NCBI GenBank assembly: GCA_017440935.1
Contig: JAFSAO010000020.1
Span: 77,955 to 141,954 of the forward strand
DNA: 64,000 nucleotides
Direction: 5' to 3'
Source: Opitutales bacterium
Lineage (GTDB): Bacteria > Verrucomicrobiota > Verrucomicrobiia > Opitutales > UBA953
Position numbers and translations under genes: made by a program. Under the pieces are notes generated by a model, which saw only the letters and a program-made list of their open reading frames with translations, was not told the DNA's origin and searched no databases. Below are positions 1 through 64,000 of this stretch, one piece after another (the first letter of the stretch is position 1; each line of letters starts with the position of its first letter).

Positions 1-659
1 CTGTTTCCAAAGCGGGAACGCAGCGCCTTGTGCGCGCCGCGCTCGAATACGCAATCGCACAGAACCGCAAATCCGTGACGATTGTCCACAAGGGCAATAT
101 CATGAAATTTACCGAAGGCGCGTTTCGCGATTGGGGTTACGCCGTGGCGAAGGAAGAATTCGGCGCGGAACCCATTGACGGCGGTCCGTGGCTCAAAATT
201 CCGGCGGGGAAACCCGGCGCGGGCATCGTCATCAAGGACTGTATTTGCGACGCGTTTTTGCAGGAAATTTTGCTCCACCCGCAGGATTTCGACGTGATTG
301 CAACGCTGAACCTGAACGGCGACTACGTTTCCGATGCGCTCGCGGCGCAGGTCGGCGGAATCGGAATTTCTCCCGGCGGGAACATCAACACGAAAAGCGG
401 GCACGCGATTTTTGAAGCGACGCACGGGACGGCGCCGAAACTTGCGGGACTCGACAAGGCGAATCCGTCGTCGCTTCTGCTTTCGGCAGAAATGATGTTC
501 CGCCACATGAGCTGGAATGAGGCGGCGGATTTGATTGTCAAAGGCGTTGAAGGCGCGATTTCCGCGAAAACGGTAACCTTTGATTTGGCGGCGATGATTT
601 CGGGCGCGACCGAGTTGAAATGCTCCGAATTTGCCGACGCCGTCATCGCAAACTTTTAA
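1..659 (+). CDS. icd: Isocitrate dehydrogenase (NADP-type), 5'-truncated by the window edge
   Basis: TCA-cycle enzyme that oxidatively decarboxylates isocitrate to 2-oxoglutarate in the cytoplasm. Only the last 218 residues are present, and the reading frame is open from base 3, so the true start lies outside the window. Family signatures visible are [13 protein letters not shown] in the first part, the metal/substrate segment [16 protein letters not shown], and the nucleotide-binding loop [16 protein letters not shown] near the C-terminus. The tail ends normally at a TAA. leuB, a paralogue of the same beta-decarboxylating dehydrogenase superfamily, starts 13 bases downstream, so the two are probably co-transcribed. 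The call to ICD rather than LeuB rests on these motifs. The GTG at base 30 is an internal codon, not a start. Confidence 0.93.
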
Positions 660-672
660 TACGGAAAACATT

Positions 673-1773
673 ATGGAATTGAAAATTGCCGTTTTGCCGG
701 GCGATTACATCGGGCCGGAAGTCATGGATGCCACGTTGCCGATTCTCGAAAAGGCACTTAAAAAACACGGGCACACGCTTGAATATTCCGTGCATCCCGT
801 CGGCGGCGCCGGGATTGATGCCTGCGGGAAAGCGCTTCCCGACGAAACGCTTGCGGCGTGCCGTGAGGCGGACGCGATTTTGTTCGGCTCGGTCGGCGGA
901 CCGAAATGGAAAGATGTGCCGCGCAACGAGCAGCCGGAACGCGGCGCGCTTTTGCCGCTTCGCAAAAATTTCGAGCTTTTTGCCAACGTGCGTCCGGGCT
1001 TGTTGCTTCCCGCGCTGATGCAGTCTTCGCCGATCGCTCCTGCGCGTATACCGAACGGAATCGACATGGTTTGCATTCGCGAACTCACGGGCGGAATTTA
1101 TTTCGGACAACCGAAACAGACGACGACGTTCCCGAACGGCGAACTCGAAGCCGTCGATACCATGCGTTACCGCACGAGCGAAATCGAGCGTATCACCGAT
1201 GTCGCCATCGCGACGGCGCGCGGACGGGAACGCAAAACCATTTGCCTCGTCGATAAATCCAACGTGCTCGAAACCTCTGTTTTGTGGAACAAAATCGTCA
1301 CGGAACGTGTCGCCGCACTCGCGCCTGATGTCACGCTGACGCATTTGCTCGTGGACAACGCCGCGATGCAACTCGTCGCCAATCCGGGGCAATTTGATGT
1401 TTTGCTCACGGAAAATATGTTCGGCGATATTTTGTCGGACGAAATGGCGGTCGTTTGCGGCTCGCTCGGCATGCTTTCTTCGGCTTCGCTCGGTGCGCAG
1501 AAAAACCGCTACGGTTTCCCGTTCGGGCTTTACGAGCCGTCCGGCGGGAGCGCGCCCGACATTGCCGGGCAGGACAAAGCGAATCCCTGCGCTCAGATTC
1601 TTTCTGCGGCTCTGATGTTGCGCCACAGCTTCGGCTTGCACGACGTTGCCGCCGAAATCGAAGCGGCTGTGCGCGCGACGATTGACGCGGGAACGCGCAC
1701 GGCGGACATCGCCTTCGGCGGGAACGCCGTCGGAACCAAAGCAATGGCAAGCGCGATTTTGGAACGCATCTAA
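673..1773 (+). CDS. leuB: 3-isopropylmalate dehydrogenase
   Basis: Third step of leucine biosynthesis: NAD-dependent oxidation and decarboxylation of 3-isopropylmalate. The 366-residue product has the usual family length. It begins MELKIAVLPGDYIGPEVMDA and carries CIRELTGGIYFG, the metal-binding ENMFGDILSDEMA and the NAD-loop GSAPDIAGQDKANP. I chose the ATG at 673 because an in-frame ATG at 631 lies inside icd and would add residues that are not in the family. There is no strong Shine-Dalgarno before the start. A strong bidirectional terminator follows the stop. leuA, leuC and leuD are not nearby, so leucine genes are not clustered here. Confidence 0.96.
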   Translation: MELKIAVLPGDYIGPEVMDATLPILEKALKKHGHTLEYSVHPVGGAGIDACGKALPDETLAACREADAILFGSVGGPKWKDVPRNEQPERGALLPLRKNFELFANVRPGLLLPALMQSSPIAPARIPNGIDMVCIRELTGGIYFGQPKQTTTFPNGELEAVDTMRYRTSEIERITDVAIATARGRERKTICLVDKSNVLETSVLWNKIVTERVAALAPDVTLTHLLVDNAAMQLVANPGQFDVLLTENMFGDILSDEMAVVCGSLGMLSSASLGAQKNRYGFPFGLYEPSGGSAPDIAGQDKANPCAQILSAALMLRHSFGLHDVAAEIEAAVRATIDAGTRTADIAFGGNAVGTKAMASAILERI

Positions 1774-1788
1774 GGAAGAATCGTAAAC

Positions 1789-1836
1789 AAAAAAAACAAG
1801 GAGCGGACATTTTCGGTCCGCTCCTTGTTTTTTTTC
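1789..1836. terminator. Bidirectional rho-independent terminator between leuB and the DUF2147 gene
   Basis: Inverted repeat with arms around 1795-1808 and 1816-1829 (AACAAGGAGCGGAC and complement), with an A run on the left and a T run on the right. It would stop transcription from both convergent genes. Confidence 0.9.
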
Positions 1837-1842
1837 GGGCGC

Positions 1843-2295
1843 TCAATTTTCGACGGGAATTTCCGGAGTGAGCGGTGTGCCGTCTCCTTTGAAAGTTTTG
1901 TTCGGTAACCATGTTTGGTTGCGTCCGAAGAAGGCGATTTTCCCGCGAACGATGAGGTTTTCTCCGTCGCGCCAAATTGCACAGCCGTAAACTTTGCCTT
2001 TTTGCGGGTCGAGGATTTTTCCGCCGCTGTATTCGTCGCCGTCTTTCTTCAGGTTCCAGATAATGTCTAAGCCGATGATTTTCGGGGCGCCGGGCAGTTT
2101 TGCCGTTGCGTCTTTATTTTTCAAAACATCGACGACACGACCGTAAATTTTGCCATTGTATTCGTAGATTTGAACGACGCTTTTCGCTTCTTTGGTTTCG
2201 TCGTCAATCGTTGTCCAGAAACCGACAACGCCGTCGGCGGCGAAGGCGAATGTTGCGCTCAGCGCGAAGAGGAGGGCAGTGATCAGAGTTTTCAT
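1843..2295 (-). CDS. Exported DUF2147 family protein
   Basis: A 150-residue protein with a clear signal peptide (MKTLITALLFALSATFAFAA), so it acts in the periplasm or is exported. The mature part begins DGVVGFWTTIDDETKEAKSVV and contains IYGRVVDVL and IIWNLKKDG; this layout (W-x-T-x-D, Y-x-G-K-I-Y-G) is that of the DUF2147 family, whose function is unknown. I chose the ATG at 2295 because upstream in-frame codons add a non-hydrophobic leader. It lies 23 bases downstream of argA on the same strand and may be its operon partner. Nothing in the sequence links it to arginine metabolism. Confidence 0.8.
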   Translation of the reverse strand: MKTLITALLFALSATFAFAADGVVGFWTTIDDETKEAKSVVQIYEYNGKIYGRVVDVLKNKDATAKLPGAPKIIGLDIIWNLKKDGDEYSGGKILDPQKGKVYGCAIWRDGENLIVRGKIAFFGRNQTWLPNKTFKGDGTPLTPEIPVEN

Positions 2296-2318
2296 TTTTC
2301 TTAGGGGAATTGAGGTGA

Positions 2319-3629
2319 TTACAGTTTTTTGAAAAGAGCTTTGGAATTGCGTCCGTTTTCGCAAAGTTCCTCCCGGCGCGACGGCGGAAGGTTTTCCGGA
2401 CGTGCGTCTTCAAAGCCGCAAACGCTTTTGAAAAATCCGTAGGTTTGCGTCGTGCAGGTAATCAGCGTTTTGATGCCGCGTTCCCGCGCCTGAAGTTCGG
2501 CGTAGGCGACGAGTTTTTTCCCGACGCCGCGATCCTGATAAAACGGCTGAACGTAAACGCTGCAAAGCTCTGCCGTGTGCGGTGCGTCGTCAAAGTGGCG
2601 CAGGCACGCGCAACCGATGATGCTCTCGTCGATTTCGTAGACGAAGTAATCTTCCGTGTGCGATTCGATGAGTTGACGGGAACGCTTTGCGAGACTTTTG
2701 TTTTTTACGGCGTTTTTCGTGATGTTGTAAATGAATTGCGCGTCTTTTTTCTTCGCGGGACGAATGCTGTCGTAATCGTTCGCGTGAATCATGGAACCGG
2801 TGCCGACTTTGTCGAAAATTTCCGCGAGCAGTCCGCCGTTGGTGCGTCCGTCGAGAATGTGTGCACGCTGAGTGCCGTTGTTGAGCGCGCGAACGGCAAA
2901 TTGCGCTTTCCCGCGCAGGCGTTCCTCGATTTCCACGGATTTTTTTTGCAGGGCTTTCTCGAGTGCGGAAAGGCTAAGGTTGACCTGAATTTTTCCGTCG
3001 AGAATCAATCCCGCAAACGGCGTGAGGTAAATGAGCTTGGACGCGCCGAGCTCGACGGCGAGGTCTGCAGCAACGGAATCGCTGTTTACGCGGAGCGAGT
3101 TCCCGTCGCGATCACACAAAATCGGAGTGATGAGCGGAATAATTCCCTGGGAAAGCAGGGATTTCAAAAGCGGAGTATCGATTTTTTCGACTTTCCCGGT
3201 AAGTAGCTGGTCCACGCCGCCGATAACACCGACCTGCGTTGCGCGAATCGCGTTGGTGATTGCACATTTCAGGTTCGCGTGTGTCAGCCCTTCGATGATG
3301 GTTTGCGAAACGATTCCGGAGGCTTCGCACGCGATTTCCATTGTGTCTTTATCCGTCACGCCTTCGCCGTAAACGTCGGAGAGCTTTACGCGCTGGCGCG
3401 ATGCCATGTCGCGGAGTTGCTTGCCGATGCCGTGCACGATAACGACGTTGATGTTCAGACTACGCAGAACGGCGATGTCCGTGACGAGATTTTGAAAATT
3501 TTCGTGTTCGACGATACTTCCGTCGAGCGCAATCACGAAGATGTGATCGCGAAACATCGGGACGTATTTGAGAATCCCGCGGAGATCCGTGGGTTTGAGC
3601 GGACGTTCGGAACTGCGTGAGGTTGCCAT
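2319..3629 (-). CDS. argA: Amino-acid N-acetyltransferase (N-acetylglutamate synthase)
   Basis: Acetylates glutamate with acetyl-CoA, the committed step of arginine biosynthesis in the ArgA-type linear pathway. The 436 residues show the classical two-domain layout. An amino-acid-kinase fold spans about residues 1-285 (VIVHGIGKQLRDMA, VGVIGGVDQLLTGKVEKID, NSDSVAADLAVELGASKLIYL), and a GNAT acetyltransferase domain spans about 290-436, with the acetyl-CoA loop QDRGVGKKL. The kinase-like domain normally serves arginine feedback inhibition rather than catalysis. The length matches ArgA rather than the shorter ArgB kinase. It is transcribed divergently from the sialidase gene, with about 150 bases between them. 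No ARG box was identified. Confidence 0.93.
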   Translation of the reverse strand: MATSRSSERPLKPTDLRGILKYVPMFRDHIFVIALDGSIVEHENFQNLVTDIAVLRSLNINVVIVHGIGKQLRDMASRQRVKLSDVYGEGVTDKDTMEIACEASGIVSQTIIEGLTHANLKCAITNAIRATQVGVIGGVDQLLTGKVEKIDTPLLKSLLSQGIIPLITPILCDRDGNSLRVNSDSVAADLAVELGASKLIYLTPFAGLILDGKIQVNLSLSALEKALQKKSVEIEERLRGKAQFAVRALNNGTQRAHILDGRTNGGLLAEIFDKVGTGSMIHANDYDSIRPAKKKDAQFIYNITKNAVKNKSLAKRSRQLIESHTEDYFVYEIDESIIGCACLRHFDDAPHTAELCSVYVQPFYQDRGVGKKLVAYAELQARERGIKTLITCTTQTYGFFKSVCGFEDARPENLPPSRREELCENGRNSKALFKKL

Positions 3630-3782
3630 TTTTCTTGCGCGTATTTATGTAACTTTTTGGGCGTTCCTGCAAGCGCGCATCAACCTTGCGCGGGAACGGG
3701 TTCGATTTGTTTTCCCCCGCGTAAACGGGTATCGCTTTTTCTTTTACAAAGAAACGCGGCGCGGGCATAATCGTCCACGATT

Positions 3783-5372
3783 ATGACTATCCGAAAATCT
3801 TGTATCGCCTCCTTGGTTGCAACAACGTGTGTTGCGCTCGCATTCTCCGCTTTTACCGCAAGTGCTGCGGTAACACAAAGCGATGTCGATCTTAAATCCG
3901 GCGTTTGGCCGGTAATGGTTCGCATGGAATACAATCCGATTTTGCAAATCAAGGTTTCGCCCTCGAAATCCGCAAAGCCGGACAAGCTCGAAGCCGTCAA
4001 AATTGATTTTTCAAAAACGACGAATTTGAACGAAGTCGAAGCCGTCGAAGTTTATGTCGGCGGGACTGACGTTAAGGCGGGCGAACTTTTCGGAACCGCG
4101 AAACTCTCCAAAGCAAACTCGATTGTTACGGTGCGCGGAAAAAAAGCCGTTACGCTCCAACAAGGGAAGCAAAATGACATTTGGGTCAGCGTGCGTATGA
4201 AGAAAAAAGCGGATATTTCCGGGAAAATCGCCGCTGTGGGCTCGCAAATGATCATCAACGGCAAACCGTATGTCATCAATTCCGTTCCCGTGACGCAGCG
4301 CATCGGCTATGCGATTACAAAGCGCGGCGACCTCGGCTCGAAGAATTACCGCATTCCCGCACTCGTCCGCAATCCCAAGACGGGAACGCTCATCGCCACT
4401 TTTGACATTCGTTACAACCATGCGGGCGACCTTCCCGCGAATATCGATGTTGGCGTGTGTCGCTCGACTGACGGCGGGAATACTTGGACGCCGGTCGAAT
4501 CCGTTTTGTCCTCCAAGGAAATGGAAGTGCAAAAAGGTATCGGTGACCCGGGTATCCTCGTTGATGAAAAGACGGGAACGGTTTGGATCGCCGCGCTTTG
4601 GGCGCCGCAGAGCGGACACCCGATTTGGTCAAGCTCCACGGGAACGGATTCCTGTCAGGAATGCGGACAAATGGTGCTCATCGCTTCCAAAAATGACGGA
4701 AAAACGTGGGGAAAACCGATCAACATCACGCCGGACGTGAAACGCCTCAGCGACAGCGACACCAAGGACTGGGGCTTGCTCTTCCAGGGACCGGGTGCCG
4801 GGATTTGCACGAAGGACGGAACGCTGATTTTCCCCGCACAGATTTGGGGCCACAAAGGCAAGGGCACTTGGGGCGTTCTTGTGTATTCTAAAGACGGAGG
4901 AAAAACTTGGACCTCCTCCAAGAAAATGCCGTGGGGCGGTTCGGAATCCACCTGCGTGGAACTCAAGGACGGTTCTATTATGCTCAACGTCCGTCAGGGA
5001 TCGCCGGGCGCACGCGTTGTCGCAACGACCAAGGATTTGGGCGAAACATGGAAAAAATTTGACGGCGAAAATCTGCGCCAGCCGGGAAATCTTTGCCAAG
5101 CGGCATTGCTGACTGCGGACGGGAAAAATCTCTATTTTTCCAACCCGAACTCCGGCGCGCGCAACAACATGACGCTGAAATATTCCAAGGACGGCGGGAA
5201 AACCTGGACCGACGGTTTGCTTTACGACGAACGCCGCTGTGCCGGTTATTCCACCACGGCGTTTAATGACGACAAAAACAAAACCATCGGAGTCCTTTAC
5301 GAAGGCACTCCGGACTCGGAAACGCTCTTCTTCCTGAGCATCCCGACCGAAGAGATTAGAAAAGCGAAATAA
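3783..5372 (+). CDS. Secreted exo-alpha-sialidase (GH33, BNR repeats)
   Basis: Releases terminal sialic acids from glycoconjugates such as mucin. The 529-residue protein has a signal peptide (about residues 1-29), an extra N-terminal beta domain of the kind found before bacterial BNR neuraminidases (about 30-175), then the six-bladed sialidase propeller. The RIP motif is YRIPALV at about residue 188. Five Asp boxes of the form SxDxGxTW lie near residues 227 (STDGGNTW), 301 (SKNDGKTW), 368 (SKDGGKTW), 416 (TKDLGETW) and 467 (SKDGGKTW). Two more arginines of the triad fit VRQGS and NSGARNN, and the nucleophilic tyrosine fits CAGYSTT. No sialic-acid catabolic genes are adjacent, so the released sugar may be handled elsewhere. 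It is followed by its own terminator. Confidence 0.93.
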   Translation: MTIRKSCIASLVATTCVALAFSAFTASAAVTQSDVDLKSGVWPVMVRMEYNPILQIKVSPSKSAKPDKLEAVKIDFSKTTNLNEVEAVEVYVGGTDVKAGELFGTAKLSKANSIVTVRGKKAVTLQQGKQNDIWVSVRMKKKADISGKIAAVGSQMIINGKPYVINSVPVTQRIGYAITKRGDLGSKNYRIPALVRNPKTGTLIATFDIRYNHAGDLPANIDVGVCRSTDGGNTWTPVESVLSSKEMEVQKGIGDPGILVDEKTGTVWIAALWAPQSGHPIWSSSTGTDSCQECGQMVLIASKNDGKTWGKPINITPDVKRLSDSDTKDWGLLFQGPGAGICTKDGTLIFPAQIWGHKGKGTWGVLVYSKDGGKTWTSSKKMPWGGSESTCVELKDGSIMLNVRQGSPGARVVATTKDLGETWKKFDGENLRQPGNLCQAALLTADGKNLYFSNPNSGARNNMTLKYSKDGGKTWTDGLLYDERRCAGYSTTAFNDDKNKTIGVLYEGTPDSETLFFLSIPTEEIRKAK

Positions 5373-5390
5373 TTTTCGTTCCCGTAAAAG

Positions 5391-5420
5391 AAAACTCCCG
5401 TTTCCACACGGGAGTTTTTT
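5391..5420 (+). terminator. Terminator of the sialidase gene
   Basis: Stem with arms AAAACTCCCGT and ACGGGAGTTTT around a six-base loop, ending in a run of T. It starts 18 bases after the stop codon. Confidence 0.88.
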
Positions 5421-5886
5421 GTGCGTGCGAATTTCCGTGTTTCGGGTGCATTGAAGATTTATATCTTACATTCCAATACAAAAAATTTTTACTTTTACTA
5501 CTCGACTCCGATGCCGCATGAGAAAGAGAATAAAACGTATTTTTCGTCACTTTCTTGTAATGGCTACAAGTTTGGTAGTGATTTTTTGCTTGCTTTAATT
5601 TCCTACTTTTGAGATGCTCTCGAACAGAAATTGATAACGAACACAAACGCGGTTTGCAGGCGTGTCAATTTCTCTACTAAACAAAAACTCAGTTGAAAGT
5701 GTTCCTTGTCAGCTTTTGTAAATCTACAAGAGCGAACCTTTGAGGGGTGCCGGATTTTTGAGGTGTTCGGCATCCCTTATCATTGATGTATTAAGTAATA
5801 GTTATGGTTACCTTCCCGCAGGATTATCCTGCGGGAAGGGTTTTTTACGGGAACGCGTTCTTACGGGAAGCGGAGAAAGGGGCGGT
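5421..5886. other. AT-rich intergenic region without a supported protein gene
   Basis: About 465 bases between the sialidase terminator and the YeiH-type gene. The open frames here are short, of atypical composition and lack start context. The right-hand part (5693-5846) holds a promoter-like hexamer pair, two hairpins and a strong terminator; that candidate small RNA is listed separately. Confidence 0.6.
5725..5846 (+). ncRNA. Candidate small RNA ending in a strong terminator
   Basis: A -35-like TTGAAA at 5693-5698 and a -10-like TGTAAA at 5717-5722 (18-base spacer) precede about 120 bases with two stem-loops. The first pairs GGGGTGCCG (from about 5744) with CGGCATCCC (around 5768-5776). 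The second is the stem CCTTCCCGCAGGAT (5811-5824) with ATCCTGCGGGAAGG (5826-5839) followed by six T. There is no open frame with a start. No known RNA family was recognised: it lacks the conserved 4.5S loop and is too short for tmRNA or RNase P. The 3' stem could instead act only as a terminator for read-through transcripts. Confidence 0.35.
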
Positions 5887-6882
5887 TTATTGTTGCAAAA
5901 TGTAAATCAGAGAAGCGGCAGAGATGATAACCCAGAGCGCGATGCCAAGTGCAAGCGGTTTGAGTCCCACTTGGCGTAGCGTTTTTCCGGAAAGCGATGC
6001 CCCAATGAAAAACATGGTCAGCGTCAGCCCCTTGCGTGCCGCGTCGGAGACGGTTTGCCCGATTTGCGGAAAATTTCCGAGCAGGTAGGTGTTGGCGATG
6101 ACGGCGAGAATGAAAAACAGAATAAACCAAGGAACCGTGATTTTTTTACCTTCGGTTTTGAAAATGAGCGCGGTGGCAAGCGCGAGCGGAATAATCCAGA
6201 GTGCGCGTGTGAGTTTGACAGTGGTGGCTACTTGGAGTGCTTCTTCTCCGTAAGCGACTCCGGCTCCGACGACGGAGCTTGTGTCGTGAATCGCAATTGC
6301 CGCCCACATTCCGAATTGTTGCTGTGTCAGCTCAAGAAGGCGTCCGAGCGGCGGGAACACGAAAAGGGCAATTGCATTGAGCACAAAAACGGTGGCGAGT
6401 GCGACGGACATTGAGGAATCCTTTGCCTTAATGACCGGTCCGACGGCGGCGATTGCGCTCCCGCCGCAAATCGCCGTCCCTGCGCTGATGAGGTAAGATG
6501 TTTCCGTGTCGGCACGTAACAGTTTTTTTCCGAAAAAAACACCGATAAGCATTGCTCCCGCGACGGAAATCGCTGTAAACGCCATGCCTTCTTTGCCGGA
6601 TGCCAGCGAAGCGTGCAGGTTCATGCCAAAGCCGAGTCCGACAACGGAATATTGCAACAGAATTTTCGACATTTTCTTGTTAAACGCCGGACAGGGTTGT
6701 CCGAAAACAAGCGCAAAGACCAATCCGATAAAGAGGACGGCGGGCGGTGTTGTCAGAGAGGAAACACCGTCGAGCCGGGGAAAATAGCCGGAAACTAACA
6801 TCGCAACTAATACCACGAGCACTGCGACATAAAGTTTTTTCGCGTGTTTTTGAAGGATTGTCGTAAAGGTCATGACAGACAA
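5887..6882 (-). CDS. YeiH/UPF0324 family membrane protein (putative sulfate exporter family)
   Basis: Inner-membrane protein of 331 residues with about ten hydrophobic segments. The family signature is visible as SAGTAICGGSAIAAVGPVIK in the middle, preceded by VVGLGFGMNL and followed by AIHDTSSVVGAG; these glycine-rich half-membrane loops are typical of UPF0324 proteins (E. coli YeiH). The family is annotated as putative sulfate exporters, but substrate evidence is thin. The ATG at 6882 is used; an ATG three codons later is equally possible. It is single-gene, transcribed divergently from the PEP-CTERM gene to its right, with about 170 bases between them that contain a GC-rich hairpin at 6998-7020. 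Confidence 0.85.
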   Translation of the reverse strand: MSVMTFTTILQKHAKKLYVAVLVVLVAMLVSGYFPRLDGVSSLTTPPAVLFIGLVFALVFGQPCPAFNKKMSKILLQYSVVGLGFGMNLHASLASGKEGMAFTAISVAGAMLIGVFFGKKLLRADTETSYLISAGTAICGGSAIAAVGPVIKAKDSSMSVALATVFVLNAIALFVFPPLGRLLELTQQQFGMWAAIAIHDTSSVVGAGVAYGEEALQVATTVKLTRALWIIPLALATALIFKTEGKKITVPWFILFFILAVIANTYLLGNFPQIGQTVSDAARKGLTLTMFFIGASLSGKTLRQVGLKPLALGIALWVIISAASLIYILQQ

Positions 6883-7055
6883 AAATCAAAGTTTTAAGTC
6901 CCTGAAAAATACTCTGTGCCCGTGTTATAGGAAACTTCTAAATAATGTTTCGAGACAGGGTTAGAGTGAAAATGTTGGTTTGAGGTTGATTTTTCCGGCG
7001 GCGATTGAGATATTCGCCGCGTTTCTTTTAAAAACTACTAATAAGACAGACAATA

Positions 7056-7898
7056 ATGAGAAATACATATACTTCCCTATACAAAACGTTAATTGCGGCA
7101 GGAACACTTGCCGCTTTCGGTTTGGAGCTTTCCGCCGCCGCAAATCCCTCTTTGACCTACACGAATGCGGCAGGGGAACGAAAAACGGAGGAAAGTTCAT
7201 TAGGGTATTTTCTTGTGGATGAAAATGTTTCAAATGTCGTTTTTGATTCGGGAACAAATTATTCGTGGAGCAAAGATGTTTACTTTAACGCGGGAACGGT
7301 TAACGGATTGAGCATCACTGCAACCGGAAATGAAGATTCTGTTTATATTTGGAACAAGGCGATAATTTCAGGAAATATTTCAATTTCCGGATCAACCGCT
7401 CATTTTTACGAAAATGCCGGAGGGCAAATAGCTGCGGGGACAAAGTTTACCCTTGAAAATAATGCGACATTTGATTTCGGAAATTCCGCAACGCACATTT
7501 GGAACATTTCTTCGGCAGAAACAGCAGCATCATTTGCTCTGATTTCCGGGACGGGAACGGTGATGATTCGTCAAACTACGCTTTATAACCAACCCTATAC
7601 GTCCTTCCTTCAGTTGAACTTTGAGAATGATGAAATTTTAAAGAACACGAAGAATCTTACGCTCGTGGATTCGACAAATATTTCAACATCGAGTCTCGGG
7701 TTTATGGGAATTGAGGTTACGGTCAATGGTTGGAGTCGACCTGACTACACCGCTACACTTGATTGGAATCCGGACAGCGTAAATTTCGGGAAAATTACGA
7801 TAATAAATCCGTATATTCCCGAGCCGTCGGCATTCGGTTTGCTTGCGGGAACGTTTGCGCTCGGGTTTGCGGTATCTCGCCGCCGTCGCAAAGCCTAA
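7056..7898 (+). CDS. PEP-CTERM sorting-domain exported protein
   Basis: A 280-residue exported protein with an N-terminal signal (about residues 1-31), a Ser/Thr/Asn-rich beta-strand body with no domain I recognise, and a C-terminal PEP-CTERM tail: PEP motif, a hydrophobic segment (SAFGLLAGTFALGFAV) and the basic end SRRRRKA. Such tails are processed by exosortase (EpsH/XrtA family) in Gram-negative exopolysaccharide producers, and attach or deliver the protein to the surface. The tail is nearly identical in plan to that of the protein at 20376. The stop codon overlaps the stop of the convergent DinG gene by three bases. The body resembles a short autotransporter-like passenger, but no beta-barrel follows. 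Confidence 0.85.
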   Translation: MRNTYTSLYKTLIAAGTLAAFGLELSAAANPSLTYTNAAGERKTEESSLGYFLVDENVSNVVFDSGTNYSWSKDVYFNAGTVNGLSITATGNEDSVYIWNKAIISGNISISGSTAHFYENAGGQIAAGTKFTLENNATFDFGNSATHIWNISSAETAASFALISGTGTVMIRQTTLYNQPYTSFLQLNFENDEILKNTKNLTLVDSTNISTSSLGFMGIEVTVNGWSRPDYTATLDWNPDSVNFGKITIINPYIPEPSAFGLLAGTFALGFAVSRRRRKA

Positions 7899-10003
7899 CG
7901 TTCTTCAAACGGCGGAATCGCATCTCGGAAGTTTTCCGCCGTAAAAACGCAATATTCGGTGTGCGGGAGCGCGGCGATGAAACGTTTTCCGTAAGTTTTG
8001 TTGAGCATACGGGAATCGAGAATGACGACGCGCCCGCGGTCGCCGGATTTGCGAATCAGCCGCCCGATGCCTTGCCTGAACTGTAACACGGCGTCTGGAA
8101 CGGACATTTCGAAAAACGGTTTCCCTCCGTTTTCGGCAATCCACTCGCTACGCGCCTCCACGAGCGGTTCTCTCGGGTTCGCGAAAGGCAGCCGCGTGAG
8201 GATGACCTGCGAGAGTGCGGCGCCGGGAACATCGATTCCTGTCCAAAAGCTGGAGGTGCCGATGAGAACGGCGTTCCCGCGGGCGACAAATCGTGCCATG
8301 AGTTCCTGTCGGGAAAAATCTTCGCCCTGAACGAGAATTTCGCGCGTGCCGGTATCGAGTCGTTCCCGCAGCCCAAGGGCGAGCGCGCGGCAAATTTCGT
8401 AGCTTGTGCAAAGAATCAGCGTTCCTCCGGAGGGCAAATTTTCCGTGCAGTGAGCGCAAATCTCAGCGAGGTGTTCGGTCGCGAGCGCGCCGTTTTCTTT
8501 GTCGGGCTCGGGCAAATTTTTCCCGAGGAAAATTTCCATGTTCGCTTTGTAGTCGAAGGGCGAATTTTCCTTGAGTGAAAGAATTTTCCCCGAGGCAAGT
8601 TCTGCTCCGCAGCGTTTGCGGAAACGAGCCATTGATGTGCCGTCGGAAAGTGTCGCCGAGGAAAGGACGATTCCGGTTTTTCGTGAAAAAAGTGTTTCGG
8701 CGAGTTGCGGAGCGACATCAACGGGCTTTCCGCAGAGTGTCACGGTGCGGAATTTTCCGGTGCTGACGGTTGCCCAGTAAACGTTCTGCGGAGCGTTGCG
8801 CAGTTCGAGGCATTCGCGGATCGCGAGGCGGTGAGCCTCAATGCGTTTGGCGAAATCGTTAATTTCGTCTTTTGCGTGCGAGCGCGTTTCCACTTGGGCG
8901 ATTTGCTTCAGCTTGTTTTCGAGTTTACCGAGAGGAATTTCGCAAACGTTTTGCGCCCAGTCGCGTTCCCGGAAGCGGAAAGTCCGGTTTTTTTCGAGAA
9001 AGCGGAATCGCAAATCCGAGAAAAAATCTTCCGTCGCGGCGCGGGCTTCGGAAATCAGTCCCATGCCTTCGGATTTTCCGTATTCGCGGAGCACGCCGCC
9101 GCGTTTATAGGCGTTGGCGATGCGCGAAAGCAGGCGAAGCAAGCCGGTCGATGAAATTTCTACGCCGAAGTAATCCGTCGCGACATCGGGAACGCGGTGC
9201 GCTTCGTCGATGACGACAAAATCGTTCGGATAAAGCACGCCGATTTCTTCACCCTGCGGTGCCGCTCCCGCGCCGATGAGCGAAAAGAGCAGGTGGTGGT
9301 TGACTACGACGAGGTTTGCCGCGTCGAGCGCCGCGCGGGCGCGTTGGTAAAAGCAGTTTTCGTGCGAACAGTTTTTGCGGGAACACGCGGAGGAATCGGC
9401 GTTGACCATTTCCCAGACTTCGTCGCTCACGCGTTGCGGGAGGTGTTCCCGAAGTCCGGTGCAGTCGGGTTGCGCCGCCCAATCGCGAATGATGAGCAGT
9501 TCGCGTGCGGTGTCGGATCCGTCGTTCCCGTCGAAAAGTCCTTCGTGGCGTTTGAGCGCTTGCGCGAGGCGTGTTCCGCAAAGGTAGTTGGCTTTACCGA
9601 CCATGAGCACAACCTTGAAACTTTCGTATTTATTCAGCTCGGGAACGCGAGCGAAAAGTTTACGGCAGATCGGCAAATCCTTTTTCAGAATTTGTTCCTG
9701 AAGCGGAATCGTATTGGTGGAAACGACAAATTTTTTTCCGGAAAGCAGGGAGAAAATGATTCCGGGAAGCAGGTAGGCGAGGCTTTTCCCGACGCCCGTT
9801 CCCGCCTCAAAAAGGAGGGCGGAAGAATCCGCAAATGCGCGTGCGGCGGCGAGTGCCATGTTGGTTTGCTGCGGGCGGGATTCCATGTGGAGGCATTTTT
9901 TCAGCCACGCTGTTTCGCCGGAAAAAATCCGCTCCGTGAGCGCGATTGCTTCCGTTCCGCCCACGGGAACGCCCGCTTCAAAACTTTCGCTGAAATCAAA
10001 CAC
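7895..10003 (-). CDS. ATP-dependent DNA helicase, DinG/YoaA family (XPD-like, Fe-S)
   Basis: Superfamily 2 5'-3' helicase that unwinds forked DNA, R-loops or D-loops during repair. Of 702 residues, the Walker A EAGTGVGKS is at 66-74, the DEAH box (VVIDEAHRVPD) is in the first half, and motif VI, QFRQGIGRLIRKSGDRGR, is near the C-terminus. Between Walker A and DEAH lie four cysteines (YLCGTRL, then three in CSRKNCSHENC) that fit the 4Fe-4S cluster of XPD/DinG enzymes. The length matches the family. There is no N-terminal exonuclease domain, unlike Firmicute DinG. It is convergent with the PEP-CTERM gene, overlapping it by a few bases. Confidence 0.92.
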   Translation of the reverse strand: MFDFSESFEAGVPVGGTEAIALTERIFSGETAWLKKCLHMESRPQQTNMALAAARAFADSSALLFEAGTGVGKSLAYLLPGIIFSLLSGKKFVVSTNTIPLQEQILKKDLPICRKLFARVPELNKYESFKVVLMVGKANYLCGTRLAQALKRHEGLFDGNDGSDTARELLIIRDWAAQPDCTGLREHLPQRVSDEVWEMVNADSSACSRKNCSHENCFYQRARAALDAANLVVVNHHLLFSLIGAGAAPQGEEIGVLYPNDFVVIDEAHRVPDVATDYFGVEISSTGLLRLLSRIANAYKRGGVLREYGKSEGMGLISEARAATEDFFSDLRFRFLEKNRTFRFRERDWAQNVCEIPLGKLENKLKQIAQVETRSHAKDEINDFAKRIEAHRLAIRECLELRNAPQNVYWATVSTGKFRTVTLCGKPVDVAPQLAETLFSRKTGIVLSSATLSDGTSMARFRKRCGAELASGKILSLKENSPFDYKANMEIFLGKNLPEPDKENGALATEHLAEICAHCTENLPSGGTLILCTSYEICRALALGLRERLDTGTREILVQGEDFSRQELMARFVARGNAVLIGTSSFWTGIDVPGAALSQVILTRLPFANPREPLVEARSEWIAENGGKPFFEMSVPDAVLQFRQGIGRLIRKSGDRGRVVILDSRMLNKTYGKRFIAALPHTEYCVFTAENFRDAIPPFEER

Positions 10004-10066
10004 CGTTAAAAACCCGACACTATAAAAAACGTTCCCGCACGGCGAAAGCCGTTTTTTTGTGTTGGT

Positions 10067-11377
10067 TTATGCGAGGTCTTTACGGACGCGCCAACCGAGA
10101 ATGAGGGCAATGCTCGCCAAGCCCGCCGCGAGCCCGATCCAAACACCGACTCCATCCATGCCGAGCCCGAACGCAAGTCCGATCGCTGTCGGACAGCCGA
10201 TAATCCAGTAGCTCACGAATGCTGCGACAGCGATGATTTTTACGTCGCCGATCCCGCGCAACGTGCCCGCTGCAACGGTTTGAAAGCCGTCAAAAAGCAT
10301 ATACGCGCAGGCGACAAACAGGAATGACGACGCGAGCAATGAGGCTTCTTCTCCAAGATTGAAGAGAGCCGGAACCTCGTGGCGGAAAAGAATCAGCGCG
10401 GCGGAGATAATGCACATTGCCGCGAGAATAAAAATCGTTGCTCCCGCAAAAATCACGCGAATACGTGGGATGTTGCCCCTGCCGTAGGCTTCGCCGACAC
10501 GAATGGAAAGCGCCTGCGAAATGCCGAGCGGAAGCATATAAACAAGCGAGGAAATCGTAATAACGACCTGATTTGCCGCGATGGATGCTTCGCTGATCCA
10601 ACCCATGAAAAACGGTGCGATGATAAAAAGTCCCGCTTCAAACAGAATGTGAAGCGAACTGGGAAGGGCAATGCGGAGATTTTTCCGGATTTCCGAAAAC
10701 GAAAAACCCTTGCGGAACTCGCAGACCAATTTTTGGTGGAACGTAATCCCGACGAGTGAAATGAGCCGCGAAAAAAGCGTTCCCGCCGCCGCGCCTTCGA
10801 GTCCCCAATTCGGAAATCCGAGCGCACCTTTCATCAGCACCCAATTCAGAAAAATGTTGGAGAGTAACCCGACAACCGTCCAAAAAAGTGAAATCCATTG
10901 CCCGCCGCTGGCATCGCGAAACGATTTTATCGTTTGAAAACCTGCCGCCGCAGGAATCGAGAGCGCGATAATGCAGGAAAAATTTTTTGCATATTCGGAA
11001 ACGCTTTCCGGCTGGTCGAGCCATAAAAGCCCGTCGGCGAGAATGAATGCGCAGACCGCCGCCGCACCGATTAAGGAAACGCAAAGACTGACGAGTAAGC
11101 CGTGACGGAGAATACCCGGAATTTCCGCCGCCGTTCCCGCGCCGCGTGCTTGCGCCGTTAGCACGGGAACGGCAACCGTAATTCCGATGACAAGCAGAAG
11201 CGGCACCCAGTTGATATTGTTTCCGAGTGTCGCCGCGGCGAGAGCGTGTTCACCGAGCATATTGCCGATCATGACGGTGTCGATTACACCGAAAAGCCCC
11301 TGCCCGAGAAGCCCGATGGTAATCGGGACGGAAAGGCGAAATGTGCGCTTAAATTCTTTCCGGACGGCGGAAAACAT
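10067..11377 (-). CDS. MATE family multidrug/toxin efflux transporter
   Basis: Inner-membrane Na+- or H+-coupled exporter of 436 residues with about twelve hydrophobic helices in two halves. Family features include the N-terminal LSVPITIGLLGQGLFGVIDT with the VIDTVMIG motif, and PVLTAQARGAG in the second helix pair. The second half has PSSLHILFEAGLFI and SIRVGEAYGRGNIPRI, which are the NorM-type repeats of the first-half pattern. Substrate cannot be read from sequence. It lies 63 bases upstream of the DinG gene on the same strand and downstream of the prepilin gene's terminator, so it probably has its own promoter. Confidence 0.92.
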   Translation of the reverse strand: MFSAVRKEFKRTFRLSVPITIGLLGQGLFGVIDTVMIGNMLGEHALAAATLGNNINWVPLLLVIGITVAVPVLTAQARGAGTAAEIPGILRHGLLVSLCVSLIGAAAVCAFILADGLLWLDQPESVSEYAKNFSCIIALSIPAAAGFQTIKSFRDASGGQWISLFWTVVGLLSNIFLNWVLMKGALGFPNWGLEGAAAGTLFSRLISLVGITFHQKLVCEFRKGFSFSEIRKNLRIALPSSLHILFEAGLFIIAPFFMGWISEASIAANQVVITISSLVYMLPLGISQALSIRVGEAYGRGNIPRIRVIFAGATIFILAAMCIISAALILFRHEVPALFNLGEEASLLASSFLFVACAYMLFDGFQTVAAGTLRGIGDVKIIAVAAFVSYWIIGCPTAIGLAFGLGMDGVGVWIGLAAGLASIALILGWRVRKDLA

Positions 11378-11409
11378 TTGAAAAACGAAAAATTAGGAAT
11401 TTTGCGGGC

Positions 11410-11440
11410 AAAAAAAAAGCGCGGCGAAACACCGCGCTTG
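11410..11440 (-). terminator. Terminator of the prepilin-like gene
   Basis: On the minus strand the stem AAGCGCGG / CCGCGCTT (arms at 11417-11424 and 11432-11439) is followed by a run of T. It lies 14 bases past the prepilin stop codon. Confidence 0.88.
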
Positions 11441-11453
11441 GTTTTCGTAAATT

Positions 11454-11873
11454 TTATTCGGAGTGGGAAAGTTCTCCCTTATCGCTGAACGTGTAGGAAC
11501 CGCCTTTGGCGTGTTTGAGCGTGAAGGAGGATTTATTGTCGAACGTGATTTTCAGTTCATTCCCGGGAATGATGTAGCCGGGCGTGACTTTGTTCCCGTC
11601 TTGGAGGCGGAAAGTGTCCGGACCGGTAATCGCTCCCGTAACCGGATTGTATTGCACGACGACGGAGCGTTCCAGCGTTTCCGCGAAGTGCGCTTGCGCG
11701 GCGTTCCCGATACGCGCACCGTCGTTAATCGCTTCCGTGAGCGCCGATGACGCCTGATACTGCGGGAACACCCAAACGGCGATAGCGACAACGACACCGA
11801 TGAGCACGGCGGCGATTAGCGTTTCAATCAGGGTGAATGCTTTGCGGACGGAAAGGGGAAAAATCTTCTTCAT
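11454..11873 (-). CDS. Type IV pilin / type II secretion pseudopilin-like prepilin
   Basis: A 139-residue prepilin. The leader MKKIFPLSVRKA is cleaved before Phe-13, giving the class-III signature FTLIE with the glutamate at +5, then a hydrophobic helix (TLIAAVLIGVVVAIAVWVF) that anchors and assembles the fibre. Ala replaces the more usual Gly at -1. The rest is a short C-terminal domain. I chose the ATG at 11873 because the upstream frame adds 27 residues before the leader. It is single, with its own terminator, and not in a pil or gsp cluster. It could be a minor pilin for competence, secretion or adhesion; the choice cannot be made here. Given the uptake-like motif in this genome, a competence role is worth testing. 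Confidence 0.82.
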   Translation of the reverse strand: MKKIFPLSVRKAFTLIETLIAAVLIGVVVAIAVWVFPQYQASSALTEAINDGARIGNAAQAHFAETLERSVVVQYNPVTGAITGPDTFRLQDGNKVTPGYIIPGNELKITFDNKSSFTLKHAKGGSYTFSDKGELSHSE

Positions 11874-11957
11874 TGTTCGGGTAAAGTGCTTTTCGTAGGG
11901 AGGTTGATCTTGTAACTTGCTCGGAGATTTTATGGAGTTCCCGAAGAATGTCAAAAC

Positions 11958-12461
11958 TTACTCCTCGGAATTTCCGCGTTTGAGCTTGAAATAGGCTTGG
12001 AGAATGGTGCGGCATTCGTCTTCCATGATTCCGGAAACGACGTTGACGCGGTGATTGAGTTTCGGCAACTCATGCACGGGAAACGCGCCGCCGAGGCAAC
12101 CCATTTTCGGGTCTCCCCACGCAAAAACCACGCGCCCGAGCCGCGCCATAATGCTTGCACCGGAACACATAGGGCAAGGTTCCTTGGTGACGTAGAGTGT
12201 GCAGTCGTTGAGGCGCCAGTCCCCGACGGCGTTCGCCGCCTGTGTGATAGCGAGGATTTCCGCGTGAGCCGTCGGGTCCTTGGTCGTGACGGTGCGATTG
12301 TGCGCGGCGGCGATGATTTCTCCTTCGCGAACGATGACGGCACCGATCGGGACTTCGTCTTCTTTCCACGCCTCAATCGCCTGATTAAACGCGTGCGTCA
12401 TGAAGTAGCGGTCGTCGCGAACGAGTTCGGACGGGAAAATTTTTTGAAAAGGGCAAAGCAT
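11958..12461 (-). CDS. tadA: tRNA-specific adenosine deaminase
   Basis: Deaminates wobble adenosine 34 of tRNA-Arg to inosine. The 167 residues carry the zinc/catalytic HAE motif at 66-68 (with DPTAHAEILA) and PCPMCSGA from residue 95, the two signatures of this cytidine-deaminase-fold family. The glutamate is the proton shuttle, and the histidine and two cysteines bind zinc. The C-terminal segment is normal. The ATG at 12461 gives about 20 residues before the core; an ATG at residue 21 (MTHAFNQAIEAW) matches the usual family start and is an alternative. Upstream is an AT-rich repeat element. Confidence 0.93.
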   Translation of the reverse strand: MLCPFQKIFPSELVRDDRYFMTHAFNQAIEAWKEDEVPIGAVIVREGEIIAAAHNRTVTTKDPTAHAEILAITQAANAVGDWRLNDCTLYVTKEPCPMCSGASIMARLGRVVFAWGDPKMGCLGGAFPVHELPKLNHRVNVVSGIMEDECRTILQAYFKLKRGNSEE

Positions 12462-12496
12462 TTTCGGAGAAATTAGGAAGCCTGCGGCTTTAATTA

Positions 12497-12583
12497 GAGA
12501 ATGAAAAATTAGAAGGAAGAAATTAGGAATGAGAAACGAAGCATCTTTTCTAAGTTCTAATTCCTCATTTCTAATTCTTCTTT
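12497..12583. repeat. AT-rich interspersed repeat with imperfect inverted arms, copy 1
   Basis: Between tadA and the beta-CASP gene. The left arm contains GAAGAAATTAGGAATGAGAA and the right arm TCTAATTCCTCATTTCTAAT, which are imperfect complements that could fold as a hairpin. A related copy lies at 38598-38670. No open frame covers it. Confidence 0.7.
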
Positions 12584-12590
12584 ATCATCA

Positions 12591-13949
12591 TTAAATCTCC
12601 TCGGGAACGCCGGGTTCGAGGTTGACGGTTTTGGTTTTCGGGAGCTCGATGGCAAATTCTTCCTCAAACCATTCCCGCGCTTCGGGATCGCCGTGCGTGA
12701 GCACCGCAACGCGCGGCTCGACGCTGTAAACAAATTCCATCATGCGTTCCCGCGTGGTGTGTCCGCTGAGATCGTATTTGGAAACCGTCGCCAAGACGCG
12801 GGAGATGAAATTCAAGTCGGCGAAACGCAGTTCGTCGATATTGGTGCGGGTGAGGAGTCGCCCGCCCGGCGTGTCGGGATCGCAGTAGCCGACGAATGCG
12901 ACGAGGTTGTGCGCGTGCCCGAGCATATTGGCTGCGATGTGCCATGCAGGCGTGTGTTCGACGAGCATTCCGCTCGAAAGCAGGTAAATGCCTTGCACGG
13001 GAACGTCCGTTCCGGGTTCTTCCCAAGTGCGCAACGCCTGCACGCCGAGGTCTTTCATCAGCGTGCGGTGGAATTTTACGTCTCCGGTTTTTCTCGCCAT
13101 CGTGTCGAAATAATCGGCTAAATCCAAGCCCAGTCCCGTGCAGAAAACCGGAATTTCTTTCGGAATACGGCCGTCGTTTTTGGCTTGGTTGAAAATGTGG
13201 ACGAGTTCCTGCATTCGCCCGAAGGCAAACGCGGGAACGAGCACGCTTCCTCCGCCGGAGAGCGTTCCCGCGACATCGTTGACGAGGCGTTCGACTTCTT
13301 CGTCGCGCGTATCGTCTTCCGCTTCCGCCGCGCCGCGCGTCGTTTCCAAAATCAGCGTATCGATTTTTTCGGCGGGAAAATCCGCACCTTCCACGGTTTC
13401 CTGATCGTGAAAACAAACATCTCCCGTGAAGAAAATTTTGCGGTGGCGGTATTCGACCATGCAACCGACCGCGCCGGCGACGTGTCCCGACGGATAGAGC
13501 GTGAACGTGATTTCGTCGTCGTTTTCGTGAAATGTCTTCGGGACACCGAGCGGGAGCGCAGTCAGAGCCGCGTCCACGCGGTCGAGTTCGCTGTAAGTAT
13601 AAAGCGGATATTCGTTGATGTGTTTTTCTTCGCGCTGGCGGAGCATTACGCCGATGCAGTTGCGCAGAATGCGCGTGGCGACGACGCGGCTTGCCGGAGA
13701 GCAAAGCACACGCGTTTGCGGGTGTTCCCGCAAAAGAACGGGCAGGGCGCCGACGTGGTCGAGGTGGCAGTGCGAGAGAATGACGAAGTCAATGGACAAA
13801 TCGCGTATGAGATTGAGTTGCGGCAACGCGTCCCGCCCCAATTTTTTCGGGTGAAGCCCGCAATCAAAAAGAATACGGAACGGACCGATTTCGGCGAGAA
13901 GGCAGTTTGCCCCGATGTCTTTTTCGCAATTTAAATCCGTGATGTGCAT
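12591..13949 (-). CDS. MBL-fold beta-CASP hydrolase (RNase J/CPSF73-like)
   Basis: A 452-residue cytoplasmic metallo-beta-lactamase-fold enzyme predicted to cleave RNA. The metal site HCHLDH (60-65) is followed by further metal ligands in YPSGHVAGAVG and FFTGDV. A beta-CASP region follows, and VAVLTHGDPEARE near the C-terminus gives the last histidine. This pattern fits the archaeal/bacterial CPSF73-like exonuclease family rather than a DNA nuclease such as SNM1. There is no separate KH domain, so it is the bacterial type. Its start lies 17 bases from a repeat element carrying the uptake-like motif. The precise RNA substrate is unknown. Confidence 0.85.
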   Translation of the reverse strand: MHITDLNCEKDIGANCLLAEIGPFRILFDCGLHPKKLGRDALPQLNLIRDLSIDFVILSHCHLDHVGALPVLLREHPQTRVLCSPASRVVATRILRNCIGVMLRQREEKHINEYPLYTYSELDRVDAALTALPLGVPKTFHENDDEITFTLYPSGHVAGAVGCMVEYRHRKIFFTGDVCFHDQETVEGADFPAEKIDTLILETTRGAAEAEDDTRDEEVERLVNDVAGTLSGGGSVLVPAFAFGRMQELVHIFNQAKNDGRIPKEIPVFCTGLGLDLADYFDTMARKTGDVKFHRTLMKDLGVQALRTWEEPGTDVPVQGIYLLSSGMLVEHTPAWHIAANMLGHAHNLVAFVGYCDPDTPGGRLLTRTNIDELRFADLNFISRVLATVSKYDLSGHTTRERMMEFVYSVEPRVAVLTHGDPEAREWFEEEFAIELPKTKTVNLEPGVPEEI

Positions 13950-13966
13950 TTAGCTAAAAACTATGT

Positions 13967-13996
13967 GTTCCCGCGAGTTCCCGCAAATTGAAATTT
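13967..13996. repeat. Composite intergenic repeat, single-arm copy
   Basis: Tandem GTTCCCG (13967-13973) and AGTTCCCG (13976-13983) followed by CAAATTGAAATTT (13984-13996). The same order recurs at 63562-63598, and hairpin versions lie at 17142-17187 and 45919-45978. Confidence 0.75.
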
Positions 13997-14000
13997 GTGT

Positions 14001-14861
14001 TTACGAGGCGGCGACACCGAGAAGAGTGTTCGCGTTAAAAAGCGCGTGAACGCAAATCGGCGCGGCGAGACGCCCCGTTTTTTCGTAAGACCAGCAAAAA
14101 ACGCAACCGAGCACCACGAGCGGCAAGTGTGAGGCGGGCGCATCGTGCATCAGCGCAAAAATTACACTCGAAAGCAGGGCGGCGGGAACGGCTCTCATTT
14201 TACTTTTCAGAAAACGATACAGCCCGGCGCGGAAGATGATTTCCTCGATAATCGGCGTGAGAATCGCAATTGCGGGAACGCAAACCGCGATGAGCAACGG
14301 ATTGTCCGCCTGTCTCAGCGCTGTCACAAGCATCTGATCGTCCTGAAAATTTTCCGGTAAAAACGGAATCAGGAGTTGCGTCAAAAGCATGAGCACCAGC
14401 GTCGCGCAAAATCCCATTGCAAACATCGCGGGAACGCCGAAGCGGTTGTTCGGAGCAAGCCAAACGCGCGCCGGTTCGCGAAGTTCGGCGGAATCCGCGT
14501 CAAAATTCTTCGGAAACGCTTCCGGAAAAATTTTGACGGCAAGAAGTAAAACCGCGAGCGAGAACGTTTGCATCACGGGAATGAGATACAAAATCCCGCG
14601 TTCCGAGGAAAGTAAATCGGGGAAAAACGCGCGCGCCGTCGCCGAGCAAATCAGCCCGACAGCAAGCAAGCAAAAGACCGCAACGCCCGCAAATGCGCAA
14701 AACTGCGCCGCCGACGCGCGCCACGGCGCAAGCCGTTCCCGCCGCAAAGCAGGCTCGCGTTTCAGCGCACGAAACTGCGCGACGGCAACGCCTGCGCCGA
14801 CCAGCGCGAGTAGCACCCAACCGAGTAAAACACCTATTGAGACTTCGTTTGTTCCATTCAT
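14001..14861 (-). CDS. CPBP family intramembrane glutamic protease (CAAX-like)
   Basis: Integral membrane protease of 286 residues with about eight hydrophobic segments. The three conserved CPBP motifs are present in order: EExxxR as E206, E207 and R211 (in IIEEIIFRAGLYRF), FxxxH as F235-H239, and HxxxN as H272-N276. In this family such enzymes process peptides or prenylated substrates, and often act with bacteriocin or immunity functions; the substrate here is unknown. Its start overlaps the stop of the upstream C25-like gene by four bases, so it is translationally coupled as the last gene of a coaB-led operon. Confidence 0.88.
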   Translation of the reverse strand: MNGTNEVSIGVLLGWVLLALVGAGVAVAQFRALKREPALRRERLAPWRASAAQFCAFAGVAVFCLLAVGLICSATARAFFPDLLSSERGILYLIPVMQTFSLAVLLLAVKIFPEAFPKNFDADSAELREPARVWLAPNNRFGVPAMFAMGFCATLVLMLLTQLLIPFLPENFQDDQMLVTALRQADNPLLIAVCVPAIAILTPIIEEIIFRAGLYRFLKSKMRAVPAALLSSVIFALMHDAPASHLPLVVLGCVFCWSYEKTGRLAAPICVHALFNANTLLGVAAS

Positions 14862-16426
14862 TTTTTCGCGCCGGGTTCCGTGGCGATTTTCAGCGTTTCG
14901 CCTTCCTTGAGCTCAAGCCCGCGGAAAATCACGAAGTTTTCCGTCAGAATATCGGGCGCGACGGCGGTTTTCCCGTTCCCGCCGGTAATGTTTGCGGCGA
15001 AAGAGTTTGCCTCGGACTGAATGCGTTCCGGGAACCACAGGCAAAAGTCGCCCTTGTAGGTGTTCCCGCGGGTTGTTTTGACGGTGAACAGCCGCGCGTT
15101 CCCGTTGAGACGGGTGCGGCAATCCCAAGGTTGCGTGCTCGGCGCGTCCGGATTGAAACGGGTGCGGAAAAGCGGATCGCCGTAAAAGGCGACCGTGTCC
15201 CGATCGTGCAGGCGTCCGATAAGTTCGCGGTTGATACGCACGCCTTTTTGCGCAAGCTTGGAGGCGAAGCCGTCCACGTAAATGCCTTCCATGCCTTCGG
15301 CGGAAAGCGGAACGGGGTATCTCGTCAACGCCTCCGGAAGATTTTTTAGCAGAATTTGGTTATTGAAAAACCACGCCTGCCCGACGCTTGTCGCCTGATG
15401 CCCGCCGAAGAATTGCCCGGAGGTTCCCCAGCCGCCTTCGCCGAACCATGTCGGCACCGTGTAGCCGACGAGCTGCTTTACGTTGGCGGCGGAAATTGCC
15501 GTAACCGCCATCGAGAACGGCGTGCGCAGGCAATCGCCGAAAAGACAGTTGCCCGCCGCGATCCAAACTTTTTCGTTCTGCGTGCGGGGAAGTTTTTTCA
15601 GCTTTTGCGTTTTGAAAAATTTTTCCGACGTTCCCGCGTTGCCCATGGCTCGGCGGAAGTCCGGCATTTTTTCTTTGGGAACGAGGTAAAAATCCGTTCC
15701 CGCCGAGGCAATGAGCCCTTCGCCGAAAGGCATTTCCAGGTTAAATTCCGTGGCGTGCGATGCGGACATGAGGAATTGCGGGCGGATTTTTTCCCATTGC
15801 TCCGCAAAAATATCGACCATTTCCTCGTCGGGCTTGGCGTTTGTTTTTTCCTTCGAAACATAGTTTTCGGTTTCGACAAATTCGCGCCGTCCCCAGTCGG
15901 TGATGAAGAAGCTTTGTTTAAAGCGTTGCCGGTCAAAATTCGTTGTGCCGAGCGCGCGGTCAAGAATCAGCGGTTCGTCTTTTGCCAAAAGTTCCGCCGC
16001 CGTTTTTCCGTCGCGTCCCGTAATGATGCCCCAGATAAAATCGCCGTAAATATCAGCGTTCATTTCGCGCGAGAGCGTGTGGAGCTTGGCGACGAAGACG
16101 CGGTCGATTTCCTGCGGGCGGGCGATAACGGCGACGTAGCGCGGCGCGGCTTTTTTCAGCGCGTTTTTGGCTTTGGCGATGTCGTTCCCGCGCCAAACGA
16201 TGATTTTTGCGCGATGGTGTTTGGCAAATTTTGCCGCCGCTTTTTTCCAATCTTTTTGTTTGAGCGTTTTTTCGGAAACGAGAACGACGTATTCGCCCTG
16301 TGCGGCGGCGGGTTCTGCGTCTGTCGTCGCCGCTTGCGGTTCCGGCTCGGCATCGGCAACGGCGGAAAATGCGGGAACGCAGAGTGCGGTCGCCGCCAAA
16401 AAATAATTCGGGAAAAATGCGCTCAT
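14858..16426 (-). CDS. Exported protein, possibly C25 (gingipain-like) peptidase fold
   Basis: A 522-residue secreted protein with a signal peptide (about residues 1-25) and a short Ala/Glu/Pro-rich linker. An alpha/beta core begins EYVVLVSEKTLKQKDWKKAA. The segment DIYGDFIWGIITGRDGKTAA (about 125-144) resembles the variable-loop-plus-GRxP stretch of peptidase family C25, and there is a candidate His-224 (SASHATEF) and Cys-294 (AGNCLFGDC). That would be a clan CD cysteine-protease dyad, but the spacing differs from RgpB and the call is only tentative. It overlaps coaB upstream and the CPBP protease gene downstream by four bases each. Otherwise the function is unrecognised. Confidence 0.4.
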   Translation of the reverse strand: MSAFFPNYFLAATALCVPAFSAVADAEPEPQAATTDAEPAAAQGEYVVLVSEKTLKQKDWKKAAAKFAKHHRAKIIVWRGNDIAKAKNALKKAAPRYVAVIARPQEIDRVFVAKLHTLSREMNADIYGDFIWGIITGRDGKTAAELLAKDEPLILDRALGTTNFDRQRFKQSFFITDWGRREFVETENYVSKEKTNAKPDEEMVDIFAEQWEKIRPQFLMSASHATEFNLEMPFGEGLIASAGTDFYLVPKEKMPDFRRAMGNAGTSEKFFKTQKLKKLPRTQNEKVWIAAGNCLFGDCLRTPFSMAVTAISAANVKQLVGYTVPTWFGEGGWGTSGQFFGGHQATSVGQAWFFNNQILLKNLPEALTRYPVPLSAEGMEGIYVDGFASKLAQKGVRINRELIGRLHDRDTVAFYGDPLFRTRFNPDAPSTQPWDCRTRLNGNARLFTVKTTRGNTYKGDFCLWFPERIQSEANSFAANITGGNGKTAVAPDILTENFVIFRGLELKEGETLKIATEPGAKK

Positions 16427-17088
16427 AGGTTTAATCCGTGTGTTTTTTTTGAATGAAAATTTTCAACTTCGCGAATGAGGGATTTTCCGATTTCGGTTTT
16501 TGGAGCGGGACCCAAAACCTTGCGGAAACCGTCGTGTCCGAGCAGGAAAATCGTGTTGTCGTTCGCGCCGAAGGCGCCGACGTTCCCGCGTCCGACGAGG
16601 TTGGCGGCGATCAAATCCAGATTTTTTTCGACGAGTTTTTTCTGTGCGTAGGCTTCGATGTCCCGCGTTTCGGCGGCGAAGCCGACCACCGTTTGACGCA
16701 GTGTTTTTTCTGCGGCGACGGTTTTCAAAATATCGGCAACGGGCTCAAATTCCACGACCATGCCGCTACCGTCTTTTTTGCGCTTGTGCGGCTCGTAGTT
16801 TTTTGGGCGAAAATCGCAGACGGCGGCGGTTTTTATCAAAATGTCGCATTGCGGGAACGCGGTGCGGACGGCGCGGAGCATTTCTTCCCCCGTCGTAACG
16901 GGAACGCAATCGACACCCGCCGGAACCGGCAACGAAACATTCGCGCTGACGAGCACGACTTCCATGCCGCGTTCCCGCGCGGCGGCGGCGATCGCGTAGC
17001 CCATTTTTCCGCTCGAAGGATTGGAAATGAAGCGCACAGGATCGAAAAATTCCCGGGTTGCGCCCGCAGTAATAAGCACGGTTTTCAT
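16423..17088 (-). CDS. coaB: Phosphopantothenoylcysteine synthetase (stand-alone CoaB domain)
   Basis: Coenzyme A biosynthesis: joins 4'-phosphopantothenate and cysteine using CTP. The 221 residues cover only the CoaB half of the usual bifunctional CoaBC protein. Motifs are VLITAGATREFFDPVRF at the start, ISNPSSGKMGYAIA and the lysine-rich KRKKDGSG near the active site. The decarboxylase (CoaC) half is absent, so it must be encoded elsewhere in the genome, as in organisms with separate coaB and coaC. It is first in a three-gene operon in which each gene overlaps the next by four bases. The upstream 250-base region holds a hairpin repeat and a structured-looking stretch. Confidence 0.88.
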   Translation of the reverse strand: MKTVLITAGATREFFDPVRFISNPSSGKMGYAIAAAARERGMEVVLVSANVSLPVPAGVDCVPVTTGEEMLRAVRTAFPQCDILIKTAAVCDFRPKNYEPHKRKKDGSGMVVEFEPVADILKTVAAEKTLRQTVVGFAAETRDIEAYAQKKLVEKNLDLIAANLVGRGNVGAFGANDNTIFLLGHDGFRKVLGPAPKTEIGKSLIREVENFHSKKTHGLNL

Positions 17089-17141
17089 CGTTTATCGAAT
17101 TGGGCGAAATTCAAAGCGGAATTTTTCTTCGACTCAATTGT

Positions 17142-17187
17142 AAATTGAAATTTAGCGAAGCGTTTGCTTCTCCAAATTTCAATTTGG
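17142..17187. repeat. Composite intergenic repeat, hairpin copy upstream of coaB
   Basis: Perfect inverted arms AAATTGAAATTT (17142-17153) and AAATTTCAATTT (17174-17185) around an inner AGCGAAGCG / TTTGCTTCT segment. It shares the AAATTGAAATTTAGCGAAG sequence with the repeat near 63590. Confidence 0.75.
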
Positions 17188-17192
17188 TGAAC

Positions 17193-17330
17193 GGGGACCG
17201 GAGACGAGTGACTGGTTAAGTGCTAAGGTTTTTGCTTTCAGCAAATACAGACGAAGGAGCCACTTTGAAGTATTAACCGGCCTCCTGTCGCTGCGTCGAA
17301 CAAAGTCGGCGCGGCAAATTCGTGGTCCCG
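17193..17330. other. Intergenic stretch with nested inverted repeats, possible structured RNA
   Basis: Outer arms GGGACC (17194-17199) and GGTCCC (17324-17329), an inner CTGGTTAA / TTAACCGG pair (17212-17219 and 17273-17280) and a small hairpin TTTGC-TTTCA-GCAAA (17231-17245). No open frame is present. It lies between uvrC and coaB on the leader side of coaB, so it could be a cis-regulatory leader or a small RNA. No known riboswitch consensus fits. Confidence 0.35.
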
Positions 17331-17336
17331 ATTTTC

Positions 17337-18812
17337 TTAAACATTTTTCAAAAACGCGAAAAGTTCCTCGGCGAATTTTTCACCGATGCCTTCGACGGTG
17401 CGGAGTTCTTCGAGCGTCGCGGCTTTGAGGCGCGGGATCGTGCGGAAGCGCGCGAGTAGCGCTTCCTTGCGGCGCTCGCCCAAGCCGGGCATTTCGTCGA
17501 GCACGGACTCGCGGATTTTTTTCGAACGTAAATCCGCATTGTAGGAGTTGGCGAAACGGTGCGCTTCGTCGCGCAGGCGTTGCACGAGGCGGAGCGCGGG
17601 GCAATCGTCCGGCATTTTCAGCGGGTCGCGCCCGTCGTGGAAAATTATATACTCCTCGCGTTTTGCCATGCCGACCATCATCGGCGGCTCGATGCCGATT
17701 TCGGAAAACGCCTCGAGCGCGGAATGCACTTGCCCGATGCCGCCGTCGATGACGATTAAATCCGGGAACGCGCGGTTTTCGCGGTGCAGGCGCGAGTAGC
17801 GGCGGAAAATCGTTTCGCGCATGGAGCGGAAGTCGTCGTTCCCGACGTAGCCTTTGATGCGGAAGCGGCGGTATTCGTTTTTGTCGGGAACGCCGTCGCG
17901 AAAATGCACGCAGGAGGAAACGACGAAAGTGCCCGAAATGTGCGAAATATCGAAGCACTCCATCGTGCGCGGCGGCGTTTTCATGGCGAGAATTTCGCCG
18001 AGTTGTTCAACGGCGGCAAGCGGAGAAGTCGGGTCGGGAAGCGGGTTGCCGCGGGCGAAACGGCGGGATTTTTCCAGCGTCGCTTCAATCGCGGAGATTT
18101 GGTCGCGGAGCATGGCGGCGCGCTCGTAATCGCGGATTTCGGCGGCATCCGCCATTGCGGCTCGGAGGCGTTCGACTTCCTCGCGGTCGCGCCCTTCGAG
18201 AAAATCACAGGCGGCATCGACGCGGGAACGGTATTCTTCGGCGGAAACTTCGTTGGCGTGGCCGTAAATTTCGGCGCGCACGTCGTTGTAAAGCCGCCAG
18301 CGTCCGTCGGGCAATTTTTGCGGATGCGTATCGCCGAGAATAATGCCGAATTTTTTGCGGAGCTGCGCGAGCGTGCGGCGCACGCCGGTGGAATGCGGGA
18401 ACGGGCCGAAGTAGCGCGCTTTGTCGGTAGTGCGCACGCGCACGAGGCGAAACGCGGGAAGCTCGGCGTTTAAATCGACGCGGATTTGAATGAACTGTTT
18501 GTCGTCGGTAAAAAGCGTGTTGTATTTCGGTTTCAGCTCTTTGATGAGGCGACCTTCGAGCAAAAGCGCCTCCGTTTCCGAGCGCACGACGTGATATTCG
18601 AAATCGGCAATGAGTTCGACGAGCATGCGGATTTTCGGTCCGAGCATCGGGCGGCGACCGGGCTGAAAATACGTGGAAACGCGGTTTTTGAGGTTTTTGG
18701 CTTTGCCGACATAAATAATCGAGCCGAGGCGGTCTTTCATCAGATAAACGCCCGGTTTGCGCGGGAGCGCGCGCACTTTCGCCTTCAGCGGTTCCTCGTA
18801 TTTTTCCTGCAT
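17337..18812 (-). CDS. uvrC: Excinuclease ABC subunit C (UvrC)
   Basis: Nucleotide-excision-repair nuclease that makes the 3' and 5' incisions around UvrB-bound lesions. The 491 residues show a GIY-YIG nuclease at the start (RKPGVYLMKDRLGSIIYVGKAKNL), a UVR motif near 200-235 (AAEIRDYERAAMLRDQI), the UvrC RNase H-like domain (ECFDISHISGTFVVSS, LIVIDGGIGQVHSA) and a terminal helix-hairpin-helix pair (MPGLGERRKEALLARF). This is about 100 residues shorter than E. coli UvrC but all four parts are present. It is divergent from dinB, another DNA-damage gene. The 114 bases between them show no LexA-type palindrome that I could recognise. Confidence 0.94.
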   Translation of the reverse strand: MQEKYEEPLKAKVRALPRKPGVYLMKDRLGSIIYVGKAKNLKNRVSTYFQPGRRPMLGPKIRMLVELIADFEYHVVRSETEALLLEGRLIKELKPKYNTLFTDDKQFIQIRVDLNAELPAFRLVRVRTTDKARYFGPFPHSTGVRRTLAQLRKKFGIILGDTHPQKLPDGRWRLYNDVRAEIYGHANEVSAEEYRSRVDAACDFLEGRDREEVERLRAAMADAAEIRDYERAAMLRDQISAIEATLEKSRRFARGNPLPDPTSPLAAVEQLGEILAMKTPPRTMECFDISHISGTFVVSSCVHFRDGVPDKNEYRRFRIKGYVGNDDFRSMRETIFRRYSRLHRENRAFPDLIVIDGGIGQVHSALEAFSEIGIEPPMMVGMAKREEYIIFHDGRDPLKMPDDCPALRLVQRLRDEAHRFANSYNADLRSKKIRESVLDEMPGLGERRKEALLARFRTIPRLKAATLEELRTVEGIGEKFAEELFAFLKNV

Positions 18813-18925
18813 TCGGGAAAAGATTAAAGGCGCTTTGAATTTTCTACAAAAATAAAAACCTTTTTTATTCCTTTGCGGTTAAACAAAAAAATCTCTGTGT
18901 TAGGAAAATCAGCGAGAATCGAGAG

Positions 18926-20023
18926 ATGAAGAAAATAATCCACATCGACATGGACGCGTTTTTCGCGTCGGTGGAACAACGCGACAATCCGGAGTTGCGC
19001 GGAAAGCCGATTGCTGTCGCGCGCGACACGGTGCGCAATGTCGTTTCGACGGCGAGCTACGAGGCGCGTCGCTACGGCGTGCGGTCGGCATTGTCGGTCG
19101 CAAAGGCAAAACGGCTTTGTCCGCGCCTGATTCTCGTACCGCCTCGCCACGATGTTTACAAAAAAGTTTCGGCGCAAATCCGGGAAATTTTTCTGCGTTA
19201 TACGGATTTGGTGGAACCGCTCTCGCTGGACGAAGCGTATTTGGACGTAACGCATTCTCCAAGCGGGAAAACCGCGACGCAAATCGCGCGGGAAATTCGC
19301 GCGGCAATTCGCAAGGAGCTCGGGCTGACGGCTTCGGCGGGCGTTTCGTTTAACAAATTTCTGGCAAAAATCGCTTCGGATTTGAGAAAACCGGACGGGC
19401 TTTCGCGGATTTTACCGAAAGACGCTCCCGCATTTTTGGATTCGCTGAGCGTGGAAAACTTCTTCGGAGTCGGTCCCGCGACGGCGAAAAAAATGCACGC
19501 ACTCGGGATTTTCACGGGGAAAGATTTGCGGGAACGCACGCGGGAGGAACTGACGGAGCACTTCGGAAAAACAGGCGCATGGTTTTACGAAATCGTGCGC
19601 GGGAACGATTTGCGCGAGGTCGAGCCGAACCGCGAACGCATTTCGCTGGGCGTGGAAGATACGTTCCCGCACGATTTGACCGGGGCGGACGCGTGCGCGG
19701 AGGAACTGAAAATCATCGCCAAGGAATTGGAGCGGCGACTCTCGCGGGCGAATTTTTCCGGATACACGCTGACGCTGAAAATTAAATTTTCGGATTTTAC
19801 GCAAATGACGCGTTCGCGGACGCGGGATTACGTTTTTTCCGACACGGAAGACTTGTGGCGCACGGCAAAAATGCTGCTCGAAGAACATTTGCCCTCGAAA
19901 AAGCCCGTGCGCCTGCTCGGAATTACGATTTCCAACGCCGCGCCGCTCGTTCCCGCACCCGTCGCAAAAAAGGCGAATTCCCGTTCCCGCACCGACGACC
20001 GTCAACTGACACTCCCGATCTGA
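18926..20023 (+). CDS. dinB: DNA polymerase IV (Y-family translesion polymerase)
   Basis: Low-fidelity polymerase that bypasses lesions. The 365 residues have the palm motif HIDMDAFFASVEQRDNPEL, the catalytic SLDEAYLDVT segment, a thumb HhH region (FGVGPATAKKMHALGI) and the little finger. The protein ends in QLTLPI, a beta-clamp-binding motif of the QLxLF class. Length is normal. There is no UmuC-like C-terminal extension. It is transcribed alone, opposite uvrC, and followed by a terminator 93 bases downstream. Confidence 0.95.
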   Translation: MKKIIHIDMDAFFASVEQRDNPELRGKPIAVARDTVRNVVSTASYEARRYGVRSALSVAKAKRLCPRLILVPPRHDVYKKVSAQIREIFLRYTDLVEPLSLDEAYLDVTHSPSGKTATQIAREIRAAIRKELGLTASAGVSFNKFLAKIASDLRKPDGLSRILPKDAPAFLDSLSVENFFGVGPATAKKMHALGIFTGKDLRERTREELTEHFGKTGAWFYEIVRGNDLREVEPNRERISLGVEDTFPHDLTGADACAEELKIIAKELERRLSRANFSGYTLTLKIKFSDFTQMTRSRTRDYVFSDTEDLWRTAKMLLEEHLPSKKPVRLLGITISNAAPLVPAPVAKKANSRSRTDDRQLTLPI

Positions 20024-20375
20024 CCGCAGCGAACGCGGGAACCACGGAACTTACGGAATTATTTTTTTTTTGGTTTATCCACGAATTCACACAAATTTCA
20101 CGGATTTTGTCATGGAGGACAGCCGTCCCGGCTGTCCTTTTTCATTCTTTTCTTCCGACTATTACCCTGTGATATGCCCCGCAATCCCTTTGTGCATAAA
20201 GAACTTATACACAAAAGCTACCTGCATGGTAGTAAATAAGGCAAAATGTCTCAAAAACGACTTGATTTGGGTGAAAAAAAAAAAAGTAGAATCATTGAAG
20301 TTTTGTTTTTTTGCGCATTTCCGCCCATTAACAAAACGGCAATTTTTTTTTTTCAATCTGATCAAAAACATAGAT
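20024..20375. other. Intergenic region between dinB and the PEP-CTERM gene
   Basis: About 350 bases. The left part holds a terminator at 20116-20143. The right part is AT-rich leader sequence with long A and T runs immediately before the PEP-CTERM start. An apparent longer reading frame through this region into that gene is not used because the signal peptide begins at 20376. Two near-matches to a DnaA box (TTATCCACG at about 20073, TTATACACA at about 20205) are not enough to call an origin. Confidence 0.5.
20116..20143 (+). terminator. Terminator downstream of dinB
   Basis: Stem AGGACAGCCG / CGGCTGTCCT around a three-base loop, followed by TTTTT. Confidence 0.85.
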
Positions 20376-22748
20376 ATGAACAAAATGAATAAATTCGTTC
20401 TCTCAACTCTCGTCGCGGCAGCCGCGATGACCTCAACCGCGTGGGCAGAAGGCACGGAAGAAACAACGCCGGTTTTGTCGACTCTTACTGTCAATAGTTC
20501 CGCCAAGGAAGGCGACGAAGGCTTCGGCGTGACGACATTCGCCACGGTCGATGCAGCTGTAAAAGTAGCACAAAGTGCGGCCGGGGCAATCATTGATCTC
20601 GGAACACTTTCCCGCCCTGCTGATTTCCCCTTGCGAAATGACGATTCGACTCTTTGGCGCACTAATGGGTGCTATACGTTCACGGGCGGCAATTATGGCG
20701 ATTTGTTTTCTTGGATTCAAACACCGAAACCCAGCGAGGCTTCCGGTGTTGATATTGACATTACTTTCGATGAGGCAAAGATTGTCGTCGGAAAATTCCG
20801 CCTTGACAACGGAGCTTCACTGACGATTGCGGATTCTCATTTGGATTCGCGTGGCTATCTTTCGGATAATCGTGGTTGGACAACTTTTTATGGGGATTCG
20901 ACAATTAATATTAAAAACTCGGTTGTTGGTTATCATGCAAAGGACAACGCTACTGATGGGCGCGATGCTGATTCCCGCAATATTGTCGCAGGCGATAAGA
21001 CCAAGGACTATTCCTCTTATGATGCAGGTATGGTTTTCGGCGGTTCCGGTGTGATGACAGTCGAAAATTCCACCATCTTTGCATTTACGGAGGGGATCAA
21101 TGGATATGGAGCCTTAGGGGTTATGGACCGAGGTCTTATGGAATTTAAAGATTCCGCTGTATATGCTCATTCGTTTACGGTCGGAAAGAGTAATAGCAAT
21201 GCTACTGTTGGACGTGACGGCGAGGTTGCGACGATGATTTTGAATAATTCCGTGTTGAAAAGTATCAACGGAGACGCTCCTTACTCTCTTACGGTTGGAG
21301 GCGAGGTTGCCGGAGCTCTTATTCTCGAAAACAATGCAGAAATCGATCATGGCGCGGCGATGACCGTTAATTCCAACGGATCTGTTTCCGTCTCGGATTC
21401 CTCATTGAAAGTCGGTTCTATCACCAACAACGGCACGATTAACATCACTGATTCGACCTTTGTCGCCAACACGGTAAAAGGGAATAGCTACACAACAGGT
21501 GATGCTTCTGACGGAATCTACATCAACGGAAAATCCTCGATTAAGGGAACTTTTGATGACGCCAATCTCAAATTCCGTGTCGGCCAAACATGGAATGGAA
21601 CGACTAATACTTCTCCCGTGGCAGACGGGAAGCTCCACCATGATGTCACCATTGATTCTTCGAAAATTTCCGTTGCGTTTGCACAGTTTTACGATGCGAA
21701 AGTTACGTTTACGTCTGACACGGAGCTTACGATGAATAAAGGCTATCTGATGACAAGTTTTGCGGAACTGAACGTTGCAGAGGGGAAAACGCTTACCGTT
21801 AACGGAAAAGCGGTTATCGACGGCGCAACTGTTTTTGGGACCGGAAACTATTGCTTCACAGGTGCGCAATTCAATACACAGGACAATAACTGGAAGAACA
21901 GCGTGGTGACGGTCGCAAAAGGCGCAACTCTTGAACATACTGGGGCTTCAGGGTTTGGTGTCTATGAAAATATGACGGTTGAAGGAACGGTTAATGTTAG
22001 CAAATCGACGGTTTTGGTTGGGTATTCCCAGCGTGGATTTAGTGATGGGGCGATCTTAAAAATCGACGGAGGAACTTTCACCGCGTCCGCGAATGCTGTA
22101 ATTTACGGAGAGAAATATGATGATGCCGCTAATGAGGACGGGGAAGTGGGATATGGACCTGTCGAGGATCATGTCGGGCAGATTTATGAATCTACTCTCG
22201 AGGTCATCAATGGTGCGACAGCAACGTTCGGCGGCACGATTACTAATAACGGCACGATCGAGGTCGGAGAAGGTTCGACACTTACGGCGAGCGTGATCAC
22301 GGGAACGGGCGATATTGTTCTCGCGGGAACGCTCAACGTCGGTTCTCTCAAGGCGGATGAATTGACGATTGTTGTTGGAGATGCCGGGGCTCTTGTGACG
22401 CAGGCGGCTGTGATGCTTTTGGCTGAAGGAGAATCTGAATCCTCCGTTTCGGTCAACAAACTGACGGTTGTCGCAGACAATGCGGAAGGGCTTGATCTTT
22501 CCACGATTCTTTCGTCGAAAGTTGGAGCAGATATGGCGGGCGTGATTGAAAATTCTATCGCGAACGAGTCTTCTCCTGTTGAGTTCGTGCTTCAAGACTC
22601 CAAGGGCTTGGAATACACGGTGACGACGGATGCAAACGGAAACGTTAAGGTCGGCGCGTTGACGCCCGAGCCGTCTGCGTTCGGCTTGTTGGCGGGATTG
22701 GGAGCGATTGCGCTCGCGGTTTCGCGTCGCCGTCGTAACCGTCGCTAA
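20376..22748 (+). CDS. Large PEP-CTERM sorting-domain surface protein
   Basis: A 790-residue exported protein: N-terminal signal (MNKMNKFVLSTLVAAAAMTS, mature from about EGTEETTP), a long beta-helix-like body rich in Asn, Gly, Ser and Thr with many short strands and SNATV / NNGTI-type turns, and a PEP-CTERM end (PEP motif, SAFGLLAGLGAIALAV, basic SRRRRNRR). The body reads like a passenger of adhesins (repeated xxLxVxxGATxxxxG strands), but no barrel follows, so export would be through the exosortase route. The ATG at 20376 is used; a second ATG three codons on is equally possible. The tail is similar in plan to that of the protein at 7056. Function as adhesin or matrix protein is inference. 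Confidence 0.85.
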   Translation: MNKMNKFVLSTLVAAAAMTSTAWAEGTEETTPVLSTLTVNSSAKEGDEGFGVTTFATVDAAVKVAQSAAGAIIDLGTLSRPADFPLRNDDSTLWRTNGCYTFTGGNYGDLFSWIQTPKPSEASGVDIDITFDEAKIVVGKFRLDNGASLTIADSHLDSRGYLSDNRGWTTFYGDSTINIKNSVVGYHAKDNATDGRDADSRNIVAGDKTKDYSSYDAGMVFGGSGVMTVENSTIFAFTEGINGYGALGVMDRGLMEFKDSAVYAHSFTVGKSNSNATVGRDGEVATMILNNSVLKSINGDAPYSLTVGGEVAGALILENNAEIDHGAAMTVNSNGSVSVSDSSLKVGSITNNGTINITDSTFVANTVKGNSYTTGDASDGIYINGKSSIKGTFDDANLKFRVGQTWNGTTNTSPVADGKLHHDVTIDSSKISVAFAQFYDAKVTFTSDTELTMNKGYLMTSFAELNVAEGKTLTVNGKAVIDGATVFGTGNYCFTGAQFNTQDNNWKNSVVTVAKGATLEHTGASGFGVYENMTVEGTVNVSKSTVLVGYSQRGFSDGAILKIDGGTFTASANAVIYGEKYDDAANEDGEVGYGPVEDHVGQIYESTLEVINGATATFGGTITNNGTIEVGEGSTLTASVITGTGDIVLAGTLNVGSLKADELTIVVGDAGALVTQAAVMLLAEGESESSVSVNKLTVVADNAEGLDLSTILSSKVGADMAGVIENSIANESSPVEFVLQDSKGLEYTVTTDANGNVKVGALTPEPSAFGLLAGLGAIALAVSRRRRNRR

Positions 22749-22797
22749 CCCGACGCCTATCGCAAATAGTGAATTTCTAATTCCGAATTATTTGCGA

Positions 22798-22848
22798 TTA
22801 AAAAAAACGTTCCCGTGGGGATTTTTTCCTCGCGGGAACGTTTTTTTT
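22798..22848 (+). terminator. Terminator formed by an inverted pair of the CGGGAACG motif
   Basis: CGTTCCCG at 22807-22814 and CGGGAACG at 22832-22839 pair as the stem, extended by A and T runs, with a T tract after 22839. It lies about 60 bases past the PEP-CTERM stop; an earlier stem (ATCGCAAATA / TATTTGCGAT) precedes it. Confidence 0.88.
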
Positions 22849-23047
22849 CTTCGTTCTTAAGAAACTTTGCGTTCTTTGCGCTAAAAAAAAATAAATCCGT
22901 GGGAATCTGTGTTTTCCGCGGGGCAAAAACTTCGCGTGTTTTTTGTCATCCCATACGAAGAAAATTCAATTGATTCTGTTTTTGTTTTTGATATGACTTT
23001 TCAGGTAGCAATTAACCCCAAGTCATCATCTTTTTATTGAACCTGTT

Positions 23048-24301
23048 ATGAAACTGACCGGAAATTCCTCTCGGAAGTTTTTTGTTCTGGCGACGGTGCT
23101 CGCGTCGTCGGTGTTTTGCGGATGCGCTTCTGATCCCGCTTCAAAAAATGTTGCGCTTGCCTCGGCGGTTCGCGGTGTAGCGCCGAATTGCGAGCTTCAT
23201 TCCGTGGTTTTGCAGCGTGTTTCGGGAGAAAAGATTTCTGCGAATTTGCTCGTTTCGAGTCCCGGGAAAAGGGCGGAGGAAGTTTCCGTGGATATGGTCG
23301 CGGGAACGCTGACTCCGGCTTCGCAAAGCAAACTTCGTCCCTTTTCCTCCGATCCCGCGAAACCGCGCGTCGGTCCCGCTTCGCCGAGCGAGGATGAATT
23401 GCTGGACAAACAGCTTTTCCGTGCCGTGCGCTCCGGAAATATTTCCGCCGCTCAGAAACTGATCAGCGCGGGAGCGAGCCCGAATGCGCCGGAACGCGGT
23501 AAAGAAACGCTCTTGAATCCGCTCGCCATTGCCGTGCTGCGCAACGATTATTCCACGGTTCGTATGCTTTTGCAAAATGGTGCCGATCCTAATATGCGCT
23601 TGCGCTTTGAAAGTATCCAATTCGCGGGAACGTTTGACGAAGGAACGGTAATTCATCTTGCCGCCTGCAACGGAAGTGAGGCGATGGTGCGCCTGCTCGC
23701 CCGCTACGGTGCGGATCTCGACGCGATTTGCGAGTCCGACGAAAAATTTTCCGTCCGCGTCAACGCGCTTGGCTTAGCGCTTAAAATCAAGCGTTACAAT
23801 GTGGTGCGCACGCTTTTGGCAAACGGTGCAAATGCCGACATTCCCTGTCAGATTCGAGCGGATGGCGGTGTTCCCGGTGACCGCAATTTGCCTGTTTTCA
23901 TGAGTGCGTTTGATAATTTTATGCTGAATATTTTCGTGGACGCGGGAGCGAATCTGAACGTGGGCGAAGATATTGCACCGCCGATTATTTTTGCCGTCGA
24001 CACCGGCAACGCTGCGCTCGTCGAAAAAATGTTGCGCTTGGGGGCAAATCCGAATTTTGAGCACGCGGACACGCATTTGCGTCTGCGTAACGGGAAGAAG
24101 ATTTCGGCGGATTGCACGCCAATTTTCCACGTCAAAAATCCGGTGATTGCGGAATTGCTCGTGCGCTCCGGTGCCGATTTGAACCACGAAATCTCGGAGG
24201 GAATTTTTTCACCGAATTATCGTGTGCTCGATGTCGTCGGCGATCCCGTTACGCGGAAATATCTGATTTCCGCAGGCGCGAAAGAGGCTCCGAAAGATTG
24301 A
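23048..24301 (+). CDS. Ankyrin-repeat exported protein (putative lipoprotein)
   Basis: A 417-residue protein with a signal sequence ending at VFCGCASD; Cys at FCGC could be lipidated, though the lipobox is unusual. About residues 120-410 hold ankyrin repeats, with the typical DEDELL start (LDKQLFRAVRSGNISAAQKL), ANAxxGADPN turns (LLQNGADPNMRL, LLARYGADLDA, LRLGANPNFEHAD) and a last repeat before the end. Ankyrin repeats bind other proteins; a role in the cell envelope is inference. The 299 bases before it contain the motif terminator of the previous gene. It is followed by its own motif-pair terminator. Confidence 0.85.
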   Translation: MKLTGNSSRKFFVLATVLASSVFCGCASDPASKNVALASAVRGVAPNCELHSVVLQRVSGEKISANLLVSSPGKRAEEVSVDMVAGTLTPASQSKLRPFSSDPAKPRVGPASPSEDELLDKQLFRAVRSGNISAAQKLISAGASPNAPERGKETLLNPLAIAVLRNDYSTVRMLLQNGADPNMRLRFESIQFAGTFDEGTVIHLAACNGSEAMVRLLARYGADLDAICESDEKFSVRVNALGLALKIKRYNVVRTLLANGANADIPCQIRADGGVPGDRNLPVFMSAFDNFMLNIFVDAGANLNVGEDIAPPIIFAVDTGNAALVEKMLRLGANPNFEHADTHLRLRNGKKISADCTPIFHVKNPVIAELLVRSGADLNHEISEGIFSPNYRVLDVVGDPVTRKYLISAGAKEAPKD

Positions 24302-24350
24302 TTCGGCGGCGGAATGTGCGGGCGTGCGTTCCCGCAGAATTTTTCCTGAA

Positions 24351-24388
24351 AAACCGTTCCCGTGTTGTGTGCGGGAACGGTTTTTTTG
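24351..24388 (+). terminator. Terminator formed by an inverted pair of the CGGGAACG motif
   Basis: Arms AAACCGTTCCCG (24351-24362) and CGGGAACGGTTT (24372-24383) with a run of T, 50 bases after the ankyrin gene's stop. Confidence 0.9.
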
Positions 24389-24524
24389 TGTGCCGGAGAA
24401 ATGCAAAAATCGGAAAAAAATGTAAAATTTTATGAAGTTTTTGATTGTGTAGAAAATTTTTGTTCTGAATACTTTGCGCTCGCTTTCGATCCGAAAGATT
24501 TTTTTCCAAAACAAACATCAATAA

Positions 24525-25880
<1,356 letters not shown>

Positions 25881-25940
25881 GAGCAAGTTTAGAGATTAGG
25901 GCTTAACGCTGAAAGAGGTGTTAAGTCCGAAAAGAATAAG

Positions 25941-25972
25941 GGCGTTCCCGCGCGGGAACGCCTTTGTTTTTT
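25941..25972 (+). terminator. Terminator made of a perfect palindrome of the CGGGAACG motif
   Basis: A 22-base perfect palindrome (25941-25962), CGTTCCCG at 25943-25950 and CGGGAACG at 25953-25960, followed by a T-rich run. It lies 60 bases past the gdhA stop. Confidence 0.88.
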
Positions 25973-26074
25973 AGGGAGACAGGTGAATCGTGACATGACA
26001 GGTGTCGTGTTCAGTTTTTGCCTTTAGCAAAAACCTTGATACGGAACTATCAACTATCCGTTATCAATTATTCG

Positions 26075-27358
26075 CTAACTTTTGATGTCTGAAAGCCGTT
26101 TCGCCTGATTGTGGGCAATCGGTTTCCATTCCACTTTTTTGAAAATCGCCGTGATGGCAATCGGCAAATAAGTGAGCATGAAAACCGGGAACGTAAACGT
26201 GTAGAAAGTTTTCTTAAATCCGCCGCAGTGAATTTTTTTCCATTGCGTCGCCGTCGTGATGGCACCGATAACCCACAGCGTGGCGTAAATTCCCGCGAAC
26301 GTGAAAACGAGGCTCAGCAGAATCTTATTGATTTCCCAACCGAAAATAAGTCCGGCGACCGTTCCGATAGCGCAGTTAATCAGCGTGAGAATGCTCAGAA
26401 CGAGCGCCGGCATAATCGTCATCGTCATGTCGTAGCATGAGGCGAATTTTTCGGAAAAAATATTTTTGAGCAGGTCGTTCCCGTATTTTCCCCAAACCTG
26501 AATGTAGCCTTTTGCCCAGCGCAGACGTTGGCGCCACGATTGGGCGAACGTAACGGGCTGTTCGTCGTAGAGCTCCGCGTTTTTCGCGTAGCCGATTTTT
26601 CGTCCGCGGACGACGTTGTAAACCGTGAACTCGATGTCTTCCGTGAGCAGGAAAAACTTCCATCCGCCGACTTCGCGCATAATCGCCGACGAGAACGTGA
26701 AGCCCGTTCCCGAAACCGCACAACTTGCGTTCATCAGCATACGCGAGTGGTTCAGGTATTCGCTTTCGCGCAAAAACCAAAGCGCGTAGCCGGCAGTAAT
26801 CCAGTTGTCGCCGTAGTTTTTGGAATTGCGGTAGCTGGTAATGACTTCGTAGCCGTCGGAAAAGGTTTTGTTGACTTCTTCGAGGTAGTGCGGGTCGAGC
26901 ACGTTGTCCGCGTCAAAAATCGTGTAGGCGTCGAAATGCGCATCGCCGTAATCGGCGACGATTTTTTCGTAGAGAAAATCCAGCGCGTAGCCTTTGCCGA
27001 CTTGTTCTTTGTTGAAACGTTCGTAAACGACGGCGCCGTTTTCTCGGGCGATTTCCGCCGTTTTATCCGTGCAATTATCCGCAATGACAAACACCGTAAA
27101 GTGTTCCCGCGCGTAGGTTTGCTTGTTCAGGCTTTCCAGCAAAAGCGGCAAAACCGTTTCTTCGTTGCGCGCGGAAATGAGAACGGCAAAGCGGTGCGGC
27201 GTTGTCGGCTTGTGTGCTTTGTCTTTGAGAAAAAACGGAACCGCAATATAAAAAAACTGATACAAATAGCAGACCAAAAACGTTGCGCTGAGCAACATAT
27301 TGATGGTTACGAAGATTTCTCCGGAAGAGAGAAATTCAGACTGAATTTCCTGCGTCAT
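26075..27358 (-). CDS. Processive family 2 glycosyltransferase (membrane)
   Basis: Polymerises or transfers sugars from nucleotide-sugar donors at the inner face of the membrane. The 427 residues contain an N-terminal membrane helix, the GT-A domain with the metal/donor DAD at 149-151 (IFDADNVL), the acceptor-site TED at 239-241, and the QxxRW motif QRLRW at 277-281, and then four C-terminal membrane helices. These three motifs in order are those of cellulose-synthase/hyaluronan-synthase-like enzymes. The polymer is unknown, and no c-di-GMP (PilZ) domain is present. An exopolysaccharide role would fit the PEP-CTERM proteins, whose sorting system often co-occurs with exopolysaccharide clusters, but this gene stands alone. 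Confidence 0.88.
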   Translation of the reverse strand: MTQEIQSEFLSSGEIFVTINMLLSATFLVCYLYQFFYIAVPFFLKDKAHKPTTPHRFAVLISARNEETVLPLLLESLNKQTYAREHFTVFVIADNCTDKTAEIARENGAVVYERFNKEQVGKGYALDFLYEKIVADYGDAHFDAYTIFDADNVLDPHYLEEVNKTFSDGYEVITSYRNSKNYGDNWITAGYALWFLRESEYLNHSRMLMNASCAVSGTGFTFSSAIMREVGGWKFFLLTEDIEFTVYNVVRGRKIGYAKNAELYDEQPVTFAQSWRQRLRWAKGYIQVWGKYGNDLLKNIFSEKFASCYDMTMTIMPALVLSILTLINCAIGTVAGLIFGWEINKILLSLVFTFAGIYATLWVIGAITTATQWKKIHCGGFKKTFYTFTFPVFMLTYLPIAITAIFKKVEWKPIAHNQAKRLSDIKS

Positions 27359-27584
27359 AGTTTGGAATGAAAGAAAAACAGGCGGGAATGCCGTTCCTGC
27401 GTGCGTCGCGATTATCCCCGTTTTCCCCGGGCGATGTCAATTTTACTCTCCGCAAAAAAATGAATGCGCGGTCGCTTTCGCTTCATGCAAGGCAACTTTG
27501 TTTTTCTCGTTTTTTTGGTTTCGCGCGCCGCGCGGGAACGTTAGTATCCGAACACTAATTTTTTGTTCCCGAATTTTTATCCAT

Positions 27585-30500
27585 ATGAATTTTTTTGCAG
27601 TATCCCGAAACACGCTGTCGCTGATGACCCTTTTCGCGGCGGGAACGCTGTCGGTTTCGACTCTTTTTGCGGCGGAAACAAACGCGCGCGAGCAAATCTC
27701 CGTTGATTCCGAAGCCGCATTGCGCGCAGCACTTTCGGAAACCTATCAGCCCGACGGAACAACCGAGGAGAGCGACCGCAAATTCCACGATAACGCGGAC
27801 GTTACGCTCGCGGGAAATATCACCGTTACAACAACGCGCACCGAGGAAATCAAAGACGCCGACGGCAATGTTACGGGAACGACGATTTTCGCCGGCAACG
27901 TTATCAACGTTCTTGCCGAAAACGTAAAAATTTTCGGCGGCGGCTTTACAATCGCTTCAAGAGAAATTGCGACCGATATCAACGGTTCGGGCGACATTTT
28001 CTTCCTCAACGGAGTTAAATTATCCGTCGAAAACATTACGTTTACGGGAACGACCGACACCGCGAAAAAAACCGGACGCGTTTTCACCACGGGAAATTCT
28101 CTGCAAACGAAAATCAATATCGGCGCGGGAACGGTTTTTGAAAATCGTCGCCTTGTCGCCGACGAAAAAACGAACTACCGCGCCCAAGGCGGCGCAATCG
28201 TTTCGGCGTGTATTTCCGACGAAATTGCGCTCGCGAGCTCCGCCTCCGGCGACATCGTTTTCAAGGGAAATTTCGCCCACGGGAAAGTGCTTTCTTCGAC
28301 CGATTCGAGCGGCGAAACCGTAACGGAAACCCTCAACGCCGCAGGCGGCGCGGTTTTCGCTTCCGGGCTTCTTTCCGTTTCCGGCACGGGAACGACACTT
28401 TTTGAAAGCAACTCTGCGGTTTCCGACGCGGGAACGGCGTTCGGCGGCGCGGTTTTCATCGTTAACGCAACGCTGAACGGAGACGGCACGTTGAATTCCG
28501 GCTTCGTTTATCCCGATAATGTCATCGACCAAACGGGAACGAAAAAATTCGGTTTGCAGGTTGCAGAAACGACGCTGACTTTTTCCGAAAATTCCGCGCA
28601 GGGCGCAAATGCGCAGGGCGGCGCGCTCGCCGTTTCCGGCGGTTATTTTGACGCGGCGGGAGCAGCAATCTCGTTCTCCCAAAATTCTGCGAAAAATACT
28701 GTTGCCGGCGGAAAGGTTTTCGGCGGCGCAGTCCAAGTCGGCGAGGACGCGCGAGCAACTTTTAACGCGGGAACGACGCTTGCGTTCTCCCAAAATTCCG
28801 CTGTCGCCGGAGCCGAACAAACCACCGCAGGCGGCGGCGCACTCGCCGTTTCGGACTCGACGCTTTCGGCCGCGGGAACAACGACGTTTTCCGGAAACAG
28901 CGTAACTTCCGCGTTCGGCGGTTCCGCGCTTTTCGGCGGCGCGCTCTATGTTTCGGGAACGCTCGAAGACGTAAAAAATCCCGACGGCACGACAACCAAA
29001 GAACACACGACCAACGTTGCGCTTGCGGGAACACTGAATTTCTCCCAAAACGCAGTTTCCGCGACTGCGCTTTCTTCCGAAAAAGACACGGGAACGGCCG
29101 AAAATCCCAAGACTGAAATTATCGAATCTTCGGCACAAGGCGGAGCAATTGCGCTTTTCGGTGGGAAAGTCATTTCCGGCGAAAATTTGACCTCAATCGC
29201 GTTTTCCGAAAATTCCGTTTCCGGAAAAACTTTTGCCCAAGGCGGCGCGCTCGCCTCGCTTTCCGATAAAACGGAATTGGCGTTAGCCGCTTCTTCGGAG
29301 ATTAAATTCGAGCAAAATTCCGCAAATATTCTCGCGCTCGGCTCCGGCGAGGCGCAAACCGCCGGAATCGTTCCCGTCGCGCAGGGCGGCGCAATTTACG
29401 TTTCTGCGGGAACGCTGAATTTGGGAGTAGCCGTGACGCTTTCCGGGAATTTCGCCGATGCTTCCGCGCAAGATGATGCGCTTGCCCAAGGCGGCGCGAT
29501 TTTCCAGAGCGCCGGCAAACTGACGCTCGGCGCGGCGAATTTTTCCGGAAACAAGGTGTTTGCGCGCATTGCCCAAGGCGGCGCAATTTACGCGGCGGGC
29601 GGTGAACAAAATTTTGCGAAAACGACATTCGCGCAAAATCAGGTGCTTGCGGGAACGAATACTTCCGCTCCGGGAACGACTTTCGCTCGCGGCGGCGCAA
29701 TTTTCGTCGAAAGTTCCGCTACGCTGAATTTTTCCGGAACGGCCGAATTTTCCTTAAATTCCGTTCGCGCGGAATCCGCTTCCGGAAATGATGTTGCTGG
29801 AATGCGCTCCGGCGCGGCGGGCGGCGCAATTTATTCTGCGGGAACGCTGAGTTTCGGCGAAGTTTCTTTCGTCAACGGTTCGGCGGTCGTTTCCGGCGAT
29901 ACGAGCGGCGCGGCATTCGGCGGTGCGGTTTACGTCGCGGGCGGAAAGTTTTCGGCAAATACGTTTACGGCGCGCGAAGTTTCCGCCGCCGCGCTCGGCG
30001 ATGCTCAGGGCGGCGCGGTTTATGCGGACGCCGCAGGATTGTTCGACGTTTCCGGTGATTTTACGGTGAGCGGAAGTTCCGCTCGCGGGATTTCCGGCGC
30101 GACTCCGAAAAATGCATCCGGCGGTGCGATTTACGCGGCGGGAACGCTTCGCGTCGGCGGAGATTTTTCGGCGACGGGAAGTTCGGTCTCGGGCGAAAAA
30201 GCATCGGGCGGCGCAATCGCCGTCGCTTCCGGAAATGTTGTCATTTCCGGCACGGGAACGCATGAAATTTCGTTAAATAAAGTAACATCCGCTGCGGGAG
30301 ACGCGCGCGGCGGCGCGATTTCCGTTGACGGCGGAACATTCCGCCAAACGGCGGGAACGCTGACGCTTTCCGGCAATACGGCGACCGCGACGGGCGGAAA
30401 TGCGTTCGGCGGTGCGCTTTATATGCGCGGCGGAGACGTGACGCTCTCGAACGCGACTCTCTCCGGCAATTCCGCAACGGGCGGAAATGCCCACGGCGGC

Positions 30501-33500
30501 GCAATTTACATCGATTCGGGCCTCGCGGGAACGCTTAAACTCGCGGGCAACACGACACTTTCCGGCAATACGGCGGGCGGCGCAGACGACGGAATTTATG
30601 TCGGTGCGGGAACGGGCGCAGTCGGGATTATTTTTGAAACGGCGGCAAAAATTACGGAAAACGAAGACGGAAGCGTTACGCGTTCGGACATCGAAACGGC
30701 GACGATTTCCGACAAAATCACGGCGGACGGCGCAACGCTTTCGCTCACGAAATCGGGTGCGGGAGATTTGACGCTCGGCGAAATTTCCGCGCTCAACGCT
30801 GCGAAAATTTCGATGAATTTTAACGGCGGCGTTTCGACGCTTGGCGGAGAAGTTGCTTCGCTCGAAAAACTTTTCGTCGCAAGCGGAGCGGAAGTTGTGT
30901 TGCAAAAAACGCTCGGCGGCTACGAGTCGGCGGAAATCGCGGGAACGGTCAATGCGACAAGCGGCGCGCGCTGGACGTTTACAAACGGGTCCGAAACCAA
31001 ACTTTCCGGCGCGCTTGCGCTTGACGGCGCGTCGGCTCAAATTTCCGGCACGGCCGCAATTTCCGGCGCGGGAACATTTTCCGTGAAAAACGCGACGAAT
31101 TTTGAATTTGCCGACGCAAACGCGAGCCTTTCCGTTCAAACGCTTTCCGTCGGTGCGGGAACGCTTACGCTCGACGGTGCGGGAACGCTCAACGTTACGG
31201 AAAAACTGATTTTCACGGAAACAGGTGCGGAGATTGCGCTCAACGGTGCGACACTCGGAATTGTCGAAGTCGCACGCACGGCGAAAAACGACGGTTTTTC
31301 CGCAGAAATTTCCGGCACGGGAACGCTCGTGCTCTACACGGAGGCAAATGCGGAAAATCCGCCGAAAAACTTTGAGTTTTCCGATTTTTCGGAAAAAGTG
31401 AAAAATGACGCGACGGGCGAGGAAACGACGACGGTTTACAAAGGCGCGTTTGAAATCGGAAGCGGAATTTCCGTCAAAGCGGGCGTTTCCGTCGGCAACG
31501 GCGTTTCCGTAAAACTTTCTCAAAGCTCGTTGGTCGACGGCTCGAAAAATGTTTTGCTCAACGGCGGAACTTTGCTTACGGACGCGGGCGCGACCTTGGA
31601 ATTGGAATCGCTCACGATTTCCGGAGACGCGGTTTCGACGCTCGGCGCCGCCGGGCAAAACCAGATTTTTAAGACGGTTGAATCCGACACGGGCAAAACC
31701 GATGCGAACGGGAATCCGATTTCGGAAACGAAAACACTTTCCCTCACGGGCAAACTCAATATTACGGGAACGACGAAATTTGTCGGCTCGGTTGTGCTCG
31801 GAAACTCGGGTGAGCTTTCCGGCGCGGGAACGGTTCAGGGAAATGTTTCCGGAAGGGGGACGGTTTCGCTGTCGAATATTGACGGCAATCTGAATGTGGC
31901 AAACGGGAACACGATGAACGTTTCCGATGCGGTTTCCGTTTCGGGAAATGTCGAAGTTTATTCCGACCGCACGGCGGGAACGACGGTGAATGCACAGCTA
32001 CACCTTGCGCAAGGCGCTTCGCTCAATGCGGCGAATTTTAACAACTTCGGTGTGGTTTCCGCAGAATCGGCAACGCTTTCCGGAAATTTGGTCAACGCGG
32101 GAACGCTTTCCGTTGCGAAGGATTCCACGCTGACTTTTGCCGCAGGATCGAAATTCTCCAACGGCTATTCCGACGCGACGGAAACGCTTGCGGGGACGCT
32201 CGATCTTACCGCCGCAAACAGCGCGATTGATTTTTCCCAAATCGCCGACGAGAACAATATCGTTCTCAACAACGGTGTCGTTCGCATTAATTCCGTGAAT
32301 CTGCAAAAAGGCGAAGCGCTTCCGATTCTCGGGATTGACGATGAAACGATTTTTGACGGTCTCAAAATCGAAGATGTCAATCGCTACTCGCTTGAAAACC
32401 GTTTCGTGTGGGACGCTACGGCGGGTGAGCTGATTTTCCTCGGGCTTAACGGAGAACGTTTTCGCGGCACGCTCTACGGCGATTTGCAGCGGGAGTCTAT
32501 CAACGCAACTTATGATTTTATGCGTGCTGCACAGTTTCGTAGCGGCACGCGAATCCTCACGCCGGAACTCTACGGCGCTTACAAGTTGCAGTCGCCGTAT
32601 ATGCGCGGCTACATCGAAAAAGTGCGCCAGCGCGGCGGAGAAGTTTCCGCGCAGCTAGAGGCGAAGCGCAAACGCGAGTTGGAAATGGCGGAAAAACTCA
32701 ATTCGCGCCTGGTCAATTTCTGGGCACAGGCGGATTTTTCCGACGGGAATCAGCGTTCCCGCAAAGGGTTTGACGGCTACGATTCAACGCGCATGAACGT
32801 CTTGGTCGGCGCGTCCATGCCGCTGAAAAATTGGGAGCTCGGAATCGCACTCTCCGGCGGTGACGAAAATTACGAAATGAATTCCGCGGGAACGCGTCAC
32901 GAAGTGGACACGACGGCGACCGGTCTCACCGGATACGCGCAATACAAAAACGATTGGTTCGATTGCTCGTTCGGCGTGGCGGGAATGATGACTTCTTCCG
33001 ATACCGATCGCGGCGAATATTCAGGCGATTTTAACGGTTGGCGCGCGGGCGCGATGACGGAACTCGGCGCAACTTTGCGTGCGCAGAGCTGGTTCGCCTT
33101 GCGCACGTTTGTCGGGCTTTCGGCGGCGTATTCGCATGTCGGTTCGTTCAGCGAAAGCGGAGGTGAGGGCGCACTTTCCGTCGATTCCGACGGTGCGGCG
33201 AGCGTGCGTGCAACCGTCGGGACTTCGGCGGCATTCCTGCTTACCGATACGCTGCAGCTGAAAGTTCACGCGGCGTGGCTGACCGATTTCGGGAACGATA
33301 CCTGTTCGCTTGATGCATATATGCCGTCGACGCACACGGATTACGTGATTGATTCCCGCGAAAACGAATCTTCTTTGCTCGAAGCGGGAGCTACATTGAA
33401 TTGGGCGTTCAGCGAAAGCATGGAAGTTTTCCTCGGCTACACGGGAACGATCGGCGCGGGCGAACGCGTCAACGCGGCATCTCTCGGGTTAAATTACTTT

Positions 33501-33506
33501 TTCTAA
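27585..33506 (+). CDS. Giant autotransporter with chlamydial Pmp-like passenger
   Basis: A 1973-residue surface protein. A signal peptide (about residues 1-31) is followed by a passenger to about residue 1650 with roughly 21 copies of GGA[ILVF] (for example AQGGAIYAAG, FGGALYVSG) and many FxxN turns (FSENSA, FSQNSA, FSGNSV). This pair of motifs is the signature of polymorphic membrane proteins (Pmp) of Chlamydia. The C-terminal beta-barrel (about 1690-1973) begins near the RYSLENRF segment, runs through LNFWAQADF and the FSESMEVFL region, and ends in Phe (GLNYFF), as outer-membrane barrels do. The start at 27585 is chosen for the signal peptide; the frame is open further upstream. The gene holds about 32 copies of the genome motif, nearly all in one orientation. 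Confidence 0.9.
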   Translation: MNFFAVSRNTLSLMTLFAAGTLSVSTLFAAETNAREQISVDSEAALRAALSETYQPDGTTEESDRKFHDNADVTLAGNITVTTTRTEEIKDADGNVTGTTIFAGNVINVLAENVKIFGGGFTIASREIATDINGSGDIFFLNGVKLSVENITFTGTTDTAKKTGRVFTTGNSLQTKINIGAGTVFENRRLVADEKTNYRAQGGAIVSACISDEIALASSASGDIVFKGNFAHGKVLSSTDSSGETVTETLNAAGGAVFASGLLSVSGTGTTLFESNSAVSDAGTAFGGAVFIVNATLNGDGTLNSGFVYPDNVIDQTGTKKFGLQVAETTLTFSENSAQGANAQGGALAVSGGYFDAAGAAISFSQNSAKNTVAGGKVFGGAVQVGEDARATFNAGTTLAFSQNSAVAGAEQTTAGGGALAVSDSTLSAAGTTTFSGNSVTSAFGGSALFGGALYVSGTLEDVKNPDGTTTKEHTTNVALAGTLNFSQNAVSATALSSEKDTGTAENPKTEIIESSAQGGAIALFGGKVISGENLTSIAFSENSVSGKTFAQGGALASLSDKTELALAASSEIKFEQNSANILALGSGEAQTAGIVPVAQGGAIYVSAGTLNLGVAVTLSGNFADASAQDDALAQGGAIFQSAGKLTLGAANFSGNKVFARIAQGGAIYAAGGEQNFAKTTFAQNQVLAGTNTSAPGTTFARGGAIFVESSATLNFSGTAEFSLNSVRAESASGNDVAGMRSGAAGGAIYSAGTLSFGEVSFVNGSAVVSGDTSGAAFGGAVYVAGGKFSANTFTAREVSAAALGDAQGGAVYADAAGLFDVSGDFTVSGSSARGISGATPKNASGGAIYAAGTLRVGGDFSATGSSVSGEKASGGAIAVASGNVVISGTGTHEISLNKVTSAAGDARGGAISVDGGTFRQTAGTLTLSGNTATATGGNAFGGALYMRGGDVTLSNATLSGNSATGGNAHGGAIYIDSGLAGTLKLAGNTTLSGNTAGGADDGIYVGAGTGAVGIIFETAAKITENEDGSVTRSDIETATISDKITADGATLSLTKSGAGDLTLGEISALNAAKISMNFNGGVSTLGGEVASLEKLFVASGAEVVLQKTLGGYESAEIAGTVNATSGARWTFTNGSETKLSGALALDGASAQISGTAAISGAGTFSVKNATNFEFADANASLSVQTLSVGAGTLTLDGAGTLNVTEKLIFTETGAEIALNGATLGIVEVARTAKNDGFSAEISGTGTLVLYTEANAENPPKNFEFSDFSEKVKNDATGEETTTVYKGAFEIGSGISVKAGVSVGNGVSVKLSQSSLVDGSKNVLLNGGTLLTDAGATLELESLTISGDAVSTLGAAGQNQIFKTVESDTGKTDANGNPISETKTLSLTGKLNITGTTKFVGSVVLGNSGELSGAGTVQGNVSGRGTVSLSNIDGNLNVANGNTMNVSDAVSVSGNVEVYSDRTAGTTVNAQLHLAQGASLNAANFNNFGVVSAESATLSGNLVNAGTLSVAKDSTLTFAAGSKFSNGYSDATETLAGTLDLTAANSAIDFSQIADENNIVLNNGVVRINSVNLQKGEALPILGIDDETIFDGLKIEDVNRYSLENRFVWDATAGELIFLGLNGERFRGTLYGDLQRESINATYDFMRAAQFRSGTRILTPELYGAYKLQSPYMRGYIEKVRQRGGEVSAQLEAKRKRELEMAEKLNSRLVNFWAQADFSDGNQRSRKGFDGYDSTRMNVLVGASMPLKNWELGIALSGGDENYEMNSAGTRHEVDTTATGLTGYAQYKNDWFDCSFGVAGMMTSSDTDRGEYSGDFNGWRAGAMTELGATLRAQSWFALRTFVGLSAAYSHVGSFSESGGEGALSVDSDGAASVRATVGTSAAFLLTDTLQLKVHAAWLTDFGNDTCSLDAYMPSTHTDYVIDSRENESSLLEAGATLNWAFSESMEVFLGYTGTIGAGERVNAASLGLNYFF

Positions 33507-33598
33507 TCGAAAAATTGCGCGGGAAACGGTAAAAAATCGCCTCGCGCAATTTCTTTTTCCTCGCGATTTTTAATTTCCTCCAAAAATTTAACCTCAAT

Positions 33599-34618
33599 AT
33601 GAACGAGCTAAAAAAAGTTGTTTTTTTCGGATCGGATGCGATCGCGCTTCCGGTTTTGGAAACGTTGATTAGCGCGCCGTTGCGTGCGCTCGTCCGCATT
33701 GAGGCGATTTACACGCAACCGGACCGACCGTCCGGGCGCGGTCAGAAAATCCAGCCGAACGCGATTGCGCAATGGGCGCGCGATTTTAACATCCCGCTTT
33801 ATCAGCCGGAAAAACTCGGTGCGGAAGACGTGGAGCGACTCAAAGAAATCGGGTGCGATATCGGGCTGGTCATGGCTTACGGGCATATTTTGAAGCAGGA
33901 TATGCTCGATGCGCCGAAACTCGGTTTTTTCAATTACCATGCGTCGCTTCTGCCGCATTTTCGCGGTCCCGCACCGATCGAAGCCGCCATCGCGAGCGGC
34001 GACACGGGAACGGGAGTAACGCTTCAGCGCATCGTTCCCGCGCTCGATCAGGGAGATGTTATCGGGAGCGCGGTTATTCCGCTCGACAACGATTCCACGC
34101 GCGCCTCTCTGCGCGAGCGCATTTCCGAGGCGTGCACGTTTATCACAATCGACACGCTTCCGCGCATCATTCGCGGGGACGCCGAGCGTATCGTTCAGCC
34201 GGAAAAACACGCCTCCTACACGCGTAAAATTTCGCGTGCGGATTCCGCAATCGATTTTTCCGCTCCGGCGAAAATGATTGCCGCGCGCACGCGAGCGCTT
34301 TCGCCGTGGCCGGGTTGCACGTTCCCGTTCAACGGAATGGAAATTAAGCTCGGACACGTGGAAGCCGTGCGGATTCCGGAGCTTCCGGAGAGCGCACCGG
34401 GAACGGTAATGGCTTGGAAAAAGGGCGAATTGCTTATCGCCACGGGAAAAGATTTTCTGCAAATTCACTCTCTGCAACGTCCGGGCGGGCGCATGCTCCC
34501 GGCTCGGGATTTTCTCATCGGAATGAAAATTCCCACGGGAACGGTTTTGGAAAGCCGGGAAATGTTTCCGTTGGCGAAGAAAACACCGTGGAAAAAATCC
34601 GAGCTTCCGACGAAATAA
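33599..34618 (+). CDS. fmt: Methionyl-tRNA formyltransferase
   Basis: Formylates initiator Met-tRNA using 10-formyltetrahydrofolate. The 339 residues carry the N-terminal Rossmann start VVFFGSDAIALPVLETL, the folate/catalytic segment FNYHASLLPHFRGPAPI with Asn-112, His-114 and the SLLP motif, and Asp-149 in ALDQGD. These three residues correspond to E. coli Asn106, His108 and Asp144. The C-terminal OB-fold follows. Its last 30 bases could overlap the alternative start of the next gene. It lacks def in the immediate neighbourhood, which is common but not universal. Confidence 0.95.
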   Translation: MNELKKVVFFGSDAIALPVLETLISAPLRALVRIEAIYTQPDRPSGRGQKIQPNAIAQWARDFNIPLYQPEKLGAEDVERLKEIGCDIGLVMAYGHILKQDMLDAPKLGFFNYHASLLPHFRGPAPIEAAIASGDTGTGVTLQRIVPALDQGDVIGSAVIPLDNDSTRASLRERISEACTFITIDTLPRIIRGDAERIVQPEKHASYTRKISRADSAIDFSAPAKMIAARTRALSPWPGCTFPFNGMEIKLGHVEAVRIPELPESAPGTVMAWKKGELLIATGKDFLQIHSLQRPGGRMLPARDFLIGMKIPTGTVLESREMFPLAKKTPWKKSELPTK

Positions 34619-34656
34619 GTCCGGAGTTCGCTTCATCTTTTCCGGAGTCTCGTATC

Positions 34657-35355
34657 GTGGGTAAGCCGCCTCCGAAAAAATATTTACCGCGCGGAATCAA
34701 AATTTTGTTTGAGGATGCGGATTTGCTCGTCATCGAAAAACCTGCGGGAATGTTGAGCGTTCCCGCGCGCTACGAGCCGGACAAAAATGCTCTTTCTCTA
34801 ATGACGCATTTCGTGCGCAAAGGAAATCCGAAATCGAAAAAAGAACTCTTTGCCGTAAATCGCCTCGATCGCGAAACTTCCGGGATTTTGGTTTTCGCAA
34901 AATCGTTTACGTTTCGCGAAAAACTTCACGAGGCGTGGGATAAAGTCGAAAAGATTTATCTCGCCGTTGCAGACGGCGCGGTCGAACCCGATTCGGGCGT
35001 AATCGAATCATGGCTTGTCGAAGATGAAAACTATCGCGTCCGCAGCGTTCCCGCGCCGGAAGCGGAGGCACAGACAGGCAGGGCGCGCTTTGCCGCCACG
35101 CGCTACGAAGTTTTGCGCCGGACTCCCCGTTACACGGTGCTCAATGCGTATTTGCTCACGGGGCGGAAAAACCAGATTCGCGTGCATTTTTCGGAAAAAG
35201 GGTATCCCTTGCTCGGCGATAAAATGTATGGTCGCGGGAACGCTCCGCGCCTTGCGCTTCATGCACAAAAATTCTGTTTCACGCACCCGCGCACACGGGA
35301 ACGCATCGAAATCGAGTCTTTGCCGCCGGAATTTTTCCGTAAATTTCTCGGATGA
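34657..35355 (+). CDS. RluA-family pseudouridine synthase
   Basis: Isomerises uridine to pseudouridine in rRNA or tRNA. The catalytic segment VNRLDRETSGILVFAK contains the RLDxxTSG aspartate motif of the RluA family. The N-terminal part has LLVIEKPAGMLSVPARYE, and the end has GRKNQIRVHF and the LLGDKMYG motif. I chose the GTG at 34657, which has GGAG nine bases upstream and lies 38 bases after the fmt stop, giving 232 residues. A GTG at 34588 would overlap fmt by 31 bases and is possible. There is no S4 domain. The exact target base cannot be assigned. Confidence 0.87.
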   Translation: MGKPPPKKYLPRGIKILFEDADLLVIEKPAGMLSVPARYEPDKNALSLMTHFVRKGNPKSKKELFAVNRLDRETSGILVFAKSFTFREKLHEAWDKVEKIYLAVADGAVEPDSGVIESWLVEDENYRVRSVPAPEAEAQTGRARFAATRYEVLRRTPRYTVLNAYLLTGRKNQIRVHFSEKGYPLLGDKMYGRGNAPRLALHAQKFCFTHPRTRERIEIESLPPEFFRKFLG

Positions 35356-35526
35356 AAGAGGCTTCTTTTTCCGAAAAGATGAGACATTTTGTTTGCCTGA
35401 TTCGATTTTGGAACGGAACTTGCAAAAACAAGTGAGGCAGGTCTGTTCTCTGTCCCTTTTTAGCCTTGCGAATACAGGCCAGAAAGAAGATTCTTACCAC
35501 TCATTTTTTACATAAAAACGTCAGTC

Positions 35527-38500
35527 ATGGGCATTACTTCCATTTTTAAGATTTTCGCCGGTCGGCACCACCGCCAGTTCGTTCGCAAATGTAAACCGAT
35601 TGTCAGAAAAATCAATGCGTTGGAAAGCGAGTTTCAAAAACTTTCTGATGACGAACTGAAAGCGAAAACGCCCGAGCTGATGGAGCGCTTCCGAAAGGGC
35701 GAAACGCTGGACAAACTTTTGCCGGAAGCATTTGCCGTCGTAAAAAATGCCGCGCGCCGCCTTTGCGGAACGACTGCGGTGGTTTGTGACCACGAACTGA
35801 CGTGGGATATGGTTCATTTCGACGTGCAACTTATCGGCGGGATCGCACTTCACCGCAACAAAATCGCGGAAATGGCGACCGGGGAAGGAAAAACGCTTGT
35901 CGCGACGTTGCCGCTTTACCTGAACGCGCTTTCCGGCCGCAACTGCCAGCTCGTAACCGTCAACGATTACCTTGCGCGCCGCGACTCCGAATGGATGGGA
36001 CATCTTTTCAAATTTCTCGGGTTGACCGTCGGATGTATCCAAAATTCTATGCCGCCGCATCTGCGCCGCGAAGCCTACAAGTGCAATATTACTTATGGGA
36101 CCGCTTCAGAATTCGGGTTTGACTATCTGCGCGACAACGGCATGGCGACTTCGCTCGGTGAGCAGGTTCAAAGCGATCATTACTACTGCATCGTCGACGA
36201 AATCGACTCGATTCTGATCGACGAAGCGCGGACTCCGCTCATCATTTCCGGTCCCGTGCAGGAAGACCGCGCGGCTCCGTTTGAGCAATTTAAGCCGGGA
36301 GTTCAGGGCTTGGTTGAAAAACAGACACGCCTTTGCAATTCTCTCGTGGATTCTGCCCGCAAACTTTTGGAGCGTGCCGCAAAAGAAAAGGACGTTCGTG
36401 CGGAACAGGCGGGTTTGGTCAAACTTTTGCAGGTTAAACTCGGCGCGCCGCGCAACAAGCAGTTTCTCAAAATGATGGAAAACGGCGAATGGCGCAAAAA
36501 GCTCGACCTGTTTGACGCGGAAATGATGAACGCGTTCAATCGCGAACGCCGTTTCTCCATCAAGGAAGAACTTTACTACGCAATCGACGAAAAACGCCGC
36601 GAATCCGACTTGACGCAACTCGGGCGCGACACGCTTCGCCCGGACAATCCGGACGCGTTCGTGCTTCCGGACATTCCGACGGAATTTGTCGCCATCGACA
36701 CGCAGGAAAATCTTACTGCCGAAGAGCGCGCGAAGCTCAAACAGCAAGCTGAAGAACGCTTCGTCAAAGCCAGCGAAGACATTCACTGTATTTCGCAGTT
36801 GCTCCGTGCCTATGCGCTTTTTGAAAAAGATGTCCACTACGTTATCAAAGACAACAAAGTCATGATTGTGGACGAAAACACCGGGCGCATCATGCCGGGT
36901 CGCCGATGGAGCGACGGTTTGCACCAAGCAATCGAAGCGAAGGAAAGCGTCGATATCGAAAAAGAATCGAAAACCTACGCAACGATTACGATTCAGAATT
37001 ATTTCCGCATGTATGAAAAACTCGCGGGAATGACGGGAACGGCGGAAACCGAAGCCGGAGAATTTTTCGATATTTACCGCTTGGGCGTGGTCGCGATTCC
37101 GACCAACAAGCCCTGCATTCGTATTGATGAAGACGATACGATTTTCAAAACACGACGCGAAAAATACGCGGAAGCGGTTAAGGAAATCAAAGCGGCGCAC
37201 GAGCGCGGACAGCCGGTTCTCGTCGGCACGGCGAGCGTCGAAGCCTCCGAAATGCTTTCGCGCAGCTTGAAGTATGCGGGCGTTCCGCACAATGTCCTAA
37301 ACGCGAAAAACCACGAAATCGAAGCCCAAATCGTGGCGCAGGCAGGGCAACGCGGAGCCGTCACCATCGCTACGAACATGGCGGGGCGCGGGACCGACAT
37401 TAAGCTCGGCGAAGGCGTGCGGGAACTCGGCGGTCTTTTCGTGCTCGGAACTGAGCGCCACGAATCTCGCCGCGTTGACCGCCAGTTGCGCGGGCGCTGT
37501 TCCCGTCAGGGCGACCCGGGGCGCTCGAAGTTCCTCGTTTCGCTGGAAGACGATCTGATGCGCCTTTTCTCGAATGCGGGCGTGATTTCGCGCGTTCTGC
37601 AAAAATCTTTTGTCGAAGGACAGCCGCTCCAACACTCGCTTTTGAACCGTTCCATCGAAACGGCGCAGCGCCGCGTAGAGGCCGTTCACTACACATATCG
37701 CAAAAACACGTTGCAGTATGACGACGTGTTCAACAAACAGCGCGAAATCATTTACGGAATCCGCAACGAAGCGCTGAAAACGGAAAATCCGCGTGATCTG
37801 CTCTTTGCGCTCGTGGACGAAGAATTGAACGAACGCGTGGATTCCGCAATTCCCGCCGACGAAAAATCGGACATCAACCAAGTCGTTCTCGAAGATTTCG
37901 TGCGGTGGCTGAACACGACATTCCCGATTCGCTTCACGTCGGAAGAACTGCTCGCGGCGCGCGATGAAGGCGCGGCAAATCTCGTGGTCGAGCGCGTGCG
38001 CAAAGCCTATTCCGAGCGCGATTCCTTTGAAGGCGCGGATGCGCTCAAAGGCATGGAACGCTACATTATTTTGCGTGCAATCGACAAAAACTGGCAGGAT
38101 CACCTCGCAGAAATGGCGGATTTGCGTCAGAGCATCGGTTTGCGCGGCTACGGTCAGCGCAATCCGCTCGTCGAGTACAAAAACGAAGCGTTCTCCTGCT
38201 TCAAAACGATGCTCGGGCGTGTTCGCACGGATGTTTGTACGGGACTTTTCCGTTCCGCCACAAGCTACGAAGCCTTTGAACAGCTGATTCGCCGTCTGCG
38301 CGGAATCGAAATTCCGGAAGAAGCTCCGGAAGCCTCCGGCGTTCCCGTAAAACCCGCTTCCGCGATTGAAAAATCGCCTGCGGCGGCGGCGCTTTTCGGC
38401 TCGGTCGCTTCGTCGGAACCGACTTCGGCGGCGGGAACAGAAAGCGGCGTTCCCGCGGAGCTTCCGGAAGAAATCGGGCGCAATGATCTCGTCGAAATTT

Positions 38501-38589
38501 CCCTTAACGGCGAAACGCGTGTCGCCAAGTGGAAAAAGGCGCAGGCGCTCATCGCCAACGACGGTTGGACCTTTGTCAAACGAGTTTAA
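35527..38589 (+). CDS. secA: Preprotein translocase ATPase SecA (long form)
   Basis: Motor of the Sec translocon. Motifs are Walker A MATGEGKT (116-123), [29 protein letters not shown], and the second-domain [16 protein letters not shown]. At 1020 residues it is about 120 longer than E. coli SecA. The extra length includes an inserted segment after the [10 protein letters not shown] box, in the cross-linking-domain region, of the kind seen in Bacteroidota and PVC SecA. The C-terminal Cys-rich zinc/SecB-binding tail is absent; the protein ends [13 protein letters not shown]. The start is the ATG at 35527 ([10 protein letters not shown]). It is single-gene; the stop is followed by the AT-rich repeat. 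Confidence 0.95.
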
Positions 38590-38597
38590 TATTTTAT

Positions 38598-38670
38598 AAG
38601 AAGAAATTAGAAATGAGAAATTGGGAAGCAAAGCTAAAAACTAATTCCTAATTTCTCATTCCTCATTTAA
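38598..38670. repeat. AT-rich interspersed repeat with imperfect inverted arms, copy 2
   Basis: Left arm GAAGAAATTAGAAATGAGAA and right arm CTAATTCCTAATTTCTCATT, related to the element at 12497-12583. It lies between secA and the SNF2 gene, and its end is only seven bases from that gene's ATG. Confidence 0.7.
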
Positions 38671-38676
38671 TAAAAA

Positions 38677-41145
38677 ATGTCTTTCCCGCCGCAGATTACG
38701 GATTCGGAGTGGCTTGAAACGGTTTCTCCGACAACGCTCCGCGAAGGGAAAATACTGGCGGAAACGGCAAGCGAGGTCGTGTGGAACGCACCCGTTTTTC
38801 GCGGAAAAGTTACCGATGGCGCCCGCCATTTTCTCGCTTCTTTGGATTTGCGCTCCCGCACGTTCCCGCGTGCGGAATGCCTTTGTGAAATCGGCAAAAC
38901 GGGGCGCGTTTGCCGCCACGCGATAGCGATTTACTTTGCGTATTTCGCACCGCTTTTAAAGGCGGCGGAAGCGGCACGCTTAGCGGCGGGAATTACTCCC
39001 CAAAAGCCTTCCGTGCCGGCATCGCAGAATCGCACGTCCCGAAGTCCGGAACATTCTGCCGCGCAAAAGTTTTTTTCAACCGAGGGAAAAACTGCCGAAA
39101 ATCAGGGTGAATCCAAAACGCGTTTCCGGGCGCAAATTGACGGCGGAGCGGAAGGCATTTCGCTGGTGCTTCCTTCGCGGGAAAATCCGCATTACGAGAC
39201 GGCGCGAAAAATCGTGCAAACGGGCGGCTTTGTCCTGGACGCGCGTTCCCGCCGCTGGTTTTTGCGCGGAGAGCACAAGGTTTTGAATTTTATCGCCTTG
39301 TATCGGGATTTCTTTGAAAGCGAGTGTCGCGTGGATTATGCGATGAAATTCCGGCGTTTTCTGCGCGGCTTGAAAACGGCAAAAATTCTTTGTGAGGCGG
39401 AATCTCAGGGCGAAAATTTTGATTTTTCGGCGCGCTTGGAAACTTACGGCGTTTCGGAAAAGGAAATGGCGGCGGCGCTTGCCCGCGGGCAACGTTATGT
39501 ACGCAGAGAAAACGGGAAAATCGTTCTTCTTTCGGAGGACAAATTGCAAAAGATTTCCGCTCTGCGTGCGCGGCTCGGGCAGGGCGGACTCACGGGAACG
39601 GAAAATGTTTTCCGGCGCCGTTTTTCCCGTGCGGAATTGCCTTCGGCGGAAGCGGCGTTGGAAGAAATCGGAATCGGATTTGTGCCTCCGGAAACGTGGC
39701 GGGAACGTTCTTCCGCACTCCGTGATTTGAGTCGCTTGGCGCGTCCGCCCGTTCCGGAAAAACTTTTTTCGCAACTGCGTATTTATCAGCAAATCGGCGC
39801 GGCGTGGCTTTGGCATTTGCACAAAAACGGACTCGGCGGCTTGCTTGCGGATGAAATGGGCTTGGGAAAAACCGTGCAGGCGATTGCGTATCTTGCGGCA
39901 GTTTTTTCCGAAAATGCGAATCGCGATTGGCTCGCTTTACTCGTCGTTCCCGCCGGATTGATAGAAAATTGGCGTCGCGAACTTGCGCGCTTCGCGCCGG
40001 AAATTCCCGTGCGCGTGCATCACGGACAACGTCGCGCCGCCGATGCGAAAATGCCGTTCCCGCGCGGGGTCGTGCTTACGTCGTATTCGACGCTGGCGAT
40101 TGATTTGCCTTTTTTCCAAGCTCAGGAATGGCACACGATTTTTGCGGATGAAGCTCAGCAAATCAAAAATCGCCGTTCCCGCAATGCGCGTTCGCTGAAA
40201 GAGCTTTTTTCCGGAACGCGCTTTGTTTTGACGGGAACGCCGATTGAAAATTCGCACGATGATTTGCGTTCGCTGTTCGAGTTTTTGATGCCCGGATTTT
40301 TGCCTTCCGGAGCGTCCGCTTCGCTCTCTGCAAAGCGAGAATGGGAGCGTGCAAATTTGAAAAACCTCGTCGCGCCGTATATTTTGCGGCGCACGAAATC
40401 TGCCGTTGCTCCGGAGTTGCCGCCGCGCATCGAGCAGACGGTGTGGTGTCGCTTCGGCGATGCGCAAGCGCGTCTTTACGAGGATTGGAAAACGCGTTCC
40501 CGTGAGGAGATTTTCAAACTCGAAATGGCGGGAGCGTCAGATGCTCATTTGCGTATCGCGGCGTTTTCTCAGCTTTTGCGCTTGCGGCAAATTTGCACCG
40601 AGCCGCGCGTCGTTTCGGAGGATTTTCCCGAGGCGGAATCTGCCAAACTGCGGGCATTTCGAGAATTGCTCGATCAGGCACAGGCTGCGGGCTCGCGGAT
40701 GCTGGTCTTTTCGCAGTTCGTTTCCGTGCTTGATTTTTTGGCGGACGCGCTGCGGAGCGACGGAATTCCGTTTTGCCGGATCGACGGTTCGACGCGGGAA
40801 CGCACGCGCGAGTGCGATCGCTTCAACGCGGCGCCGGAGATTCCCGTCTTCCTGATTTCTCTGAAAGCCGGCGGGCTTGGGCTCAACATTACGGGAGCAG
40901 ACACCGTCGTTCATTACGACCCGTGGTGGAATCCCGCCGCCGAAGCTCAAGCGACCGACCGCGCCCACCGCATCGGGCAAACGAAGACCGTTACGGCGAT
41001 TAAACTCGTCGTTGCCGATTCTGTAGAAGAACGCGTGCTTTCCCTACAACGCGAAAAGAGGAGGCTTCTTGAGGAACTTTTTGAAGCGAGCGATCCCGCA
41101 AACGCGAAGATTTCCCTCGCTGAAATTAAAGAGTTGCTGAGTTAA
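38677..41145 (+). CDS. SNF2/SWI2-type helicase with SWIM zinc finger
   Basis: Putative DNA or RNA remodelling ATPase of 822 residues. The N-terminal part has a SWIM-type zinc finger, CLC at 68-70 followed by RVCRHA with Cys-79 and His-81. The Snf2 ATPase starts near residue 380: Walker A DEMGLGKTVQ (about 391-400), DEAQQIKN, LTGTPIENSHDDLRSLFEFL, and the second lobe with STRERTREC and the end-motif HRIGQTKTV. SWIM-plus-Snf2 proteins are widespread in bacteria, but their role is mostly unknown. The ATG at 38677 is directly after the repeat element, with no Shine-Dalgarno. It is convergent with the CysJ-like gene. Confidence 0.9.
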   Translation: MSFPPQITDSEWLETVSPTTLREGKILAETASEVVWNAPVFRGKVTDGARHFLASLDLRSRTFPRAECLCEIGKTGRVCRHAIAIYFAYFAPLLKAAEAARLAAGITPQKPSVPASQNRTSRSPEHSAAQKFFSTEGKTAENQGESKTRFRAQIDGGAEGISLVLPSRENPHYETARKIVQTGGFVLDARSRRWFLRGEHKVLNFIALYRDFFESECRVDYAMKFRRFLRGLKTAKILCEAESQGENFDFSARLETYGVSEKEMAAALARGQRYVRRENGKIVLLSEDKLQKISALRARLGQGGLTGTENVFRRRFSRAELPSAEAALEEIGIGFVPPETWRERSSALRDLSRLARPPVPEKLFSQLRIYQQIGAAWLWHLHKNGLGGLLADEMGLGKTVQAIAYLAAVFSENANRDWLALLVVPAGLIENWRRELARFAPEIPVRVHHGQRRAADAKMPFPRGVVLTSYSTLAIDLPFFQAQEWHTIFADEAQQIKNRRSRNARSLKELFSGTRFVLTGTPIENSHDDLRSLFEFLMPGFLPSGASASLSAKREWERANLKNLVAPYILRRTKSAVAPELPPRIEQTVWCRFGDAQARLYEDWKTRSREEIFKLEMAGASDAHLRIAAFSQLLRLRQICTEPRVVSEDFPEAESAKLRAFRELLDQAQAAGSRMLVFSQFVSVLDFLADALRSDGIPFCRIDGSTRERTRECDRFNAAPEIPVFLISLKAGGLGLNITGADTVVHYDPWWNPAAEAQATDRAHRIGQTKTVTAIKLVVADSVEERVLSLQREKRRLLEELFEASDPANAKISLAEIKELLS

Positions 41146-41162
41146 ATCGGATTTCGGCAAAT

Positions 41163-41206
41163 AAAAAGCGGGCAATCGGAGGGAATTTTCCGATTGCCCG
41201 CTTTTT
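41163..41206. terminator. Bidirectional terminator between the SNF2 and CysJ-like genes
   Basis: Stem with arms AAAAAGCGGGCAATCGG and CCGATTGCCCGCTTTTT around a loop, with A and T runs at either side. Confidence 0.92.
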
Positions 41207-41228
41207 CTCTACGTTATCTGCGTGAGAC

Positions 41229-42395
41229 TTAGTAAACGTCCTTCTGATAGCGTCCGGCGGCTTTGAGCTCTTTGAGTTTTGCGGCGGCGCCGGCATCGTC
41301 AAGTCCGCCTTGGGTTTTGAAAATGTCAATCAAGGCTGCTTCAACGTCTTTTGCCATACGCTTGGCATCTCCGCAAATGTAGAAATAGGCGCCTTCGTCG
41401 TTGAGCCATTTCCAAACTTCGGCTCCGGCTTCGCGGATTTTGTCCTGAACGTAGATTTTATAATCCTGGTCGCGGGACCATGCACAATCGAGGCGCGTGA
41501 GCAAACCGTCTGCGAGCGCTTTTTCCCATTCCGCCTGATAGAGGAAATCCGTTTTGACGCGCTGGTCGCCGAAAAAGAGCCAGTTTTTACCTTTGGCTCC
41601 GCGTGCGGCACGATCCTGAACGAAGCTGCGGAAAGGAGCGATACCCGTTCCCGGACCAACCATGATAACGGGCGCATCGAGATCTGCCGGTGGTCCGAAG
41701 TGAGAGTTGGAAACGAAGACGGGAAGTGTGGTTTCGCCGACCTGTGCGTATTCGCCGAGGAAGGTAGAGCAAACGCCGTCGCGCTTGCGTCCGTTGGTTT
41801 CGTAGCGAACAACGGCAACGGTGAGGTGGACGCTGTCTTTGCCGACGAATTCCGGGCTGGAGGAAATTGAATACAGGCGCGGCATCAGCTTGCGAAGTTG
41901 TTCGATAAACGCTTGTGCTTCGCATTTGACCGACGGGAATTCTTCACCAAGGTCGAGAACGTGACGCGCGTCAATCCACGCTTTTTGGGCAACGGGATCG
42001 GTGTTCCCGAGGACTTCTGCGAGCTTTGCTTTGTCGCAATCGCAAGCCGCGTTGTCGTGAACGAACTGAACAAATTTTTTCGTAATAGCTCCGAGAGCGA
42101 ACTGCGTCGTGAGTGCGTCGCGGAGGCTGAGCGTCGTTTCCGTTTTCGGAAGGGTGACGGATTCTTCGCCGGAAAATTTGTAGGCTTTGAGGACGGCGTC
42201 GACGAGTTGGGGCGTATTACGCGGGAACACGCCGAGAGAGTCGCCGGACTTGTAAACGAGACCGCTACCCGTGAGGTCAATTTCCAAGTGAACCGTTTCT
42301 TTCTGAGATTCGGGGGCGTTCGCGCGGGAGCGCACTTTCAGTTTTGCCGGAAACGGATTGTTTTTGTCGTAAGCGCAGGGAGTAGGTTCTGACAT
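41229..42395 (-). CDS. CysJ-like flavin reductase (FAD/NADPH domains only)
   Basis: Electron-transfer flavoprotein of 388 residues. The FAD site is RLYSISSSP at about 173-181 and the NADPH site is GPGTGIAPFRSF at about 247-258, both in the order of sulfite-reductase flavoprotein/P450-reductase enzymes, and the C-terminus RYQKDVY matches the CysJ end. The N-terminal flavodoxin domain of true CysJ is missing, so it would need a separate FMN protein or ferredoxin, or serve as a sulfite-reductase-type or other reductase partner. No cysI/cysH is nearby. Exact role is open. It is convergent with the SNF2 gene. Confidence 0.85.
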   Translation of the reverse strand: MSEPTPCAYDKNNPFPAKLKVRSRANAPESQKETVHLEIDLTGSGLVYKSGDSLGVFPRNTPQLVDAVLKAYKFSGEESVTLPKTETTLSLRDALTTQFALGAITKKFVQFVHDNAACDCDKAKLAEVLGNTDPVAQKAWIDARHVLDLGEEFPSVKCEAQAFIEQLRKLMPRLYSISSSPEFVGKDSVHLTVAVVRYETNGRKRDGVCSTFLGEYAQVGETTLPVFVSNSHFGPPADLDAPVIMVGPGTGIAPFRSFVQDRAARGAKGKNWLFFGDQRVKTDFLYQAEWEKALADGLLTRLDCAWSRDQDYKIYVQDKIREAGAEVWKWLNDEGAYFYICGDAKRMAKDVEAALIDIFKTQGGLDDAGAAAKLKELKAAGRYQKDVY

Positions 42396-42540
42396 AGTTT
42401 TATTTTTTCGGGTTAAATGAAATGGGAATAAACTTTCGAGAATTTATGCCAAAAAAACGGTTCGGAGAAAATGAAAAAAAAGATATTTTCAGGTTTGTCG
42501 GAGCAGAACGAATTCCGCTTTCCGGCGGTGTTTTGGTGTT

Positions 42541-43923
42541 TTATTTGGCGATGAGGTCATAGGCTTTGTAGCCGGTGACGGTGACTTCGGCAAATTCCCC
42601 GACGGGTAGCGTTTTCGGAACGTAAACGACACCGTCGACTTCAAAGCCGTCTCCCGCCGTGCGGGCGATTCCGGGTTCGTCGACGAGGACGCGGATTTTT
42701 TCTCCGACGCGGGAACGCATCCGCTCCCGCGAGATTTTTTGCAAAAGCACCATTGATGCGTTCCAGCGGCGCACTTTTTCTGCGGGAACGACTTGGTTTT
42801 GCATGAGCGCGGCACTCGTATTTTCTTCTTTGGAATACTGAAAAACGCCGACACGGTCAAATTTCTGTTCGTCGAGAAATTCCGTGAGTTCTTCAAAATC
42901 CGCTTTCGTTTCCCCGGGGAAACCGACAATGAATGTGGAGCGAATCGTTACGTTCGGAATGCCTTTGCGGATTTTCGCAATCAGATCGCGAATGTATTTT
43001 CCGTCGGTTTCCCGATTCATTGCCGAGAGCATAGCATCGGAAATGTGCTGCAACGGAATGTCGACGTAGGGTACGACTTTTTTGCACTTCGCAAAAACGG
43101 AGATGAGCTCGTCGCTCCAGTGTGCCGGGTGTGTGTAAAACACGCGAATCCAAAAATCCCCGCGAATACGGTTCAGCGCGCGCAGGAGCGTGGCGAGTGA
43201 GTCGCCTTCTTCGGAGCTTACTTTTGTGGTTTTGCCGACGCGCGTTTTCTTCCACGTATCCATGCCGAAGTAGGTCGTGTCCTGCGAGATAAGATTGATT
43301 TCCTTGACTCCGTTGGCTTGGACGAGCGTTTTTACCTCGGCGACAATGTCGTCGATTGCGCGGGAACGGTGTTTGCCGCGAATGCCCGGAATCGCACAAA
43401 ACGCGCATCCGTGGTTGCAGCCTTCGGCGATTTTTACGTTGGCGATATGCGGGAGCGTGAGGCGCGCGCGCGGCGTGGCGTAGTCGGGAATGTAGCGCGG
43501 ACGCTTGGTGACGGAAACGGGCACGGGAGCGTTCTCGCCGGCGGTTTTCGTCGCGTTCCCGCAGAGTTTTGCGATGAGCTTGTCGATTTTTTCAAGTTCG
43601 TCGATGCCGATGAAGGCGTCCGCCTGCGGAATCATTTCGCGGACTTTTTCGCCGTAGCGTTGCGGCATACAGCCTGCGACGACGATTTTGAGCGGTTTTT
43701 GATTTTTGCGGCGGCGTTTGGCCTCACGCGCCATTTCCTTTACGGCATCCAAACTTTCCTTGCGAGCGTCGAGAATAAACGAACAAGTGTTGATGACGAC
43801 GGCGTCCGCTTCGCGCGGATCTGCCGTAAGTTGCATTCCCGATTCGAGAATACGCCCGATTAACACTTCGCTGTCCGATTGATTTTTCGGACAACCCAAA
43901 GAAATGATTCCGACGGTAAGCAT
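42541..43923 (-). CDS. rimO: Ribosomal protein S12 methylthiotransferase RimO
   Basis: Radical-SAM enzyme that methylthiolates Asp-88 of ribosomal protein S12. Of 460 residues, the UPF0004 domain carries cysteines at 11 (LGCPKN), 47 (NTCSFI) and 85 (AGCMPQRY), which bind the second 4Fe-4S cluster. The radical-SAM CxxxCxxC is Cys-169, 173 and 176 (EGCNHGCAFCAIPG). The C-terminal TRAM domain is present. SLGCPKN at the start, and lack of a tRNA-binding MiaB-type ending, favour RimO over MiaB; they are close paralogues, so the call is high but not certain. It is single-gene. Confidence 0.93.
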   Translation of the reverse strand: MLTVGIISLGCPKNQSDSEVLIGRILESGMQLTADPREADAVVINTCSFILDARKESLDAVKEMAREAKRRRKNQKPLKIVVAGCMPQRYGEKVREMIPQADAFIGIDELEKIDKLIAKLCGNATKTAGENAPVPVSVTKRPRYIPDYATPRARLTLPHIANVKIAEGCNHGCAFCAIPGIRGKHRSRAIDDIVAEVKTLVQANGVKEINLISQDTTYFGMDTWKKTRVGKTTKVSSEEGDSLATLLRALNRIRGDFWIRVFYTHPAHWSDELISVFAKCKKVVPYVDIPLQHISDAMLSAMNRETDGKYIRDLIAKIRKGIPNVTIRSTFIVGFPGETKADFEELTEFLDEQKFDRVGVFQYSKEENTSAALMQNQVVPAEKVRRWNASMVLLQKISRERMRSRVGEKIRVLVDEPGIARTAGDGFEVDGVVYVPKTLPVGEFAEVTVTGYKAYDLIAK

Positions 43924-43991
43924 TTTTCTAAAATTTTAAGATTCGGTTGGCGGAAAATAAAAATCTTCAACTTCTAACTTTCAATTTGCAA

Positions 43992-44261
43992 TTATTCAAA
44001 GATTCCCCACGCCCAAAAACTTTCGTAGAGAATCCATAGAAAAAAGAAATACAGTCCGCTGAGCACGAAACGCTGAACCCAGCGCCAAAAAACGGCACCC
44101 GGCGAGCCTTCGCCCGTGAACGGCGCACCGAAAAACCAGCGGACAAAGCGTTCCCACGCGGGCGGGCGAATTTCCTCCCAAATGTCCGGTCGCTCGAAAA
44201 GGGCGCTGCGCTCGTAACGACGCGCGATTTTTCGGTAAATCCAGGCAAGGGGAGAAAACAT
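43992..44261 (-). CDS. Small membrane protein of unknown function
   Basis: An 89-residue protein with an N-terminal basic/aromatic part and one hydrophobic segment near the C-terminus (LSGLYFFFLWILYESFWAW). It starts nine bases after the hisS stop, on the same strand, so it is likely to be in the hisS operon. No family recognised. The codon usage is like the neighbours, but for a gene of this length the call is only moderate. Confidence 0.55.
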   Translation of the reverse strand: MFSPLAWIYRKIARRYERSALFERPDIWEEIRPPAWERFVRWFFGAPFTGEGSPGAVFWRWVQRFVLSGLYFFFLWILYESFWAWGIFE

Positions 44262-44270
44262 TGCTTTTTT

Positions 44271-45671
44271 TTATTCGTGCTTCCCGCAAGTGCAGTGCCC
44301 GCAGGAGCCGTCGCCGCGGCAATGCGGCTCTTCAATCACGGGCAAGCCGCGTTCGAGAATTTCCGCGAGCGTTCCCGCAAGGTTTTCACGCGGGAATGCG
44401 ATTTCGCGGCGTTCCTGTGTGTCGCGCACTTTGACGACGCCGAGCGCGAGTTCGTTGGTTCCGTAAATGAGCGCGTAGCGGGCACCGGTTTGTTCCGCAG
44501 TTTGAATCAGTTTGCCGAATTTCCCGTCCTTGAAGGCATATTCCACGCGGAATCCGCAGTCGCGCAGAACGGCAACGTCGGAAAGCGCTTCCGCGCGATT
44601 TTCTTCGCCGAGAATAATTGCGTAAAAGTCCGGAGCGTCGACGATTTGCGGGAGCAGTGTTTGTTGTTCGAGCAAGTTGCGCAGCGTGACGTCGCCCATG
44701 CCGAAGCCGACCGCCGGCATTTCCGGGCCGCCGAGTTTTTTGACGAGCTTGTCGTAGCGCCCGCCGCCGGCGAGAGCACGCCCTTCGCCGACGAGTTGGA
44801 ACGCTTCGAAAACAAATCCCGTGTAGTAGGCGAGTCCGCGCACAATCGTCAAGTCCGTGCGGACAAACGCACCGACTCCGAGCGCTTCGAGCAAACCGAG
44901 AAGTTTTTTCCATTCCTCCAAGCGGGCGAGCGCTTTTTCCGCGCCGGAACGGTCAGAGAAAAATGCGTTCAGCGCGTCGAGCGATTTGAGCGCGACAAAT
45001 TCGCGCACTGTCGCGAGCGTTTCCGCGGGATCGAGCGGCGTTCCCGCGAGTGCGGCGGTCATCATTTCGACCAAGCCCTCGTGAGCCACGCGCTCGAGTT
45101 TGTCGACCACGGAAAGCACTTTGACGGCGGTCGCTTCGTCGGGAACGCCGATGTTTTCGAGAAAAAGGAACCACAGCGTGCGGTCGCTGAGGCGGATGCA
45201 AAAATCGTTTTCGCTCAAACCGAACGCGTGCAGTGATTCCACGCAGAGCGCAATAATTTCCGCATCTGCGGCGCAACCGGGTTCGCCGAGAATATCTGCA
45301 TTGTATTGGTAGAACGCGCGCAGACGTCCGCGCTGTTGCTTTTCGTAGCGGTAGTTTTCGCCGATGCCGAACCACTTAATCGGGTGGCGGAGCGATCCCG
45401 CGCGCGCCGCAACGAGGCGGGCGAGAGAGGGCGTCATTTCCGGGCGAAGTGAAACTTTGCGTCCGCCTTTGTCTTCAAAATTGAAAAGTTGGGAAACAAT
45501 TTCTTCGCCGGATTTTTCCGTGAAAAGTTCGAGCGGTTCAAGCGCGGGAGCGTCCCATTCCTGAAAACCGAAGCGACGGGCGGATTCGCGCCAGCGTGCG
45601 AAGATGAAATTACGGACGGCACAATCTTCCGGATAAAATTCGCGGAAACCGGGAAGTGATTTGAATTGCAT
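44271..45671 (-). CDS. hisS: Histidyl-tRNA synthetase with Cys/His-rich C-terminal tail
   Basis: Charges tRNA-His. The 466 residues carry the class II motifs (PRPEM-type motif SLRPEMTPSLARLVA, FYQYNADILGEPG, and the histidine-binding RGLAYYTGFVFEAF) and the anticodon-binding C-terminal domain. The last 17 residues are unusual: HCRGDGSCGHCTCGKHE, with four cysteines and three histidines, absent from ordinary HisRS. Such a tail could bind a metal (Zn, Cu) or be a metallochaperone-like extension; that is inference. The gene is preceded by a 58-residue small membrane protein and followed closely by another, on the same strand. Confidence 0.94.
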   Translation of the reverse strand: MQFKSLPGFREFYPEDCAVRNFIFARWRESARRFGFQEWDAPALEPLELFTEKSGEEIVSQLFNFEDKGGRKVSLRPEMTPSLARLVAARAGSLRHPIKWFGIGENYRYEKQQRGRLRAFYQYNADILGEPGCAADAEIIALCVESLHAFGLSENDFCIRLSDRTLWFLFLENIGVPDEATAVKVLSVVDKLERVAHEGLVEMMTAALAGTPLDPAETLATVREFVALKSLDALNAFFSDRSGAEKALARLEEWKKLLGLLEALGVGAFVRTDLTIVRGLAYYTGFVFEAFQLVGEGRALAGGGRYDKLVKKLGGPEMPAVGFGMGDVTLRNLLEQQTLLPQIVDAPDFYAIILGEENRAEALSDVAVLRDCGFRVEYAFKDGKFGKLIQTAEQTGARYALIYGTNELALGVVKVRDTQERREIAFPRENLAGTLAEILERGLPVIEEPHCRGDGSCGHCTCGKHE

Positions 45672-45726
45672 GGAATTTAATAAAATAAGAGCCCGTAACG
45701 GGCGTGATTTTTATTCGGGAAAAATA

Positions 45727-45903
45727 TTAAAAAAGATCCAGCCAGAAAAGCGCGACAAATTCCCCGATGAGGAGGACCCAAATGCACGCGTAAACAAACG
45801 TCGTAAAGGAATCGGCGGCGAGCGGCTGCATACGCAGAGGCACACGCGTTGTTTTCGGCGCGGGAGCGGAGATTTCGGCGGGAGTTGTCTGTTTTTCGTT
45901 CAC
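45727..45903 (-). CDS. Small membrane protein upstream of hisS
   Basis: A GTG start at 45903 gives 58 residues: a Pro/Thr-rich N-terminus then a hydrophobic C-terminal segment (FTTFVYACIWVLLIGEF) ending FWLDLF. The frame also remains open to an ATG at 45960, giving 77 residues. It lies 55 bases before hisS on the same strand. It has no recognised family, and a coding role is suggested only by its intact length and membrane segment. Confidence 0.45.
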   Translation of the reverse strand: MNEKQTTPAEISAPAPKTTRVPLRMQPLAADSFTTFVYACIWVLLIGEFVALFWLDLF

Positions 45904-45918
45904 GCCGGAGATTAAATG

Positions 45919-45978
45919 CGTTCCCGCGTTCCCGTGCAAATTGAAATTTGCCGCAGTCAAATTTCAATTTGCGGGAAC
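45919..45978. repeat. Composite intergenic repeat, hairpin copy between hisS operon and DUF502 gene
   Basis: Tandem CGTTCCCG copies (45919-45926 and 45928-45935) followed by inverted arms GCAAATTGAAATTT (45936-45949) and AAATTTCAATTTGC (45959-45972), and a final CGGGAAC. It sits between divergent genes. Confidence 0.8.
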
Positions 45979-46004
45979 AGCCGTTTGTCTGAAAAATCAG
46001 AGTC

Positions 46005-46688
46005 ATGAAAAATATTTCGCAAAACAAAAAAGGCGGTTTCGGTGAAAGTTTGCGCAAGGCTTTCGTTACGGGGCTTTTGTTCTGCCTGCCGGTTTCGCTG
46101 ACGATTTACATCATTGTTTGGCTGGTCAACTTTTTGGCCTCACCTGCGCGTGGCGGACTGAAATATTTCCTGCATTTTTTCGGCGTGGATTTGCCGGCGA
46201 CTCCGCTGTTTAACGCTGCCGTAACGATTGTCGCGGCGTTTATCGTCGCCGTGGCGATTGCGTTTATCGGATTTGTTTCCCGCAATCTTTTCGGTCGTTT
46301 TTTTATCGGTTTGCTTGAAAAATTGCTTCACCGCCTGCCGATGGTGCGCTCGATTTATTCGGCGATAAAGCAAATCATTGATACGTTCTCCGTCGGCGGG
46401 AAGGAAGAAACTTTCAGTCGTGCCGTGATGGTAGAATTTCCCCGACGCGACTGCTGGACCATCGGATTTCTCACCCATGAGGGCGAAACGGAGTTTTCAC
46501 GCCTTGCGGGAACGGATCTGGTTCACATTTTCGTTCCGACGACGCCGAATCCGACCGGAGGTTACATGATTTTCGTTCCCGCAAGCACAATTAAACCGCT
46601 GGATGTTTCCGTTGCCGACGCGATGAAAATGATTGTTTCCGGCGGAGCTTTGATTCCCGAAGAAATGGCGGAGAAAAAAGTTTCATGA
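46005..46688 (+). CDS. DUF502 family membrane protein
   Basis: A 227-residue inner-membrane protein with two hydrophobic segments near the start (LLFCLPVSLTIYIIVWLV and the VAAFIVAVAIAFIGFV helix), then a soluble domain containing PMVRSIYSAIKQIIDTF and FVPTTPNPTGGYMIFVP. These are the hallmark regions of the DUF502 family (Mtb and plant COV1-like proteins), whose molecular function is unknown. Its stop overlaps the start of rsmE by four bases, so the two are translationally coupled. Confidence 0.85.
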   Translation: MKNISQNKKGGFGESLRKAFVTGLLFCLPVSLTIYIIVWLVNFLASPARGGLKYFLHFFGVDLPATPLFNAAVTIVAAFIVAVAIAFIGFVSRNLFGRFFIGLLEKLLHRLPMVRSIYSAIKQIIDTFSVGGKEETFSRAVMVEFPRRDCWTIGFLTHEGETEFSRLAGTDLVHIFVPTTPNPTGGYMIFVPASTIKPLDVSVADAMKMIVSGGALIPEEMAEKKVS

Positions 46689-47446
46689 ACCTCGTGCTTC
46701 TCGACAACCCGAAGGTCGTAGATTTTGACGCGGGAACTCCGGCGGCAGAGCATCTTTCCCGTGTTTTGAAAATCGCCGTCGGAGATACATTTTGGTGCGG
46801 CGTGAAAAACGGCGCGCGCGGTTTGGCGACGGTGACGGACATTTCTCCCTCTGGAAGAATTTCGTTTTCCGTGGCTTGGGAAAAAGATTCTCCTGACGTA
46901 AAATTGCCGCCCGTGCGTTTGTTGGTCGGACTTTCCCGCCCGCAAACCATGAAAAAAATCTTCGCGGCGGCATCGGAAATCGGATGTGCGCGGATTGATG
47001 TTTTCCGGAGCGAAAAGGGCGATCCCGCCTACGCGGAAAGTTCGCTTTGGAAAGTCGGCGACGAAACGCTTCCCGGTATTTTGAAAAAATCCGCCGAGCA
47101 AACCTGCATTCCCGCATTCCCCGAATTTCGCCTGTATCGTTCTCTCGAACATTTTTTGGAGGAAAATTCGGACGAAATCCAAAAATCGGCATGCGTTGCG
47201 TTCGACGTTTACGCGCCGGAAAAATCGTTCGGAAATATCGCGCTCCCGCCGCAGAAAAACGTGCTTTTGGCAATCGGTTCCGAGCGCGGTTGGACGAATG
47301 CCGAGCGCGCGGGGCTTCGCGGGAACGGCTTTGCGTTCGCGCACCTCGGCGGACGCGTTTTGCGCGTGGAAACAGCGGTCGCCGTCGCGCTCTCCGTCGC
47401 ACTTTCCAAAATTGATTTTTGGACACCGCACAAAAGGCTTTCTTAA
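46685..47446 (+). CDS. rsmE: 16S rRNA (uracil1498-N3)-methyltransferase
   Basis: SPOUT-family enzyme that methylates U1498 of 16S rRNA. The 253-residue length is typical. The N-terminal PUA-like part has HLSRVLKIAVGD. The SPOUT knot has AIGSERGWTNAERAGL and LGGRVLRVETA near the C-terminus, which bind AdoMet. It overlaps the DUF502 gene by four bases. A bidirectional terminator follows the stop. Confidence 0.93.
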   Translation: MNLVLLDNPKVVDFDAGTPAAEHLSRVLKIAVGDTFWCGVKNGARGLATVTDISPSGRISFSVAWEKDSPDVKLPPVRLLVGLSRPQTMKKIFAAASEIGCARIDVFRSEKGDPAYAESSLWKVGDETLPGILKKSAEQTCIPAFPEFRLYRSLEHFLEENSDEIQKSACVAFDVYAPEKSFGNIALPPQKNVLLAIGSERGWTNAERAGLRGNGFAFAHLGGRVLRVETAVAVALSVALSKIDFWTPHKRLS

Positions 47447-47462
47447 AAAAACGAAATAAACA

Positions 47463-47496
47463 AAAAAACTCCTCCGAAAACCGGAGGAGTTTTTTG
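47463..47496. terminator. Bidirectional terminator between rsmE and the second autotransporter
   Basis: Arms AAAAAACTCCTCCG (47463-47476) and CGGAGGAGTTTTTT (47482-47495) around a five-base loop. Confidence 0.9.
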
Positions 47497-47510
47497 TTCG
47501 CGGGAACGGT

Positions 47511-49550
47511 TTAGAAACGATAACTGCCGCGCAGATAGATACGATGTTCTTTCGCATCGGAGCCGTCGGCGTAAGCATATCCGGCTCCAATCGAAATGTT
47601 TTCCGTTAGGTCCGTTCCGGCATCGATATTTGCTTCGACAAAATCCCGTTCTCCGCGATTTCCGAGCACGCTTGCCGTCGTGTTTCCTCGGGAAACTTCG
47701 ACGTCGAGGCGATCATCGATGCACAAATGTGCCCACGCCGCGCCGAGCGAAACGAATGTCGGCAAATCCGCGAGGGAAAAATCTGCGCGCACACGCAATC
47801 CCGGTTTGATTTCAACGTCATACGCATCCGTCCCCGAATAAGTATTTGCCCTGTCGGAAAAGCGCTCCGAATCCGTGAAAGCATAGGCGATCGACGTATA
47901 GGGGTTGAGGCGGAGCCAATTCGTCAGCTCGAAATTCGTCCCGATTTCGCCCTGCACGGAATACGTCCACGAGGAAAATTCGCCGAGATAACGCGTTCCC
48001 GCAAAAGACCGGGAGAAGTCGTTGTCCGATTTAGCGAATCGTGTCTGCAAAAATGCATACGTTCCCGCGTCGGTAATCGGAACGAAGAAAAATGCGGAAA
48101 CGCCGATTTCCTGTGCATCAATTTCGGAAGAATCCGATTCCGTCGACGTGTTTCCGGATTCGAGCATTGCTCCCGCCGTGCCGCATCGGAATGCTTTTTT
48201 CAAACCGAGCCAAATTGTGTTGCTTGAGTAATCGTAGGCGTCAAAACCGTCTGTAGAGGAAACTTCGCCGGACATTCCGGAATAGGCGATGGCAAATTCC
48301 CAAGACTTTTCGGAAAGAGGTGCGTTTTGCGCTCCTCCGGGAATTTCCCCTGTCGCTGCTTGCGAGACTTCTCCTCGGGAAACCGCGGTTCCGCCGATTG
48401 CGGGTTTGCGGAAATTCGTTCCCGCGATTTCGTTTGCCAAAAATTGCTCGGCGCGGTCAAGCGCAACGAATGTGCGGCGAAGGCGGGCGTAAGCGTCGGA
48501 AGCGATAATTTCGCCCGTCGCTGCACTCACGTTGTGGCGTGCTTGGTCGTAGTCCGCAACGTCAAGAATCGTGTTTTCATCGTAGAGCGCAACTGCGGCT
48601 TCTGCGTTCCCGCCGACGGCTGCCGTCGCTTCCGCCGTGCTTTTTCGGACCGTTTTCAGAAGAAGTTGCCCGTTAGCATCAGCCTCCGTGACGGTTTTAT
48701 AAAGAACGGCGTCCGCCACATATTGTCCGGAAAGCGTGGAAAGCAGCGCGCTTGTCGCTCCCGTGACGATGGCATATTCCTTATTCATGAGCGATTTCGC
48801 CGAAACGTTTCCGGAAATAGCGAGCTGTGTTCCCGCGAGCAAAGTTACGCTGTCTGCACCGGAGAAATCGAGTTCGGTAAATTTGTCGGTCGCAGAATCG
48901 TAGGATAGAACAATTCGTCCGCCGATTGTCGTATTCCCGCCGAGAGAGAGCTTGGCACCGTTTCCGACAAGGTGAAGCCCGCCGGCAAACGTGTTGACGG
49001 AACCGGATTCAAAAGTAACGGTCGCTCCCGCTTCAATGGTCGTATTTCCGCCGATGGTGGTGACGGAAGTCGCGCCGAAGGTTACGTTTGCGCCGGTGCC
49101 GATTTTGAGAGAACTTCCGCGCGAAGCGTCAATCCCGCCGCCGAAGGTGTATGTTCCCGCATCGCGAATGACCATGATGTCGTCGTTATCCGCAAGAAAT
49201 ATATCGTTAGAAACTCCTCCCGCCTTGTTCCCGCTGAACGAAATGGTCGTTCCCGCGCCGATAAAAAACACGTTGTCGTCGGCAAAAATCGCGCCGCCTT
49301 TTCCTCCGGCAGTGTTATTGGTGAAAGTGAAATTTCCGGAAATGGTGAGATTGCCGTCGGAGAAAATTGCACCGCCGTGGCGCGTTGCGGACTTGTTTTC
49401 GACCGTGACGGGAGCGGTTCCGCCCATGACGCAGTCTTCATGAAGAAGTTCCCAGCCGCCGTCGAGACCGTAAATGCCGTCAGCAAAAGCAAACGAGGCA
49501 CCGAAGAGAAGTGTTACGGGCAATGCCCCGAGTAGTTTTGTAGCTTTCAT
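47511..49550 (-). CDS. Second Pmp-like autotransporter
   Basis: A 679-residue outer-membrane protein. A signal peptide at residues 1-23 (from MKATKLLGALPVTLLFGASF) is followed by a short passenger in which GGAIFSDG and GGAIFADD motifs lie among FxxN-type turns (FTFTNNTA, FSGNKA), again like Pmp proteins. A linker follows, and the last 280 residues are an autotransporter barrel ending YLRGSYRF, with a terminal Phe. The start is chosen at 49550 for the signal peptide; upstream codons add about 26 non-signal residues. It is a smaller relative of the giant one at 27585, on the opposite strand. Confidence 0.87.
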   Translation of the reverse strand: MKATKLLGALPVTLLFGASFAFADGIYGLDGGWELLHEDCVMGGTAPVTVENKSATRHGGAIFSDGNLTISGNFTFTNNTAGGKGGAIFADDNVFFIGAGTTISFSGNKAGGVSNDIFLADNDDIMVIRDAGTYTFGGGIDASRGSSLKIGTGANVTFGATSVTTIGGNTTIEAGATVTFESGSVNTFAGGLHLVGNGAKLSLGGNTTIGGRIVLSYDSATDKFTELDFSGADSVTLLAGTQLAISGNVSAKSLMNKEYAIVTGATSALLSTLSGQYVADAVLYKTVTEADANGQLLLKTVRKSTAEATAAVGGNAEAAVALYDENTILDVADYDQARHNVSAATGEIIASDAYARLRRTFVALDRAEQFLANEIAGTNFRKPAIGGTAVSRGEVSQAATGEIPGGAQNAPLSEKSWEFAIAYSGMSGEVSSTDGFDAYDYSSNTIWLGLKKAFRCGTAGAMLESGNTSTESDSSEIDAQEIGVSAFFFVPITDAGTYAFLQTRFAKSDNDFSRSFAGTRYLGEFSSWTYSVQGEIGTNFELTNWLRLNPYTSIAYAFTDSERFSDRANTYSGTDAYDVEIKPGLRVRADFSLADLPTFVSLGAAWAHLCIDDRLDVEVSRGNTTASVLGNRGERDFVEANIDAGTDLTENISIGAGYAYADGSDAKEHRIYLRGSYRF

Positions 49551-49703
49551 ATAAAACGTGATTGAATTTGATTGAGACCAGGAACGAGACGATAGTGCTA
49601 CACTATATTTGTGTAAAGGAAATAACACTAAAATGGTAGACTTGAAGAGTCTTCACGTCGGAACGCTTTGTTTTCGGAAAGAAAAGAAAATTTGTTCTTT
49701 TTT

Positions 49704-50675
49704 TTAGAAACGAAATCCGGCTTGGAGGAAAAATTCGAGTGTAGGATCCGTGGAGAATTTTTCCCGGGTTTTGTGTCCGTCACGGTAGAGACGGAATTCC
49801 GACCATGTGTTTAGAACAATTCCGGCGCTTAGGAAAAGGTTTTCCGAAAGATTCCACGTTCCCGCGACGCTCACGGGAGCGCTTTGGCGGCGGTAGGCGC
49901 CGTCTTTCCCGAAATAAGGCGACGTGATTTTGTCTTCCGCCGCAACGGCGAAGGCGGATGATTCGTAGGAAACGGAAAAGTCGACGAGAAATTCGTTGTC
50001 GCCGTTGATGTCCCAAGTCAGCGTAAGTCCGTTGAAGGAGCGCAAATTCCAGTTTGGCGCGATACGCCAATCAAACGAAAACACGGGAACGAGATACCAG
50101 CGTTCGCGATCCGGTCTGTATAGCGTTGCCGCGCCGAACATAACGGAAGTGGTTTCGGAAAAATATTGTTTGCAGGCGAGGGCAAGCATTCCGCCTGCGC
50201 CGTCGGAAAGCGCCGTTGCGTCTTCCGCCGCGAGCGAGCCGGACAAAATCGCGACTGCCGCCAAGCCGTTGTCCGGATTGATAAATTCCTGATACGTCGT
50301 CGCGCGAAGCGAATCCGTGTGGGAAAACGGCGTTTCGGCACCGCCGGAAAAACGGAAATCCGTGCGTCGGTAGTCGAACGAGGTGAGGGCGATACGCGTT
50401 TTTTCCGGATGAACGTAGCGCCATGCAAAGCCCGTGCCGTAGGTCGAGTAAGCCATTTTTCCGCCCGTTGAAAGCGCGGCGGGCAAGCCCTGTGCGTAGT
50501 AGGTGTAAAGCGGCGTAATAAGATGTTCCCGCACGCGAAGTTGTGTGCGTGCCGGAGTGTAAACTTCTTTGAGTTCCGTTTCCGCCTCCGTAAAATCCTC
50601 ACCGCCGTTCGCAAAAAGCGTCAGCGCGGGAACGCAACAGGAAATCGCCGTAAAAATTTTTTGAAATAACTTCAT
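49704..50675 (-). CDS. Predicted outer-membrane beta-barrel protein
   Basis: A 323-residue exported protein with signal peptide (about residues 1-23) and an alternating strand pattern throughout (RYVHPEKTRIALTSFDY, WYLVPVFSFDWRI, FLVDFSVSYESSAF, FFLQAGFRF). It ends in Phe like other porin-type proteins. I could not name a family. It is on the same strand and about 150 bases upstream of the second autotransporter, so it may share a promoter region with it. Confidence 0.75.
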   Translation of the reverse strand: MKLFQKIFTAISCCVPALTLFANGGEDFTEAETELKEVYTPARTQLRVREHLITPLYTYYAQGLPAALSTGGKMAYSTYGTGFAWRYVHPEKTRIALTSFDYRRTDFRFSGGAETPFSHTDSLRATTYQEFINPDNGLAAVAILSGSLAAEDATALSDGAGGMLALACKQYFSETTSVMFGAATLYRPDRERWYLVPVFSFDWRIAPNWNLRSFNGLTLTWDINGDNEFLVDFSVSYESSAFAVAAEDKITSPYFGKDGAYRRQSAPVSVAGTWNLSENLFLSAGIVLNTWSEFRLYRDGHKTREKFSTDPTLEFFLQAGFRF

Positions 50676-50867
50676 TTTCCAAATATGGCGCGCAATAAAA
50701 ATGGAAATTTTACACTCCTGCAACAATAATTAGAACGTATGTTTTAGCCTGCGGAATCGGAATTTTGAAATTCCGGGAGTCGAAGGGAATTTCGTGCAGT
50801 TAAAAAACTTTCGCACCTCGCGCGGGAACGTGATAAAAAAGAATCTTCTTTGCTTTTCTCAAAAAAA

Positions 50868-52037
50868 ATGACGACGATGCGGAAAATAGTTTTGTTGGGC
50901 GCGACGGGATCTATCGGCGAAAACACGCTGAAAGTTTTGGACGGGCACCGCGACAAGGCGCAACTCGTCGGTATCGCCGCGAATACCCGCTGGCGCGAAC
51001 TCGCCGCCATCGCAAAAAAATACGGAGTGCGGCACGTTGCGATTTTTGACGAAAAATGTGCCGCAGAAGCGGAAAAATCCGGCGAATTTCCTGCGGGAAC
51101 GCGTTTTTACACGGGTGAAAACGGGCTGTGCGAGTTGTCGACGCTGCCGGAAGCGAATCTCGTCGTAACCGCCGTGGTCGGCACACTCGGACTGCGCCCG
51201 ACGCTTGCGGCGATTCGTTCCCGCAAGGATGTCGCCGTCGCCAGCAAGGAAATTCTCGTTCTTGCCGGGCGCTTTGTGATGAATGCCGTGCGGGAACACA
51301 ATGTGAAAATTTTGCCCGTGGACAGCGAACACAACGCGATTTTCCAATGCATCGGCGCGGAGCCGCAACGCCACCTCGATCGCATTATTTTGACGGCTTC
51401 CGGCGGAATTTTTCGCGACGCGACGCTCGAAGAAATGGCGCGAGCACGTCCGGCAGATGCACTCAAAAACCCGAATTGGGCAATGGGACCGAAAGTGACG
51501 GTCGATTCTTCCACGATGGCGAACAAAGGCTTGGAGCTGATTGAGGCAACGTGGCTTTTCGGGCTACCGCAGGAAAAAATCGATATCGTCGTTCACCCGC
51601 AAAGTATTGTGCATTCGATGGTGCAGTTTACTGACGGCTCCGTGCTGGCGCACCTTGCGCCGCCGTCAATGACGTTCCCGATTCAGAATTGTATTTTCCA
51701 CCCGCAGCGTTTCGCGGGAGTGGTGCCGGCATTGGATTTTTCACAAACGCTGAATTTGGAATTTCGTGCACCCGATTACGCGAAATACAAATGCTTGCGC
51801 CTCGCGCGCGAGTGTTCCCGCGACGGCGGAATTTTGCCCGCCGTGTTCAACGCGGCAAACGAAGTTGCCGTCGACGCATTTTTGCGGGAACGCGTTCCCT
51901 ATCTCGCCATTCCCGAAATTACGGAAAAAACGCTTGCGGCGTTCCCGTGCCGAGAACCGGTTTCGCTTGCGGACGTGCTCGCCGTCGACACTGAGGCGCG
52001 GCGCATCGCCCGAATTGCAACGGAGGAAATCCGTTAG
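50868..52037 (+). CDS. dxr: 1-deoxy-D-xylulose 5-phosphate reductoisomerase
   Basis: Second step of the MEP isoprenoid pathway: converts DXP to methylerythritol phosphate with NADPH. The start MTTMRKIVLLGATGSIGENT carries the NADPH-binding glycine motif, and PNWAMGPKVTVDSSTMANKG is the metal/substrate site. The ATG at 50868 gives 389 residues; the ATG at 50877 (MRKIV) is equally plausible. No other MEP gene is adjacent. It is convergent with the small redox protein gene 24 bases downstream. Confidence 0.94.
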   Translation: MTTMRKIVLLGATGSIGENTLKVLDGHRDKAQLVGIAANTRWRELAAIAKKYGVRHVAIFDEKCAAEAEKSGEFPAGTRFYTGENGLCELSTLPEANLVVTAVVGTLGLRPTLAAIRSRKDVAVASKEILVLAGRFVMNAVREHNVKILPVDSEHNAIFQCIGAEPQRHLDRIILTASGGIFRDATLEEMARARPADALKNPNWAMGPKVTVDSSTMANKGLELIEATWLFGLPQEKIDIVVHPQSIVHSMVQFTDGSVLAHLAPPSMTFPIQNCIFHPQRFAGVVPALDFSQTLNLEFRAPDYAKYKCLRLARECSRDGGILPAVFNAANEVAVDAFLRERVPYLAIPEITEKTLAAFPCREPVSLADVLAVDTEARRIARIATEEIR

Positions 52038-52061
52038 TCCAATTTTCTTTTGAAAAAAAAA

Positions 52062-52391
52062 CTACTCGGCAGTCCGCTCGGAGAGGAGTTCGGCGGCGGT
52101 GGCGACGCAGGTCGGACAGGGCGTGCGGGAATCTTTTTTCAAATTGAGGCAACGGCGGTAGCCGAGGCGTTTTTCAAAAGCGTCGGCGAGTTCCGGAGCG
52201 GAGGCTTCTCCGGCGATTTTCATGGCGGCGAAAAGGGCGCCGCAGAGCCCGTCGGGAGCGCGTCCGCCGCCGGCGGTTTGGAGTTCGGCGAGGAGGTCTT
52301 CGCGATCGAATCCGTGCGCGATTGCCTGTGCGCAGTTCAGGCACAGCGGCGGTTGGCGGAAACTTTGAAGCGCTTTTTCTTTCGGAGTCAT
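52062..52391 (-). CDS. C_GCAxxG_C_C family putative redox protein
   Basis: A 109-residue protein with cysteines at 17, 20, 50, 81, 92 and 95 and the segments CLNCAQAIAHGFDRE, GGRAPDGLCGALFAA and CPTCV, which fit the family named for its spaced cysteines (C-GCAxxG-C-C); a redox or Fe-S role is proposed for it. The ATG at 52391 is chosen because the frame extends upstream without a family-like start. It is convergent with dxr and divergent from the LysM gene. Confidence 0.7.
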   Translation of the reverse strand: MTPKEKALQSFRQPPLCLNCAQAIAHGFDREDLLAELQTAGGGRAPDGLCGALFAAMKIAGEASAPELADAFEKRLGYRRCLNLKKDSRTPCPTCVATAAELLSERTAE

Positions 52392-52508
52392 GCGGCATGA
52401 CGCTACGCACTTGAGCGTTTTTTTCCAAGCGGAAATTTGGGAATAATTCTCTATTGAACCGGTGCGTTCCCGCAGGCATAGTTCACGGCGGATAAAACAG
52501 GAGAAGGA

Positions 52509-53324
52509 ATGTTTAAATTCGTTTTGATTTTGTGCGTATTGCTGGTCCCCGTCGGCGCGTTGTTTTTCGGAACTCACGGTTGCGGGAGCGTGTTCCCGCA
52601 AGATGTAGCCTATGTGGAAACGGAAGATCCGGAGTTCAGAACCGGACAGGAGCTTGTCGCCGGCGGGCGCGACGCGGAAGCCTTGGCGGTGTTTCAGGAA
52701 ATTATTCGCCGCCACCCGAACGATTCCCCGGAATCCAATATGGAAGCGGGGTTGATTTCCTTTCGCCGGAACAATTTTCCGTTGGCGATTTATCATTTTT
52801 CCCAAGTGCTTTCGTTGCGCCCGGATGCCGGCGCTATCTCCCAAAAACGCGTGCATGAACTCATTGATTCGGCAAAAAAACGCTATTTTCAGGATATGTT
52901 GCCTGCGAGCGTAAATGCTTCGAGTGTTTCCGAAAATTTTTCCGTTGATCTGCAACAGAAGTATCGGGAAGTCATGCTTCAAAACGAGCAGTTGAAACGC
53001 GAAATCGCGCTTCTGCGGGAACGCCTCGCTTCTGCGGGAACGCCGCGGGCGGGCGGCGCGACTTCCGGTCCCGCGTCCGCCGTTCCGGAAGCCGTTGCTC
53101 CCGCCGAAGAAACGTCGCCGGTTGCCGTTACTCCGCCGCCACCCGAACGCCCGACCGTTCCCGCGACGCATACCGTGGTCGCAGGCGACACGCTTTCTTC
53201 CATCAGCAAAAAATACTACGGCACGGTCGCTCGCTGGCGTGATATTTACAATGCGAACCGCGTGACGATGAGTTCTCCCAGCGCGCTGAAAATCGGCATG
53301 GTGCTGAAACTTCCGCGCCCGTAA
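52509..53324 (+). CDS. LysM-domain envelope protein with TPR-like repeats
   Basis: Envelope protein of 271 residues. One N-terminal hydrophobic helix (VLILCVLLVPVGALFF) serves as signal or anchor. A helical repeat region from about 45 to 115 (ALAVFQEIIRRHPND, AIYHFSQVLSLRPDAG) resembles TPR. A coiled-coil (LQQKYREVMLQNEQLKREIALLRERL) and a Pro/Ala linker follow. A LysM peptidoglycan-binding domain ends the protein (THTVVAGDTLSSISKKYYG). This start has one of the few good Shine-Dalgarno sequences in the window, GGAG at -11. It lies 27 bases before recF. Confidence 0.88.
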   Translation: MFKFVLILCVLLVPVGALFFGTHGCGSVFPQDVAYVETEDPEFRTGQELVAGGRDAEALAVFQEIIRRHPNDSPESNMEAGLISFRRNNFPLAIYHFSQVLSLRPDAGAISQKRVHELIDSAKKRYFQDMLPASVNASSVSENFSVDLQQKYREVMLQNEQLKREIALLRERLASAGTPRAGGATSGPASAVPEAVAPAEETSPVAVTPPPPERPTVPATHTVVAGDTLSSISKKYYGTVARWRDIYNANRVTMSSPSALKIGMVLKLPRP

Positions 53325-53350
53325 AGCCGCCGAGCCGAGTTGTCCCGAAA

Positions 53351-54439
53351 ATGCGTGTTGCGCGACTCAGAGTTGCGGATTTTCGCAATATTGAATTCGC
53401 CGATTTGGATTTCGGGGAAACCCGCAGGATTTTCCTTGTCGGGAAAAACGGACAAGGAAAAACGAATTTTCTCGAAACGCTGAGCCTGCTTACGGCGTTG
53501 CGTTCGTTTCGCACGCGCGACACGCGCTTGCTCGTAAAATCCGGGAAAAAACTTGCTCAGATTTTTGTTGCGCTCGACCACGAAAACGAGGGCGAAACCG
53601 AACTTATGTTGGCGCTTGCCTCGGGCGGAACCAAAACCGTGGAAACAGGCACGGGAACGCAGATAAAGCGGCTGAGCGAATTTGTCGGGCGCTTTCCCTC
53701 CGTTGTGTTTTCGTCCGACGATATTGCGCTTCTGCGCGGTTCTCCGTCCGGGCGCCGGCGTTGGTTGGATTTGACGCTTTCGACGATCAATGCGGATTAT
53801 TTTCTGCAATTGCAGCGTTATCACCGGGCGCTGGAAGCGCGGAATCGGCTTTTGAAAATGCCGAATTCGACGGACGCACAATTGGAGGCTTTTGAAAAAA
53901 TTCTCGCGGAAAGCGGATGCCGCATCGTAGAAATCCGTTCCCGTGAAATGGAAAAAATTTCGGCTCTGTTTGCCGGATTTGCGGCAAAAATTGCTCGCAT
54001 CGAGGAGGAAGCGCGGCTGGTTTATTCCGCGTCGCTTTCAGAGGCGGAATTTGCCGCATGGAGCGACGTTTTTCGCCGTTCCCGCGCGCAGGATCGCCTG
54101 TTGCGTTCGACGCAAAAAGGACCGCATCGCGACGATTTCGGGTTCCGGATTTTGGGGCATGCGGCGGAGGATTTCGCTTCCGAAGGGCAACAGCGCGGTA
54201 TGACGCTGAGTCTCGGCTTGGCGCAACTTTCGCTGTTTCGCGAGCGGCTCGGAGTCGCTCCCGTCGTTTTGGCGGACGATGTGCTCGGCGAACTCGATGC
54301 GGAGCGCAAGGCGGGATTTTGGAATACCGTCGGCGAAGATTTGCAAATTATTGCCACGGGAACGCTTTTGCCGGAAAATGCGGAAGCGTGGAAAGTTTTT
54401 TCCGTAGAAAACGGCGTTTACACGATGCAGACAAGTTAG
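53351..54439 (+). CDS. recF: DNA replication and repair protein RecF
   Basis: Loads RecA on gapped DNA. The 362 residues show the ABC-type Walker A GKNGQGKT (31-38), the signature SLGLAQLSL and Walker B PVVLADDVLGELD near the C-terminus. Length matches the family. In many bacteria recF sits with dnaA, dnaN and gyrB; here it follows the LysM gene after 27 bases, and the replication-origin genes are not in the window. No other recombination genes are adjacent. Confidence 0.93.
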   Translation: MRVARLRVADFRNIEFADLDFGETRRIFLVGKNGQGKTNFLETLSLLTALRSFRTRDTRLLVKSGKKLAQIFVALDHENEGETELMLALASGGTKTVETGTGTQIKRLSEFVGRFPSVVFSSDDIALLRGSPSGRRRWLDLTLSTINADYFLQLQRYHRALEARNRLLKMPNSTDAQLEAFEKILAESGCRIVEIRSREMEKISALFAGFAAKIARIEEEARLVYSASLSEAEFAAWSDVFRRSRAQDRLLRSTQKGPHRDDFGFRILGHAAEDFASEGQQRGMTLSLGLAQLSLFRERLGVAPVVLADDVLGELDAERKAGFWNTVGEDLQIIATGTLLPENAEAWKVFSVENGVYTMQTS

Positions 54440-54515
54440 CGTTTTCCCGCCGCTTTCGGGGCGGTGAGGCTCGCACTTCGTTTGAAAATCACATTTCATC
54501 AGCAAAGGAAAAATA

Positions 54516-55145
54516 ATGAACATCACAAAAAAACTCTCGAAAATATTCCGTATTTCCGCCGTTGCGGCGGCGATTTGTCCGTTCGTCGGTGCGGCGGAAG
54601 TTGCGTCCGCAGAAGACGTTCCCGCGTCGTATTCGCTTTCGTTGGAAGCGGTTTACGCGAACGCGTTTAAAAAAGCGGCTCGCGGCGGTGTGGATATGGG
54701 CGGTGCGGATTTCCGCTGGAATTACAATATTGATTCGGAAAATCAGTTTTCGCTGGGCGTTTTGATGCTCGCGGGCAGCGAAAATATCGCTACGAATTGG
54801 GATTTGGACACGAGCAATCTCGGCCTGCTCGCCGGTTATCGTTTTTCGTTCCCGCTGGTGAAAGATAAGCTGAGTTTTCACGCCGGATTGCGCGTCGGGA
54901 TGGCATTTGTCGATTATACGATTGATTCCGGGCGCGTCGGCGGCTGGGACCATTATCGTTCCGATTCGGATTTTTGCGCAATTTATGCGGGAGAACTCGG
55001 ACTTTCGTTCGTGCTCAACGAGCAATGGTCGATTCGCGGTGGCTACGAACTTTACGGGAATACGGCGGAAATAGGCGGTTCGGACGCGAAATTTAACGAG
55101 CAGCAATACCATCTTTTCCAACTCGGCGCGGAATATAAATTCTGA
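54516..55145 (+). CDS. Outer-membrane beta-barrel protein, OmpA/OmpX-like size
   Basis: A 209-residue exported protein with signal peptide (about residues 1-29, before ASAEDV) and an eight-strand-type barrel pattern: YSLSLEAVYANAFKKA, FSLGVLMLAG, LSFHAGLRVGMAFVDYT, LGLSFVLNEQWSIRGGYEL. It ends LGAEYKF, with a terminal Phe. No family-specific motif was seen. It follows recF by 76 bases. Function as porin, adhesin or stress barrel is open. Confidence 0.78.
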   Translation: MNITKKLSKIFRISAVAAAICPFVGAAEVASAEDVPASYSLSLEAVYANAFKKAARGGVDMGGADFRWNYNIDSENQFSLGVLMLAGSENIATNWDLDTSNLGLLAGYRFSFPLVKDKLSFHAGLRVGMAFVDYTIDSGRVGGWDHYRSDSDFCAIYAGELGLSFVLNEQWSIRGGYELYGNTAEIGGSDAKFNEQQYHLFQLGAEYKF

Positions 55146-55196
55146 TTTGTTTCCGAGGCGGTATTCTTTTTCTCTCATTTTCAATTTTTCCAAATT

Positions 55197-55493
55197 ATGA
55201 AATTTGACAAGGCAACCCTTCTTTCGTCGCTCGGATTGAGCGTTATTCACTTCGTTCTCGTGCTCGCGGGAACGCAATTTCGTCCGGATTTTCTCAAATC
55301 CGGAAACGCGGGAACGATTACGGATAAAATCGAAAGCGTTTTGACCCAGCCCGGCATGTGGGTAACGGATTTTATGGGCTGTATTCCGGAAAAACCGATG
55401 TGGTGGATTTTCCTCGTGCTCAATTCCGTGCTTTGGGGCAACGTTATCGCGTATTTGCTTCGCACGTTTTTCAAGGGTGCCGGAGCGAAATAA
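55197..55493 (+). CDS. Small membrane protein of unknown function
   Basis: 98 residues with two hydrophobic segments (SSLGLSVIHFVLVLAGT and MWWIFLVLNSVLWGNVIAY). No recognised family. It starts 51 bases after the preceding barrel gene on the same strand. Its intact, sensible membrane pattern and two motif copies in coding sequence favour a real gene. Confidence 0.65.
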   Translation: MKFDKATLLSSLGLSVIHFVLVLAGTQFRPDFLKSGNAGTITDKIESVLTQPGMWVTDFMGCIPEKPMWWIFLVLNSVLWGNVIAYLLRTFFKGAGAK

Positions 55494-55593
55494 AGCGCTG
55501 CCGGAGGTTGGTCCCGCGAATGAACACGGATTATTTTTGTTCGTTTAAGACGAATATCATCGTGTTCGTTCGCGAGGCTTTTTTTTGACTTAG

Positions 55594-57861
<2,268 letters not shown>

Positions 57862-58102
57862 CAAACTGTAAAAATCGGCTTGCAATTGCGCCGTCTTTGG
57901 TAGAGAGTTCCCGTGTTTTCAGGGAATCCGGCAGTTGCCGTTCCCGCCGCCTTTTTCCGCGTGAGCGCGGAGAGAGCGCTTTTCAGGAAATCCTTTTTCC
58001 ACAAAAAGAATATTCCCCCCTGTATCGTTTTTCGACAGGCGATGCGTCCTCGCGGAAAGGCAAAAACATTTTTTCTGTTTAATTTTTTTAGCTAAACAAG
58101 CC

Positions 58103-59479
58103 ATGAGCGAAAATAATTCGCAGGCGCTGCAACCGCCTAAGTTTCGTCCGAAATTCAACAAATTCGGGAAGAACAAAAACAACAAGAAACCGTTTCACGG
58201 GAACGCGAACGGCGGATTTTCCAATCCGAACAAGAAGAAAACCTTCGGGAAAAACGGAGGAAAGGGACCGCGTCCGCCGCAACCGCCGAAAGCGAAGAAA
58301 CCGCAGGGGTCTGCCGGAAATCCGCCGGCGCCGAAGCCGAAAATCATCAATCCGGATTTGCCGATCGAAGAATTTGAAACGGCAGGCGTGCTTGTCGTTG
58401 ACGAACACAGCAACGGAATGTTGCGCTCGCCGGCGCGTTGCGGAAAATCGTATCCGACGGATGTTTTTGTCGGAAAAGATTTGGTCAAACGCTTCAAGAT
58501 GAAGACCGGAAGCTGGATTGCCGGAAAAGCGCAACGCAACGTCGGCGCGATGGAATCCAAGCTCGCCTATGTGGACGGAATCGACGGAGCCAATCCGAAC
58601 GAACGCCACCGCCGCCCGCAGTTCCAGCAGTTGACGAGTATCGCTCCGGACAAGCAATTGCGCCTCGAAACAAAGGACGGACGCATGACGACGCGTGTCA
58701 TTGACCTGTTTTGTCCGGTCGGGAAAGGGCAACGCGGACTGATTGTTGCTCCGCCGCGCACGGGAAAAACGACCTTGCTCAAAGACATCGCCGCCGGAGT
58801 GATTGAAAATTATCCGGAATGTAAGGTGATTGTTTTGCTCGTGGACGAACGCCCGGAAGAAGTGACGGACTTTAAGCGCGATTTGCCCGCCGCAGAGCTT
58901 TACGCTTCGTCCAATGACGAAGAAGCGAAAAATCACGTTGCCGTTGCAGAGCTTTGCATCGAGCGTTCCCGCCGCCTGGTGGAAACGGGACACGATGTTG
59001 TCTTGCTCATTGATTCGATTACGCGCCTCACGCGTGCGTATAACAACGCGAAAACCGGTTCCGGTCGCACGATGACGGGCGGTTTGGATTCCCGCGCAAT
59101 GGAAAAACCGCGCCAGATTTTTTCTTCCGCCCGCAATACGGAGGAAGCGGGAAGCCTTACGATTATCGCTTCCGCGTTGATTCAAACGGGCTCGAAGATG
59201 GACGATTTGATTTTTGAAGAGTTCAAAGGCACGGGAAATATGGAAATGGTGCTGGACCGCAAAGTTGCCGAATTGCGCATTTGGCCGGCATTCAATCTCG
59301 CCGCCTCGGGAACGCGAAAAGAAGAATTGATTCTTGCTCCGGACGCTCTCGAAGCCGCGTCGTTCCTGCGCCGGGCGATGGTCGGCGGAAAAATCGAAGA
59401 TGTCGCCGAGGCAATGATTGAACGTCTGAAAAAAACCAAAACTAACGCGGAATTTATTCGACTAATCCGTTCCAATTAG
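58103..59479 (+). CDS. rho: Transcription termination factor Rho
   Basis: Hexameric RNA helicase that ends transcription. The 458 residues have an N-terminal extension (about 1-85) rich in Lys, Asn, Gly and Pro (GKNKNNKKPFHGNANGG), the RNA-binding OB fold, and the ATPase with Walker A APPRTGKTTLL (about 215-225), the Q loop VSN-like region and the closing FNLAASGTRKEEL. It follows ligA with about 240 bases between, which may hold a leader. The extension is longer than that of E. coli Rho but is common in other phyla. Confidence 0.94.
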   Translation: MSENNSQALQPPKFRPKFNKFGKNKNNKKPFHGNANGGFSNPNKKKTFGKNGGKGPRPPQPPKAKKPQGSAGNPPAPKPKIINPDLPIEEFETAGVLVVDEHSNGMLRSPARCGKSYPTDVFVGKDLVKRFKMKTGSWIAGKAQRNVGAMESKLAYVDGIDGANPNERHRRPQFQQLTSIAPDKQLRLETKDGRMTTRVIDLFCPVGKGQRGLIVAPPRTGKTTLLKDIAAGVIENYPECKVIVLLVDERPEEVTDFKRDLPAAELYASSNDEEAKNHVAVAELCIERSRRLVETGHDVVLLIDSITRLTRAYNNAKTGSGRTMTGGLDSRAMEKPRQIFSSARNTEEAGSLTIIASALIQTGSKMDDLIFEEFKGTGNMEMVLDRKVAELRIWPAFNLAASGTRKEELILAPDALEAASFLRRAMVGGKIEDVAEAMIERLKKTKTNAEFIRLIRSN

Positions 59480-59520
59480 AGATAATTTCAGAACCTCTTT
59501 TTTATAGAACCCTGATTCAG

Positions 59521-61302
59521 ATGCATAATTTTGCAGATCAATGTTTGGACATGGCTCGTGTGATTTTGAGCCATAATATCGGTGCCATCAATGCGGACGG
59601 CTCCATTGAACCGACCCCGGGAGAACTCGGGCGCTCCGACGAATCGGGGCATGCGGCGCTCGCGCTCGGCGAGTTTTATCGCGCCACACAGGAAACTCGC
59701 ATCGGGCAGGCGGATATCGTCGAACTCGTTGCCCGCTGTGTTTCCGCCCAGCTCGTTCAGGAAACCAAGTGCGAAAACGGTCTCGCCTACGCGGCGCTTG
59801 GACTGCTTTCGTTCGGTCCGTCAAAAGAACGCAATGCGCCGTGGTCTTTGCTCAGCGAAGCGAACCGTGAATTGTTGGACAATCGCTTGCTTGTTCGCAC
59901 GGACTACAACGACCACCGCCAAGCCTTTAACATCGGCAAAGCCGTTACGCGTTATTCTCTCGGGCTTTCCAAAAAAGACGAAACGGGACGCCTCATCGAG
60001 CGCTTCATTGATCGGATCAAGAGCAACAGCACGGGCGGGTTCTGCGACGATTTGCCGCGCACTCCGGAAAATTTAGACGTTCTCGGAGGTTGCTACGACT
60101 TGCATGGCGTCATGCAATACGTCTTTATTCGCCAGTCGCTCCAACTGCACTCCAATATTCACTTGCGGGAACGCAAGTTGCCGACGCTTCGCACATACGC
60201 CGAAAAATATTTGAAAATGTTGCCGGACATCGTCCGTGCGGACGGTCTTGGTTGGTGCACGGGCACGGGAACGGGCGCTTACGGACAGATGCACCTGATC
60301 AGCCTCATTTTGCAGTCCATGCGCGACGGCTGGATCACATCCGACAAAATGCCGCTTTACAAGGATTTGCTCCGCAAACTTTTCCTGTTCTTCTTCATGA
60401 CGTTCATCGATCAGGAGCAGGGCGTGTTGGTGATTCGCGACGGCGAACGCGACACGGACGCAATCCACACGACGCGCGTCGCCAACTTCGATGCCGCCCG
60501 CTATCTTTGCCAGTGGTCCCGCCTCGCGAAAACCGTCGGCGGTGCGCTCGACGACGGCAAGCCCGTTCCGGCGAACGGCAAAGCGACCTGCCGCGTCATT
60601 ACGCTCGACCGCAGCGGACGCAAGGAACAGGGTATTTGCGTCTACCGCAATCCGGAAAACGGTTTGCATGTGCAGATTCCGCTCGTTTCCGGCGGCGCTC
60701 GCGGCGATTCAGATTCGCTCGCGTTCCCGCATATGCCGGGCGTTTTTGATACACCGGTGGCGCGCTACGTTCCCGCGTTCATTCCGGAATGGACGATTGG
60801 CGAAAACACGTTTACGCCGTCTTTCTACGGAAAAAATATTGCCGTAGGATTGGGCATGAAAAACGCCTTCCGCTTCACCTACGAACAACCGGAGTTGATC
60901 ACGAAGGATGAGAAAATCGTTCCCGGTATAGGTTCTTGCCGCGTGGAATGGGAATTCCTCGGCGGGAAAATGACGGCACGCTACACGCTCCAAGTCAAAC
61001 AGCGTGTTCAACTGAGCTCGATGCGTTTCGTGATGCCGATTGCTGCAGCACACAGCCGCTACCACCTGACATCGTCTTTCCGCCTCGGAGAAAAGAGCTA
61101 CGGTTGCACCGTTCCGAAAGATGATTTCCAAGGCGCGTGGCTCGATTACGAAAACGTTTCCGAAGATCCGGAGCAGCGCACGCGTTACGGCAAGGTTTAC
61201 TATTATCAAACCTTTGTCCGCTCAACACCGATGCATCTCCGCCCGGGAACGCCTTACCGTATCGAAATCTCTTTTGAGCCGGATATCGCAACCATCGGAT
61301 AA
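59521..61302 (+). CDS. Large protein of unknown function, possibly an alpha-toroid plus beta-sandwich fold
   Basis: A 593-residue cytoplasmic protein; there is no signal peptide. The N-terminal half (about 1-350) is helical, with repeated aromatic/His pairs (ESGHAALALGEFYRATQETR, FNIGKAVTRYSLGLSKKD, WCTGTGTGAYGQMHLISL). The C-terminal half (about 380-590) is strand-rich (RVEWEFLGGKMTARYTLQV). This layout is like polysaccharide lyases or glycoside hydrolases with an (alpha/alpha) toroid, but I see no conserved catalytic signature I can name. It follows rho by 41 bases and has its own terminator. Confidence in the toroid idea is low. Confidence 0.35.
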   Translation: MHNFADQCLDMARVILSHNIGAINADGSIEPTPGELGRSDESGHAALALGEFYRATQETRIGQADIVELVARCVSAQLVQETKCENGLAYAALGLLSFGPSKERNAPWSLLSEANRELLDNRLLVRTDYNDHRQAFNIGKAVTRYSLGLSKKDETGRLIERFIDRIKSNSTGGFCDDLPRTPENLDVLGGCYDLHGVMQYVFIRQSLQLHSNIHLRERKLPTLRTYAEKYLKMLPDIVRADGLGWCTGTGTGAYGQMHLISLILQSMRDGWITSDKMPLYKDLLRKLFLFFFMTFIDQEQGVLVIRDGERDTDAIHTTRVANFDAARYLCQWSRLAKTVGGALDDGKPVPANGKATCRVITLDRSGRKEQGICVYRNPENGLHVQIPLVSGGARGDSDSLAFPHMPGVFDTPVARYVPAFIPEWTIGENTFTPSFYGKNIAVGLGMKNAFRFTYEQPELITKDEKIVPGIGSCRVEWEFLGGKMTARYTLQVKQRVQLSSMRFVMPIAAAHSRYHLTSSFRLGEKSYGCTVPKDDFQGAWLDYENVSEDPEQRTRYGKVYYYQTFVRSTPMHLRPGTPYRIEISFEPDIATIG

Positions 61303-61320
61303 AATTACGCATTTCTGCAC

Positions 61321-61360
61321 AAAAAAGAGCCGCCGAAGTTCGACGGCTCTTTTTTTTTTA
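61321..61360. terminator. Bidirectional terminator after the 593-residue protein
   Basis: Stem with arms AAGAGCCG and CGGCTCTT around the CCGAAGTTCGA loop, with A and T runs on either side. Confidence 0.9.
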
Positions 61361-61406
61361 CAATTTCGGAACGGAGGAAGGACCGAGACGTCCCTGTGCA
61401 CTTGCG

Positions 61407-62528
61407 TCAGTCGTATTTGCGTTTGACGAAGGGAGAAAGGCCGGTCGGAAGCACGGGAACGGGTTCTTTGATTTTTGTGATGAGCGAGGAGGCTATCAGT
61501 CCGAAATAATGCCAATGTTCCGGCTTCGCGGAAAAAAGCCAGCGCAATGCCGACCAGAAAAACGAAATTTCGCTCCGTAGTGTTTCTGCTTGAAGGCGGA
61601 ATCGGCGGAAGCCGAGCGCGTAAATTGCGGAAAGTTCTTCACGGGAAAGAAGTGCGGCGCAGGGCGCGCCGGGACCGGATTGCACGGAAACGTCTTCGCA
61701 TTTGGCTTCGGCAAGAATTTGGTGTCGTTCCCGCAAGGGTTCGGCATTCCACGGTGCTTGACGGATTTTTGCGAGCGCGTCGAGGTGGCGTTCCCGCACG
61801 GGGCAGTTGCGCAGGCAGGAATCGTTGACCGTGATTTCAAATTTTTCCGGAGAGGAGGTTTCTGCAAGTTTTTTCAAAAGTTCGAGGTTTGAAATATCGT
61901 CCGGATGGAGCGAAACAACGGAAAAGCGTTTCGCCGCCTCAACGTAGTAGTCGGCGTTCCCGCGAGCGTTTTCGACAATCGCTTTATTCGCGCCCGCGCG
62001 CACGGAAAGCGTGGGAAATTTCCTGCGAATGTAATCTGCGAGGCGGTCGGACGCGACGGAAACGGACGCACGCGGCATTTGTGCGGCGTAGCTCAGAAGC
62101 GTATTCCCGATGGCATCGCTCAGCATTTCTTCGGAAATATACGGATTGTCGAATTGCAAAACAAAGTGCGCGGGCTTGGCAGAGATTTTTTTGAGTGTGG
62201 CGGCAATGTCGCCGGGCGGTGTCAGAGGGCGCGATTGAAACCATTCGAGCGTCCAGATGCAGGGCGGCGCGCCGTGGGTTTCGGCGATGAAATTTGCGCG
62301 GTCAAAATTTTCCTGAATGAAATCGCAGAGAATTGTTCGCGCCTGTTCGTAGAGGAAAACACCGCCGACGTTCCAGCGGGCTTCGGGAAAATCCGTGTCG
62401 GCGAGGACGGCGAGTTTTTTCTCCTGCGGAGCGGCGGGCGAAAGCAACGTGAACGGAACGCGCGTTCCCGTGCCGGTCGCATTCGGTGTGAGGGAAATAA
62501 AATTGCTCGGGGTGGAAATATTGCTCAT
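61407..62528 (-). CDS. U32-like Fe-S protein, second of a tandem pair
   Basis: A 373-residue soluble protein related to the next gene upstream. Shared features are the ENARGNADYYxxAAxRF segment (about 186), HPDD (208-211), and four cysteines at 238, 242, 277 and 290 with the tail segment LGFRRFRLQA. The spacing fits the 4Fe-4S ligands of U32-family proteins (UbiU, UbiV, TrhP), which act in O2-independent hydroxylation. The final KIEGR-like basic loop is degraded here. The start at 62528 is taken because the frame extends upstream as a low-complexity leader. It lies 40 bases after the paralogue. Family call is inferred. Confidence 0.55.
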   Translation of the reverse strand: MSNISTPSNFISLTPNATGTGTRVPFTLLSPAAPQEKKLAVLADTDFPEARWNVGGVFLYEQARTILCDFIQENFDRANFIAETHGAPPCIWTLEWFQSRPLTPPGDIAATLKKISAKPAHFVLQFDNPYISEEMLSDAIGNTLLSYAAQMPRASVSVASDRLADYIRRKFPTLSVRAGANKAIVENARGNADYYVEAAKRFSVVSLHPDDISNLELLKKLAETSSPEKFEITVNDSCLRNCPVRERHLDALAKIRQAPWNAEPLRERHQILAEAKCEDVSVQSGPGAPCAALLSREELSAIYALGFRRFRLQAETLRSEISFFWSALRWLFSAKPEHWHYFGLIASSLITKIKEPVPVLPTGLSPFVKRKYD

Positions 62529-62568
62529 GACGTTGAGTTTTTTTGAAAAAATGTTTCCGGGAACGGCA

Positions 62569-63543
62569 TCAGACCGCGGGCGTGAGCGTAGACGTGGCTT
62601 CGAGGAATTGAAGTTTAAGTCTCTGAACGTAGTTTTCGCCCGGCGAATCTTCCCGCAGTGCGAGGCGGAGCAGGTCGTAGAGCACGCCGGCGCCGTTGAG
62701 CATTCCGCGTCCCTGCACCTTGAATTTGCGGAATCCGAGGTCGTAGAGGCGTTTAATTTCGTCCTGCGTGAGCGCGGCGCAGTTGCGTTCGGGGTCGCCG
62801 ACAAGCACGTTCAGGTCGGAGCAACCGTTGTTTTTCCAGCGTTCGTCAAATTTCTGGTCAACGTGTCCGAAGTAATTCATCGCGAGGCTGGAAAGGTATT
62901 TGTAGTGCCACGGACGGATTTTGCACCCGCGAATGCAGTATTCGTTGACGAGGATTTCGTAGCGGTCCTTGTCTTCGAGTTGGGAGAGCATTTCAAAATT
63001 GGTCGAATCGTCCGGATGCACCATCACTTTGTCAAAACGCTCGGCGAGTTTCCGGTAGTAATCGGCGTTCCCGCGACCGTTTTCGACGGTGACTTTGAGA
63101 ATGGAAGAAACACGTTTGAGCTTCGGATAATTTTTCCCGACGTGCTCGAAAAGTGCGTCCGACGCGCAAATGACGGCGTTGTTCCCCGTCGGGTTTTGCT
63201 TTTCAAAAAAATTTAAAAGCGCGTTCCCGGTCGGGTCGGAAACGTGTTCTTCCTTGAGCAGGTGGTTTGTGAACGTGAGGTCGACGGCGATTCCGCGGCG
63301 TGCGTAGGCAAGACCGGCGTCGCGCATTTGCTCGGCGGTGCAGGCGGCGCGAGGCAAAACGCGTCCGCTGTTCCAGAGAAAAAGCGGTGAGCCGTGCACG
63401 AGTTTCAGAATTTTGATGCCTGTTGTTTGCAGGAAAAAATCATGAAACAAAAGCAACTCGCGGTCGTTGACGAATGCGCCGGATACGTCCCAAAACGCGT
63501 CGGGCCAGAGCGGATTGACGAAGGAAGAAATCGGGGAAGTCAT
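62569..63543 (-). CDS. U32-like Fe-S protein, first of a tandem pair
   Basis: A 324-residue soluble protein. Features are VENGRGNADYYRKLAERF (about 153-170), HPDDSTN (about 176-182), ILVNEYCIRGC with Cys-203 and Cys-207, Cys-241 and Cys-255, and a KVQGR motif (275-279) similar to the KIEGR of U32 proteins. The four-cysteine spacing (4, 34 and 14) nearly matches that of the downstream paralogue (4, 35 and 13). U32 proteins bind a 4Fe-4S cluster and perform O2-independent hydroxylation of tRNA, ubiquinone or peptides; the substrate here is unknown. It is preceded by the composite intergenic repeat. Confidence 0.6.
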   Translation of the reverse strand: MTSPISSFVNPLWPDAFWDVSGAFVNDRELLLFHDFFLQTTGIKILKLVHGSPLFLWNSGRVLPRAACTAEQMRDAGLAYARRGIAVDLTFTNHLLKEEHVSDPTGNALLNFFEKQNPTGNNAVICASDALFEHVGKNYPKLKRVSSILKVTVENGRGNADYYRKLAERFDKVMVHPDDSTNFEMLSQLEDKDRYEILVNEYCIRGCKIRPWHYKYLSSLAMNYFGHVDQKFDERWKNNGCSDLNVLVGDPERNCAALTQDEIKRLYDLGFRKFKVQGRGMLNGAGVLYDLLRLALREDSPGENYVQRLKLQFLEATSTLTPAV

Positions 63544-63561
63544 TTTGTGGAAGGATAACGT

Positions 63562-63598
63562 GTTCCCGTGAGTTCCCGCAAATTGAAATTTAGCGAAG
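63562..63598. repeat. Composite intergenic repeat, single-arm copy upstream of the U32-like pair
   Basis: GTTCCCG, AGTTCCCG and CAAATTGAAATTT in the same order as at 13967-13996, followed by AGCGAAGAA. It lies between the U32-like gene and the tatA gene, which diverge. Confidence 0.75.
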
Positions 63599-63714
63599 AA
63601 TGCTCTGATAAAAAAAACAAATTTGCATCACGGGAACGCTGAGTTTTTGAGAAAATGCGTTGCCGCATACTTGGAGAGCTCGCATAATCACAACCAAAAA
63701 AGTAAAACGAAACG

Positions 63715-64000
63715 ATGCAAACATTATCCCACATCGAAATTTTGGCGGCGGTAACGCCGACGACCATTATCATTGTTTTGGTGCTGATTCTGCTGATTTT
63801 CGGCGGAAAAAAGTTGCCGGAACTTGCTCGAGGGCTCGGGAAAGCCCGTCGCGAATTTAAGCGTGCGAGCGAAGAAATCGACGATGAAGTGAAATCAGCG
63901 ATTGAAGCCGACGAGCGAGCCGACGTGCGCCGCAAACTCATCGAAGAAGAGGAGCGCAAAAAAATCCGCGAACGCATCGAAGCGGAAGAGCGGGAAAAAT
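63715..64000 (+). CDS. tatA: TatA/TatB-like twin-arginine translocase subunit, cut by window end
   Basis: Pore-forming or adaptor subunit of the Tat export system. The 95 residues visible begin MQTLSHIEILAAV, then one membrane helix (TTIIIVLVLILLIF), the FGGKKLPELARGLGKARREF amphipathic helix with the FGxKKLPELARGLG signature, and a charged helix that runs off the end. TatA and TatB are similar; the phenylalanine-glycine hinge and no TatB-type conserved Glu near the start favour TatA. No stop is within the window. It is divergent from the U32-like pair. Confidence 0.85.
   Translation, partial: MQTLSHIEILAAVTPTTIIIVLVLILLIFGGKKLPELARGLGKARREFKRASEEIDDEVKSAIEADERADVRRKLIEEEERKKIRERIEAEEREK

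Follow-up and report, generated by a model that had tools for sequence, protein, structure and literature searches.

The gene at 27585-33506 on the forward strand of the window, by which we mean the whole 64,000-nucleotide stretch of Opitutales bacterium DNA that was analysed, encodes what we consider likely to be an autotransporter of the classical kind (type Va) that carries a widespread repeat module and most probably serves as a surface adhesin. The repeat region of this protein is of the type found in the polymorphic membrane proteins (Pmps) of Chlamydia in sequence, in spacing and, as modelled, in predicted rung structure. Pmps draw interest both as adhesins and as vaccine antigens, and it is often said that only Chlamydiaceae have them. 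The parts of the window protein, and a second autotransporter encoded in the window, are as follows.

27585-27674, forward strand: putative signal peptide (MNFFAVSR...TLFAA, residues 1-30), assigned by visual inspection of the sequence
27675-28187, forward strand: cap at the N-terminus of the passenger, devoid of GGA motifs
28188-30614, forward strand: Pmp-type repeat region, predicted right-handed beta-helix, with 21 GGA[ILV] motifs and most of the FxxN motifs (rung profile, AlphaFold2, VIA-align)
30615-32501, forward strand: stem of about 630 residues, mostly beta and without Pmp motifs, occupying the position of the Pmp middle domain without matching it
32502-32717, forward strand: probable helical linker into the barrel (sequence, and a helix in a low-confidence model)
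32718-33503, forward strand: C-terminal type Va autotransporter barrel with the end LGLNYFF (PF03797, 111.7 bits)
47511-49628, reverse strand: another autotransporter, compact at 705 aa and bearing two Pmp-type repeats (PF03797 81.6 bits; PF02415 24.1 bits, over the cut-off)

The window protein starts with ATG and is 1973 aa long; a sequence-only reading made earlier had both its coordinates and its count of about 21 GGA[ILVF] motifs correct. Residues 1-30 run from a short charged start through a hydrophobic stretch to an AXA-like end. The barrel that was claimed for the C-terminus is there, with PF03797 aligning over residues 1712-1953 at E = 6.4e-32 and far above its cut-off of 26 bits. An NCBIfam search of the protein gave no match, and a search of PDB sequences brought up a phage protein at E = 0.36 and nothing else.

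All 21 GGA[ILV] motifs lie within residues 202-974, GGAF not being among them, and FxxN occurs 17 times. In 2000 shuffles of residues 1-1080, GGA[ILV] is found 0.85 times on average and at most 5 times, and FxxN 3.5 times on average and at most 14 times, so the abundance of both motifs that drew attention to this protein is far beyond shuffle expectation. The spacing is also that of Pmps. The pattern GGA[ILV]-x(14,18)-FxxN, which is the published rung spacing (PMC11166332), is present 7 times in its strict form and 10 times when relaxed, and the chlamydial Pmps sampled have 1-13 of each. The gap from GGA to FxxN is 13-20 residues with a median of 15 in the window protein, and 14-19.5 (10th-90th percentile), again with a median of 15, in Chlamydia; the gap from FxxN to the next GGA is variable in both, at 8-29 and 4-32 residues, respectively.

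A rung profile was built from chlamydial Pmps only, using 178 GGA...FxxN stretches; the Pmps that supplied this and the other chlamydial profiles were taken from Chlamydiaceae genomes and located by way of their middle domain, PF07548. With null2 off, the profile gives the window protein 82 bits, against 13.5 bits for the best of 300 shuffles. Control autotransporters from the same genome and from Proteobacteria score 12.8 bits or less, with the exception of the 47511-49628 protein at 34 bits. Because the window protein goes unreported when the HMMER composition correction (null2) is on, the evidence from the rung profile rests on those shuffles and controls. PF02415, the Pfam version of the repeat, scores 14.5 bits, which is under its curated cut-off of 20.6. 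Of the profiles that the sequence-only reading had called for, that of the autotransporter barrel is over its cut-off and PF02415 falls short of its own; the chlamydial rung profile matches with null2 off and not with it on.

AlphaFold2, given an input of just two rows that are the two halves of the repeat region, models residues 590-1010 as a regular right-handed beta-helix of 12 rungs with pLDDT 85.5 and pTM 0.88. Every one of the 12 rungs has the order strand, GGA turn, strand, and in all 8 modelled rungs that contain an FxxN-like motif, the motif is positioned at a turn. In nearly all of those 8, the F ends a strand and the N lies at the turn, after which come a short strand and the loop. 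The predicted register agrees with the motif positions published for Pmps (PMC10715098). In VIA-align, the passenger model matches right-handed beta-helix proteins at Z values as high as 24, in line with the helix expected for residues 590-1010; Foldseek with the same model gave no match below E = 0.1. The stem was modelled from single sequence as residues 960-1700 with low confidence (pLDDT 51), a model that was set aside; in it a helix is predicted near the barrel.

The top structural matches, with Z from 24 to 17, are alginate epimerases and polysaccharide lyases, which brings up the reading that the passenger is an enzyme, such as a surface-displayed polysaccharide epimerase or lyase. We hold this to be highly improbable. 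The matches have 6-14% sequence identity and a Foldseek E over 0.1, as for a generic right-handed beta-helix, the rungs are highly regular, and searches of Pfam and NCBIfam bring up no enzyme family. Given that there is no family match and that the structural likeness is that of the generic fold, an enzyme function was rejected.

The main question is whether repeats and a barrel suffice to make this protein a Pmp, as the sequence-only reading had supposed in taking that combination to define them. They do not. The Pmp family also has the middle domain PF07548 (PMC11166332), and that domain was not found in the window protein either by PF07548 (Pfam, genome search) or by a profile made from 28 chlamydial Pmps. 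A further feature described for Pmps is an Asp, conserved in Rung-0, from which the Asn ladder starts (PMC10715098). The window barrel scores 13.7 bits with a profile of chlamydial Pmp barrels, within the range of unrelated autotransporters, versus 92.4 bits with a proteobacterial profile. In a tree of 100 barrels, chlamydial Pmps and the Pmp-like proteins of an Akkermansia-like genus described below form one clade with 97-98% SH-aLRT support, and the window barrel is on the other side, beside autotransporters of its own genome, with 98% support. A search of 384 genomes from the class finds the nearest barrel subfamily only in its own genus, and the next matches are own-genome paralogues and Akkermansia-like barrels. 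AU tests of a tree with the window family joined to the Pmp barrels do not reject it (p = 0.44 with 46 rows and p = 0.60 with 100 rows), and with 100 rows the joined tree surpasses the quickly built unconstrained tree by 6.6 log units. The barrel phylogeny that had been proposed as a check is accordingly split, with the tree and the profiles placing the window barrel off the Pmps and the AU tests allowing it to be joined to them.

A true Pmp that has diverged, whether from a PVC ancestor or by gain from Chlamydia, with its middle domain lost or overwritten, would account for the match of the chlamydial rung profile to the repeat region, would be permitted by the AU tests, and would have a precedent in the other verrucomicrobial genus that has full Pmp homologues. 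Nevertheless we think it quite unlikely, in view of the missing middle domain, of a Pmp-barrel score of 13.7 bits where the Akkermansia-like proteins have 174-197, of the strongly supported position of the window barrel elsewhere in the 100-barrel tree, and of nearest barrels that come from its own genus and genome. As the AU tests allow a joined barrel clade, the case against membership is founded on the profile scores and on the failure to find a middle domain; on these sequence comparisons, the window protein is on present evidence probably a relative of the Pmp family in design and not a member of it.

The precedent just mentioned is genus g52, of the same class and with genomes of about 3 Mb, which we take to be Akkermansia-like from an Akkermansia 16S primer site that is present with 1-2 mismatches in 3 of the 8 g52 genomes searched. 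It encodes proteins of about 1000 residues in which the repeats are combined with the Pmp middle region and with a barrel of Pmp type. The middle region is matched by the profile from chlamydial Pmps at E = 1e-14 to 1e-22, with PF07548 over its cut-off in three genomes, and the barrels that score 174-197 bits with the Pmp barrel profile have 46-71 with the generic one. These are full three-part Pmp homologues outside Chlamydiae (L221-L228, in genomes G075, G136, G268, G279, G087, G164 and G084). At one locus, L226, three of these frames follow one another on a single strand, as in the chlamydial pmp clusters, although two of them run off the ends of the stretch. PF07548 is found in 20 of 151 Chlamydiota genomes, with 9-22 copies each, all of them about 1.0-1.3 Mb in size as in Chlamydiaceae; in Verrucomicrobiota it is in practice confined to g52. 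So narrow a spread leans toward transfer over vertical descent. The suggestion that a verrucomicrobial Pmp-like adhesin would point to an ancestral PVC family or to transfer fits the three-part proteins of g52; the window protein is without the middle domain, and by profile score its barrel is not of the Pmp type. The homologues of g52 would make the origin of Pmps testable, and would open Pmp structure and function to study in bacteria whose growth requires no host cells.

The FxxN/GGA pattern is not unique to Chlamydia, and its repeats outside that genus are already known, more than 100 non-chlamydial species having been counted with them (PMC10715098). PF02415 has matches in E. coli as well as in 68 of 388 Verrucomicrobiota genomes (42 of 198 genera), and with so wide a spread it was rejected as evidence of kinship. 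Some relatives of the window genome carry Pmp-type repeats on PEP-CTERM tails (L018, L240, L250). In L240 (G022:C68) the frame is 3157 residues long with 45 GGA[ILV] and 42 FxxN, a PEP-CTERM tail and no barrel; a further frame, L243 (G054:C17), is 1138 aa long with 16 FxxN and 4 GGA[ILV], and in it neither a barrel nor a PEP-CTERM end is clear. Viral contigs were considered as a source of relatives, and none were found.

How the repeats came to be alike is a separate matter. They may have arisen independently, FxxN and GGA[ILV] being suited to a compact rung with an Asn ladder, in which case they resemble Pmps by convergence; such a reading concerns the origin of the repeats and is compatible with the type Va autotransporter reading of the window protein. 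Archaea, trichomonads and Phycisphaerae have motifs of this kind too, in rungs of differing overall shape (PMC10715098), the matches of PF02415 extend to E. coli and all those verrucomicrobial genera, and by profile search the barrel and stem of the window protein are not Pmp-like. Set against this, the likeness to Chlamydia goes beyond the motifs alone to the register and spacing of the rungs, and most other autotransporters of the same genome are without such repeats, although both of these observations are compatible with convergence too. We give convergence a substantial chance, somewhat short of even. As a more speculative proposal, which we rate as rather less probable than not, Pmp-type passengers would be one exchangeable repeat module common to animal-associated PVC bacteria; chlamydial Pmps would be a branch of a verrucomicrobial (Akkermansia-like) autotransporter radiation passed between both lineages, and in the window protein that module would be joined to a barrel of unrelated origin.

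Orthologues of the window protein are found in four congeners at 57-85% identity. The flanking glycosyltransferase and fmt genes are conserved in three of these, and fmt in the fourth. GC3 of the gene is 0.60, among neighbors at 0.58-0.63, and with composition like that of its neighbors and a locus conserved in congeners, a recent transfer of the gene was rejected. Across the five orthologues, conservation is 90-91% at motif residues, 73% in strands and 67.5% in loops, and dN/dS is 0.38-0.48 for loops, 0.22-0.34 for rung cores and 0.07-0.21 for the barrel, as compared with 0.04-0.05 for the neighboring fmt. By these rates the gene changes fast but under constraint, as is expected for a surface protein.

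The classical autotransporter that we favor would be exported by Sec, and would have its C-terminal barrel in the outer membrane, with the passenger passing through it and folding into a long beta-helix on the outside. About 21-22 Pmp-type rungs would make up the outer part of this helix, and in each rung the F of FxxN would end a strand, the N would make the turn, a variable loop would protrude, and GGA[ILV] would form the return turn. The barrel and stem presumably derive from autotransporters of its own lineage and not from the Pmp family, with the Pmp-type repeats being a module that Verrucomicrobiota may put on different surface anchors. By analogy, the protein is probably an adhesin, and might attach to mucus, to the host or to other cells in the gut. 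That a gut relative has the same rung while differing in its remaining parts suggests a general use of the repeat as a building block, and a structural role for the FxxN and GGA motifs in place of one as binding sites specific to Chlamydia.

The 1.8-Mb genome to which the window belongs (G000) has eight autotransporter barrels, on contigs C12, C14, C18 and C20, in frames that include 2434, 2760 and 4719 residues, with three on C12 within about 22 kb. The 47511-49628 protein is a different gene from the window protein, related to it in design, and has a relative that is 82% identical in genome G005. Elsewhere in the window, there are an 892-aa protein with a PEP-CTERM-like end at 20070-22748 (+), scoring 19.6 bits, just below the cut-off of 20.7, and a 417-aa ankyrin-repeat protein at 23048-24301 (+).

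Comparison with known systems places the window protein as follows. With chlamydial Pmps it shares FxxN/GGA[ILV] rungs that agree in spacing and in predicted register, loops of variable sequence that project from the rungs, a C-terminal autotransporter barrel and, going by visual inspection, a putative signal peptide; the Pmps differ in being composed of the PF02415 repeat, the PF07548 middle domain and the PF03797 barrel, where the window protein has its stem of about 630 residues and a generic-scoring barrel, and their genes form a tandem cluster whereas the window gene is single at its locus. A Pmp-like autotransporter of Akkermansia glycaniphila, A0A1C7PBX1, was published in 2024 (PMC11166332). 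Going by the published description, it and the window protein are both verrucomicrobial autotransporters with a long passenger of Pmp-type rungs. The proteins of the Akkermansia-like genus go further, having the Pmp middle domain that the window protein is without, and a barrel that scores as Pmp-type where its own scores as generic. PEP-CTERM proteins with Pmp repeats, from the same family and order (L240, L018, L250/L024), have the repeat type in common with it but end in a sorting tail where it ends in a barrel. Finally, generic type Va autotransporters, as in Pollutimonas and the seven other barrels of its own genome, have a barrel, a signal peptide (putative in the window protein) and a beta-helical passenger in common with it, and what sets the window protein apart from them is its Pmp-type rungs, which among the other passengers checked are seen only in the 47511-49628 protein.
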